This document shows, piece after piece, positions 1 through 64,000 of a stretch of DNA of 64,000 nucleotides. Source of the stretch: Patiria pectinifera (lineage: Eukaryota > Echinodermata > Asteroidea > Valvatida > Asterinidae). Location of the stretch: positions 21,443,430 to 21,507,429 of the forward strand of contig CM057129.1 in assembly GCA_029964075.1 (NCBI GenBank), given 5' to 3'. A program made the translations under genes and the position numbers. How positions within the stretch are numbered: position 1 is the first letter of the stretch; each line of letters opens with the position of its first letter. The notes beneath the pieces were generated by a model. It saw only the letters and a program-made list of their open reading frames with translations, made no database searches and was not told the origin of the DNA.

Positions 1-611
1 ATATTCCACAGGTTTCTTCAGGCTTGCGAGCTACAGTGCCTAGGGCGCTTTTGAGGAATCCTTGGTTTCATATATGTACCAGAAGTGATCAATAATAACA
101 ATAATAACAATAATAAAAATCACGATTTCAGAGACTTTTCGTACTGTCCAAAACTTTGTATTTAACCTGGGTCTAACCCCAAAATTTTGGCAAGACCTTT
201 TATACTAAAAGAATCACACACAGCTTCTACCAGGGTACAAGGTTGCAGTGCTCTACACAGGTAAAATTCAGCTCTGGTGGTACCAGGTTTAAGATGTTCT
301 ACACGGGTAGAAAATCAGAAATTACGGGTAACCCATGTACAAACCAGTATGCATGTACATGTTTATGTGAGAATGGCCTTCCTCAACCCATGATCAAGGC
401 CCCCCCCCCTCCACCCCACCAGCGGATGTCCGTGCCCCCGGGTGCCCCCCCCCCATCCCATTTGAAATCTTGAACTGAGCAAACATTTTTACTGCCCCCT
501 TTAAAAAAAATGTTAAATTGTGTACCCCAGGTGCCTCCCTGGAAGTTTAACCCTAGTTACGTCATTGGTAGGCCAAACTTTAGTGTGAAAAGTCTTTAGA
601 CAGCAACTTAC
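1..611. other. Left flank, intron of the ADH-like gene
   Basis: This stretch is downstream of the last visible ADH-like exon in transcription order. It contains C-runs near 402-455 and an AT-rich AATAATAAC stretch near 92-118. I see no convincing exon, RNA gene or element boundary; a short terminal exon could be missed. Confidence 0.4.
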
Positions 612-744
612 CGGACTGAATTGGGCTTCCCCCGAACAGCGGGACCATCTTCAATCTGTTGGGCTTGGGATCTGAGCAGTAGATCTTGCCAAAGCCAGCA
701 TCGTGTAGTAAGGCACAGGCGTAGATCCCTAACAGCCCTGCACC
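612..744 (-). CDS. ADH-like exon 4 (Rossmann motif)
   Basis: This 133-nt exon starts after CACACAG with GAGLLGIYACALLHDAGFGK, the glycine-rich dinucleotide-binding turn. It continues with IYCSDPKPNRLKMVPLFGGS and ends in phase 1 at a GTAAGT donor. No next exon could be recognised with confidence between 1 and 611. Confidence 0.87.
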
Positions 745-3700
745 CTGTGTGAGAGATAAAAAAAAAAAAAATCAGGAAATTCCACGATTCATTGTAATTT
801 TTGAATTATCAATATTTCAGCAAACGTGTCAAAACTGCAGAACTACCTTTGTGTGAAAGAAAATAGGTCAATTATCAAGGCATTGATAGACGAGTGTTAA
901 TTAGTCACCTCAACTCATGTTACATTTTTAAAACAATACAATTAAACAAAACATGTGGGGTTAAACAGAAAACAAAGTCTTCACTAAAATGATCCCAAAA
1001 AAAAAATAGACTTAATGTTGTATGTTTTCAAATGCTCCACATTTACAAGAACAAACATAAAATAAAATTGAAAATCATACACGACCAAAGACAACAGAAA
1101 GGGAAACGACGGCAAATTTATGACAACAAAAAGAGGAAACCAAATCTGGTAAGTATTGGGGTAAACACCACAACATAATTTTGAGAATCAAAAGTTTGTC
1201 TTCCATTAGTTATTTGTTTTTAACAAAATATTCACTCAGTTGAAACCAACAGCTCACATTTTGCAGAGCTGCTGGGCAGACAAATGTGCTCTGCACGGAA
1301 CTAATACGGTTTCTTTAGTCTTTGAAGTCATGTAGACCAAAATAAACAGTGAATCATGACACTTGTGATTCTTCACCATCTTTGTGTTTCAGGTATATCA
1401 ACACAAAGTTTTCCCACCCTGTCTTTCCAGAGCTATGTATCAAACCCATTCTTTCTTTTTCTTTTTGTTTGCAGGAATTGGTAAGCAATTCATTTTCTTG
1501 ATGATGTCTCATTGAGATACATTTAGGGTTGTTTTCTTGGGGGAAACACAAATATCAGATAAGATTCGAAGGTTTGCACATTGAAGCTTAAAGGTAGTAA
1601 TAAGATCAAGCTTTACGGTAGCACCATATGACAAATCTCTTCTGTGAATTTGTGAGGTTCCTGAAAGAACCGAGAGAAACTCAACGTTTCGGACAGTATG
1701 CTCTGCTCATTGCCAGGAGACAAAAATACCCTCAAAAATCTGTTTTCTCATGTATTGTGTGGTTAATTCAGAAACATTGGTAGATTTATTTCTCTTTTTG
1801 TTTTGTTTCTGTAAACCTGGGGGGAGGAAATATATTTGCTCTTAATTAATCTGCCAATATTACTTTGAGTTTTGCAGCATGACAGATGGCTTGATGATAT
1901 TCCAACACATCTGATCATACTTTAAATTCTCTCACTTTTTTCCAGTCACTTGGCCATTTCCATTCCATTATAAGGATCTCACATTGCACCTTTTTATCAG
2001 TGAAAATCTACACGATACTGACATTTGACTGCTATTTTCAGACATCTAATGTTGCGAATCTAATCAAGTCATTTCATGCATCCATTTTCTGATGGCAAGA
2101 AGTAGAAAGCCTTCAAGTTAAATTTTTACATCTCCTCATATTGATGTTACTTGCTCGCCACACGTGACTGGCCTAACTCGTTTACCGCTTGCGTCACTGG
2201 TGATAATTTTCAAGCTTCAATGCCAATGCCTGCCGTTCTTACAGCGAGCATTTCAGAGTCAATTCACAAGGCCACAGACTACTGTTTCAGGAATATTCAG
2301 CAGGAGAGGGAATTTGTACCATGCGCTGACAGTCACTGATGTAGGGAGGAATTTTGCAATCGATTTAAAAGCAGTGGGAATGAAAATACATATTGTAATG
2401 AAAATTTCTTGAAGTGCACATTTCACTCGGAGAGTCAACATGGTCAAGGCCATTGTATTGACATACAGGATAAAAACACATACAACTATTTTTCCAAAAA
2501 ATGTTTTTCATTTCACTTCAATCTTTCTTCTATCTTAAGAATTGTAGGATCATGTGTACTTGAGTGCTGCATTAAAATAAATTAAATGCATGGTGACGTA
2601 CGCGTACATGTTAGTTAAAAACAAAAGGAACAAAACAAAACAAACACATTATGTTTCTCAGATGGTTTGATAGTAGAATTATATTGTACCTGTTAAATCC
2701 ATTGATTTCCTTCCTGCATAAGAAAAGCAGTTACATACATGCCAAGCAGATTAAAAAAGAACAACTGTTAAATTCGCATATTACAACACATAGCTCATTC
2801 AGTTGAGTACACGACAATATGCAAGAAGAAAAGAAAGAAAAAAAGTACATGTAAGGCCAATCACATTGATTTTTAGGTTTTCATCACTTAAGATTGAAAA
2901 AAAAAAATGGTCGGGAGGGGAATTTATATTTCATTAATTCCACTTTTTCACATTCAAAGTGAATTGAGGGGACAACGTCAGATACATGGTACAAAACCTA
3001 AAAGAAGACACAACAAACGTGAAAACTACTAATTACTAAATATTGATTAAGTACCAGTCAGCTGTTTAATGACCTAGGGATTGTGTCTAGTATCTAGAAA
3101 CGATAATGAACCTCATAGTTTATAGCAGACTATCGGTAGGTTTACAGTTGACTGAGTACAATAAAATTCAGACAAAATGCACATGTTCAGCCAATTTTGA
3201 GGAAACTTTTTTATTCAAATTTCACTAGAAACAGTCGTTACAAGTCTTATAATAATAATAATAATTTGGGAGGCTAATCATCCTTACTCGCAGCTGATAT
3301 GCTGAATTGCGAAGGACGCGGCTACAACGTGGTCGGGCCGCTGGCACGTGAAGGCGCCTATGGCTGCCGGCCACATCGACCCATATATGACCACGGAGCA
3401 CAGCCTGAGATCGAAAGTGTTTGATTTTTCCGGAGGGAGGAAAACCGGAGGGCCCAGAGAAAAACCCTCGTGGCACAGGAGAGAACCAACGCACAACTCT
3501 ACTCACATGCGATTCGCGGCCAGGATTCGAACCGTGGTCACCTTCGTGAGAGGTGAGCGCTTTAGGCACAAGCCACCCATGCCACCCAACATAAGTCTTA
3601 CGATCATCACAACCTGAATTCCACTGAATACCCTTCTTCATGGAAAAAAACACAAAATCCCTGGGACATTAATCCCAAACCATGGCATGAAAACCTTCAC

Positions 3701-6700
3701 TCCACATGTAATCGATTATGTAGGCAATTACGAAAGGCATGATGCAGGGTTCAAACAAACAATCAAACACCCCAACACCCCCAACAAACCAACCAACAAA
3801 CCAACCAACAAACAAACCAACAAACAAACAAACAAACAAACAAACACCCCCCCCCAACACCCCCAACAAACCAACCAACCAACAAACAAACAAACAACGC
3901 AACAATTGGCCTACCCTTGCCTTGCCAGCTAGATGTCAAACTTTGAACTTTAAAAACTTTATGACCATGAGTATAGTACTGTACAACACGCGCTCACTGT
4001 TTGGTGTCTAGAGCATTGTCATATCAATACCACATCGGCTCGTCATGGTGCCCGACTATACGATGACGTATACATTTGCATAATAAATTTGCGCGATGTG
4101 CTATGTTAACGACAGTAAACAGCCGTATTTTGGCGGCGCAGACTCCTTTCGTATTCACTGGCGGATGATTAAATGGCTGTTTGTTGTCGTTATAAATACA
4201 TCAACACATCGCACGAATTGTTATGCTGGAGACGTTATCATTATTAGTCGGGAGCCATGACAGTACAGCTTGACGACCGCTAGTGCGCGATCTGGTTCGT
4301 TAGTAAAAACGTCATACACGTGCACACACCACTCATTAATAGCGCCCATTGGATAAACACTCAAGCTGCGTTAGCTTCCGGTTCCGTCGAGCTATGTTAC
4401 CGGTACATCGTGTGAAGTACGCATGGTTAAGTTGAGATGACAAATGAAACGAACCGGATATGGCATGCATAAACACCTCAGTAGGTTGTGCACAATGTTT
4501 GCATGCAAATCAGTGCGACCATGCCTGTGGATTTGGTGAGAAACTTGTCTGGAAAATACACTTTTTGGAGGGACTAAAACACACTTTCAGAAAACATGTA
4601 AAATATAAAAAATTGGGGCGGGAGTGAAAATTGAGGCAGGGGGTGATGAAAACCTAAAAATCAATGTTGATTGGCACAATCTTGGCAAATTAAAATTACC
4701 CCAAACCCCACCCCCTCACTTGATATGCCACTGAGCACACGATGACTATGAAAAAAAGTTTGTTTCATGGATGTGTTTGATAACCAGAAATTTAACCTGT
4801 GACTTTGAAAACTAACTGAAGTCTTCCATATGATCTGTGAGACTTCATCACTCCTGACCAGGCTTTACATTCATATTTAATTCCGAGAAAAAATTATCAA
4901 ATGAGTGTTACACAACTGAACAGGCACACACCATTTTGAGTAATTTTTCAGAGGGTGAAATTCAACATAAAAACTGCTAACATGAACTTAAACTGGGTCA
5001 TGAACTTTCAGCGGTCATGCAGAGTACCAATTCCTTCACAAATTTTCAATGAATTTTTTTTTATATAACATACAACATTTCACCCAGTGGTTTCTAAAGT
5101 CTTTGGGGGCCAATGGGGGATTCTCACGTGTCAATATCAATTCACAAGCATTTAATAAAAACAACTTCAATGAATTTGATGAAACTTGTATGATACAAGT
5201 ACATATTGGTGTGATGTTAATGAAGTTGCTGGATGTGCGTGACATTTTATATATTGGTCATGCTCATAAAAGATCATTAACTTTACACTGACCCTTTCCC
5301 CAAACTTCCCCTAGAATTGAAGGTTCCCGCTTGACTCACCTGAACAAGAACACTCTTCTGTGAGGCCCTCTTGTGCTCAAAACTGCCCATTGCATTCACC
5401 ATGGTTGCTAAGGCACAGTTGATGGGGGCGGCCATTTTGTCAGTGACATTGTCCGGTAGTTTGACGATGCGAGTGCCTTCGTGAAGAACGATGTGCGAAG
5501 CGTAGCAACCACTGAGGCCTGTCCGCACATGTATCGAGGAATGGCCGTACTATGCAAGAATGAAAACAAAATGGACAGCTTTCTAAATGATTTTATTAAC
5601 GGTAACTTTCTGTCTTAAATTCCAAGGGCGATATACCCTAGGGTATCTCAGCAATTGTAGAATACCCCTGATCAATATGGAGTGGGGCAGATAGGGGAAA
5701 TATTTGGGGGAATAGTGCCTTTGATGATACAAGCATGACATTTGGCACACAGTCAGAGTATGTCTAAAGAAACATATCTGGCTTAAATAGGGCCATCGCA
5801 AAATTGTCCTTTAAAAAAAATATGAGTGGAAAACAAGCAATTTTCAAAATTTTCAAAATAACTGTCATTGCTTGTTTTTCTACCTATATTTTTTCAAAGG
5901 ACAAATCTGTGATGGCCCTATAGCCAAATATCTTTCTCATGACATAGGCCTACTCTGACTGTATCATCAACAAAGGCACAATCCCATCACCTATCTGCCG
6001 TACTATACCATTTGTATACATGGATTCACCTTGGAGGGGCTCCGATCCAATTGTCTACACAAAGCTACACATTTACAATTAACAAGAAAGTCTTTCAGGA
6101 TTTTTGCTTCAACAGAGTGACCTAAAAAAAGAACTGATGTTATGTCTGATTTCCCCCTCTACCTTAAAGAGCTTGGCACACTTCTGAGTCAGTCCCTGTG
6201 TGCATCTTTCACATTCGCCACAGCTGTCCATCACAGAGAACGTGATGCGGTCGCCGGGGCTCAGGTTGCCATGGTTACGCCTCTCATCATGGACAATTTC
6301 TGCCACTCCTTCGTGCCCAAGGATGCTGGAAACAAAGCGAGAGAAGTATTTTTTTCAGCAACTAGGAGCAACACTGGTTGAAACATGAGAAATGATTACA
6401 TACTGTAACAATGCCAATGCTGAATCTGGGGAAAAGAAATCCCTTAATGAGAAAAATTAATTAACGACAGAAAATATATGGATTTCAAGTATTAGATACT
6501 TTTTTGTTACAGAAATGAGAAAAGAAAATGGATGGATAATTTCAGCACTGCCCAGAATGGTTTCGTAAAATCAGGGGAAAATGTCTAATTTCAAGAAACG
6601 TTTTGTTGTCTCAATCCCTCGAAAAAAAAATTGGTGAAGAGTGAGACAGAATTATTTACTTTATAAGAAAGATATATCAAGAAATGTAAGAAGAACATTT

Positions 6701-9700
6701 TTGGCAGTGAGAGATTGAGATCGGTTGACAACATTATCTCCCTTTCAGACTTACAGACTCACGGTTAAACACAGTTCCATATTTTGAGTTCTTTATTTTC
6801 TCACACTGAGCAAATGTTGAAAAAGACCGTTCATCTACCCCAACTCCCGAAGCAATTTTCCAAGAAACCTGAATCCTCAAAAAATCCTCCACTGATTTAC
6901 AAATCAGCAGCGAAGTCTTTGTATAGGCCTATGCCTTTAAGGGAGCAACAAGCCGTATTAAAAGTGCATGTCTCTACTACCGGTACCTCCCTCAATTCTT
7001 CTAAATCTCCCAAATCCTCCTGGTGGATTTTGAGGGTTGTTGGAGGAAAAGTATTGATGTTGCATGGAATGAAAAACCAACTGGGCACGAAATGTACAAG
7101 TAGTCATTTTTCAGCAAAAACAATGAAAAATGTAAGTTTTTAAAGGCCCTGTTGACCATCATCAGGCATGAGATTTTTCAGACTTTTTTCTAAAAAGTGC
7201 AATCCGACTTTTTGAATCTGAGAGAAAGACATTATCAGGATACAATAAAATGCATCTTTCAGACCTTTCATTCAACTTTCAGACTGTTGTTTTAATTGAC
7301 AATCTCATCTTTGCATCATTTTCAATTCAAACTACAATGTACAAAAGGGTTATTTTTCTTTTTAATTTCATACTGGTTGAAAAAAAAACAAAAAAACCTG
7401 TAATTGTAGGACTCAGTCCAGGACTCAGACTGAAGTCGGTCTAGAGTCGCAATTTCGGTGGCTTGGACTTGACTCAAGTCACACTGGCAAAAGAGTTGGA
7501 CTCTCTGACCTGACTATTACGACTCGATAACAAATTAAATTTTGGCCTGGATTGTGCTGGAGGATTTGCAGGATTGAGGCAGTGGTCACCCCTCCAAAGT
7601 CCAAGGACCACATTCATGAAATAACAGAATTTTGTTAAATTGAGGCTGTATGCAAGTTCTACATGGAGACAGAGGATTTTGAAGGATTGAGGTTGCATCC
7701 TGGCAAAAATGCCTCTATTATTAGGGTCGTGACTCGGTCTCGAACCAAGTGACTTGACTATGGATAATGTTGCTCAAAGACGTTCTGAACTGAATACAAC
7801 AGCCTACTGGGTACGACAAATGCACCTGATGAGAATTAGCACAAGTAAAGAGTTCTGAGTGCCTTTCAATAGAACTGTTTCGTTTTGAGTTTAACCTGCG
7901 GCCACATAAATTTATGCCATGCTGCACTGCAGACCACTCAACAGCAGCCCCAGGTGAGGATGGGCCATTAATTGCAATTTTAATGCAATTTATCTGGAAA
8001 TCTAGATGGAACAGCCGGCTGATAAATGCTGACGTGCACTGGCATAAAGCGTAGGTTAATCTGATACACAAATACACAATATCACTTCAATTTCAAACAT
8101 TTCTGAATGCATGCGTGTACAGTTTAACATTTCTTTTTTTTTGGGAAGGGGGTGGTTTTACCTATTTCTTTATTGTGTAACATAAAAGTTATCAATATAA
8201 AAAGTTTTTAAAAAAAATTAGAAAAAATTACAGGATTTTATTCTTGAGATATCAAATTGCCTTTCACATTTCATTTAGCATTTCAAAAAGTACCAAAAAA
8301 CCAGTAAACTTCTCATGTTTTAAGGACATTTATTTAATGAATTTATAGTCTACTTGATGAGGCACTAACAGAGGATTTATTCACCGGAGAGAAATTAAGT
8401 GTGGCCTAATGACTAATGTCCAATTTGCGGTCTTGTTGTTATGTCTTGAGGTATTGTTCAACTGTTACTTTGTCGGGGAAACCCAAGCATTTTTTTTATT
8501 TCCAATTTACTGTCATTTGTGATGTTCTTTAGTCTTGTTACAATTCTATTTAATCTTAACAATAAAACTCTAATTTCATCCCTGCCAAATGATGTGTTCG
8601 AAGCAGTTGATTCCACCTGCAAATAGAGCTAAAAACTGTTCTCTTTTAGCTCTTTTTACAGCGAACAAAACTTTTATCACTAACTTTAAATTTGTTCATT
8701 TAAGTATTAAATTCAATATTTTTCTAACACTTTTATTCAAGTGTGTCACAAAAAAATAAAGTTGACTTCAAAATCTGGAATTTTTTTCTCCAAAAATACA
8801 TTTTTTTTCAGATTCCACGGGAAAATGATTGCCAAATTGAAGCTTTCAACCCTGGATTTATAGCCGTAGTTTTAAAATACTAGGGAAGGTTTGATTATTA
8901 ATGCATGCTGGATTGCATGATAATTTAATTAGCTTGCTGTCCCAATTTTCAAATAGGTTACATGTATATGATATGGCATTGTGTATTGCACATTATGCAG
9001 AGGAGATATCATTCAGTAAAAAGGCCTTTCGATCACTACCAATATGTAACTGATCCTCTGTTTGACAGTGATGCTGATAATGTAATCATCTTGTAACTCT
9101 CAAAGTATGATTGTATAAATTTTCTGGTCTGGAGCCCCACATCTGACTGACTTACATGCATAATTTTTACTCACTAGTTCTTTGTGTGTGTGCCCCAATT
9201 CCCCCAGTTTCCCCAGCATTGATATTTCCTGGTCTACATGTATATTTATCCAGTGTTATGTTTGGCCTTGATTTCCAATAGTGAGGGGAAAAATATTCCA
9301 ACAAGCTGTTCCCGGCCCATTGTGCATCCTTTCAAATGGAAAGCATCCACCATTTGGCCATACAGGCAGCATTTCATGATGTATATATATTGATCAGTGG
9401 CTGTATGTTTTTTGTATGCGGTCGCTGCAAACTAAATGTCAAAATATTCTTCAATATGTAATCAAATTATTGTTCACCGCTCCTGTTCCATCAGCATTTA
9501 ATTTTTTTACCTGATTTATGTTGCATAAATGGAAACCCTTTGTCATAGTAAACAAATGATTTATTTTTCAATCTTGAATTCAATTCTAAAATTTCACTGC
9601 AAATTCAACTACAGTACATACACACGTGTGTTTTTGTTTGGAACTCAATGCTTTTAATCTTTGCTTTGCTCAAATTTGACATCTGACAAGCTCAAAGTGA

Positions 9701-12440
9701 CAGTGATCAGGGATGAGGGATGGGATTTTGTATTTATAATATTTGCTTGTTTGCATAGTAAATCAGTTGATCACACCAACTTGGACTTTGCTCACAGATA
9801 CAGAATAAACATGTCCTACATTTCCGTTTTGCCACAGACAAAAACCCACACCCTAATGGGCAAGCAAACATGTGTCTGACTCTGCGCACATTTTTTGGAT
9901 GCAAATATTTGACGAGCAAATATTTTGATCATTTGTTGGAATAGTAAATATTGTAAGTTAATCCAAAACATGCACAGTTTACATTGTGTTAGACATTTTT
10001 AAGGGTACGTGTATGTTATGGATGATGAGGCTCTGATAAATTGTGAAATTTCTTGGTAACTCAACACATCATTTCGTCTCCTTTAATTAATATTTCACAT
10101 TATATTTAACTGTGACAGGGCTCAAATAAGAAGTTCTCGATTCTGGAAATGTGTAATTTGATTCTAAAAATATACAGCAAGTTAAACTTGCGCAACCCCC
10201 CTGGCATGCTGGCAGCGAATGTCCTCATTTGACCCCAAGATGACCTTTGACCTCAAATATGATGATGTAAGTGATTACATTATGGAGGGCAAGGCTTATG
10301 TAGTTTTACACTTATCACATGACAAAACTATAGGCCTATTGTGTTTTGGTTCAAACCATAGAGCTACATGTATATTACTACAGCGTTACACTGAACCTCA
10401 TTCCCTGCGGCGCTGGAGATACTCTGAAGCCATCCTGAGTGCAGGCATTATGAATTCATATTTTATGTGCATGTTTGTAGAACTTAATGAAATTAAATGA
10501 AATGAGTTTTGAATAATGTACTCAAAATGCAACGCAAAGTACAACATACGCGAACAACGTAGGCGCGTTTTCTACAAGTATGACGGCAAAAATCATATGT
10601 CACAGCGCATACCCGCAAGCGTTTGCGTCGTTTGCGCAGAGCAAAATGTAACACTCATTTACTAGGACAAGTGCGTTTCGGCTTTGGGAGTATCGGCTTT
10701 GATAACTCACCGGTAGGCCTGTAGAATACAAACAGAATATAGAATACATACAAATAGCCATACTAAATCCGTAATAAATTTCGAGTTTACCATAGGTTTG
10801 CGCACAACAAGGATGGGCCAGCAGACTTCACTTTGTACAGCGAGTTACCAAGAGCTCTAGTAATGTGCATGGTTAAACCTAGACCCGTGAACATGGCTTG
10901 TAAAATTTTGTTAACTCCAACGACACGTTCACAGATCTAGGTTAAACCCAAATTTAACACGAACATCCCCCCTCTCCCGGCTCTAATTGGCACATTTCTT
11001 TATGAGCACTAGACGTGTCAGTGTAACAATAGTCCTCCTTGTTTATATGAAATTGAATACTACATTTAAGTGCCAGATATTTAATTTTCTTTTTCTGATT
11101 CGTGGCTCTGGAGCATTTTTTTTTTAGAGGAAAGTAAAGTCTGAAACTGCATTAGGTCTGATTCCCATCTCGTGAATACAAAGTCACAATGACAAATTGA
11201 CAAATGTAATGTAAGCGTGGAACCAGACAAAAGTCTGATTATTTACACTATGTTCCGAAAGACTCACTCGGTCACTGCACATGTTCAGTGTCAACTGTCA
11301 TGCTGGTAAAATTCCTAAAAAAATACGCAAAAACAATCGGGGACTCGGTTCATGGTCAAATAATGAAATATACATTGCCTTTTTTTATTGTTTAACTTTT
11401 TTACTTATATTTAATATTTTATTTTTTTTGGCATTTTGCTGTCGTCATCGTTGTTACATTACATGTGGTTTTGATATTTTGGAGTAATTGCAGAATACCC
11501 CGGCACTCGGAAATACACCCCTAAAATCTCTGGCTACGCGGTTGGAATCACTGGAAACAAACAATTCAAGTCCATTGCCAGCTACGCAGATACGGAGTGG
11601 GGGTCCATTATTTGAGAACGAAGCAACACAAAAGGAATGGGAGTTACTGAAAAAATTCTTGTCGAAACCAACTACCCTGTTGCCGGCTACGCGGATACAG
11701 AGTGGGAGACCGGAGTGCAGTGGAGCATGACGCATAGTAGTACATACAATTAGCGCTGAGAAGGTTTATTAATATGCTTGAGAACGAAGCAACACAAAAG
11801 GAATGGGAGTTGCTGCAAAAATTCTAAGTCCAAACTAGACCCGTGAACGTGGCTTGTAAACTACAACGCCACGTTCACGGGTCTAAGTCCAAACCAACTA
11901 CCCTGTTGGCGGCTACACGGATACGGAGTGGGAGTGCAGTGGAACATGATGCATAGTACACACAATTAGCGCTGAGAAGGTTTATTGAGGGCAATCAACC
12001 GTGACTCCGTAGCCGGCTACGAGGTGGATAGATTAATTGAGTGGCGGGGTATTCTGCAATTGTGCCGATATTTTTTTTTTTTTTTTTAATAAAAGGGATC
12101 AAAATAATATCGGTACAGTATTAAATTTACACAGAGATATTTTCCTCGTTACAACACATGAAATTCTTGTTGCCGCAACTGCACAGTCGCCCTCTGAACC
12201 GTATACATTATGTACATCCTTGCTCTATGATGTAATGTACAGAACATGTACTTACCTGGGAGTTTCCTCAATTCGCTTGCCTTGCATCGTGTGCACATCG
12301 GAGCCACATATCGTTGCCAGTCGAATTTTGGCAAGAACTTGACCTGCTGAAATCTCTGGAATTGCAACGTTGTCTATGATATACTGAGGGCATTTCTGGG
12401 CCCCGAGGAAAACAGTCCGTCTGCACATGTCGTGTGCCAT
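612..12440 (-). CDS. Zinc-binding alcohol dehydrogenase-like gene (partial, 4 exons)
   Basis: Coding exons, in transcription order, are 12440-12256, 6325-6163, 5549-5340 and 744-612; the gene continues past the left edge. The joined frame gives about 230 residues with no internal stop. It has the MDR dehydrogenase fold: catalytic-zinc Cys in ICGSDVHT (residue 45) and His in LGHEG (66), a structural-zinc cluster CGECERC plus C111 (spacing C-x2-C-x2-C-x7-C), and a Rossmann GAGLLG at 187-192. The zinc cluster, the following KCAKLFKYGH and the APINCALAT block match what I know of the bacterial 'phosphonate catabolism associated alcohol dehydrogenase' group rather than classical ADH or sorbitol dehydrogenase. 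It is probably a cytosolic NAD(P)-dependent oxidoreductase; the substrate is unknown. All exon junctions have GT/AG sites and compatible phases. The nucleotide-binding domain is only partly present in the window. Confidence 0.85.
3250..3592 (-). mobile_element. tRNA-derived SINE with (ATT)n tail and 8-bp TSD
   Basis: Read on the minus strand, the element begins GGGTGGCATGGGTGGCTTGT after the duplication, an A-box-like region, followed about 50 nt later by a B box GGTTCGAATCC. A GC-rich central part contains a TTTCTC/CTCCGGTTTTCCTCCC block, reminiscent of conserved SINE core domains in invertebrates. The 3' end is an ATT-repeat tail. The flanking direct repeat AAGTCTTA occurs at 3242-3249 and 3593-3600. 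It lies in the same orientation as the host ADH-like gene, inside an intron. Assignment to a named SINE family is not possible by eye. Confidence 0.82.
3757..3899. repeat. CAAA/CCAA microsatellite
   Basis: A purine/pyrimidine-skewed simple repeat built of CAAA and CCAA units, with embedded CCCCAACACC blocks that occur twice. It creates long open but meaningless frames on both strands. Confidence 0.9.
4043..4260. mobile_element. Short foldback (hairpin) element
   Basis: Two imperfect inverted arms (4043-4124 and 4175-4260) flank a 50-bp loop. Matching landmarks are TCATGG(TG/CT)CCCGACTA at the outside, GCGATGTG in the middle and AACAGCC/GGCTGTT at the inner ends. I found no clear target duplication. 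It is likely a non-autonomous palindromic transposon. Confidence 0.65.
5340..5549 (-). CDS. ADH-like exon 3 (substrate/cofactor domain hinge)
   Basis: Exactly 210 nt (70 codons), phase 0 at both ends, acceptor GCATAG and donor CAG|GTGAGT. It encodes YGHSSIHVRTGLSGCYASHI through KLPDNVTDKMAAPINCALAT to KSVLVQ. The SGCYASHI and APINCALAT blocks are typical of the cofactor-domain entry of zinc-type MDR proteins. Confidence 0.88.
5550..6162. other. ADH-like intron between exons 2 and 3
   Basis: A short intron of 613 bp, about two thirds of which is the foldback element at 5621-6035. The rest is unremarkable. Confidence 0.75.
5621..6035. mobile_element. Long-arm foldback element inside an intron
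   Basis: Two imperfect inverted arms of nearly 200 bp (about 5621-5845 and 5855-6035) meet near 5850. Paired landmarks include GGGGCAGATAGG / CCTATCTGCC, GTGCCTTTGATGAT / ATCAACAAAGGCAC, CAGTCAGAGTA / TACTCTGACTG, AGGGCCATC / GATGGCCCT and TTGTCCTTT / AAAGGACAA. No coding capacity is visible. The left arm also contains AATTGTAGAATACCCC, close to the TIR of the element at 11486-12061. Confidence 0.75.
6163..6325 (-). CDS. ADH-like exon 2 (GHE motif and structural zinc cluster)
   Basis: This 163-nt exon lies between a TTTCCAG acceptor and an AAG|GTAGAG donor. It completes a split Ser codon and reads SILGHEGVAEIV, then LSPGDRITFSVMDSCGECER and CTQGLTQKCAKLFK. It contains the GHE catalytic motif and the four structural-zinc cysteines. 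It ends in phase 0. Confidence 0.88.
7405..7770. repeat. Degenerate GACTC/GAGTC-rich repeat
   Basis: Clusters of GACTC, GAGTC and CAAGTC words (7408-7525 and 7725-7765) in both orientations flank a piece with paired GGATTTG / GGATTGAGG words. It looks like an old satellite or composite repeat. Confidence 0.45.
10871..10948. mobile_element. 60-bp palindromic micro-element with 9-bp TSD (copy 2)
   Basis: Core 10880-10939, starting TAGACCCGTGAACATGGC and ending with the diverged complement GACACGTTCACAGATCTA. The perfect 9-bp direct repeat GGTTAAACC lies at 10871-10879 and 10940-10948. The 24-nt middle starts TTGTAAAA, as in copy 1 (TTGTAAAC). There is no room for a coding region. Confidence 0.8.
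11486..12061. mobile_element. Non-autonomous DNA element with 17-bp TIRs and internal tandem duplication
   Basis: Perfect terminal inverted repeats AATTGCAGAATACCCCG occur at 11486-11502 and, complemented, at 12045-12061; a further CACTC matches after one mismatch. Inside, a block starting GAGAACGAAGCAACACAAAA is tandemly repeated about 168 bp apart (11611 and 11779). The motif GGCTACGCGGATACGGAGTG recurs in variant form near 11579, 11684 and 11908. No clear target duplication was found. Open frames across it are not transposase-like. Confidence 0.8.
11827..11894. mobile_element. 50-bp palindromic micro-element with 9-bp TSD (copy 1)
   Basis: Core 11836-11885: perfect 18-nt arms TAGACCCGTGAACGTGGC and their complement around a 14-nt middle TTGTAAACTACAAC that is itself partly self-complementary. 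The perfect 9-bp duplication AGTCCAAAC lies at 11827-11835 and 11886-11894. It is nested in the second tandem unit of the larger element; the first unit (around 11661-11680) reads straight through without it. Confidence 0.88.
12256..12440 (-). CDS. ADH-like exon 1 (start codon, GroES-like N-terminus)
   Basis: This exon encodes 61 residues plus two bases and carries the first catalytic zinc ligand in ICGSDVHT. The donor is AG|GTAAGTA. I chose the ATG at 12440-12438 because family similarity begins just after it (FLGAQKCPQYIIDNVAIPE). The frame stays open upstream to another ATG at 12518, so an N-terminal extension cannot be excluded. The start faces the divergent Fox gene. Confidence 0.8.
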
Positions 12441-15021
12441 CCCTTCAGCCAAGTAAAGCGCTGACAGTTTGGGGGAAATGGGGAGAAATCTAACACGTCC
12501 GCACGTCAAAATGTGCATACGTCAACACAGAACTGCAATCAATATCGCGCGCTGCTTCTATTTGTAATGCAGTAGATGACAGACAACCTTGACTTCTCGC
12601 TGGTGACTCTACCATGCACAGTACGTAGTTTGAACGTACATCCGAGGGAACCAGTGAATCACAGCCAACAACTCGATGGATTCTAACAAGTGTCAAGCGA
12701 GTGACCTTTCGTGGCTCTGATTGGTTGAAAGTGAGGGTACTAATTAATTGATTAGCCATTTCACTGGACTCTCAGTGATTTTCAGAATGTTGCCAAATTC
12801 CTCCATTGTACCGACGGCCCCACTAACGAAAATTTGAAGTTTAAAGTTGCCAGGTCAGAAAACGCTAGAATGCAGAGGGCGCTATTTACGACACGTACCC
12901 TCTCTGTAACTGTCAAATAATTATTAGGCCTACTACGTACAGCCGACATCTCATGCAGCCGACATCTCATACGTTTCCAGGACAAAATATATTTTGATAA
13001 TAACGTGCTTCCTTTTCTTTTGCATGCATTTTTTTCCTGTTCATCACCTGTAATTCTTATGTTGGGCTATGAACCCATTGGGTGGGGAAAAGGAGTTCAA
13101 AGAGGAATATAAAAAAAAAAAATATTTGTATCTTTTTTCTAACCAAATATTGTAAAGGAAACATGAATCTTGTGGGTAGCATTTCGCCATAACCCAGGCC
13201 ACACAAACGTATAGCCAATGACCGATCAAAGATGTAGGATGCCGCCAGCATCCAAATTAGGTAGGACAGGGCGCACGAGGTATTTAAAAGACTGTAATTT
13301 AAAAACAAACAATTTTCAGTCACCTCACTCTCGCTGGAAGCCTCTAAACGTTCCGTCGACAGTATACATTAATTGTTAGTGCTTATTTAAAAAGTGGTAC
13401 TTCTAATTACTAATGACATCACGTCATGTAACAGTCCATCATCCCATTACTACAAGGAGTGTGATCGTTCGCGCTCACAGTAGGATTAACTCTCAGCAGC
13501 TTGTCGTATCGATCTGATGCTTTTTAAATATTTTCATTACGTGCAAAACAGTTATGGGCCGGGAGATCAGCGGGCAAAAAAAAAAGCCAACGGCAACCAA
13601 GGGTGAGTGTTTCTCATTGTTTCGCCCTGGTGCAAAAACATTTAGTTAATTGATCCCGATTGGTGATTAATTACTGAGGGTGCATGGTCGAGTCCTATAG
13701 GCGTAAGCTAAGCGCAATGTACTTTTAATGCCATTCTTGCATCTTCATTTATAGGATAACCAATTTGCGTCTCTCGAGCCGATAGCGGGTCGGATGAGCA
13801 CTCCCTTACCCTTAGTCGAACTCGATTGAACACAAATGTATTACACCAGTAAAGGATCCAGGATTTTTCACAGGGAGATGTCTAGAGTGTTTGAGTTCAA
13901 TATTTTTTCGGGGTAGATGGGAGGGGGGGTGTAGGAGGCGTTTGCGGTCAACGCAAAAAGGCTAAAGGTCTGAAGCAATGCATAAAAAAATGTCTGGATT
14001 GTCCTTCAGTCAAGTTAAAATAACCCTAAATCCTGTAAAAGAGTTCATCAAAAGTGAACATGACTGTAGCCTGGAAGCCTGAAAAACCTAGATGGAGAAG
14101 ACGACTAAAACAGAGTTGATTTCAAGAGGTCGAAAACCCTGGACTTAGGACACTTCAGGGAAAATTCCATGAAACAGGGAATATAAACCGATGGGATTCA
14201 TCCCGTCACAGTGCTGAATGAGATGAAAGTACCACTGCGCCAAACCTGACTCACCAAACCTTTCCGTTCAAGAAAATACTTTTCCTTTTGAGGACTAGTG
14301 ATTTCACATACATTGAAACCAAGTATAAACTTTGACAGACTTCTCGATCTGACAAACGTTTTTGAGTGCAGGATGGCGTAATAGCTCATCCCTTAGCTAG
14401 CAGTGCATATCGATGGAAATCACTTTACCTACGTACAATTTGAGATGGAATAAGTAAATCCGAATGAACGGTCCAATAAAGAAGCAGTCCACCCAAAGTC
14501 AATCTTGAATTTCCAGAAAAATGGGAGATTAGTGAATTTCTAAAGGCTTCCTCGGTGATGAAAAGCACGGGCCCGACGTTGATAGAGTGCCGGCCGGCCA
14601 GCGGTCCCAATCAATAGATGAAGTGTTCTTTTCTCCAACAATGAAGCGGAGGGCAGGGCGATCATGATGAGAAGGCTGGGCACAGCACTTTGGTTGTCTT
14701 TGCGACAATAGCAGACCAAACAAACGTCCGTTCACCTCAATGCCTAGGGCCGGCCTTCCTAGGGAGGAGGAGAAAGCTTAGAGGGTCGGGGAGTAATTTA
14801 TCATCCTGCTCATCAATATTCATGAGAAGATGGTCTCTCTTATCACCCACTTGACAGCGGCTTGATAGACACGACAGACGAGCTGATCAGTTTGTTTTAA
14901 AAACTGAGAAAAATCGAAGTCATCGAATCAGTCTCGGATAATCGCCACTGACTGATGGGTCCTGTCGTCAACTCGGACGTGCGAATTCCATCAACCTCTC
15001 TGACAAACGAATTGGAAAAAA
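12441..15021. other. Divergent intergenic region between the ADH-like and Fox starts
   Basis: About 2.6 kb that should contain both promoters. It is moderately GC-rich next to each start, with stretches such as CTTATCA and TCAATATTCATGAG near 14810-14850 upstream of the Fox ATG. I could not identify a convincing TATA box or any gene. Confidence 0.55.
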
Positions 15022-15984
15022 ATGACGGCCGAATTTACTAGCGATGTTCCTGATGGCGATGATACCACACGGAAAAGTACCTCAAGTGGGGGACTGAAGA
15101 CGGAATACGGTATCTTGTTGCCGGGAGAATCAAGTTCTCCGTCTCCTGAACCTCCTAGTGACGGGGATGGTGGCCGGGAAGATTTACCGTACCGTGACAG
15201 GTACGGTAGTACCGGTAGCAGCGGCATACTCTACCCACAAAAACGGCGATTTGCCGACGTGAAACCTCCTTACTCCTACATCGCCCTAATAACCATGTCG
15301 ATACAGAACTCCAAAGACGGGATGGTAACGCTCAACGATGTCTACTCATTCATCATGGACAAGTTTCCTTACTTCCGAGAGAACCAACAGCGTTGGCAGA
15401 ACTCCATCCGCCACAACCTGTCGCTGAATGACTGTTTCATCAAGATACCGCGTGCGCCTGGCCGACCGGGCAAAGGCAACTACTGGGCGATGCATCCGGA
15501 CTGCGGCGACATGTTCAGCAACGGGAGCTTTCTGCGGCGGGCTAAACGCTTCAAAGTGAGTAAACGGAGGAACGAACCGGCACAGATACAACACGTGAAT
15601 TCCTACGGACACTTTAGTCTGTATGCGCCGGGCTACCCAGCCACCGCGTATCACAGGGACCCGACGGTAAACTCTTACCCATCTCACTACCAGTCGAGTC
15701 TCCAACATCAGTCAAGACAATACTCATCTCCTTATGAATCTTTCACTGACTCTTCCTGGACCACACCGACTTCTCCCAGCCAGGCCTACTGCGGTGCTGC
15801 TTCCTACTACCCCTCCACGGCGATCGCACCGAGCACTGGCTACCTGTCCGCCGGGGGAATGTCGGCCGTGCAGACATCGCATCACGCAGCGGCATCTCTG
15901 TCATCTTATCCCGCTCTACAGCAAACATACGGGTCCAGTTCATGTTGTCAGATGGGACGAAGAATTCCACAACATTCTTTTTAA
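15022..15984 (+). CDS. FoxAB: Forkhead-box transcription factor, FoxAB-like (single exon, complete)
   Basis: This encodes 320 residues, a nuclear DNA-binding transcription factor. The forkhead domain spans about residues 80-176: [33 protein letters not shown], the recognition helix [30 protein letters not shown] and a wing [18 protein letters not shown]. The wing resembles FoxB (GDMF.NGSFLRR.KRFKV), but the domain is internal rather than N-terminal and helix 1 is not FoxB-like, which together fit the FoxAB group of invertebrate deuterostomes. The N-terminus (1-75) is Ser/Pro/acid-rich and the C-terminus (190-320) Tyr/Ser/Gln-rich, probably regulatory. The start is firm: an in-frame TGA at 15001-15003 precedes the ATG with no other Met between. 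Forkhead identity is near certain; the FoxAB subclass is a judgement from memory of the families. Confidence 0.9.
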
Positions 15985-15989
15985 AACCA

Positions 15990-16313
15990 AGCTGGCCTTT
16001 AATGAAAAACATTTTGAAAAGTAAAATTACTCAGGAACTTCAGAGGTGAGGTTAGAATCTTCCCCCAACAAATTGTTTTTCAAAGGCATTTGTCGTAATT
16101 ATATAAGCAGATATTTTTTAAATAAATGAAAGTATTAATATTATTGTTCCTGCAAAATTGAAAAATTCAAATTAATTTACAGTGTTAACAAACAAACGTT
16201 CCCACACACGGGCCTCAGTGAAAAAAATGGTCTAAAAGTTATTGCTCAGGAACTCCTAAGTTGAGGTTAGAATCTTTAAAACATAAATCTACGTACAAAA
16301 GCATATTTGTTGT
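15990..16313 (+). repeat. Direct duplication in the presumed Fox 3' UTR
   Basis: Two related blocks start at about 15990 and 16211. Both contain GGCCT..TGAAAAA, ATTRCTCAGGAACT and GAGGTTAGAATCTT (16047-16060, 16263-16276), followed by GCATTTGT / GCATATTTGT words. Spacing is about 215 bp. They begin just after the stop codon at 15984. Confidence 0.7.
16121..16126 (+). terminator. Candidate polyadenylation signal for the Fox gene
   Basis: AATAAA lies 137 nt after the stop codon, within AT-rich sequence. It is the first canonical signal downstream. It falls between the two copies of the 3' repeat, so its use would remove the second copy from the transcript. Confidence 0.45.
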
Positions 16314-18237
16314 TTTTAAACAACAACAGCTTTCGGGAAAATAAAACGTTACGAAACATACTTTAATGGAGATAAAATTGTTCAACTAAATACACGATAT
16401 ATACCCCCTAAAATTGTTCTGCGAATAGGTCTTTATTTTGCCAAAGGTGGTCTTTCCGACTTATAAAGGTTAACACTGGTTATTACGTTTAGAATTTTGA
16501 TGTGAATACACAAATGTGTCCTTCCTTTTCCAAACATATAATTTATGGGGGTCATGATATCGCGAGGCTTAGCCTACTTTAAATTTGGTGGGATCCTAAC
16601 ATGCGCTATTCTTTCGGTGCGCACGCTTTGACCCGACTACCGAGTGGTCGGCTGGTCAATTTGTAATTTCCATCTTTATTTATAAGACGTTTTCTTTCAT
16701 TATGTAATGTTGTCCATGGTCAACATCCCACAGCAGTGTATTTCTTTTGTTTTGCATGCTTTATACTGATGCGTTTATTTGTCTCATTTTGAATCCTTGA
16801 AAGGAATTTATAGGTTAATATCAACACCAAACGGAAGCCTTTCGTGTTACGAAAGTTCCGCTTTCCTTTCATACCACCGTGCGATAAATAAGTGCACAGT
16901 GTTTGAACAAAATAAGTAAGTTTTGTCACCGTAGACATTTTGAACATCGTCTTTTTTTATGAATTGTTCCCTCATATCATTCGTGCATCTTGAACTCCAT
17001 TCTGTCATTTTGTCTTTTCAAAAGCATTCGGAAAACAGCCGTCAACGTAAATCGGAACTGTAATCGTCATGCTTTAAACTCATCAATATTACGTTATGAT
17101 TTTTGTGTACGGTTTTTCCCCCTTTCTTGATTATACTCTTCACTTTGAAATTGAGTTGGGTTTGATTTTTTGTGTGTGTGACAAACGTAACTGTAGCATC
17201 TCCAGCTCAGAAGCAACCTTTGCATAGTTGCTTGTGTAATTTGGTCTCAAGGTTTTGACGATACGTAAATATAGTTCTTTTAGAACCAACAGATTTGGAC
17301 TATTTAAGGATTTGGAGTGCCTGGATATGTAAATATTATAAAACCTGTAAATATTTGATTGCAATGAAACAACTCCTTCAATTATTAACAATCTTTAGAT
17401 TTTGACTAACGGAAATATAATTTTAAGGCTGATAACTTCTGTGCTGAAAATTCGTTCTTTAGAATGAGCTGTAAACACTAATGCTGGTAACCTTCTATAT
17501 GTTTTGTTACATTTTGTTTTGATTAAAAGTAATTTTCCTTTTCCGGGTTAAAATGAAAGGGCAAACATTGCAGTGTTTATTCCTCGCTTCGATCCACATA
17601 GGAGACTATTTAATGACGATACTAGTAGTGTATGGTTCTCTCACTCTGCTCAACAAAGTAACCGGAGTTCTGGAGTCTGTGAATTTCACAAATATCCTAA
17701 GTCTTTCAAGATAACCGTTTTCATTTTGGTACAGGATCGAAATAAACTATTGAAAACACACAACTACCCCTTGTGTTCCTAATATCATTTTAAGTAAGTG
17801 TTTAAAGAACAAACACTGAAGGACGTAAACTCGTTGTTTTTTTACAAGAATGACTTAGGCCTAACACCTCCGAGTCCTACATCAAAATAAGTAAGACCTA
17901 TTCGCCGAAGTAAGTGATCCGATTTCTAAGCTTTTATTTTTCATTGCACGAAACAATGTTTTCATCCAAACTCCCTTTCATTTGAGCCTTTCAATCTTCA
18001 AGCAAACAGAACGGCTCTATATTATCGATGACCTAATTGGTTTTTTTTATTATTGCAATGTTGGATCCCAAATCGTCAAAGAGACACTCTTAAGATCAGG
18101 CAGGGAATGTCGAGTTTTACAATTTGGAATCCATTACCAAAATCAAGGTTCGGGAAATAACCTTGTGTTTTTTCTCCGGATGCTATAAACCATACACCTA
18201 ATGGGTATATACAAGTAAAAATCCATCCAACTCCTTA

Positions 18238-18513
18238 GGCCAAAAAAAAAAAGTCTCCGGTTTCTGGTATGCGCGCGCGTCGCCGTAGACATGCGCGTCG
18301 GCAAAATGAAAAAGTTTTTTTTTTTCAATGATGTCTCAAAACTCAAAAACTCAAACTCACTGACTGGACTGGCTGCATGCTGCTGCTTTTTTTTTAGATG
18401 TTTTATGGGATTATGATCGAGAATAAGCTTTATGTGGCCTCTCTGGACTCCATATATGCACACTAAGTTTAGTCAGCACCATTTGCGTCATCAGCCGACA
18501 TTTTAAGCAAAAA

Positions 18514-18550
<37 letters not shown>

Positions 18551-18605
18551 ACTTTTTCCACTTTGTTGAACCGAGACTTTTACCAGAAACCCTTTTTTTT
18601 TGGCC
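18238..18605. mobile_element. PIF/Harbinger-like MITE with TTA duplication
   Basis: Termini GGCCAAAAAAAA and TTTTTTTTGGCC carry further matching words GTCTC and GGTTTCTGGTA on each arm. The 3-bp direct repeat TTA flanks the element at 18235-18237 and 18606-18608. A TWA duplication is characteristic of PIF/Harbinger. A long A-tract (about 18511-18548) lies inside, near the right end. It is 368 bp long with no coding capacity. Confidence 0.75.
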
Positions 18606-19852
18606 TTATTGGCTTCGTCTTCCGATATAATTTTGATTTTTGTGGTAACAATGACTGTAGGGGAAAAAGACAGGACGTCAAGACATGCTAAGAACTACTT
18701 CAAACCTCGATCTGCATATTCTCGTATTTCTAAGATTAAAATATCACTCTTCCATCCACTGAAAGTAGGGACCATACGATGTAGAGTGAACATTATTACT
18801 ATGTATGATAAGAAACTGTCACTCTAAACCTCTTGTTCCTATAATAGTCTCGGAAAGAGTGAATCTTTCACCTTGTGGTAATAAGAGAGTACCACAAAAA
18901 TTGGTATAATTGCGCAAGACTGATTTTAGGACATGACCTGATACTTCAGTCCTTTCTGCAAGTTGCGGGCTGTTTCTGACGAAGACCATGTAGTGGGCCA
19001 ACATTTTTAAAAGGCTAATGCCTCTGAAGTTGTGCCTTTTGTGTTTTTAGCGAGCGGGACGATGCACAACACCGTGTACAAGCTCTTTAGCCCATCATCA
19101 GCGACCACAAAGCACTAACCGCGCCTTACCGTTAACACAACACCGGGAGAAATCCGCTTGTGCCGCGAAGCCCTACGCGTGTGAGGCCAGTGTCCGAAGT
19201 GCCACTGTTAACACGGAACTCTATTCCGCCGCTATGCCGTACACCGAAAACACCGAAACCATATAATTAAATAAATGTAGAAAGGAGCTCTGGGAGGTAG
19301 ATGCAAACATGTATCGGTGCCAAGAAGAAAAAGGATTCTTCCTGCCGAATAAATCCAAGACAATATTGTTACTCCTTTCTCTGTCAGAGGAAATAAAAGG
19401 TACCGTAGGCAGTTTCGTGGAAATGGAAAGAATTTGAAGGATTTGGTCAAGTGTTTGATTGATTTGTTAGAGAGACGAAAACGGATGATTTTTCTTCTGT
19501 TTTTCACATTTATTGAAATCTGTCGGAATATCATGGAATCCCTTCAGTCTCTTGACGACGAGCAGAGCATAAGTCCGAAACAATGAGTTTCCCTTGTTTT
19601 TTCTTCAGAAGCTCACAAACTCACATAAGAGATTTATCACATGGTGCTTTCGTAAAGTTTTATCTTATTATCTGTCGGAATATTTGCTATATCAAATAGC
19701 AACGAAATCATTAATTAGTATACTGAATGCCATGTGCGTGCGTGTCAGTAATTGTTTATAAACGTATGAAAGTCAACTGTGAATTTTGGAAGGCAAAAGT
19801 CTGATTGATAAATGTTCAGCTACACCGAGTCCAATGGTGTGAATGCATACTA

Positions 19853-20337
19853 CAGGGTGGTACAAAACGAAGGAAACCCATTTTGACAGCAATTTCCACC
19901 TACTTGTTGAGCATATTTCAAAAATTCAAATGAAGGGTATTAAAACATTGATCTTTAAACATAAGTGACGAAAACATGATTGCAAATGCATAGTTCGTCT
20001 CTGAGATATGGTAGTTTAAAATTTCATGTGCCAAACCTGTTTGTCCACGGATGGCTTTATTCCATCCGCTTGACTGAGCTCCGGAGCTTGATTTAAAGAC
20101 AAAAAACAACAACACTACACTAGACTTACAGGTAGACAACAGTGATTTTGGTGACTTTGTATTCAAATTTGCATAATGAAACTATTTTTGCGATTTAAAA
20201 AAAATTTCACCACGTAGGCCCTATGGGTTGAAGAGCTATACTTCACTACATCGTAAAAAAAAAAGTTCAAATAAGTTAAGTAACTATAGGTTAAAATTCC
20301 TGTCAAAAGTGGGTTTCCTTCTTTTTACACCACCCTG
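19853..20337. mobile_element. MITE with about 43-bp TIRs starting CAGGGTGG
   Basis: The left end CAGGGTGGTACAAAACGAAG and the complement of the right end CAGGGTGGTGTAAAAAGAAG continue with GAAACCCA and TTTTGACAG on both sides. A TA precedes the left end, but the right flank is GA, so the duplication is unclear and the superfamily open. Confidence 0.75.
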
Positions 20338-21079
20338 GAATTGAAAGAACAAAATGAAGTTGCAACTTAAAATATCAATCAGAGAAAAACCCTGTGAACT
20401 GTTAAAAAAAAATTACAACAAATTTGATTGAATTGTTCTGAGTAGAACTGCCAATTGATATATCACAAACTGATGCGAACATGTCAAGTTGTCTGGGGAA
20501 CACCTTAGGGTCCAATTGTGGCTCTTTTTCGTAACCATTCTAAAATATTTTGACCGAAATTCTAGAGATGTTGCTATAGGCCTATACCAAAAGAAAAAAA
20601 ATGTGAGTTTTGCACGCATCGAAACATCTGAAGAAGTATTTTATGCCATGGATGTATTGTTTAGGTGCCGTTTATTTATCAAAAACGAAAAAGAAGCTAT
20701 ATTGGGGTGTGCTTTCAAATTGAAATAGTAACTAGATTGTGAAAGCCTACCGGCGCCCAAACAACCTATTCTGTCCTTCAATTGCACTCAGTACGCTGTT
20801 CAAATAAATTAAAGTAACTATTGTCAACTCCATTAGTTTATTTAATATCCTAAGGGCTCCAGCCCACTAACATTTTCCCCATCCATTGTCTTAAAATGTA
20901 CGCACCCAAGCCTTGGCAGCTCCCCACTCTCCGATGGTAAATGGTCTGTAATTAGCATCTTTGAAGAACAAAAAGTTTTGCATTTTGCCGAAAGGTGCAA
21001 AATATTTGCAGTAGGGAATGACATTTTGCTTTTGTGTGTTTCTTGAGAGACCGGGAGAAAAACAAGTCAATCAGGACGT

Positions 21080-21275
21080 CGCATGGGGACTCGCCGTCAA
21101 CTCCGAGCGGGGAGGCAAGAAGTCGGCAAACACCCGTGGGGCGAATGGGACTTTTTGACGGCGGTAGGCAAAGGCTGTGATGCGCTTGTTTTCCTTTCAC
21201 TCGTTCCTCGTGTGGACTCATCACCGCCACCTCACGAGCGGGTTGTACCCAGATCTTCCCCCGTGGTGTCATTTT
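21080..21275. promoter_or_regulatory. GC-rich island, candidate cis-regulatory block
   Basis: A compositional island within AT-rich desert, 5 kb downstream of the Fox gene, with words such as GGCAAACAC and CACCTCACGAG. The only support is composition and position. Confidence 0.2.
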
Positions 21276-22084
21276 GAAATTCTTGACACTACACAAACAC
21301 TGGTATTGGGGAGGTGCTCGTCAGCAACCCTTTTTTGTGGGGAGAACAAGTGAGACCCAAAAGAACAGGAAACGATACAACAATAAAGGGATGAATGGTA
21401 GTTATAGAGTAACTTGATTGCAGGGATGGGATAATGGGAGGTTTAACTAACTGGAGTAGACAAATAATAACAGGTGGTTTGCCCACCGCTGAAATGAGCT
21501 CAGGTTGTATACGAGACAAATTGAAGCATTGTCAGCACACACGTAATTGCGTTTGCGAAGGAAGATAGATGGGTAGATAAAGGAAAGGGATTTCTGAACA
21601 GCATAAACATTCATTTAGAAGACAAAAACAGAGGTATGCCTATGTCCGTCGTGGTCTTGGGATGAAATTCGTGAACGTGGCTTTATGACCCCAGTAGGTA
21701 ATTAAGTTAAAGTTTATAACAACAATACAAATAAAAATACTCCTATAAATTAATACAAAAATACAATACAAGCATGCAAGACAATAATTGCAGGGAGTAA
21801 GTGACTGGACGTGATGATATAATTTCTGGTTGGAATGTGGCTCTTGATTCACACAAAAAAGCAAAGCACGGGCGAATAAAAGACCTGAAGGCGACTTCGA
21901 TAAAATTCCAGCAAGGTTATCAGCGGACGCTGGCAACTTGTAGTAAATAAGTAGAACTTATGTATATAGCCGATCATCATCACTCCCTTTTCAGGGCGAA
22001 CCTAAATTGATCGTGAAGGTAAGAAGCATTTAAACTGCATGTTTGGTAACCAAGACAGAAACTGTTGCGTTTATTTACAGCAAG

Positions 22085-22335
22085 ATAGACTCCGGTGAGG
22101 CTTTGTTGAATACCTTGAATCCGACGGGCGGCTCCGCCGGGAATTCGAACTTTTCATCGGCGTAAAGAATTAGGTCCAGCCTGCCCGCGGCCGGGCCAAC
22201 ATGTTGACTTTACACAAGGATATGGCCCGACATCTCCGGCCGCGATTGCCAAAATACGGCACCATTCAACTGGGCAACAATGAGAAACATCCCTTGATTT
22301 TGCTATTCATTAGGCGGCACAAAAGGGCAATGAAG
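22085..22335. promoter_or_regulatory. GC-rich island, candidate cis-regulatory block
   Basis: Contains closely packed words resembling developmental factor sites: CAACAATGAG (SOX-like), CCTTGATTTTG (TCF-like), CATTAG (homeodomain-like), and a small inverted repeat CGGCGGAGCCGCC read on the minus strand. Function is inference. Confidence 0.25.
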
Positions 22336-23124
22336 TGGGCATTTGAAGAATCGGATCAATATTGACCAAGCAGGGGATACATTTAACGGAAGGATGGGCT
22401 GTTCTGACAATTTGCCCTGCCCTCCTCCTCCCATATCCAGGAGCCAAGTCAGGATATCATCTTACTCTTGTAGGCCGACTGGAAGCTTAAGAAATGCTAT
22501 CAAAGGTAGAGTATATGAAACTACCACAAAAAAATGGATTAAAGGCAAGGGTGATGCGTTTAATGGGTCGGCCTTACTGTATTAAAGTTGATAAGGCCTA
22601 CAGTTTAATTCAATTTATGTTAGAATTGGTTAATTATAAATAATGAAGTTTCAGTGAATGATGATTCTGAGTCTGGTGCCAGATTTTAGTATGTTCTTTC
22701 TATCGGGTGCAGATGTGCGAATCTTGGCCTCCTTGGCTCGTAGAATATGGAAAAGTACGGAGGTGATGAAGAAATGACAAAGCTAAGTGACAAATAAAAA
22801 TTTGATTGATATAACATGTCGCCTTCGTAATTTAGACTTCACTCAAGTCAACGGCTCATTCCCGTATAGCAACTGGTTGACGCTTTTCGTAACTTGATCT
22901 TTGCAAACATATAATTAGAAATGGTCGTGTATATCTATTCCTACCTCCATCGTACAGGGTGAGTAAAAAAAAACGGATCCCAAACCCCACAAAATATGTT
23001 TCATATTTAAAAAAATGTGTAGCACCAAAAATAATAATGACTGCAAAGCCAATTTCAGAAACTACTTACACTTGAAAAAAAATACTGAAATTCCTCAATC
23101 CGTTCAAAGAATATCACCATTTAA

Positions 23125-23464
23125 ACGCAATGACCCTAAAACCCGTTTCGTCCACACAAAAAAGCAATTTGTTGTGTGTTCTGACTGTTTGGAGCAACAA
23201 CGAAAATGACACAGAATACTTGTTTGAACAACTGTAAACAACTGTGAGTAGTACACAATATCTTAATTAACAACCCTGCTTAAGGAAAAACAGTACGATT
23301 AATAAACTTCACTTTTTTTCAAAAGACGGGCCTTCAAAAGGACTTTGTTGAATATTTTGAATTTTTAAACTGAAGTTTTATTGCTGGTGATGTTTGAAGA
23401 CAATTGTGACGACGATTCTTGAAATCGCATTTTTGGACGAAAGAGGCTTTTAGGGTCATTGTGT
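23125..23464. mobile_element. TTAA-flanked non-autonomous element
   Basis: TTAA occurs at 23121-23124 and 23465-23468. Termini ACGCAATGACCCTAAAA and, complemented from the right, ACACAATGACCCTAAAA continue with TTTCGTCCA on both sides. It is 340 bp. TTAA duplications are typical of piggyBac and Kolobok elements; the termini do not let me choose. Confidence 0.72.
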
Positions 23465-24299
23465 TTAATTGAAAGCAAGGTAAAAAGTCAGTTTTTGGAA
23501 CTTGCGAATAGAAGTGAAAGCAATGAAATAAAGTTAATTACAAATTAATACCAGTCTGCTCTGATGAATAATTTAAAAATTATGATTAAACATACCCTTA
23601 TGTTTTAAGCCACATTTAAAAAAAAATGAAAGTGAGGCTTGGAACGCATAAATAGTCTGGTACCATCCCATTCAACAATTCCCAATTTATAAAATACATT
23701 CAGGGAACAAGATCAAAATTGGCTTCCTCGTGAATTAGGTCTATAATGTGGGTTTTAAGGCTTCTTGACGCCGATATGTTTTATTGAAATTCAATTCATA
23801 TTTACGGTTGTCCGTAGGATAATTATGCCGTTTTTTGACATTCGTTCATCAGCAAATGTAGAAACACCTCCCCATTTTCTCGCTGGGAAAAAAAACCCAA
23901 AACAATAAATGCATAAGGCTTCGTGTGAGGGCTGCTGTAAAAAGGAAGTTCTAAGGGCACGTTATTCTCTCCCTGCCTAAAGTCCCTTTTTTCATTTTCC
24001 TGCGTTTAGGAAGCAACGCCTTTGCTGCGAACATTTGCTTAAGTGGTCTTTTGTTCAAATGTCTTCAGGATGGAACGAAATACGTAAAGCCAGCGAGGCG
24101 AGCAAAAACCTCTCCGCAGGCACTGGTTCAATCAATAGTCATATCTATAGAGAGACATAGACAGTTACAGTTTCTTTAAGTCATCGCCTCTGGCTATTTG
24201 AATGAGGGTATTAGCTACTGGATGTGCCGTCCTGCCTTTTTCCATTTTTTTCTTTCTCGAAGTAGCTGCTGCAAGAGACAATAACTTGTCAGAAGTCGA

Positions 24300-24780
24300 C
24301 CGGGGCCTTCAAAGACGGAGGTAAAAGCTATCGCAAGAAGATGCACCACTTAAAAATCACCGCCGTTTACATGGGCAAACAACCGGGCAAATATTTTCGT
24401 ATTGTGGGACAATCATACGGGGGCGAAGGTGGCTTGGATTTCCACGGACCGAGATTTTTCTTTGCGGCGTTGACTCGCCGTCAAACAATGCCCGAGGATT
24501 GTGGCTTTAGCAGGGGGTCGTGGCAATTCCGCGGCCGCTGATAAATACATGTTTACCGTATACTTCCGCCAACTTCTCGCTCGTGGCGGAACACCGGATA
24601 AAAGAGGATTTCTCTGGCACAATTGGAGCTGCCAGTTACGCCAAAGCCCGTGTTGTCCCCGGACAACACGAATAAAAGTTCCCAGTGACAGGTTGTTAGT
24701 CCCGTGAAAGGGGTTTGTGCACATAAGTGTATCAACAAACCCACTCTAATTTGTCGTTAATAAAATAACCCCCTGATGGA
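24300..24780. promoter_or_regulatory. GC-rich island with palindromes, candidate enhancer
   Basis: Carries an inverted repeat with arms CGTGTTGTCC around CC (24648-24669), a pair GGGTTTGT / ACAAACCC near 24710-24742, and a forkhead-type word TGTTTAC at about 24549. It might reflect autoregulation by the Fox gene 9 kb upstream, but this is inference. No protein similarity was found in its open frames. Confidence 0.25.
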
Positions 24781-27700
24781 GTGTTTGGACAAGGTAAATT
24801 GGTTTCGTTCACTGGCGTATTGACAACTACACAAACTTGTTATTTTGTGGGGGACAACTCATCAACCCGATATTTACCAAGCAGTCCATCAGACAACATG
24901 CGAAAACTATGCTCGAATCTTCAGGAAAGCGGAGGGATTAATTGGTAGGCTACATCTCGGAATTGGAAGAATATTTTCAGATGAGGAATCAACGCAAAGT
25001 CAGCCATATTTTTACTGAAATAGTATTACTGGCAAACAAAACATTAATTACGACTCGTGGTCCTCAAATAAAAGTCAAACCGGTGCATTTGGGCAATCAT
25101 TTTGAAGGGTTTTATCACTTGCATTACCGGAATTACAAAATAATATCGAACGTTACTCAACACTGCTCTTAACTCTGAAAGATAGTTCATTTTAAAAAAT
25201 AAAAGGGACATTTGCCTGACCATATCTTAAAAGCAATAATTTTACTTCCATTCGGATCAAATTTGCCCATCGTACGCAGAAGGATAACACTTTAAAAGCT
25301 TGTGTAGGATCTACAGTTTTGGTCGTAACGATGTCAACAGATTTCGTAAACATTCGAAAGAAACTGCACTAAAATGGGTGAATCGTATACAGGGAAAGGG
25401 GGTCAAGGGAACCTTCCGTCTTTGGCTCTTAGTCCTGACATTAGAATTTGTTTGGAAACACCGATGCTGTGGTAGGTCTTCTATTTTCAAAGTTTGTGTG
25501 TTTCATCTGGAATGAAATTCTGCCGGTCAAGCAGTCCTTACAGGCTTTTTCCACAAATGTGGGGATCAATATCTTCGGGGAGCCAGATATACAAAACTTT
25601 GCTTACTTTGTTATTTGTAACTGGTCTTGTTAACGGTAAAATCCTACCCCCATTCACAATGTCCTATCCCATAAAGGCACCATAAAGGCACCATCAAGTC
25701 ATGTTGGAGTCAGTTCAGTCTACTGGCCAGGCTAAAGGTGCCAGTCGCAGGCCTGTATGTTTTGGTAACTCAAAAACTCACATAATTTGCCATGGTTAGT
25801 CACAATAAAAGATGTGCAGAAAACTCCTGAACGCCTAGTGAGTTGGTAAGGGTAATTTGGACCGTAACAGGGTTAATGGGCAGGGCAACTCGGGTAGGGA
25901 GTTGGCCCAAACTTGTCTTTATAAGACACCGAAGAAAAACCATAGCCATGGAAATGGAGATGACCATAGCGTATGTTCTGCCTCAGAACGTGTGGGACTC
26001 GTGACTATACGCACGCCTACAATAATCGTCATGGTGCTGCTTCAAGAGATTTTATTTACGACATAATAGATCATTTACATTTATCCCAAAAGTAACCTAC
26101 CGAACTATTATTAAAAAAAAACCTTAGCTTTAGTTGGATTAAAAATCGTACTTGCACTAAACATCCCGTGAAATTATTCCAGTCAGTGGGAAAATAATAC
26201 ATAAAGTTCACCGGTCTGAAAAGAAATTCTATGGGTCGACACAGTGTTCGACTCGTCTCTGGAACAAAACAATCTGAAACAGGTTTCAGATCAGAATTGC
26301 CATAAGGACATCATTTACGACGGCTTCGATGGACTTCCAAACAAGTGGTAATGGTTTGTTAGTTTAAAATCAGTTTTGAGAACTGTGAAAACTTTTATAC
26401 AAGCTTTGTAGTTTTCGTAACTTGGGTCTCCAAAACTGGCGCACTTATGAATAAATTGGTTCAGTGACACGAATATCTTCGAACACAGAAACGTACAGTC
26501 TAGCACCTGTATTTGCTTCGTTGTAATAGTTAATGTATACGCAGCTTCATTGAAAGTTCAATGTACTCTGAGATGGCGTCTGCTCCGTTCCACACTTAAT
26601 CCATTTTTATAAATGTGAAGCTTAGACCTATTAGGTAAAGTCGGCGATAAGACGGAAAAAACTTGCTTCTTTCCCCAGAGTACAGGTTGCATTATTGATC
26701 TCTTAGAAAACTCCTACCTAAAGTGCCTGCATTGTCGCGGCACACACCGAGGTGTAACAAAGTGGACACAGCCCATTCAGCGGACCTGATCAGCCGAAAG
26801 ACACTTCCATTACGGCCTCTAATCCGAGTGAAAGAGGTTGAAATAATAAATTAGCTTATTTGTTTTGGCACTGAAAGGGGCCCATTCAATGCAGCTGTCA
26901 GGACGAATTGACTGCCAGGACGGGTCCAAAAGAGAGGATTTAGGGAAATGGATCAAGAAGACTCTTGTGTTTGGTCACTCGGTCAGGAGTGAAAAGAAAG
27001 TCCGTTACAGCAATGCCTTCCATCACAGTTACGAAATGCTTCCAAGACCTGACAGGTATGGAATGCCAAAGTGGAATCAACCAAGCCCCTTCTTTTTAAT
27101 GCCAGAACTGATTTTACTGCCCAAGACCCATTTTTGAGTGAGAAACATTTTAGATCTTTCAAAAGCATATAGCATCATGCAAAGCCCACCAAAAGGAGAC
27201 CAAACTGCAAAACCAATTTTTTTTTCCAAAAACCAAACATTTGTGCAGGATCGCACATTCGTAAAGGACCATTAGTCCTTTTTTTCTTGAATTTTGATCG
27301 CTTTGAACGTTGAATTCTGGTCTTGAAAGATTTAAAGTGCATAATTACGAACCAAACTTATGGATCCTGGACAGTTATTGGTTTAATATTAAATAAATTC
27401 CATTGAGGCACTCCATAGTCTAAGACATGCACCTAAAAAAAGACTTCAGATCCAAAGCCCCTGCCAAGTGGACCACTTTGATGCGCAATAATCCGATCGA
27501 TTAAAAGGAGCCTTTTAACTCACAATCTTTCCCCGTATTTTCTTTTCCCGCGATAGAGGTGTGAACCCGGCCACTCTTTGAGGGACTCTGTTTAGCATCC
27601 ACAACAACACTTTGTTATGTTCACGGAGGATTTGAGCCACTTAAGGATAAATCGACACGATGACGAAACGTAAAGGTCTCTATTTTCTTTTGGTTGGACA

Positions 27701-29107
27701 GAAAGATGGAGAGATCGACGGATCGAATATGGACTAGGAATCGATAAACCAGTCTTGTTAGTTGTTTTTGTGGATTAGGTTTGAATAAACTGACGGGTGT
27801 ATTTGCCGATTGGTCCGCTACAATATCGTTGATGTACTACGCGTTCTCAAGAAATTCTCACGAATTAGAGGCGTGCTTGACCCTAACATTTAATTCTTTT
27901 TTTTATTTGAAAGACATGGCCTCCAGCATGGTCTGCAGATGTTGGTATTTTTGGCTGGACGATCGGCTCTATGTACAAAACAAAAAATCTTGGTCGACGA
28001 ATCTTAAAATCTGTTATCTTGCTCTTAGTCGACATGACATTATATACGCGAGGCCCAGTAAAAGGTGTTATCTCTTTAGTCCAGCTAAATTGCAGTGTTG
28101 TTGGACATAATGTAAGTGAATACAAGGGAGAAAGATTAAAATGTATATTTTGGTCGATGGGAGTCAGACCAAGTACGCCACTGTTGGCCCAAAAGTTCCA
28201 TGTGTGAAAGAAGAGACCCAATCACAAAGAAAAGTCCACTCTTCGGGCATCTTACCACGGTGTGCAAAGTTTAAGATCCTAATTCCGAGCAATTAGTCTT
28301 TCTTACACAAAATGCAAAAAAAACAAGGGTTCCGTTAACACCCGTTTCCCCAGACTCGCATTTCAGAATCACGCGGAACCAGATAATATCACAAGCGACT
28401 CGGGTAGACTTGTCGCCCGACTTTCCTTTTCAAGTAATGTATTAGGCCTACTTATTTGTTGATGAGCTTCAAACTCATTCAATTAAATATAACACTATCA
28501 CTTAAATACAACGTACTGTGGGAACCTTGTGAACAATTATTGTAGCCAGAGTTTCACGAAATGTCGTCCGAAAGTCAAATATGTGGTATCCGGTAAATTA
28601 GGCAGAGGGTTGCCTAACGTGACGTACTTGAACAAATCCAATAAATACCCTAGAGATGAATGTCTAAGAATTTCTTCAAAGCAATACAAAAGTTACTCAC
28701 TTTGAATGAGACTTGGGTTAGAATGCCCGTGTCTTGTTTTGGTTATCAACGTACGGTGACGCGTTCAGTCACTTATACGAGATTTAATTTAATATTACAA
28801 AATACCAACAGCCTTATTATAGCGTGATCAGTATTAAGCTCTGTTGCCGGCACTGTCCGTAAAGTCAAGGTTAGCATTTTCGTAAGGTTCGAGGCATGTA
28901 CTAGCATACACTGGCCCACTCATGTCAAATCTTCGGGGAAAAAAAATCGGTTCGGCACGACTCTTGAACGCAACTCTGATATCTCCATTTGACATTACTC
29001 AGAAAATCCCTCCTAGATCCAATTCAACAACGTGCAGTTAATTGGATGGGACATGGTTTGGCAACGGCCCTTGAACATACACATTATATTATATAGATTT
29101 TCTGTTG

Positions 29108-29453
29108 CAGCGGCGGCAGAACGGTTTTGAAACGGGGGGGGGGGGTCACACAAAAGGGGCACTTTTTTGGCACATTCGTGCTGAAATGTTGACACGTTTT
29201 TTTCACCGGACACTTGGCCTAATAAATTCAGGGCACATTGTTTTGGGGCTTGGTTTTGATATTCCTCATTCATATAAGAACTCCCTATACCATTGGGAAA
29301 TGGTTACTGAAAACAAATTATCCGAAATTTTAGGGCCATTTTTCATCGCGAGGGGGCACATTTATGCTCGAGGGGTTATATTTGATGGCCGTTTGAGGGG
29401 CACTTGGGTAAATCGGGGAAGTGTTCCCCAGTCCTCCGGTTCTGCCGCCCCTG
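29108..29453. mobile_element. hAT-like MITE with G-run and 8-bp TSD
   Basis: Left end CAGCGGCGGCAGAACGG; right end complemented CAGGGGCGGCAGAACCGG. The 8-bp flanks TTCTGTTG (29100-29107) and CTCTGTTG (29454-29461) match at 7 of 8. A run of G follows the left terminus. hAT elements make 8-bp duplications and often start CAG. Confidence 0.75.
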
Positions 29454-29737
29454 CTCTGTTGTAATGCATGGGATGCGCTCAAGTACTCTCTCACTTCTCG
29501 TTTCTCCATCGCGTGGCTTCAACCGCTCTACTCGATTTGCTGCCTTTTATCATACACAGAGCTCCTACATCAATTATGTTCCTTGGCCTGGCACGGTAAA
29601 GAACTCTTGCTGTGGACCTCCTTTCCAAGATGGTTCTCCCCTCTTCGCATAGCAGTCCAATCAGCAGATCTTTCTTTTAAACTTAGTTTTTTTGTTCTCG
29701 CTTGTAGCCCTTGGTCTCGTGGTTGGCGATTTTTATT

Positions 29738-29759
29738 TAAAAAAAAAAAAAAAAAAAAA
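29738..29759 (+). repeat. Poly(A) tract
   Basis: A run of about 21 A after T-rich sequence. It could be the tail of a retroposed fragment (29462-29759), but I recognise no protein in the preceding bases. Confidence 0.4.
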
Positions 29760-29850
29760 CACTAAAATTCGTAACTCACAAAAATCCATATTATGCGAGA
29801 ATTTAAGGATAGGCCTATGTAAAAAAACAACCTGTTTTGGCTCGCGTTAA

Positions 29851-30362
29851 AGGGAATGTACATCATTGGCTTTTGCTGTAATTTTTAGAAATGAACTTTT
29901 TGAGGGGTTAGTATAATAGATCAAATATTGTTACACTGACAAGTTTGAAGTTTTGTGTTCGAAAATGCTGGAAAAAACAAGAAAAACTAAAAATTCAAGT
30001 AGTCTCCACAAAAGATTAAATGAATCAATTTATAGATGCCGGAAAATTGTAAAATAAGGAAACCAGTCTAGCTGGCCTGCACCTGTTCATGAACATGTAA
30101 CCAATAGCAAACAAAATTTGGACTGAAAAAAATGGTAAATTTAGAGCAGTAGTTGAAAAAATAGTTAGGTTTTTCCAACGGTGGTCGGCCGACCACCGTT
30201 AGAAATTTGCACAAAATACCACTTTTCTTGAAAATGACTTCACACCAGGTGCCATAATTTTACAGGATGCTTTAGACTTTCATTTACCAACATCCTAGTA
30301 AGCATTTTCGTAAACATTTGGTAGTTTTGTTTTCCAATGTTTGCAAATGTTGTATATTCCCT
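29851..30362. mobile_element. TTAA-flanked element with AGGGAAT termini
   Basis: TTAA lies at 29847-29850 and 30363-30366. Termini are AGGGAATGTACATCATTGGC and, complemented, AGGGAATATACAACATTTGC. It is 512 bp. The TTAA duplication with AGGG ends suggests a Kolobok-type or related element. A perfect 24-bp palindrome lies inside at 30177-30200. Confidence 0.75.
30177..30200. repeat. Perfect 24-bp palindrome
   Basis: The 12-nt arm AACGGTGGTCGG is followed directly by its complement. Partial symmetry (TTTYY / RRAAA) continues outside. It lies inside the TTAA-flanked element. Confidence 0.95.
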
Positions 30363-31699
30363 TTAACAGCTCTGGGACTTGATCAAATTTCATAGGCTTA
30401 TTTCCATCTAGCCGAATCCGAGTAAATCGCGCCCTCTTGAGGCTGCAATAGATTTCATGCAGATGTTTGCACGTATACACTGCCCATCCCAGGATGCCCC
30501 TGACCACTAATCTTTCACAAGATTTTATTAAGGAAACGGTGGCATCCCCTAGCATTGATCAATGCATGTCCGTGCGTCGTGCGCACAAAGTGACCCCATC
30601 TTACTGACTATAAGGGTGCAGGCCAGTAAGTAGGCCTGAAATTGCCTATGCCAGCCAAATCAAGATTTGCATGTTCTCATATTCTTCGGTATTGGAGCAT
30701 TTTGAGAGCCATGAAGTTGAGGGTTTGTAAAAAAAGAAGGATGACAGCCGTGAAGAAGACTGCGAGCTCATATTTCTGTGAGATTGGGATGAAATTAGGC
30801 CTTAAAAGGGCTTTATTTTGCAATGGAGCGTAGGCATCCTTTTTCAAAATGGCGATGGGCTTCATGACTACTTTTAGGGGTGACCATCTTTGGATGGAAT
30901 TTTCTCCCAAAAGCCATTCGTTAACCCGGAAACAATTGAACAGAATATGAAAGATGATGAAATAAGAGTTGTGAGGTTTAAATAAAAAATTGGAAATGTC
31001 TGAGGTCTAAGTATATTTGCTGGTCTGCAACCTTAACATGATCTCTAAGAAATTAGAGGTCAGCAGCGTCCTTTGAGAGTGATGGGTACGAGAGACATGC
31101 AGAGGGCGGTCTTCCAATTCTGTGACCTCCAGTCTTGCGCTCATGTCTACTGATCTCAATTATGACCAACGGTTCACACTTTCTGTACAAAATAATGTAT
31201 GGAAACACATAGGTATATGAACAATCTCAGATGAACCGACTCCAGAAATGTGCAGCGTTGTTTGGCGTGAAATCTAAACTAACTATACAGCGTGGATATC
31301 GAGGAGCTTCTACATTGCCTTGTCTAGTTCCCAGACCTATTTACTTGAATTCAATGGGTTTTGAGTATGGGGTGTTGCATGGTCGCAACCGTTGGAAACT
31401 GGTGGAGCAAATGAATAGATGCATTGATCGGCTGACGTAATCCCGCTCACACCATTTTCGGGACCCCTGCTACATTTCAAGTAAAGGCCTACCTGTCTCT
31501 TGGGGGCTCTATTCAATCAGCCTGTACCAGCAGCACTCTCAGTTCTTTGACTCGATTCAAGCGGATGTAGGAGCTTAATTACTACCTCCGTATGCTTCAG
31601 TTGAAAAAGTAGCTACTGTGTAATCTACGGCTACTTGTATGAATTCAACTGAAAAAGAACTTAAAACTTGGTAACTAAAAAGTCTTGAATTTTTGTTTG

Positions 31700-31904
31700 C
31701 AGCGGCGTAACCAGGGTTGTCACCATAGGGGAGGGGGTGCTGGATGTTACAGTTGGGGGGGGGGGTGCCCAATTTCTGTTAAACCTGTTAATCATGTTCA
31801 CTTATGGGACTAATAAACAGAATTCCAGGTGGGGGGGGGGGGGGCACGATTTTGTTCATGGGTTCCCCCCCCCCCACGCACACACCCCCTTGGCTACGCC
31901 ACTG
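31700..31904. mobile_element. MITE with CAGTGGCGTAGCC-type termini and G/C runs
   Basis: Left end CAGCGGCGTAACCAGGG and right end complemented CAGTGGCGTAGCCAAGGG. Long G runs (31756-31766, 31832-31845) and a C run (31865-31876) lie inside in mirror arrangement. No clear duplication remains. Confidence 0.7.
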
Positions 31905-32764
31905 TTAAGCAAGGGTTGCGTCGCTTGCATTTCAATATCATTCGCAATTCTGCGCAAACAACAAAAAGCGTCAAACGTCCGAAATGTGCTCACAAAATGG
32001 ATGTTTGAATGGAAAGTATGAAATAAATATGCATCGACTACATCGTAAATTAAATATAAAATAAATGCGGTCAAAATGTATCTTACTCTGTTGTTAAAAC
32101 GGTCATCGGCTCTGTTTTGACCGAATGGAAATTATGATACAATGACCTCGCACTGGACGGAAAACAAGTGCATGTATATACGTACACATATCTAACAAAC
32201 AAAAGCTACTCGTCCATTTCGCTCTTACCCCCCCCCCCCCCCCCCGCAAACAGGGCTCTGGGATACGCTGACGAGCTTCATAGAATCTTGTGAAGGAAGT
32301 GGCCTATGACCTATGTATAAAGCATCTGGCTGCAGCTGTTTAAGACCGCAGTTAGACAGTGTGCGCAAATGCTATCCGAAAACTTTCCCATAGAAATGCG
32401 CACATTCCATACCGGATGTGATTTCTGTTTCATTGCGGACCATGTGGACAAAATTTTGAGCGTCGCATAATGCAATCCGACCGTTCGTGATTCGAAACGG
32501 AGCCTGAGCATGCAAGTAACGCGACGGGAATTGTAAATTTACAACACAGGTAAGATTTACAAAATATCCTACATTATGACGCTTTTCAACGAAAAAAAAA
32601 TCTCTAAACTGGAATAAAAGAGTAATGAATCAGTCTTAACGGCCGTTTCAAATCTTGCAGGGTCATGACCGTCATGACGCGCAGGTCACAGGTCACGCAA
32701 AATCCAACCAATCACAGTGCGAATTCATCAGAGTATCCCATCGTCCTGTTTGCAGGGCGGGGGG

Positions 32765-33299
32765 CGATATTTTTTATTACACAACTATCTGGGGTACTTT
32801 GTACGCTTTCCTATGGGGCTTGGTTTTTATAACCAGGCTTGAGGGGAGGCTACTATTTTTCAACTTGGTACGGATTTCGGACTTTATTTCCCTTTTTAAA
32901 AAAATCCTCCAGAGCCTCAGATCAGGAGAAAAAAAAAGGATTGCTGCTATACTAGTAGTATCCGGCTGAAAAATAAACGTTTTAAGATTCAACAAAAATG
33001 AAAAAAGAAAAACAAAAATCTATGTCGGCCGAGCGAGGAATTGAACTCGAGACGACTATTTCGTATACAGTTCAGTACTTACTAAACAGCGGCGGTGAAA
33101 AAAAAAACCCGCAATTCATATTTCATATACTTCACATGGAGAGAAGAGAGTATACGCGCGCGCACGTAGGTAAAGGGTTACAGGAAAGGGTTACAGGATT
33201 GTAGAGCGCCGCTACGCGGCGCTCTACAATCCTATAACCGTGATTCAAGTCGCCTGAAAAATGGATAGCCCCAGATAGTTGTGTAAATAAAATATTCGC
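32765..33299. mobile_element. Element nested in MITE copy A, with 10-nt flanking repeat
   Basis: Inverted ends: CGATATTTTTTATTACACAA at the left and, complemented, CGAATATTTTATTTACACAA at the right, both followed by CTATCTGGGG. The flanks share GGGCGGGGGG (32755-32764 and about 33300-33309), interpreted as a 9- to 10-bp target duplication, which fits a Mutator-type insertion. The interior includes the hairpin at 33196-33232. Confidence 0.75.
33196..33232. repeat. Perfect 17-bp-arm hairpin
   Basis: Arms GGATTGTAGAGCGCCGC and complement flank a 3-nt loop TAC. Symmetry continues outward (GTTACA / TATAAC) with one mismatch. Confidence 0.95.
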
Positions 33300-33979
33300 G
33301 GGCGGGGGGTACGAGCAAACTCGTCCATAGCCAAATAGGTATCACGCCCTCTATCGGTATACAAACATCTGAAACAGAAATAATTTCTTTCCTGAAACAG
33401 AAAGTTCTTAACATCAAATTTCAAGCATTACCTTCCTATTTTAACTATTGAAGTGCGTAAAAAATATTTACCTATGTAAAAATAAGTCACTTGAATTTTC
33501 ACAATTATACTGGTTTCAACCTTTAATAAGGTCAATTATACAATGCTTGTAACCAACCATTTACCGAAGCTATAAATTAGGAATGTGCGAAAAATACGGA
33601 TACGTACCTATGTGGACGATGCATACATGTGGACAGCGGCTGTGCCTCATGTAATCATCAGCTACCCCCCCCCCCTCCCCCTTACAGATAAAATTATAGC
33701 ACCGACTTTTGCCGTTCAAGGATCGTGCTGATGCAATATTAGTGATATGGGCGACTGTTTGCGTCAGCCAAGGATTTATGACGCCCTCTACCGTCAGTTT
33801 GGTGTTAATTCATCGATTCCTTGTTGAAAAAATGTGTGCACCTCGAGTCAGCGGTGTCATTCAAAGTGGTAAAATGGGTCAAGCGTGATAAACGTCTCAA
33901 TGCACGAATAAAAAACGCCTGACTAAAACATTCCCACCAACGCGTGTATCGTTACCGACCGACGTCGAGTATTTATGAC

Positions 33980-34366
33980 CAGTGGCGTAAATCTGTGCCG
34001 GCGAGTGGGGGGATGGGGATGACCCAAATCCCAAAATATGCACGCCCTTCGCGTGTAAATTCAAAAAGCAGGGGGGGGGGGGAACCACCACATTACACTA
34101 GGGGTTGCTCTTCAGCATACCAACATGTATATACTGGCATCAAATAGGCGCGTTTTAAAAGCTTTTGTTCTTCGTTTCACCACTTTTCAGTGCTGTTGAA
34201 TACATTTTGGTCGTTGGGAGATGTTGAAAAATTACCTCAAATCAATTTTTTTTTTCTCATCATGAAAAAGTTGGGGGGGGGGGGAATGATTCAATAGCCC
34301 ATCCCCCTGGTCAAGAAGGGGGGTTGGATATATACCCCCCCCATCCCCCCGGATTTTACGGCCCTG
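33980..34366. mobile_element. hAT-like G-run MITE with 8-bp TSD
   Basis: Left end CAGTGGCGTAAATC; right end complemented CAGGGCCGTAAAATCC. Flanks TTTATGAC (33972-33979) and TTTAGGAC (34367-34374) match at 7 of 8. G runs near the left and centre and C runs near the right end are present. It is 387 bp. Confidence 0.72.
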
Positions 34367-37300
34367 TTTAGGACGCAGCGTAATAGCTGGCATATCCCAG
34401 CAGAAATCTAACTAACGGAAGAGCCCAAAATTGGAAATGACTATTAATACTTGACTTGGCTTTTTGTTTTATCATCAAACTGGGCTAGTCCAAATAACCT
34501 ATATACATGACGGATCCCATAAGAAAATCCAGAAATTAGACCGGAGGGGAATTTGTATCGGTTATGGACAGCAAAACAATTCGAAAATTGGATTGGGTGT
34601 CAAGGAAGAAAGTAATAACATCACGTTATATTTCCAGCAGAGCCGGGACTGGACAGATACGGCACTGGGTGGCGTTTTTCGTCGGCGCGGAGTTGCTAGA
34701 TGCATGGGGAAAAGGGGAGGAAATATAACTTGGACAAAGCAGGGGGAGGGGGGGGGGGTTATCCTCCAGTTGATCTAGGGTTGTGGAAGGAGCTACCCGG
34801 CAATTCAAACATATCACATTGAAACTGCCATGTTGAATGAATCAGAGGCAGCCAAGTAAAGATCACTCAGCAGCTGCCTAACAGCACATAACACTGGTTT
34901 GCTTATGTCACGCAGGAGCGAAGGGGAAGGGGGCATGCACTCCCTCAAAACACACCCGTAGCTATAAAATGGAAAGTCTAAACCACACAAAACTCCCAAG
35001 AAAAGTAACCGAACAACAAATTGAAGTCCATATTGAGTGAGTCTTAGATGTCAGGAAGCCATCCAATCAATAGTTGTCTTTAGGGCGTCAAGAAGCAAAC
35101 CTGCTTTTATCCGCCAATTTGCTCGAGTCCATGTAGTGACGAGTTAAATAAAAAATTGTCTCTGAATTGGTGCAGTTGAAAAGTGCAAGGCCTTTGCAAG
35201 CATTTCCGCAAGGAAATGGCTTTTTGCTGGACCATTCTGTTATTTTTCCTCGAAGGGGAAAGAGCTGGTTATTTTTTTCCATTTAATACGACAAAGGCTG
35301 GTTGTGTTTGTTTCAATCTTTTTTTCCAGTCGTGTCTGCCTCAAATGTATTCGCCATCCTCTGTTAGGATGGTTGGATTGTTTGCTGCCGCCTTGTTTGT
35401 TTCTTCTACCGCAGATGAACAACCAAGAGCCCTTCAACCCAGACCACCCCACTATCAAAGAACCCACATTCTAAAGAAAGAGATACAGAATGCATACCCA
35501 GGCTCCAGTATTACCTTTTAAGTCCTTGACATGAATTTGTACCGTTTGAGGTATTTATACCTCAAAATTATTACATAATAATTATATTATGTTAACATCA
35601 TGATGTTACATTAATTTTGTTGAAAATTGCGTGGGATGGTTACAGGATACTTTTACGTAAGGTCATGAATATTGTTCCCCACTGTGTGCGTTAAGTCTTC
35701 TCTGCCGTTGTTTGTTCTTTGTGCATGTTCCCTGCCACCTGTCTTGCTTTTGATATCGACCCTGTCTGGAAGTGACTTCCGTACCGTGTCATGACAGAGA
35801 GTAACCCTCATGCTTTGACAAGATGATCACAAACCAGAATTCTACATGCATGGCGTGTGCATCAAATGCACTTTTATCATACTTTCCCTTGCGACGCACT
35901 GCAAATATCACTGCAAATATTACACACTTAAGCATGCCCAGGGCGAAGTATCGCGGGTAATCAGCCTTCTTTATTGTCAAAGATGCAATGAAAAAAAAAC
36001 CTATCACGGAGATCGGCGAAGCGAGGGCGAAACAACGAGCGTGAAATATTGCCACCCGGACCGGGTGAAATTGTAGCCGTGGGACACGGTGGGGAAAACA
36101 CAACTTTAGCCGAAGAGATTGCCGACTGATGAGTTCATTCATTGTATTCTCTAAGAGGGCATTCGCAGTAACTAATTGTCAGTGGAGATGTCCTGATTTC
36201 ATTTTGAGAAGACTGAGGACTGATGAAGCTTTACCGATTCCTTAGAACAAAATCCCATGTAAAACAAGGACTGTTTTTAAATGAATTATTACACGGCTTT
36301 GTTTCAGCGCTGACGGCTGTTTTACTTTTGAGGGCACATAGCGTGGTGTCAATATTCAACGGCAGAAACTAGATTTTCAGGACAACGTGTGACCGTCTTA
36401 TTGGTTCATATGGCTCGGAGGGAAGCAAGCATAGTATCTAGTTCGTTGACCCCCACTATTCTTGGACAAATCAAATCTGACTGTGCCATCAATTAAAGAA
36501 AAACGAGATGTAAAGTCTTGTCCTCCTTTGTTTTCCTGTCTCACCAAAATCATCCGATTTATGATTGAGGCGCAAATATGCCCTGTTCTTCCTAAAAATG
36601 TCGGCCCTCTTATAATTTATGTTTAAATAGCGTATTCTTCTTTTGTATACACCGGTGTGATCTAAAGATAAAAACACAGGCCTAGAAAAACATTTCCATG
36701 CAATTTGATTTTAGATTCCCGCCGAAGAACCACTAGCACTACGACAAATCAGATTTTTTTTTTTTAAAGTGACGCGTTACGTTACATACCTGTAGGCCTA
36801 CAAGTATATTTCACAATCAAACAGTGTTGAGGAATCCCTTTTCTTCTTCTTTATAATTAAATTTAAGGCATAAGTAGTTCAACTTCTCACAGATTTTTGG
36901 GATGGATTGTCTGCTTGGAACAAAGCAATCCAAAACTCGGATTGTTTAAAGTACACATCTGTGGCATGACTTGTCTTCTTATATTATTTTTATATTATAT
37001 GATGTGGAAGTAACTCTATCTACCTTTATCCTGGGGCTGAAAAGACCGATCCACTTAGCTCCGCCCATTATGCTTTGACCAATCACAACCTTAATTAATG
37101 TCCGACAAGCATGTGTAAAAAAAAGTCCGCCATGTGCGTAGGTACACGCGCGCATGATGTGCACATGCAAATGATCCAATACCAGGGTGATGAGAGCAGG
37201 TAGTGATGGGCGCGTACTGCTCGACACCCTGGGGACGTGGTTGGCGTAGTGCGGCATTGGAGAAGTACACGTATTGTTTCCTCACGTTCGCAGTGGGCGG

Positions 37301-37910
37301 GCTTATTGGATCGGTCTATTTTCCCTTTCAAACAAAACACTCCAGATTTGTGGATAATTAAATGAACAACTTACTGTGCAATGACATTGAATTTCTTCTT
37401 TCCTATTTATTTCTATAACCTGTAAATGGTCAAACAACGCACTGTTTTGCTTTGTTTTTGCGGGGGGGGGGGGTTGTCTCCTTATCAGCAAACCTTTTCG
37501 ACTTTTTGGGACTGCATTAGACCTGCATTACTTGTATTCTGTTTCCATTCTTTATAAGATGTAAGTACAATAGCTCAGTCGGGGGGGGGGCAGTTTACCA
37601 TAGAAATTACGCACCTCAACAATTCGTATTGTTTAATAAACATCTGTACAGGCCCAATATTTCCGTTACAAATCTTTTTATGAAAATGCGCCCAGTTTTG
37701 GCGATGCACAAGTACAATGTCACTGCAATTAATCAGCTACTAGGCTAAGTGCATGCCACATTATTTTGTACAATGCGAAAAATCGAGGGGGGGGGAAGGC
37801 GCCAATTAAGTGTAATGATGAAATGGTGTCGGATTTAGATCGAAACGTATATGGCTTTGAAATGAACTTTTAAAGCCAAACATCTAGGTACATTATATCC
37901 ACGCCTCTAT

Positions 37911-38482
37911 CTGACTAAGAAGTCTGCTTCGCTCGTACCCCCGCCCTGAAAACAGGGCGATGGGAAGGGCTGATGAGCTTCACAGAATCTTGTGAAGGAA
38001 GTGGGGGTGGCATTCTGGGTAATGTATCATGACCTACGTATAATACCTATGTTTAAGACCGCAGTTAGCCAATGCACGCTAATGCTATCCGAAAACGTTC
38101 TCATAGAAATGCACAAATTACATACCAGATGTGATTTCTTTTTCATTGCGGACCATGTGGACAAATTTTGAGCGTCGCATGCATGATATGCAATATGACC
38201 CTTTGTGAATTCGAAACGGAGCCTGAGCAAGTGACGGGTATTGAACATTTACAACACAGATTTTCCTACATTTTTACGCTTTTCAACGAAACAAGGATTT
38301 ATGAATGGGAATAAAAGGTTGATGGCTCAGTCTTAACGGCCGTTTAATAACCTTGCAGGGTCTTGCACGTGATGACTTGAAGGTCACATGTCACGTAAAA
38401 TCTATCCAATCAGAGCGTAAATTCATCAGCCCATCCGATCCTGTTTGCAGGGCGGGTACGAGCGAAGAAGTCCGCAGGCTAT
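37911..38482. mobile_element. Long-TIR MITE, copy B (uninterrupted)
   Basis: Terminal inverted repeats of about 60 bp: both arms read TTCGCTCGTACCC, then GCCCTG(A/C)AAACAGG, then GGGCTGATGA. The interior matches copy A (32206-32764) with moderate divergence and small indels. No coding capacity. Confidence 0.82.
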
Positions 38483-38970
38483 AGGCCCCGACACACGAAG
38501 GCGCTGTCGCTTTATACTATAGGGATCTTCTGTTCAAATTATGGACAGGAGTTTAAGTGTACTTTTACGTCAAGTTTGACACTTAGTTTTTTTCAGTATC
38601 ATGTACAATGGGCAGATGAGTAGAGAAGGGGGAAATTGGCCTCTGTTAATTTACACATTTTAAAATAACAAATAAAACATTATTGTATTTAACAGCTGTT
38701 ACTCTGTACCTTTTGCTTAGATGGCGTCACTGGTTTTGTCATGCATATATAACATGTACATGTATGCTGTTAATTTGAGTTGGAAAAAATATTCGTTGGT
38801 GCGGTGTCGCGCGTACGTCCACCATGCAAATCGTTCTCTCCCGAAGTCGTCATCAAAACGGGAGTTGTGCTTTGACGTAAGCACCATTCCCGAATTGAGC
38901 AAGGCGCCGCGCAAAAACAGTTAATAACTTCACTAATATACAGTCTGGGTGCTAGACTTGTGACGTTGCA

Positions 38971-39139
38971 CGGGGACACATTTACCAGGGGGAACACATT
39001 TAACGTCGTGCAGGGGGACAGATTTACCTAGAGGGGGACAGGTTTACCTAGGTAAAAGTGTCCCCCGGACAGATTTACCGGGTCACGACCCGGTAGATCT
39101 GTCCGGGGTGACACATTTACCAGGGGGGACAGAATTACC
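38971..39139. repeat. Two-orientation array of a GGGGGACAnATTTACC unit
   Basis: About nine units in 170 bp. Direct copies lie near 38971, 38988, 39013, 39033, 39066, 39107 and 39123, and inverted ones near 39051 and 39092. Consecutive units form palindromes, the best with arms CCGGACAGAT(T/C)TACCGGGTC around a 2-nt centre (39065-39106). Confidence 0.85.
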
Positions 39140-40405
39140 TGCCACACCGGTACTCCATTTATTCCGTATGGGCTCTGAAATATTCACGGGGTTAAACTTT
39201 ATTTTTTCTGGCAAGGTACCAAGTCCCCCATTCTCATGTGTGTCTTGCGTGTGCTTGCAGCTGTAATCAAATGAATCTTTTCCTTTTGCGGAGTGCATCG
39301 ACACATCTCCGGAAATCGAGAAACGAGGTTGAAATCGCACGCCCTAGAAAGCAGCTAGCGGAAGGGGGCCCACCGGGCGAGATCACAGCGATGTGGACAT
39401 CTCCGCCCCAAGTGCCGGCGGCGCGTCAGTGGCAAGCCAGCCGAGGGTAAAAACCAAAGAGGAAGAACGGAAAATTGAAATCTTGGTGCAACCGGACTGA
39501 TTAGCGGTGTCCATTGATTGTTAAGGCTAGTGTGGTGTAAGTGCAGAGCGCGAATTGATTTTTTTTTGTTGGCTTTATGGTTGGGTGTTGCTGTTCGGTG
39601 CGTGAATAATACGTCACAACCGGCCCCTTAGGATGCACAGTCCGTGTGGCCGAAGATACCAGAGAAGCCTCTGTTTCAACTTGAGCATGCAGGGGCGGTG
39701 ATTCCTTGTCAACATTGGGGGACTGGTGACCAGCATAATGTATAGGCGTACATGTGCGCGTTGTAACCCCATTATCCACATTGTACCTTTGCATTTACGT
39801 GAAGATGTTGGCGGACGAGCAATATCCTGCGAGTATACACAACGAAGATTTGGTTAAAATCTACACGCGCTCGGATAAATTAGAGCCGACAACACCCCCC
39901 CCCCCACAATCGCCGCCCCGTGCGCCCAAAGAAAAGGCCTACATTGTCCGACTTATTTATAATAATAGGAATAATCGTAATAATAAATTATAATAGGTAT
40001 TTACGCCGCAATTACGGGATATCAAAGCGCTTTGCAATTATTATTTCCCTGTTTGAAGTATTATTTGTCCTATTTATTTTTGGCCGAACGAAGGTTGACA
40101 AAAAGCATTGTTTGTGTCCGTGTGGTGGTGGTGCAGGAAGGGCGGGGGGGGGGGGGGGCTCGTTATGCAAGTCCTTACTGACTGTATACCTTTATTTCTT
40201 TTGGAGGCTCGAGACCACCACAGCAACATGGCATTTAGGCATATTTCGATAGAACGCGTGGCTCCACATAGAGGAAGTTAAACCATTTTTTTTAAAAAGT
40301 CATCAACAATGATTGTAGTTTGTCTACTCATGCGCATCAAAGAGGAACAGAAACCTGTCTTCGGTGAGGGCGCTCTATGCAGGGGGTCTATATAATCATC
40401 ACCAT

Positions 40406-40568
40406 CAAGGGCGGATCAAGAGAGGTTATTAGCCGGGGGTGGGGGGGGGGCAGAGGGTGTGCTCGGGACGGAAGGGCTCACTCAACTGAAATATGGCCTT
40501 ATTTGAGAACATTTCGGACACTGCTGGGGGGCGGGCGCCCCCTCCGCACCGCACTGGATCCGCCTCTG
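40406..40568. mobile_element. MITE with CAGGGGCGGATCCAG-type termini
   Basis: Left end CAAGGGCGGATCAAG; right end complemented CAGAGGCGGATCCAG. ACCAT directly abuts both ends (40401-40405, 40569-40573). A G run lies inside the left terminus and a C-rich run inside the right. It is 163 bp, hAT-like by its ends. Confidence 0.72.
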
Positions 40569-41045
40569 ACCATTCTGAATTATTTGCCACAATGCAAATA
40601 TCTGATAAGACTGTATTGGTTTTTTTTTAATTATCGGATTGCCACTTATAGCGTTTATAAACTCACGAGATGCTTCAGCGCCAGTGAGAATCGATGACAA
40701 TTGCTTTGTGGGGCTCGGTGTGACAAGAATCGATTCCGAATTAATTAGAACATGACCATTTCGAATTGGATCGAAGGCAGCGCCGCAGTGTGAGGTTTCA
40801 GCACGATGTAAAAAAAAAACCCCAGAGATCCAGGTTAGCCGGTCGCAGGATGCAGTTTGCATAACATTTCCAATTGCCGTGGGTGTTGAATTACAGTTGG
40901 GAAAACGAACATTTGGCAATTATTTCTGCCGTAGTTTTCAGGCCTGTGAATTTGATAACGGAGACACATAAATAGCAACTCCTTCATTGCCTTTGTGTGT
41001 CTAAAATCCAGGTGTCAGGAATAGCGCAACAAAAGAGTAATAAAT

Positions 41046-41270
41046 CTGGATCTGTTTCCAACGGAGGAAAATGAGTTGGACCACCTGCTGCTCGATTGTG
41101 CGCAGCATAAAAGAACTAGAATTTAAAGAAAGACGAATTCAAAAGCCGTACAAAACAGACTTTTTGTCGACTTTAATGTTCCTACGGATAGATATTCCGA
41201 TCTGCCAGATGTGAAGTCCCATCATTACTGTGTCTCCGAGTGGATCAGTATGCTTGCATTTTATAAATAA
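41046..41270 (+). pseudogene. Possible non-LTR retrotransposon 3' ORF remnant
   Basis: One frame reads LDLFPTEENELDHLLLDCAQ, then HKRTR, a stop, then about 48 further residues to SEWISMLAFYK and a stop. The E..LDHLLLDC...R pattern resembles the C-terminal region after the reverse transcriptase of LINE-type elements. The preceding CxxC pair is absent and no upstream reverse transcriptase motifs are seen. Weak similarity; it may be chance. Confidence 0.3.
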
Positions 41271-44200
41271 CCTGCGACGAATTTGGTGGCGTGAAATTTG
41301 CAGCATTACCCTGTAAATAGGACGTGGGACAATCTGGCTTACTGAGCTAACATTAGACTTTCTAAACTGCCTTCGCTTTGGCGCACACTTGAAAATCGCC
41401 GAGAGAAAATTAAAGTGCGTGAAACCAGATGCTGCATAAGTGCCTTAAGCCGCCCCAATGAGCTACCTAGGTCAACACAGGTATGGTTTCATAGCGCATC
41501 CACGCCAGCCCCGTGAGAATTCAAGGCAGAAATAGATATCGGGTTTAATAACGGAAGAGAAACATTATCCTGGATGGTAGCCAGTTGTGACAAGCCTAAT
41601 ATACTTCGGAATTAACATCAATGCATCTCCATACACCCAGATCGAATTATGATAATCAAGAAAAAACCTGGGTGCAGCGTGATCAATCACAAAGCCATCT
41701 TTAAACAAATAGCCCCAATGCAGCTTTTCCCTTCGCTCTAATTAACTATCCTCTTACTGGCCGTCTTTCAAAAAGATAGAATTATCAATTTGATATGCTT
41801 GCAGTAGAAGACTGGGGAGGAATTCCAGCAGTCATTCTCAACATAATGCAATTTCAGAAGTCAGATGCATTCGTCGACATTTTCTTATTTACGATTTTGG
41901 CGGCAGGGCGCACATGAACGCGCCGGAAGGATTATCTTGCATTATCGGGATGATTAAGACACAGGCCGTCTATCACTTTCGATGAAGGACTTGAAATGTT
42001 ATCTGCAGTTGTCAGGACTGTGTCATCATACCAAGACAAAAAAATCTACCTGAGCCTTGAGGCTAGTTCCTCGCAATTGCAAGAGAAATTCCGGTCTTTG
42101 GGCGATACTTCAGAAAGCGAAACCTCGCGTATCTGTATGTAGTGAGTCTAATCCATTCTGGTCTGTCTTTTCGTCGCTCTCTACCCACAAACAAGGCATA
42201 TGGATTGGTGGTATCAGTCGAGATCGATGGAACAGATTTTTTTGCAAGGCACGGCGGATGGGGTTGATTTCCGGCCGTGGCTAGGCCGTCCTTCTCCCGA
42301 TAATAAGTCACCTTGTCCCCTCTATATACTTTTAGTGCGATGGCGGAAAAACAGTCCTTAAGCCAGGAGTTTCTTTCTTATAATATACCATACTTTTTAC
42401 CTTCTCGGTTGCTGTTGGAGAGCAATGCTTGTTAGGCGACGTTCTGAAAAGGTGCAAAGGTTTAGTTACAGATTGCTTGCTTCAGCTAGGGCTGTGTTTG
42501 ATGATAAAATACGGCGAGTGATGGTGGTTTAGGGTACACCTTTCAGTGTGAAATGCCCCTTAATCTCAGTTGTTCCAATTTGCTGGAGTGCATGTTGGTC
42601 GATGTCAAGCATCGACCGTTAAACAATAAACACACGCGCCCATGGGAATGTACGAACATCACGGCAACATTGTATCACACTTTGGGTGACTTATGTTATC
42701 TCACCGCGTGAAGCACTGCCCATTTGCCTTCATGCAACTTTCTCCTCACAATATTCGTACTGCTTGGAGTTGAAAACCCCCACTTGTAAGTGGACTGACT
42801 GTCTTGCGTACTTATACGCATCCACCGGTAGATATAATTCGAAGCAAACTTATTGAAAAAAAATGGGGCAGAGCACTAAACATGATACAAAGGGGACATG
42901 AGATTCTGATCATAATTTTTAAAAGCAATTTGAATTATAAAGAGTTGCATTTAAAAGTATTATGCAAGCAAATTGATTTCAAAATGGTCGTAGAAATTAC
43001 TTGCCCTATAAAGCTCGTTCTTGGGCATTTATAAGGAAATATATTGATGACCTCCACATTCATTACAAAGCGCATGGACCTCACGATAACAATATACATT
43101 GAATAAAATTAAATTAATTTTACAAAAGGAGAGTACTATCGTACCTGACTTCAATAAAGGAGGGGTGAGTGCATTTTTGGCATCCAAGGCAGCCAGTCCA
43201 AGTCAAGCAAAGGCAGCCAACAAAGTGGGCAGGAGGCAGAGTGAGCATTATGAAATCACCCTGGAATGCCTTATTGTGAAGACGTGTTTGTACAGACAAA
43301 AGGGAATGTCAATGTTCTGTGTGTGTTTTACGAGCCAAACGTTCAGGTTGATTTAAACTGACGCTGCCGTTCGATTGAAAGAACAATATTTTCCTTCAAA
43401 CATGAAGTAGGGCTGTCTGCACTCATAACGATTTCGGAAGAAAGCAGAGCACTGAATCGAGCAATTTCCTACATTATGTTTTTTTTTATGAGAGCATCTA
43501 CCGGAAAATCGACAGCTTTCGATCGTGGAATTTTGTTAGGATTCCGTGTGTGCAGTACTCTCTTCTCATCAAGCCGTGGAGGAAATTTAGGTCGGTGACC
43601 GGCGACACCTGGCACCGACCGCTGCATTCATTTCACCGCTTCAGTTCATTGGCCTTTGGCCAAATCTGACCAAAATCGGTAAAACTCTGTCTTGCTGTGA
43701 GTGCGAGGGGATATTTCTCACTTATTTCGAACTCGATGGTGCTCAGCTTTTGGCCAAAATGTGGACATATTCGATTGTTTCAGCCACAAATTAAATGAAT
43801 TAATAGTCGTCCCTACTTTGTTATTTGTATCAAGACAAACATTAACAATATCATCTATCTCAAACTATTTGTGAAATTATCACTCGCTTATGCTACGGTA
43901 GCTTCGTAGCGTCACCGGCATCCCAAACTGTATCTTAAATTCAATGTCATTCCGGGAGCTAGGGATGCGGCAAATGCACTTTTCCAAAAAGGCAGTTGTC
44001 TTCACATTTACCTGATCATTTCCACAAAACTTGTACCAAGGCTTAACATGTTATCAAACTTGTTATTAAATTGCTAAAACATCATGGTAAAAAAAATATT
44101 CTAAATGAACATGTATGGGGATCTCCAATGTAGCATAAGACACAACGCATTTCTTCACCGTATGCAGAGACGGTCCTTAAAAACTAGTAAAGTTTACAAT

Positions 44201-47158
44201 AGTGTATACTTGAGTACATTTTGGGGTCAGATAAAAATGATGGGAGAATTTATCAAGTGAATTGTCTTCCTAAAAAAAACCCGATAACAATATTGGGAAA
44301 TTCAAAGAGCAGGAAGTGCCACGGGCATTTTACAATGTATTTTGTCCGCCCTTGTGTGAGGTGTAAAGCTTTAACCCTTTCCATTAAAATAAAAAAAAGG
44401 AAGCGACTCAGACGCACCAGGCGAGCCTACCGTTTTATTTGATATACCACGTTATAGCAACACAAGATTGAGTTACTGCACAGAGCCATTACGGTGTTTC
44501 CTGTAGCAGTACGAAACAGAAAATGAATGGAAAGTCTGGGAGAAGTAAGGAGGAGAAAAGTACATACAGCCTTGGGGATCCCACCTCTCTCTCACCGAGG
44601 AGACAATGGTGTGAAATATCGTTTTGTCTCTGCATGGGCGGGTCAGGGTTTATAGCACTTAAGATTGCGCTGCGCATGGATGCTATGACAATTCTGACCA
44701 TGGTCCCAGGTTTAATTACGCGCCCATGTAGGTTAATTTGTAGATGGTCTGCCAATGTCGTCCGTTTAAAAGTCTGGAGCAGGGATACAGACAAGTTGCC
44801 GCATCTGAATTAGAGATCAACATATTTGCATGAAGTGGATGTCTGTTAGTAACCACAGCTTGTAGCATAAAATGGACACTTCATCGGAGAGAATAGTGCA
44901 GTGAAGTAAACGTCTTGCTTTCAAGTCGTTTTATGGATGTGCAGGTGTCATCCATATAGAATGCGATTGGTGAGTGATACCATGCGCAAAGCTCAATCTA
45001 CCATGCCCAGCTAAATTCATCAACGCCTACACACACAATCGGTAGATGTTATGCAAAGTCTCGCACGAGCGTGCAGAGGTTTGTCACTGTGGTACGTGCA
45101 TGTTTGCTGGTTCTAGATAAAAACCCGAACAATTGTTTGTTGGCTTTTAAAAAGAGTTTGCCTGGTAATTATGAAAATTTGGAAAGCGTTTGCTTTTCTT
45201 CTTCTTTAAAAAAAAAAAAAAAATTAGAACTCTAACATTATGGCTGGGCGACTTCTTGCCCTAAGTTACAAAAGAAAAACCGATGCGTGCGCGGCAAATT
45301 GACCCAGCGCTTCACGGTTTGCCTGCTTGACCGGTGATTGGTAGGAAACCACACAGGATGAAAAGAAAAGACCGCATGTGTTTGTTTCCCGCCATAATTA
45401 AACCAAAGCAGCCGACACGTGTAGATTACATCGCGTCTGGCACCCGACTTGACCGTATACATAAAGATACACATACGCACGCACGCATGAGCGCAGACGG
45501 AATGCAGGTTGAAATGTTTGGCAAGGTGCATCAGCGGCCCCTTTTTAATCGTGACAAGGCTGAAGACAGAGCAAGCCTAGCGTTAGTATTAAATTCGATT
45601 AAGAGGTGGAACTAACACGCCATGCATGTGGCTACGATCAAGATAAAACTCATCATCGAGACACACTGTAGGCAGGTTATCTAGTACACAGTTAAGAAAT
45701 ACAATCGCGCATACATTTTGGTATACTGGTATAAATAATTCTAAATGTGTACATGTTTTTTTTCGGGAAATGACAATGACGCAATAATACCTTTTATTTA
45801 TTTGGATAACATCATGATGATTGCCTTACATGGAAGTTAACGTATGTGCTATTTTGCATATCCGGCGCAAACAAGATATTACTCCTTGCAGCTTCGAAAT
45901 CAGTTTGCTGTGTTAAATTTCGATGGAAAATGTGAAAATAAATGTGAGTTAAAGAAAAAAGACTTAAACAATCCCTATGTGTTTACTGTGATTAGATTTC
46001 TCGGTTTGTAACATGTTATTAAATAAAAAAATATTGAAATGTTCCACATTTAAATAACAGCATGATGTCATTTTAATATATTCAATTATTAAAGTACACA
46101 AAGCTGAGTATAAGCTGATGTTAACAGTTGAAACTACTGAACAATATGTTTTCAGTGATAAACCAATTACAGGATAAGTAGAAAGGAAAGTTTAATAAAA
46201 CGTGTTACAATTGGGGGACGGGATTTTTTTCACTGCAAACAAATGAGAATGACTTAAACAATGCCAGAGAATCGACGGGAAGAAGTGTCAAAATTGTGTC
46301 ATTTAAATAATATCTCTTTGTGAGTTAAAAGAATATCAATGTACAAAGATATGTCCTTATTTACTATGTACACTGTTGTTGCAAAACATCGTAGGGTTCG
46401 GAGCACCGAGTTGCTCTTATTCAACATATAACAGTCGTCTGTCAGCCTTATTAAACCCATCGCCAATACTGGGCACCAGTACATAAAAAGCACCCAATTT
46501 CATACCACTATAGGAAAATGGAATTTCATTTCATTTTTTGTATGAATCGGTTGAAATGAGAACGTACCCTTGTGTTACATTCTATGGAACACAGCTACAC
46601 TAACCATTTAGTAGTCTTTTTGTGTTAAAAAAAAAGACCAAATCTCACGATGTTGCTCTTGTCTCTTTCAAACTAGAATCTAAGTAAAACAACGGTGGAC
46701 GAGTCGCATTTGAAGCGAAAAGGGCTATGTTTGAAACATGGGGCTATACTAAATTGATTTAACAAAGCTTTGTGGTGTCGGCATTGATTTGAAAGCATTT
46801 GGGAAAACTCATGAGCGTCTTTGTAAGATTTGTACATCTTGATTACAACCGGCCAGCCGATTGAAACACCAATCAAAGCTTATTATTTCGATTCTTTACA
46901 TCTACTCAATAGCCAGGTTTTGTATGTGAACATAGACAGGACGGTTAATCTGTATACACAGAGGAACAGGACGTCGCTTATTTGTCTTGCTACATTAGTT
47001 TCCTGAAGCCAAAATCCATATATTACTGTCTGTGGAATGTCGTTACTAATACATTTCATCTCAGGCGTTTAAAATGCGAACGACAGTCCGCCCGAGCATT
47101 AGTAGTATTGCAAATGCGCATATCCCCAAGAATAGCTAAACACATTATATAATTATAA

Positions 47159-47164
47159 TTTATT
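47159..47164 (-). terminator. Candidate polyadenylation signal for the receptor gene
   Basis: TTTATT on the plus strand (AATAAA on the gene strand), 535 nt past the stop codon. Chosen only by position in AT-rich sequence; others are possible. Confidence 0.25.
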
Positions 47165-47698
47165 TCTTTCCATTTCGATACATCCGTAGACCATTTATAT
47201 TCACCACAGGCAGCCATTAGTTTATAAATTGTGACTTATTGCTATTCAAAATATCAAAGGAAGGAATGTTGATGTTTTCGTTTTGAGGGTTTATAAGCTG
47301 CATCAAATCATTCAGCAGGCTCTACACGTTTAAGATTACGCCGTGATTTGTTAAAGTCAAACTGATAACATATGAATTCGCCGTTGCATGTTTTCCATGT
47401 CGACGGTCACATACGCCCCCATAAATGTTGTGTTGGTACACTACAAAGATTGTGGGGTATAGTGCTCCAACTGAAGTTAAATTCATCGTTCATGATCCAC
47501 CTTCTCATTCACTGTTATCTAATGTCACTTCGTATAACTACATGTATTCTGAAACCTATATGGGCATGAAATCACATACAACTGCAAATGGAAAAAGCTG
47601 CAGTTTGAGCTGCACACAATCAACCTTCAGCCGACAGCATTTATATCGAGAAACTTCTTGATAACTTCACCGCATTCAAAAAAAGAAGAAGAGTCTAC

Positions 47699-48243
47699 CT
47701 ATCCAAACGAGGGTACTTGAAGGAAGATGCTGAGGGTGGCAATAATTGTGGTAAGTCCAAACACCCACATAAACAACCTGTCGATGATGTAAGCTATCCT
47801 GATCCACTCGAACCGCATCTCCTTGTCCATGTCCTCTTCCTCGTACCTCTCTACGATCTTGCCCAGGTTGCCGGCGATCAGATCCAGTGTCTGCTGGAGC
47901 CTGTTCCGCCGTCCTACACCCAGGACGTCTCTCTTGGTCGTAGCCGCCATCATGTTGTTCATCTCCAACTGGTTGCAGTCCATGTTCACGTTCTTGTACA
48001 TTGTGTTGTTGACTTCGCGCATGGCCGGCGCGTTCTCGAAGCTGATGCGCGGCACAGTCTGCGCGCCGTGGAGGCTTCTGCAGCTCCGGAGACACAGCAC
48101 CCGGGACAGGTAGTCCATGGCTAGCTTGCGGAACCAGGCGGGAGGTCGGCTGGCGTAGGCCCCTCGATGGTGGATGTGTAGCACGATGACCGTCAAGAGT
48201 GTGGACACAGATACTAGGATCATGGTGGTCAGGTAGTACTGGG
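47699..48243 (-). CDS. nAChR exon 6 (M3, cytoplasmic loop, M4, stop)
   Basis: 545 nt from acceptor CCCTCTAG to TAG. It encodes M3 ([20 protein letters not shown]), HIHHRG, a short cytoplasmic loop with an amphipathic stretch before M4, and the M4 segment with [19 protein letters not shown]. It ends QVPSFG. Confidence 0.95.
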
Positions 48244-51200
48244 CTAGAGGGATTAACCAAGGGGAAGCAAGCTTGTTAATGCAAAGATACAAGGAATAAG
48301 ATCAGTTTGACACCTTAAAGAAGACTGCTCAAAGTAACTTGCTTCCTACATTTTTTCGACTCTTTAATTTGTAACCTGTAGATTAATGGATTCGACTTAT
48401 TATACCGAATCATTTTATATCAATTTGTGAGTTTGTAACAATTTAAGGACTAAGAAATAAGCAGCGTTGTTCAAGTTGGTTGACATGGATATGCACACAT
48501 AGTGTGGTAATGTCATTTAATTGATGTCGATTCTTTGCCTCATTGGGTGCCCCCGGACGATTATTGGTTAATTAGGTTGAATAACAATGCATTTGTACCT
48601 ATTAAGGGGATGACGTCGGACGTCGGTGGCATTGTCTCTGCTACTAGCAACAGGAACACTGTCAGTGACAGCAGGATTGTGATGCAGAGTGTCACTTTCT
48701 CTCCAGCATCGGCTGGCAGGTAGAAGCTCAACATGGTCAGTGCGGACACCAACATGCAGGGTACCAGAAGGTTGAAGACGTAGAACAAGGAGCGCCGCTG
48801 CACAATGATGGTGAAATGTAGCAGGGCGTAGGGGTACTCACAGCAGTCGTACTTTGCCAGCTCCCGCTCCACCGGCATGCTCTTGAGCACCCACTCGCCG
48901 TTGTGGATGAAGCTTTCGATGTCCCCGGAATTTCTACGCGCCACCAAGTCTAAGTGGTTGATGGTGAAGGCCCAGGAGCCAAGGTCCAGCCTGCAGTGCT
49001 GTTCATCGAAGGGGAAGTACTTGATGTTGATCCTACAGGAGGACTTGAAGATGGCGGGCGCGTACCAAGACACCAGCCCGTCGTGGGAGATCTCTGCATT
49101 GGTCTTCATGATGCCTTCAAACTTGTCATCAGCTCTATGAGGAATTGGGAGAGCATTTCGTCAAGGGTGTTCAGATTGTAGTTGATTTGGAAGCTATTGA
49201 AGTGAAATGGGTAGGGAAAGAATCTCAAGAAGATGAAAGTCCAAATACTCTGACATATGAAAGATATACGTAAAAATGGAGCAACATGCTCAAGGGAAAC
49301 ATCACAAGACACTCAGGGCAGACACCACAAGTTGAAATGGGTTCTTACTGAGAGCTTTATCTGAACTTAGATGTCAAGAACGCGACTTTCCGAAGAATAA
49401 GGTTGATAGTGGCTATAGTTCAAGTCCTAGCCTGGACTTCAAAAGGAGAGATAGGATTCTGTTTTGGAGAGATTCGGTTTTGGAGAGGAATGGGCACTTT
49501 TTCTCGCGGGTTCGCGTTTGTTACTAGTCATACAGACACACATTAAGCATTTTATTACCAGAATAGAGCCTTTCATTCGAAGTTTACATATAGATTCAAG
49601 GTTATTTCTTGTCCTATGACTCAGGGATGAAGGCCTACCCGAATCCGGAGACGAATTTGAATTATTTTGAATAACCTCTTTTTGCAGCGAATTATACACG
49701 GCGCTTATACAAAGCTGGTATTTTAACAGGTCGTGGCTCAAGTAAAGTCGATCCGCATGAAAGTATGCACGGGGAAAATACCTGCAAACGCAGCCCAACA
49801 TTCCGCGAGAAAAGGAAGACTTTGCAATGCAGACCCGATTCCGGAACCGTCACATAATCCCCACCGGGTATTTCACACATCTGTCACTAACATCTCGCAT
49901 TCGACATCGCGATGGATCCGTAATATACCCGAGCCAAGCGCAGATTACGAAGCTGCGCCTCAAGTGCAGCTGCCGCGTTAATCCAGTCCACTGGAGTGGG
50001 CGTGTAATAACGAGCGTACGGATCGGATTTCCGCCCGGCCGGTATTTTTTTTCAGAGCACTTGTGATTTCGATGAGTTTGGGGACTTACCTGGAACCCGA
50101 TTCGTTTTTGTTCAGCTAAGTTTTTAGACCGAATAATTAGAACAGTCTCGCGGAGTAGGTGCACGCGATGGGTGATTTTCTCTGGCGGGCCTTTAACAAA
50201 AATCGCACAAAACAGTTTAACTAAAACTGCTACTTAACACATGACTGCGTGGAGATTAAAATCTACAGAAATATGTGGAGAATAACCTGACATAAATACA
50301 GTTAACACGAAATAAAAGTACCAGGACTTCTTGAACTCCACAAACGAATAAAACACAACAGTCCATTCACTGACTTGCCTCATTTGATAGGCGCCATATA
50401 GATCATGACACCTGTTAATTCTTACACACAGCCCCCTAGACTATCCAGTTTTGGCCATAGTGACCTGAGTGAGCACTTAACGTAGACCTATACATGTAGT
50501 TCAGCAACGTGGGCCCGATAGCCGTGTTAGTCTATGGTTTAATACAACTTGAGCGCTGCTTCGTTTTTATTCCAACATGGCGTTAATCACAGTTTCTAAT
50601 CTGCATAGTCCGTTGAACACAAACCAAGCAAATCATAGTGTGTGTATAAGGATGCCCCTGACAGACGGAGGTCCGCCCGATGTATAGGCCCATTCACATC
50701 AGCAGGCCTGACTAATGCTGTTAGTTCAATCCTTGGATATGAAGCCATACTTGACAGTCTTTTATTGGTTTTTGAAAAGCTTTATCAAAACGAGATTTCA
50801 ATTCTAAAAACATTTATGTCCACACTGGTGACACTACCAGTCTAAAAAAATATCACATTGTAACTGGTGTGGAGGCATCATCCAAAAACGTTGAAGCTTG
50901 TGGTGGATGTGCCTAACAAAACTATAAAAAAAAAACCAAAACAAGGCAAACAACACTGATTATAAAGTTTAGTAGAAATCACAATTACTTATCAGTTAAA
51001 AATAAAGCGGACAATGAACAACACGTATCATAGAACAGTTACTAACGGCTATAAAACAGTTTAACAAACATAGCTAATTAGGTATTCTGGCAGTTAAGCA
51101 AGAATAATTTTAGTTTATATAAGCGTATATTCAGGTGCAATTAGTTAAAGACGAATCAAGTTTTTTGGTCAGGAGAAATATAAAAATATATGTAAGTCTA

Positions 51201-54200
51201 TGTACAGAAGCAGACATCGAAGCCGGAATCCCAGCCGAGATTTGAGAACTTTGAAAGGAAAATAGTCTAGTTTCTATAGACTCACATGTTGTATAGCACA
51301 ATGTCTGGTTTCCAGATGTCCGTGGAGGGAAGCGTTATCTTGGTGATACCATCGAAATCCTCGGGGTTCCAGCGTAGACTGGCGTCTGTCCAATGCTAAA
51401 TATAAAAATGTAGATATCGCCACAGTGTTTACTCTTTTCCACAGTGGCTAAAAGCCAAATCACAGAAATTCAGACTCCCAAACCAATGCACACCAGTGTT
51501 GCAACTACTGTTGTTTGGACTGACCCACTTAAATTTAAAAGGTGGTAATTTGTGTTTATATTGGGTTAAAGGTCCAATTGAAGAATGGGGTGGATTTTTT
51601 GGAATGCTTCGCAACTGAATTTTGTGTGGACATACGGCTTTTAATGACTGTACCGTCTACAGAAGCGTGTTTTTTTTTGTTTTTTTTTTGTTTTTTTTAC
51701 ATCCTCTGATTTATACATCCTTGCAATTTCTACAGCACCTGCAAACATAGTCTATGTAATAGACCATGGCGAGTGCTATATTGTCTATATGTGAGCAGAT
51801 TTGCTAATTAATTAGGCAAGACAACCGCCTCTTGACCTCTAGATTTTGACCAATCAGCGAGCGCTTTCTATATCGGGTCTTCGGTCATTCACCCGTTCCG
51901 CGTCACAGACAATGGATAAAAAACCCTGTGTCACGCGCTCTGTATCATGTTACGCGATATGCGCCCGGCTGCTGTTGTATTACAAAACACTGCATTCGAA
52001 TTGACCAATTAAACCATTTATTCCTGAATGGGGAATGAAATGACGTCACAATTTAGTAAAGTCGACTCCGATTAGCTGGCGCGCGACTTGCATATATCTG
52101 CATGTCTAGACATATCAGACGTTATACGGGAAACTTGGCTCCGTGGATTACGGGTGATACTCAGACTACTGCAAACACTGGGTACGTTAGATATATTTTG
52201 AAGTTAAATAATTTTCATTTAAAACAAGTCTTTTTTTATCAAGATTAAAAATTGAACCCTAAGTGATTTTTTTTATATTTCAAACTAGAATACCTTTTTG
52301 TTATTGAAAGCAAATTGTGAGTCGATTACGAAGGCGTGTTGAATTCAAGCAGAGCGGGCAAGTGATATCTGAACACTGACAATTCGTGGCAATCGTATAC
52401 CTTGAAATCCTCAAGACATATTGCCGTGATGCTTAAGTCTACAAAATTCCCCATCTCAGCGGTCATTCCCTGCCAACGGCCCCAGGACGTGTTCCCGTTA
52501 TATGCTAAAGCCTTTCACGGGGGAATGTCAGCCGTACATCCTCACGTCTCGTTCCCCTAAGCATAACTTGATCTGCATCTTCCCGTACCCGTTCTCGCCC
52601 CTCGGTCGAGATTTGGCTTTATTGACCAATAGTCTGCTTAGATCACTGCCTCCACACTGCAGCAGTTTATCGACTATTTGACTATAGCCATGGTCAGAAA
52701 TATGGCTATGGGCTTGCTTTAAACATAATACACAATATACCCTGATAGTCCTATAAGCCCCAGTCTGTAAGGGATGGTTATTTCATCTCTAGCCGTAAGG
52801 GACATATCGACGCTTTTAAAGCATGAATACATGTATTACATTCCATTATTCAAGAAAGTCAGCTTCATACCTGTATAATCGGGTCTGTTTTATGTTTCGA
52901 CGACACAGATCGCGCATTTATTGATCGAAAACAAAATATTCCAATCAACATAACTTCTCTGAAATTTAACACTTCCCGTAATTCCATTTATGCTTGCGTA
53001 GTTTTCATCATCTTCACGTCGATACTCGATAGTTCACATAGGTATGTACAGCGGATATGAGTGATTTTAGTTCGGTACTCACATAGTTACGTTTGTTCAG
53101 CGCATGGGTGTTTTAGTTTGATATTGGATATGTTGTTCAGCGAATGTGGGTGTGTGTGTTCAGTTTGATACTGGGTGTGCGATGTGTGTTTCAGTTTGAA
53201 GTTAGATATTCGATATTCCCATACATTTAAAGAGTAAATAATTATGTGTGTTTCAGTTCGACATTATATATTCGATATTCACATACGTCTGTACAGTGAA
53301 ATGAGATACACACAAAACACACACATTGTAAATCTCAATCGTCTCCTTCTCTCCCTCAAGTCAAGAAGCTCCCCAGCCTTCCGTCTTTTTAAATGTCCAA
53401 CTTCCGCAATTTTTTAAAAGATACTTTTGTATCACTGAAACAAACCTACAACCGCGTATAACGAGCAACTCAGCCGTTTCAAAATGAATGGCACAGTCAG
53501 GTTGATCGGGTAAACCGGTGATGCCCAATTCCCGGCCACTTTGCAAGAAATCGCGTTGGTTGATTTGAAAGGAGAGTTGCAGCGCGGTTTAATGGGTTGG
53601 CTGTTGAGAATTTCATGGATATGGTAATAGGGAAAGAGTTATAGTTTGACCAAGGTATGAGTGTACTTTGTGTTTAGGATTAAGTTTTTGTTTAGAAATA
53701 GGCCTCGTGTTAGGGTAAGGATTAGAGTAAGAGTTGGGTTAGTTAAAAAGGGTCAGGGTTAGGGTTAGGGTAAGGATTAGCGTCAGTAGGGTTGGAGTTG
53801 TATGGTTACTGGTTTGCATGTGGGCAATTGATTGGATAGGGTTTGCGCAGTATGCAAATGCCGAGTATCAAATATCAAACTTTAATTACAAGCAATAATT
53901 TTTTTTAACTGTACACAATTATTTGAATGTCGAATATCCAACATCAAACCGAAACACACACATTTGCTGCACAAACGTATTTGAATGTCGAATATAAAAT
54001 ATCAAACTAAAACACTCATAGCTGTACAAATCTATGTGGATATCGTATATTCGAATAATCATACTGACTTTACACTGTCATCACTTAGCGATTGATAACT
54101 CACACATATGAACATGAGTTCTTTCAGCTTACAAGGGATAAAGTAGTTTTGCTGTAAAATTCTGATTATTTATGGATTTCCAAAACGAATGTGAGAGTTT

Positions 54201-57200
54201 AATAACAGATTCGCACACTGTCATTGCTATATAAGTAAAGCTTACAAATCTGGTGATTTCAGCTTCTGAGGTAAGTAGGCCTGTATCAATAATAAAACTA
54301 AATCACTGCAGATATTTGATTTCAATTTGAAGATCTTGGTGAGGAAAATTATATTGCCCAAACACAAATTATACATGGCAAGCAGATAAAGATTAAAAGA
54401 TTGCATTTAAGCTGTACAAAATTCCATAACAGTGCCGAGGTGGTGGTTAAACGTGAACTGATAGAAAGGCTCAATCGAGAGGCTCAATCGAGCTGCCGCA
54501 GGTTTTTAATTAACTGCCGTCAATTCACCCCCAGACCAAGTTTCCACTTCTGTTCTCAGTTCGGATTGATTCTGTCAGCTATGATGGCTGTTCAAATTGA
54601 TCACAATATGCACTCGTATATAGACCCTCTTGAGTAAGGGAATAGGCCGTCCGTTTTCGCACTCTGATTTGTTTAATTCGGGAAACGCTGGAACGAATCA
54701 TCAAATAAATTGAATCGTTCGGCTTGGTAGTAGGTACTTCAAAAGGCATAACAAGAGGCCTACAGACTCGGGACATATTTATCAAAAGATTTGACAAGTT
54801 TGGCATTCGGAAATATAATTGCACATAAATACTCCGATATAATACTCAACATTACTCAAGTGATGAATTACCACCACTTATAAAATATACCACAATGTTT
54901 TCAAGGTATAAAACTAATGTTCCCAAGCTTTTATGGCCCCTTCTATGCACTGATGCTAGACCAACCTGATTTGGAGAACCCGTGTATTTGCATTGTTTGC
55001 AGGTTCCACTGACAAAATCTTATCACATGCTTGCTCAAGTTCCTAGATGTCATCGCCGTAAACACAGGAAATAATCGAAATATGGACTACCACGGGACGG
55101 ACGTGATATTTACCTGTCTCAGCCACACGTTTGTAGTCAGTATCTGGTTTCGTTCGTCCTGTAAGCCAATAGGTAAAACAAAAACGATTGGAATTTGAAA
55201 TGTTTGCAAGGATCTTACTGGGCAATGGGTTGCTACGGAACATTTAACGGGGGTAGGGCCACATTATAATAATTCCATGCATCGTTTGAAGTCAATACTT
55301 CAAACCTCAAACCTACAGAACCTAAAAGGATTGTTGGGAGTGGAGAAAAAAAACGTAAAATGGCGCCCAATAAATGTTTTTGTCTTACAAAAATAATGTT
55401 CTTTTCATATCCGAGTTGCTTATGATGTATGCCGAATGTTCAGTTTTTTTCGTACTATTGGTAACTTGGTCATTTCCAAATCATCATGGAAAATAAAATC
55501 CAATTTTCACATGATATGACATTTGTGGGCGGCCATGCAGTTTTCTTCTTGTGCCCATTCCCACTTTTAAGTTCATTATCCTCTCTGTACCCTGAACTTG
55601 CCTTGAATGGGACACAAAGACGCACGACCCAAATATTACCACACTGTGCTTGATAATAATGGGAACAAAATATAATGGGTCGTTCAGTCTCACGCTATCA
55701 TGTGTGTGGTGCATATGAAGCATGTTCATATCCAATATGATTTTAATCAAATGACGCTGATAGCATTATGTACGGAAGACGGGACCAAATCGTTGTGCAC
55801 AGAATTTGAGATTAAAAAAAAGCATACCTATTACAAAAGAGCTTGTGTTGAAAGGTTAACAAAATAAGTAAAACTATGCGCTAAATTCTTCCCAGATTTT
55901 TGCCTGATGCTGACTAGTATAAATTGTCTCTAGAGAACTCAGTCATTACTCCTATCTCAGTGACTTCAATTCCATCAAGTGGCAGTTCATTCAGAGGAGA
56001 CAAAAGCAACACCTAAGGTCTCAGGGTATCATTCCGTGTGAAAACATTCCTATGAACCGACTGTGTCGCAGGGACACTTCACTTGTCGAAACTTGAACAT
56101 ATAGAGGGGATTCTGTGTTCCCTTCGCACCCTGGGTGTCTAACAAAACATTTCCCCGAAGTATTCCTGATTAGTGCCCTTCAAACCCGAGTGGCAAGATC
56201 GCATAAAGTCTCCAAGATAGACAGAGTTGAAGAAAGAAGACCGGCGGACTGGGAACGTTTTGTTGAAATGTCAAGTGAAGGAATTCGGGGCAAGCTTTCA
56301 GTGTGCGGTGATTAACACTACTGCGGGAGTTGATCGATGAGACTGCCATTAAAAAGATAGGTGAATCTTGAGCGGCAACAGAGCTGACGCGAACGGGAAA
56401 CGGATAATGCAACGAGCGCTGCGTGGTTGATGCGCCTCCTTGCTGGCACGCATAGCGCGTGCACTATATAATACTACAGACGGATAAATCCATCACTTCC
56501 TAATCCTCACTGCCAAAAACAGCGGTCTCAATCTTGTAAAGTGCCAGTTCGTCTTGTCTTCATCCTTTACTCTCCACACTCTCCGTCTTTCTCCCTTTCT
56601 GTCCATGTCTCTCTGTTCGTGGTCTCCGATTTGCTTTCTTTAATCACAGAGCGGATCGCTTGCGGCGGCAATTCGAGACTTATTTGCCAGGAAAGCGATG
56701 GCATTGCCGGGTGACGTCAAAATGTTTGAGATATATCGTCTTCATTAAGTTTGATTCGATCGGGGCTTTTCGCCCCCTCTTGTCGCACCACACACAGGCT
56801 AGCTTTTCTGCTGGGTGTACTGTACTAGCGCGGTTCGTGTTGGGCTTGAAATTGGCGTGGGTGAATATAATACTCGAAGGAAAATGCGCATTTTCGGTAG
56901 CCGGCAGAATGTTTGTTGTGTTGGCGCAACCAACTTGCCTCTCGCAATATTGCAACACTTGCAGAAAAACGGCAGTGAAGTGTTTGTGTTAGTCATCCAA
57001 CAGTGAATATAAAGCATCAATGTCACACGACCAGCCCCTTGTGAATTTCAGATTAGCATTACATGCAGTCAGTACAGCCACCGAATTGTGCCATCCTAGC
57101 GTCACAGCTGGAGAATAAAGATAGATATTTCTAGAATCGGATAATTTAGAGGTAAAGTTACAGTGATACATTCCTTGGGCAATTAGCGATACCTAATTAC

Positions 57201-60200
57201 CGAGTGTTTTGTTTGTTTGAGAACAAAACCGGTAACAATAATTTAAGGGAAAACAATCAAATTAAACAAATAAAAACGCGAACATAACAATATCAATAAT
57301 GATAGCAGTATTATTTACTGAGAAACAGTTATGTGGCCTCAAAGAGGAAGAGAAATATTAAAAAGGAGAAAATAATCCCAGGAAGATATCAAATTTCAGC
57401 GGGTCCCACGAGTCTCATCCAATTCCCGCCCCGCCTGCGGTACACTACGTATTAGCCCTTTATGGGTAACAATCGGCGACAATTTGCCTCCTTTGACACA
57501 CAACACACAGTCAGTTCAGCGGGAAATTACCGTGTTTATAACCCGGAGTTGAATGGAGGCGTCTGTATTATGGCTTGAACTAGCTTGACTTGACTTGACC
57601 GACTAGAGACATCAGTGAACACTGGCGGTTAAGTCTCGCGTGTTTTCCCTCCGTCGTTGCCCCTAAGTCTAGTCTGGGGAGGATTAAACTTGAGGTCGCT
57701 TACCTGAGACTCATAAAGATCTTTATAAGGCTGAGAAGGTTGAAAGAGGTTGCCACTATTTTAGGAACTCACATACAACATTAAAGGTAGAGAAGAGTAG
57801 AACTATCCGAGGTATTTCATTCACCCGATTCCATTTGTATTACCAAAAACATTAGTGAATTTACTTTTAAATGGTCAATGCAAACATGCATGTAATTGAC
57901 ATCAAAGTTTGTAATTCGTTGGTACACTCGCATGGTAATTTTTTATAATTATTTAGGCCTACTAAAATAGTACTAATCAAGAATGGACGGTAACCAACTC
58001 GTAGGCCTAGGGTTCCTGATAGGTATCAATGGACATATCCCTGCCCTTTCTACTGATAGCATAATTTGGTGACAAATTGGCATTTGATTAGACATTCATA
58101 TGACTGCATATGAATATAGGATCTCTCTCATATCTGAATATAGGATTCTCTTCGAAAGTAAAGAATATGAGTGTTTTTGCGCAAGACTAGATATTAATTT
58201 AGTTCTAAAAACTATAGACACTGAAAAAAGGAAATCCGTAAGTGTTTTGACTGTTGCTTTTATAGTAGTGACACTTGTATATTTATTTTTACAGTTAGAG
58301 GGGACGGACAGAAGTTTCATTGGTGGAATTTTTTTAAAGGATTTTTAGACTTTAAGAAACGTCCAATGTGGTTTTTAAACGAGAATATTAATATTAAAAA
58401 TGCTGCCATTGATATGTTGGGAGCATTTTGACCTCAATGAAAGCCCAATGCATTCAGAAATGTTAATTCTATGAAGTTCTCTTTGGGATTTGAATTTCAC
58501 CACGCGCTGTTTTCGGGCTGACGAACTGCATGACTTTGGGATTGCACAGCGAAGCCGCAACAGCCAAGCCCGATTAGAACCTATCAATGCTGTTAAAAGC
58601 CGATGTCACTGCATTTTGAACTTCATTTTCGACTTAATAATGGACAATTAAACCCATTGCAAGGGCTTGGAACTCGACGAGGCACATTAGAGAGACCGCC
58701 ACTTTCCCTCGCTCCAGACATTGAGGTCCCAAAGGGTATTAATGGGAGGTTGTACGACCAAAATATGAGGCGAACGTAAGTAAGGGGATTCCTCGATTCC
58801 TTGGCTTATGAAATCGTTAAGAAGCACTTTCAATCAGAAATCACTCTCTTTGGCTCTTCAATGCGTTATAAGGAAATAGAGAAATTGAAAAAAAAACATC
58901 ATTCAAAATAGACAATAATCGTTCACGCATATACTTTGAAAATATGCGGTTTTTATGTAGTTATCGCGGGTAGGAATTTAAGGGTTCAAAAGTGTGATCC
59001 TCGATGACAGAGCCAATAGAGTGCCAGTCTTGATACAAGTCAAACATGTTTCTTAAAAATAGCCTTTGCTTCAAACACACGTAGTTTCATTTGAGTGGGA
59101 CCCGATTTCTTACATAGAATTATCACATGGTTGATACGCATTATATTCGGCGCTAGTCTGACGTTGGCAGCTTTGGCTCAAAATTCAATGGCTTCAATCA
59201 CTGATGGAAATGCGAATAAGCAATGAAGGTAAAACATGCATAGCTGCTGAATCAGATGTAAACAATTGTAAGACATGAAGTGGACTCATTTTAGCCAAGA
59301 AATCTAAACAAAACAATGGTTACACAATCTAAAACATTAAGTGTATAGCAATCTCCGGACGAAAGTTAAACTTTAAGACTTATCTTATAAGGAAGCATTT
59401 ACCATATCAATAATCTGTTGGAGGGCTACCCCGTAGGCGACCTTGATGGCGTCTTGGGGCGACTCGGCCGGCCGCACCACCTTGGAGTAGTTTTGCATCA
59501 GAGTGGTCACCAAACGGTACGTTCCAGTAGCGCACAGTACACCTACACAGACAACGCCAAAATGGGCAGAAAAGGGAGTTGTGAAATATAGGGGCAATCA
59601 GCTCAATTTGGTTATACTATTTCATACGGGGCTCGGCACAAGGGGTGCAGCAAGTTTCATTTTTAAATATGGGAGTTATTCACAATTATAAGTCAAATTT
59701 TGTGCAAGTGGATTAAGTTATTAAATCTACTTATGTATTGATGTGGAAATTGACTTTTCTTTTGAGGGCTGTTGTAATACATCCGAAACTTAATGAGATT
59801 ACAGAATAAGTGATGTGTTATTTGAATAACCATTGGTTCAAACCACACACCCTATTCTTGCCGTCACTTTGTTTACTATTTTAAGATCAGATCTGCTTGA
59901 GAAGTAAACCTGACGTTACAATGCGGTCACAAGAGGTTATTTTAAAATCATAATGGGCCATGTCTAGGATTCCTGTCTTCTGGTGCCGCGAAGGGCACAG
60001 GTTATCATTTGATTTTGACTGTTCATTTTACCTGCAAACTAAATCACAAATAATACCATTGAAAATTCATAGCTAAATATGGTGCAATTTTGATACTGTC
60101 AAATAATTATAAGACCTATATGTGTCGGCGAGTTTTATTTAATTTTTTTTACGACTATAGCTCTTGACATGCCTTGAGTAAAATTGTAACAAATAAGAAT

Positions 60201-63033
60201 CATTGTACCTCGACATCGTCCAAGCAGTTTTGTGTCACAGGGCACATGCCATTATGCAATTTAGTGGAGACAAACCTGCCACTTTCAAATCAGATTTATA
60301 TCCGTTGATATCTTTTAGGACGTTTGTCTATAATTGGTCCCTTCACGGGAATGGCAAGCCATTTTCATTAGATGGGCCTGCCCTGGAGCCCTCATTGTTC
60401 GGGTGAAAAACGTGTTCCTCATACCGATCGTAAATTGCTTCGAAAACCGCTATAGCTTTGCAAAACCTTGCTTTTGTCGGTCATCTAAAGCAATTATGAA
60501 AATAAGAAGACACCAGAAAGGAAACACATTCCCAGAGGGCTTAGATTTAGACTGAACGCACTATCAATTCATATGCCGTAATTAAAATCATGTCCTTAAT
60601 TTGCCTCGTTCCTTCTGGCTGAAATTACATCTCGAGTCTTCCTCATAATTTTTGAGGCACTCATTAAGACCCCACCGGGTTCTTCAAGCAAAGGCAGATG
60701 GCAAACAAAAATGATTTCCCATACGACCCATATTTCATAATGAAATCCCTTTTTTTTTTAACTATGCCTGTGTATTGAATTCAGGACACAATTTTCCAGG
60801 ATCCTAACAATTATGGAACAAGTTCAAGGTCTATCCGTCTGCATTACTTAATGTGCGAGTCAGTGGTGCAAAGGTAAAAAAAACAGTGGAAAGGTTAACA
60901 TCGTGCTTGGATATAAACAGAATGTGCCGGCATTCTCCACATGCACTAAGTGTTGTCTAACATAGCAGGAAGGTTCTAGTATGTCGATTAACTACAGGAA
61001 ACCTACTGTATATTCTTTTATTTTTAGACATGTTTTGAAACGTAACAGAGAGGTCTCCTACAATAATGCATCGTCATGTTTGCTATGCTTTAAGCGAGAT
61101 TGCCGTTTGGATTGTTTGTTGTTTGTTATCAATGTTTTCGTTTGCGGAATCTAATTACTAGTAGGCCTAGTAAGATGGTGCAATCTATAGCAATCATTAA
61201 AAAGACACAATAGTTCTAAGACAAAAAGAGAAAAAGTAATTGATACACCAGAATTGGATAAAACATAACATCTCAAAATAGTTATGGGCACTGAGATTGG
61301 TAAAAGAAGCAAGAAAAAAACACCAACAAACAAACACATGTTAGTTTAGTGTGAAACATTCCACCGATAACATTGTCATGCTTCAATTATATAGTGGGCA
61401 TGCATTGGCTCCAGCCAAAAAAAACTTAAAAAAAAAAATAAATAAAAAAAAATAAAAAAAAAATAAAAAAAAAAATTGATAAACGAAGGAGAGAGTTTTC
61501 ATGAAAAGGACTTAAACGGTGTTTTTGACCAGAAACAAAAAAAATCTATTTTGTCTGATTTTTTGGTTTTCAAGATGATACGTTACCTTAACAACATTTT
61601 TTTATTGAAATGTGTGCGTGACAGGAGTATTCTTTAATTTCCAACAATGAAAGAGAATACTTTGGTACGAGCAGAATTCGGCCCTTTGTATCATTTTTTT
61701 CTTTTTATTACAGAGAAAGATGACAATGTATGATTGTATCCTATGCATCTGTTGAACACGTTTGTATATATTGAATTGCAGATGAAGACAGACTTTTCAG
61801 AGAACGAAAAAAGAGAGGTTTAGAAGCTGATTGAGAAACTTACAGCCGTAGGAACTCGTCTTGTTGTGGTTAGCTTGTTATATGAATGATGAGGGGGATA
61901 TAAGAGTATATACACATTAGCAATGTGAGGTTAGTAAACGGAGTGCTGTAGACATGAAAATAGCAAAAAAAAATACCGTGCTGTCAATGTTGCTAAGAAA
62001 GGACGAGTGTAAATTGTATAATAGTGAGATTTAAAGAAAGTGAAGAAGTGTTACCACAATGGACATTACCACAAAGAACCATAAAATGTATTTTAAGAGA
62101 CACTGAAAACATCTAAGTGAACATCATCCCTTCAAAGTCAAGTTTGATATATGAACTGATACATTGTGTTTTAAAATATCGCAGTTAGAAAATTGTCAAT
62201 TGATACAGAGGAATGCGTTACAAAACTATCATTTTAGAAGCAGTACTTTAATGCAGAAGGTTCGTACAACTTAATATCTCTGTCTTGCTTTTGAAACCAA
62301 TTTTTGTTATAACTAGCAAATTATAACGGGGAAGATACAAGGAGTGCAGAAAGATGAGAAACTAAAGAAGTGCAACTGCGAAATCAAAGTGTGTGTTAAC
62401 GTAAGGTGCTTGGTGCTAAATCGTAAAGAGTGCAGAAAGTGCGATGTAAACAGCAGGATATTATGTTGTTTACCAAAGGAATGAAGCACACCATTAAACA
62501 AACACAAACACCAACAGATTAGAGATATGTAGAAAAATCACCAAAGACGTATAACTTCAAGTGTTATTTTAATCAGTGCGGCGATATGCAATTCATTAAA
62601 CTGCCAATTCAAATAACTATGGGCAACTGACTTTGATTAGTTCGGCAAAAAAAAAAAACGTTCATGAAGGTATCTTTGAAGTATACCTTACTCAAAGTGT
62701 CGCGGAGAAATGTAAGAATCTACAAAATATCAGAACTGTGTAACAAAATATATTGATGTACATTTTCCACGACAACGATTACTAAAAGGAGATAACACGG
62801 AACATTTTTTTTTTATTGGCGTGCATGTTAAATTGTGCATTTTGTGCATAACATTGCATTTTTAACATTGTGCAAAGAGTACGACAACATATTACAGAAA
62901 CATGTTGATAGTGATAAAAATTACTTAAATTATCGTGCCAACTGAATTTTAAGCAAGCATAAATTGTCTTACCTTGAATCACGTTGAATAGCAGCACGGC
63001 AGCAAGAGCCAAGACAATCTTAAGCCTATCCAT
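47699..63033 (-). CDS. Nicotinic acetylcholine receptor alpha-type subunit (complete, 6 exons)
   Basis: Exons in order: 63033-62973, 59542-59403, 55158-55114, 51395-51286, 49134-48599, 48243-47699. They total 1437 nt and encode 478 residues with no internal stop and compatible phases. A plasma-membrane pentameric cation channel subunit gated by acetylcholine. Visible: signal peptide (about 1-23); loop D Trp in NVWLRQ; loop [10 protein letters not shown]; Cys-loop [15 protein letters not shown] (152-166); loop B Trp173; vicinal Cys216-Cys217, which define alpha subunits; M1 about 238-258; M2 starting [16 protein letters not shown] with Glu at -1' and Leu at 9', as in cation channels; M3 from about 301; a cytoplasmic loop; M4 about 450-470, ending FLQVPSFG. 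Invertebrate alpha-9/10- or alpha-7-like best fits, but the subtype is not certain. The exon lengths 140/45/110 match the ancient nAChR exon pattern. Confidence 0.93.
48599..49134 (-). CDS. nAChR exon 5 (Cys-loop to M2)
   Basis: 536 nt, acceptor CTCATAG, donor ATAG|GTACAA. It carries the Cys-loop, loop B, the vicinal cysteine pair in [10 protein letters not shown]1 and the M2 pore helix, ending TSDVIPLI. Splicing rebuilds the Ala of PLIAQYY. Confidence 0.95.
49135..51285. other. nAChR intron 4
   Basis: About 2.15 kb, with a GC-richer stretch at 49720-50100. No element or gene was recognised. Confidence 0.6.
51286..51395 (-). CDS. nAChR exon 4 (110-nt, loop A)
   Basis: Encodes [20 protein letters not shown] then [16 protein letters not shown] plus two bases. 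Acceptor ATTTAG, donor CAT|GTGAGT. The length of 110 nt is the canonical size for this exon. Confidence 0.94.
53015..54060. mobile_element. Foldback element with repeated-unit arms
   Basis: Arms at about 53015-53310 and 53862-54060 are inverted copies. Each contains repeated blocks of the form TTTGTACAG, (A/G)TGAGTGTTTTAGTTTGATA and TATTCGATATTCACATA, roughly 60-70 bp per unit. The centre (53310-53860) contains degenerate TTAGGG-like repeats. No coding capacity. Confidence 0.7.
53710..53785 (+). repeat. Degenerate telomere-like (TTAGGG) stretch
   Basis: GGGTTAGGGTTAGGG at about 53756-53770 is surrounded by TTAGGGTAAGGATTAG variants. It is short and impure, an interstitial remnant rather than a telomere. 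Confidence 0.7.
55114..55158 (-). CDS. nAChR exon 3 (45-nt micro-exon)
   Basis: Encodes [15 protein letters not shown] between CTTACAG and GTAAAT, phase 0 on both sides. This 45-nt exon with the loop D tryptophan is conserved in size across nAChR genes. Confidence 0.92.
55159..59402. other. nAChR intron 2
   Basis: About 4.2 kb. A small direct duplication ATATGAATATAGGATC / ATATCTGAATATAGGATT lies near 58107-58147. A CpG-containing stretch at 56400-57000 has open frames on both strands but no recognisable domain. Confidence 0.6.
59403..59542 (-). CDS. nAChR exon 2 (N-terminal helix region)
   Basis: 140 nt, acceptor TGTGTAG, donor ATG|GTAAAT. It encodes [20 protein letters not shown] then [20 protein letters not shown] and QQIIDM, matching the family pattern YRLV..LM..Y....RP....D...V..G..L.QIID. 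Confidence 0.92.
59543..62972. other. nAChR intron 1
   Basis: About 3.4 kb, AT-rich, with an A/AAAT low-complexity tract at 61420-61475. No gene or transposon boundary was identified. Confidence 0.6.
61420..61475 (+). repeat. A-rich AAAAT low-complexity tract
   Basis: Runs of A interrupted by single T residues over about 55 bases. Confidence 0.9.
62973..63033 (-). CDS. nAChR exon 1 (signal peptide)
   Basis: 61 nt encoding [20 protein letters not shown] plus one base, a hydrophobic secretion signal. Donor CAAG|GTAAGA. It is assigned because it is in phase with exon 2 and no other signal exon is seen nearby. Confidence 0.8.
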
Positions 63034-64000
63034 AGTTATCACGCTATGGTATCCCAGTCCGCCGACTTGGATAACAGAAAAAACCACACGGCCTAAAATA
63101 TGACGCGGCAGAACACAAGTCGCAAATACCAACGGTGAAAATTACCGTGCCCAAATCGACGGGGCTATAAAGACGGATAATAACGGCTGGCGTTAGGGGA
63201 TTGGGTGCCGTTTGCGAGGATGTGACGCGCGTGCGTGATGAGTAAGCTTGGAGCGCTCGGCTGAGATGGACGTGACAGATCTCGAGTCTGGCGCGTTAAG
63301 ATTGATAAGGGCAAGGAAGGGGTTCACCCGTCCACTTGTGCCCGTTTTAAAAACCCGGCCGTCTGTCGACAGCTACGCCAGGAGTGGATGCAAACTGAAG
63401 CGCGGCATATCATCACATCTACGGTGCTCTTTCCCCCTGTGCGTTTCGCTCAGCCTGACTCACACCACACACACGCGGGTAGTACTCTGATGGACTTGAA
63501 TCGATGCTGAAATTATCCGTAATTCAATCAATAGATTGCCACCTTTTTAATTTTTTTCACCACCCCGGGGCACTAGCTAGCTCTCAGGGTTGGGAGGCGC
63601 ACATAGAAAATTAAGATTCTCCGACAGATGTGGCAAGATGGCCGCTAAACGATCGCGCTAAGTGATCAAATCAATACACGCTGAAAGTTTTGTTTTTAGG
63701 CAAATGAGTTTACGTTCAATTCCGGATAAATTGAAAGCCTGAAAGTGATGGACGGTTGATTACAAAACGAGGTCTTGCCGCATTAAAGTACTGCTTGGAA
63801 TGTATCTCTCGCTACTGGAATTTCCCCAAAACACCGTGAAGTTGTCGTCAAAGAGAAATATATAGAGAAAAAGATCAAGACATCTTATTCCAAAGATCAA
63901 ATCAATTTCTCCTTCTATAAGAACCTCCTTATACGAACACATATTCAATTTGGAGAGACGCTGTCTGACGTGCAGCTATAAGAACAAAATACAATTCGAA
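63034..64000. other. Upstream region of the receptor gene
   Basis: Presumed promoter and 5' UTR of the nAChR gene, GC-richer at 63100-63480. A TATAAA-like word at about 63165 is on the plus strand, so it does not serve as a TATA box for the minus-strand gene. No other gene was recognised. Confidence 0.4.

Follow-up and report, generated by a model that had tools for sequence, protein, structure and literature searches.

Tiny palindromic insertions in Patiria pectinifera as minimal members of a terminal-inverted-repeat DNA transposon family with 9-bp duplications

Introduction

Made1, the 80-bp palindromic MITE of the human Hsmar1 element, is described as having 37-bp ends (PMC1784062). The tiny elements analyzed here resemble it in being non-autonomous, near-perfect palindromes with little beyond two inverted ends (PMC1784062). 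They differ from the 80-bp Made1 in spanning only 43-52 bp and in having ends that are themselves palindromes, so that one palindrome is left. Mariner elements duplicate TA, whereas the duplication of the present family is 9 bp long.

A 9-bp duplication is a feature shared with MULEs and their MITEs (9-11 bp in plant MULEs), and multiple terminal repeats are reported to occur in MULEs as well (PMC3310237). The ends given as typical of MULEs are, however, 100-500 bp long (PMC3310237), as against ~64 bp in long members of our family, and no MULE transposase with the family ends was found (surroundings read at 1 of 30 PF10551 places). Copies made almost wholly of terminal repeats are described for the Foldback-like element Galileo as 2-TIR and solo-TIR forms; the 2-TIR forms average 1.7-2.2 kb, in contrast to the one hairpin of ~48 bp with both outer tips found here (PMC3573991). 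The joining of two palindromes that have broken centrally, with minimal homology, has a described parallel in human PATRR translocations (PMC4255720). Those events take place between chromosomes and involve AT-rich palindromes, unlike the joining within one transposon proposed below. For bacterial REP palindromes, we are aware of neither 9-bp duplications at the termini nor long relatives that share their ends. REP sequences are nonetheless alike in being palindromic repeats (20-40 bp) tied to special transposases (PMC3733652, PMC2817692). In the literature surveyed, no eukaryotic element shorter than 80 bp is said to move, which is weak evidence of absence.

Results

Two tiny insertions in the window (the whole 64,000-nucleotide stretch of P. 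pectinifera DNA analyzed) are genuine transposon insertions with exact 9-bp target-site duplications. The first is a 50-bp element at positions 11836-11885 of the plus strand, identified by its ends, its loop and its genome-wide copies. It carries the tips TAGACCCGTG and CACGGGTCTA around one palindrome and is flanked by AGTCCAAAC at 11827-11835 and 11886-11894 (plus strand). The second is a more diverged 60-bp element at 10880-10939, identified by its arm matches and its alignment to the 50-mer and flanked by GGTTAAACC at 10871-10879 and 10940-10948 (all plus strand). When the window was scanned for inverted ends that match at 11 or more of 14 positions, lie 30-700 bp apart and are bounded by a perfect 9-bp duplication, these two structures alone were returned. 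Among 20 first-order Markov controls of window length, none contained a structure with a 9-bp duplication, and two structures with an 8-bp duplication were found. The preliminary description had proposed both the perfect duplications and independent integration of the two elements; the first is borne out by these results, and the second is supported by the presence of 9-bp duplications at independent sites.

The arms of the 50-mer are complementary at 18 of 18 positions, and its DNA has a predicted folding energy of -25.6 kcal/mol (z -10.2). The two 18-nt arms of the 60-mer differ from the family arm at 1 and 3 positions, and alignment of the two cores in the same orientation requires one 10-bp gap and leaves 5 mismatches. 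The original characterization of both elements as almost entirely inverted repeat thus holds for the 50-mer but not for the 60-mer, which has no unusually stable fold (z -0.5). A proposed third member did not survive. The match to the arm, at 21670-21683 (plus strand), is an isolated one of 14 nt, one base from where it had been placed; the outer portion of the arm is mismatched at 4 positions. Because the only right-arm matches in the window at up to 5 mismatches are those of the 50-mer and the 60-mer, this partnerless match is unsupported as an element; it was not counted and is probably chance or a stub.

The 50-mer lies in a host repeat (11486-12061, no strand assigned) that has 23-bp inverted ends (96%) and internal tandem units. 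A second copy of this repeat, at the edge of locus L098, lacks the 50-mer and contains AGTCCAAAC once, and so represents the empty site. Exons of a ligand-gated channel gene were also detected, as was a forkhead gene; both indicate animal DNA. The motif TAGGCCT is in excess (17 observed, 2.75 expected).

The 18-nt arm was searched against the 613.5-Mb source genome with the reversed arm as control. The search, suggested in the preliminary description, revealed a family with other core lengths: 870 + 893 arm copies were found, compared with 31 + 42 for the control, and the family ends are TAGACCCGTGAAC. Among the first 100 listed places, 34 end pairs with zero-mismatch arms were present. Their core lengths were two-humped: 12 were 43-86 bp and 22 were 304 bp or longer, with none of 87-303 bp. 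At a tolerance of 3 mismatches the 50-mer has 27 copies, of which 14 are exact, at about 25 sites, and 37 47-mers were found; reversed-pattern controls for 50-, 47- and 48-mers gave no matches. Flanks were alike in 2 of 351 pairs among the 27 50-mers (41 nt, ungapped comparison).

The 9-bp duplication was perfect in 28 of the 44 tiny copies read, comprising 15 of 27 50-mers (absent from 12) and 13 of the 17 47-mers read out of the 37 (absent from 4). In another set of 17 tiny members the duplication matched at 9/9 positions in 14 and at 7/9 in two more; L012, in the same set, is intact save for one base missing from an arm. The three tallies overlap, through the window 50-mer, L010, L028, L058 and L062. 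Some duplications appear to be 8 bp instead of 9. With terminal inverted repeats, target-site duplications and a high copy number at unrelated sites, the elements have the characteristics of MITEs or non-autonomous terminal-inverted-repeat elements. The best explanation is that the two window elements represent the smallest forms of a terminal-inverted-repeat DNA transposon family that is present in high copy number and makes 9-bp, sometimes apparently 8-bp, duplications. Contig scans gave no matches in the genome contig collection and six in viral contigs. The six were judged unrelated, as no second arm was seen by eye within the following 110 bases; five of them are in the same region.

The common longer member of the family is ~700-800 bp, with inverted ends of ~64 bp. 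Each of its tips carries TAGACCCGTG; next comes a palindrome similar to AACGTGGC-loop-GCCACGTT. In each of the nine long members examined in detail, both ends contain a palindrome, and the loops differ: eight have loop alpha (TTGTAAACTAC) at one end and loop beta (GTTGTATACAAC) at the other, and the ninth has loops gamma and beta. Tiny members keep both outer tips around a single palindrome. The loop of the window 50-mer has alpha on its left side and beta on its right.

Tiny loops were tested for coverage by the end loops of the nine long members, with 2000 shuffles per loop. In 10 of the 15 tested, the loop is the left part of one end and the right part of another; shuffled loops were covered in 0 of 2000 cases each, except for 11 and 29 cases with two 7-nt loops. 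Three of the ten have one common loop. Simple joining leaves five loops unexplained (the window 60-mer, L021, L061, L042a and L019), with 2 nt unaccounted for in L061. A gamma-like half pairs with beta on the other side in the tiny forms L063 and L061, as it does in the long members L008 and L071. Nine distinct loops occur among 11 independent tiny pairs (C1-C2 list), which argues that tiny forms arose repeatedly.

Junctions within the loop account for 55 forms, namely 27 50-mers (3-bp overlap), 23 47-mers (5-bp overlap) and five 47-mers that are one base off. Forms of the kind that a crossover in the stem would give comprise three beta-solo and at least nine alpha-solo forms. Direct-repeat recombination between the 8-bp stems, which predicts mostly alpha- and beta-solo forms, was demoted to a less probable mechanism on these numbers. 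The alpha-solo figure is a minimum. These forms were counted with fewer mismatches allowed than the hybrids, and perfect palindromes may be lost or mis-assembled; either could make stem junctions seem rarer than they are. The five one-base-off 47-mers carry GTTGTTTACAA, which differs at a single base from the hybrid and likewise from the alpha-solo form; they may reflect either another junction or a common mutation, the latter favoring copying.

The preliminary description had named, as an outcome that would speak against it, copies that are just the ends of a larger element, imprecisely excised. This proved half true: the tiny forms do look like the ends of a ~700-800-bp element, but the ends are mostly joined at the palindrome loops and the duplications are intact in most copies read. 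At one repeated host site, L007 and L013 contain a 749-bp member, and L010, L012 and L014 contain, in the same orientation, one of the tiny recombinants expected from its two ends. The junctions of the long form are damaged, and the left one is shifted by 5 bp relative to the tiny forms, so two separate insertions at this site are possible.

A Mutator-type label for the family is unproven, and we have not filed the family as Mutator. The 9-bp duplication is within the 9-11 bp of that superfamily, although some duplications seem to be 8 bp long. The ends fall short of the 100-500 bp typical in plants. Shorter inverted ends occur in other MULEs, and their length here is therefore not decisive. 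MULE transposase matches over the cut-off were found at 30 PF10551 places; at the best of these (on C4, the one whose surroundings were read) the 5 kb around it contain no family end at up to 3 mismatches. No autonomous partner with family ends was present in the loci read. L037, a 6467-bp member with a perfect GGTAACGGT duplication and an interior consisting largely of tandem repeats, was rejected as a candidate: it has no open reading frame of 150 aa or more, and no Pfam match was obtained for the 8 frames scanned of the 38 of at least 60 aa listed in the locus. L039, which adjoins one arm copy, is an unrelated Ty3-type retroelement.

Discussion

We consider it somewhat probable (roughly 0.55) that long elements of this family are shortened through breakage and rejoining at the tips of their terminal palindromes, with a solo palindrome as the product. 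Initial insertion would be by cut-and-paste, with transposase supplied by an autonomous relative. The two terminal palindromes would form extruded hairpins, or come together in the course of gap repair following excision, and break at their tips. Joining of the tips via about 1-5 bp of common sequence would delete the interior, and the outcome would be a 43-52-bp palindrome inside the original duplication, like the solo LTR of a former retrotransposon. Against this reading, the presence of the 50-mer at about 25 sites, 14 copies being exact, is also expected from one copied master; the five loops unexplained by simple joining and the copies lacking a perfect duplication weigh against it as well.

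It is possible, though we think it the less probable course, that a small number of hybrid palindromes, each with a single origin, were then copied around as ultra-short MITEs by the family transposase. A single hairpin of 47-50 bp would in that case be a fully mobile eukaryotic transposon that is recognized and cut, generates its own 9-bp duplication on insertion and has reached dozens of copies, a proposition we hold only tentatively. The abundance of the 50-mer and of one 47-mer hybrid (23 copies) fits such mobility, as do the small differences among the 50-mers, the near absence of similar flanks, the perfect duplications in 15 of 27 50-mers and 13 of 17 47-mers, and the scarcity of stem-junction forms; common mutations may also exist in the five GTTGTTTACAA 47-mers and in two GCCGCG 47-mers on C22. 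Many one-off loops show, however, that tiny forms also arise without amplification. Changes common to 50-mers at unrelated sites (position 37 in L088, L091, L092/L095 and L094; position 32 in L086 and L093; position 8 in L093 and L096/L097) fall, by eye, on CpG positions, where recurrence is likely. The lower limit described for Mos1-type MITEs is 80-120 bp, with bending below 90 bp costly (PMC2642840). Shrinkage in place becomes slightly less likely, and mobility of the tiny forms slightly likelier, in view of a possible common mutation in the GTTGTTTACAA copies and of an alpha-solo count that is only a minimum.

We regard it as improbable that the tiny forms are ordinary internal-deletion derivatives of abortive gap repair after excision, the palindromes being merely a convenient annealing sequence. 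Short common sequences at the junctions and intact duplications fit this explanation, but gap-repair deletions usually end anywhere, whereas here the terminal palindromes mark where the tiny forms end, and the 34 pairs listed lack cores of 87-303 bp. Perfect palindromes can be mis-assembled, but chance palindromes or assembly artifacts are very improbable given the Markov and reversed-pattern controls and the observed empty site.

If 47-50-bp forms do move, they would be much shorter than the smallest mobile MITE in the literature surveyed (80 bp) and would bring the minimum transposon size below the 80-120 bp described in vitro for Mos1-type MITEs (PMC2642840), with a bearing on the synapsis of two very close ends. 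If shrinkage in place is correct, terminal palindromes would have the role in a DNA transposon that LTRs have in a retrotransposon. The interior would be deleted and a footprint of ~50 bp left, making old insertions nearly invisible to repeat finders, and the family would document, in nature and across a whole genome, how short palindromes break and are joined at their tips.

Two palindromic insertions in the window

The preliminary description of palindromic cores with 9-bp duplications at 10871-10948 and 11827-11894 agreed with the sequence on re-reading. A scan of the window for perfect 9-bp duplications around inverted ends 30-700 bp apart returned only the 60-bp core at 10880-10939 (60-mer) and the 50-bp core at 11836-11885 (50-mer). 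Twenty window-length Markov controls gave no inverted-end pair with a 9-bp duplication and two with 8 bp. As DNA, the 50-mer folded into a hairpin whose 23 pairs are interrupted by a single bulge and closed by a loop of 3 nt (z = -10.2); the 60-mer had no special foldability in the same test.

The 50-mer lies in a host repeat (window 11486-12061) that contains tandem units and is bounded by inverted ends of 23 bp, AATTGCAGAATACCCC; a second copy is found on contig C4 (locus L098:1-403). This copy, cut short by the edge of L098, reads ...AAATTCTAAGTCCAAACCAACTACCCTG... uninterrupted, an empty site with AGTCCAAAC present once, so the insertion amounts to 59 bp, made up of the 50-mer and a single 9-mer. 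Elsewhere in the window, Pfam matches marked a forkhead gene in a single reading frame (15004-15984, plus strand) and exons encoding a ligand-gated ion channel (47699-49160, minus strand).

A genome-wide family with long and tiny members

The source genome (G000; 613.5 Mb, 1020 contigs) was searched with the 18-nt arm, one position being free and up to 2 mismatches allowed. There were 870 forward and 893 reverse matches, and 31 and 42 with the reversed pattern. The first 100 matches listed, all without mismatch and on contig C1 and part of C2, included 34 pairs shorter than 2 kb and left 32 ends unpaired, among them both ends of a 6467-bp insert (L037:776-7242), which has a perfect 9-bp duplication and contains ~230-bp and GACTCGAGTC-type tandem repeats. 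Among the 34 listed pairs, tiny cores measured 43 (two), 47 (five), 48, 50, 52, 64, and 86 bp, representing 11 independent sites because two of the 47s (L010 and L014) are paralogous; longer cores measured 304 (two), 562-846 (19), and 1722 bp. Since the sample favors intact arms, its tiny-to-long ratio is not a genome-wide estimate.

Read on both strands, 21 duplications (L050 was left out as the reverse of L051) tend toward GG-Y-T-N-A-R-CC. The outer G/C and inner T/A recurred more weakly at the 50-mer sites, where flanks without duplication were included. The nine-base duplications would fit MULEs. The transposase domain PF10551 exceeded its cut-off at 30 places in the source genome; no family ends lay in the 5 kb read around a single one of these, and no autonomous member was found in the loci read.

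Nine long members were read closely. Their tip, TAGACCCGTG (one base off in some), is followed by a palindrome near AACGTGGC-loop-GCCACG, and the end sequence reaches ~64 bp. In eight of the nine, one end carries the alpha loop (TTGTAAACTAC or a one-base variant) and the other the beta loop (GTTGTATACAAC, in some with one base changed); the ninth, L008, combines gamma (TATATATACATA) with beta. Perfect 9-bp duplications flank nine single long elements, L050 and L051 being one duplicated insertion; this is not a rate, because only long pairs matching at 7/9 or more were tabulated. Long pairs in L007/L013, L018, L023, and L031/L032 lack a matching 9-mer. Seven further members read at both ends matched at 9/9 (two), 8/9 (one), 7/9 (one), and below 6 (three). 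In L038 (1689-5136) and L084, members stand side by side with one 9-bp duplication in common (GGCCTAGGC and GGTTCAGCG, respectively), as if a newer copy had gone precisely into an older duplication. One arm copy adjoins a Ty3-type retroelement (L039:1534-7274), upstream of which lies a PNMA-like protein.

Structure and copy number of the tiny members

Tiny members have both tips and a single palindrome. From 22 rows shorter than 130 bp, four single ends of long members and a degraded 36-bp L023 row were dropped. The duplications of the remaining 17 were 9/9 in 14 and 7/9 in two; the last, L012, is intact save for one base missing from an arm. Fifteen loops were compared with the end loops of long members, leaving out L056 and L012 (which has the L010 loop). 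Matching inward from both sides covered 10 of the 15 fully; shuffled loops reached full coverage in 0/2000 cases, except for two 7-nt loops (11/2000 and 29/2000). The window 50-mer loop is alpha on the left and beta on the right with a 3-bp overlap. Coverage of the 60-mer loop left 13 nt unmatched, and its inner part resembles, by eye, the longer alpha loop of L066.

A genome search tolerating up to 3 mismatches found the 50-mer 27 times, 14 of them as exact copies, against none for the reversed control. All were read, 26 fetched plus that of the window, and two pairs with common flanks reduce them to 25 sites. Perfect 9-bp duplications flank 15 of the 27, or 14 of the 25 sites; swapped left-right flanks matched at 8 or more in 2 of 702 comparisons, as expected because L096/L097 is a duplicated locus. 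By eye, L077, L087, and L090 match over 8 bp, 5-6 extra bases separate duplication from element in L092/L095 and L093, and flanks are irregular in L072, L078, L081, L085, L089, and L094. An extra partial left end precedes the tiny element in L081, L102, and L104, and another follows it in L104. A degraded 35-bp member is present, in similar surroundings, in L024 and in L027 (minus strand, end at 1518); by eye, its flanking 9-mers match at 8/9.

The 47-mer occurred at 37 places (up to 3 mismatches; reversed control, 0), sorted as 23 GTTGTATACAA hybrids, whose loop joins two ends, five GTTGTTTACAA, and nine GTAGTTTACAA forms with alpha only, the last count being a lower bound because these start 2 mismatches from the query. 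The GTTGTTTACAA forms are one base from either of the others. Perfect duplications flank 13 of the 17 read, among which two pairs are duplicates. A 48-mer with beta only turned up three times, with L063, a gamma/beta form, as an additional match. L100 (contig C6) and L108 (small contig C349) have identical short flanks, perhaps reflecting an unplaced haplotig or a duplication.

Origin of the tiny forms

Three observations speak for the tiny forms being the product of joining two palindrome tips: core lengths among the 34 listed pairs are empty between 86 and 304 bp, tiny loops combine two different ends, and loop junctions (up to 55) exceed stem junctions (at least 12) despite the longer stem homology. 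Both terminal palindromes would extrude, break at their tips, and be end-joined with 1-5 bp of overlap. PMC4255720 documents such breakage and end joining in human palindrome-mediated translocations.

Transposition of the 50-bp element itself would also yield identical 50-mers at ~25 sites, and a single variant may have been copied to give the five GTTGTTTACAA 47-mers. In the literature covered, the shortest eukaryotic elements with demonstrated movement measure 80-120 bp (PMC2642840), and human Made1 is 80 bp (PMC1784062). We consider mobility of the tiny forms possible, but less likely than tip joining.

Shrinkage in place gains support from one repeated host sequence, which holds a 749-bp member in L007 and L013 and a 47-mer in L010, L012, and L014, at practically equal position and in equal orientation. 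The flanks are ~81-93% identical within 300-700 bases and less so further left. Because the 749-bp form has a damaged right tip and a left junction shifted by 5 bp, the long and tiny forms may instead have inserted independently at this site. The 47-mer is one recombinant expected from the ends of the 749-bp member.
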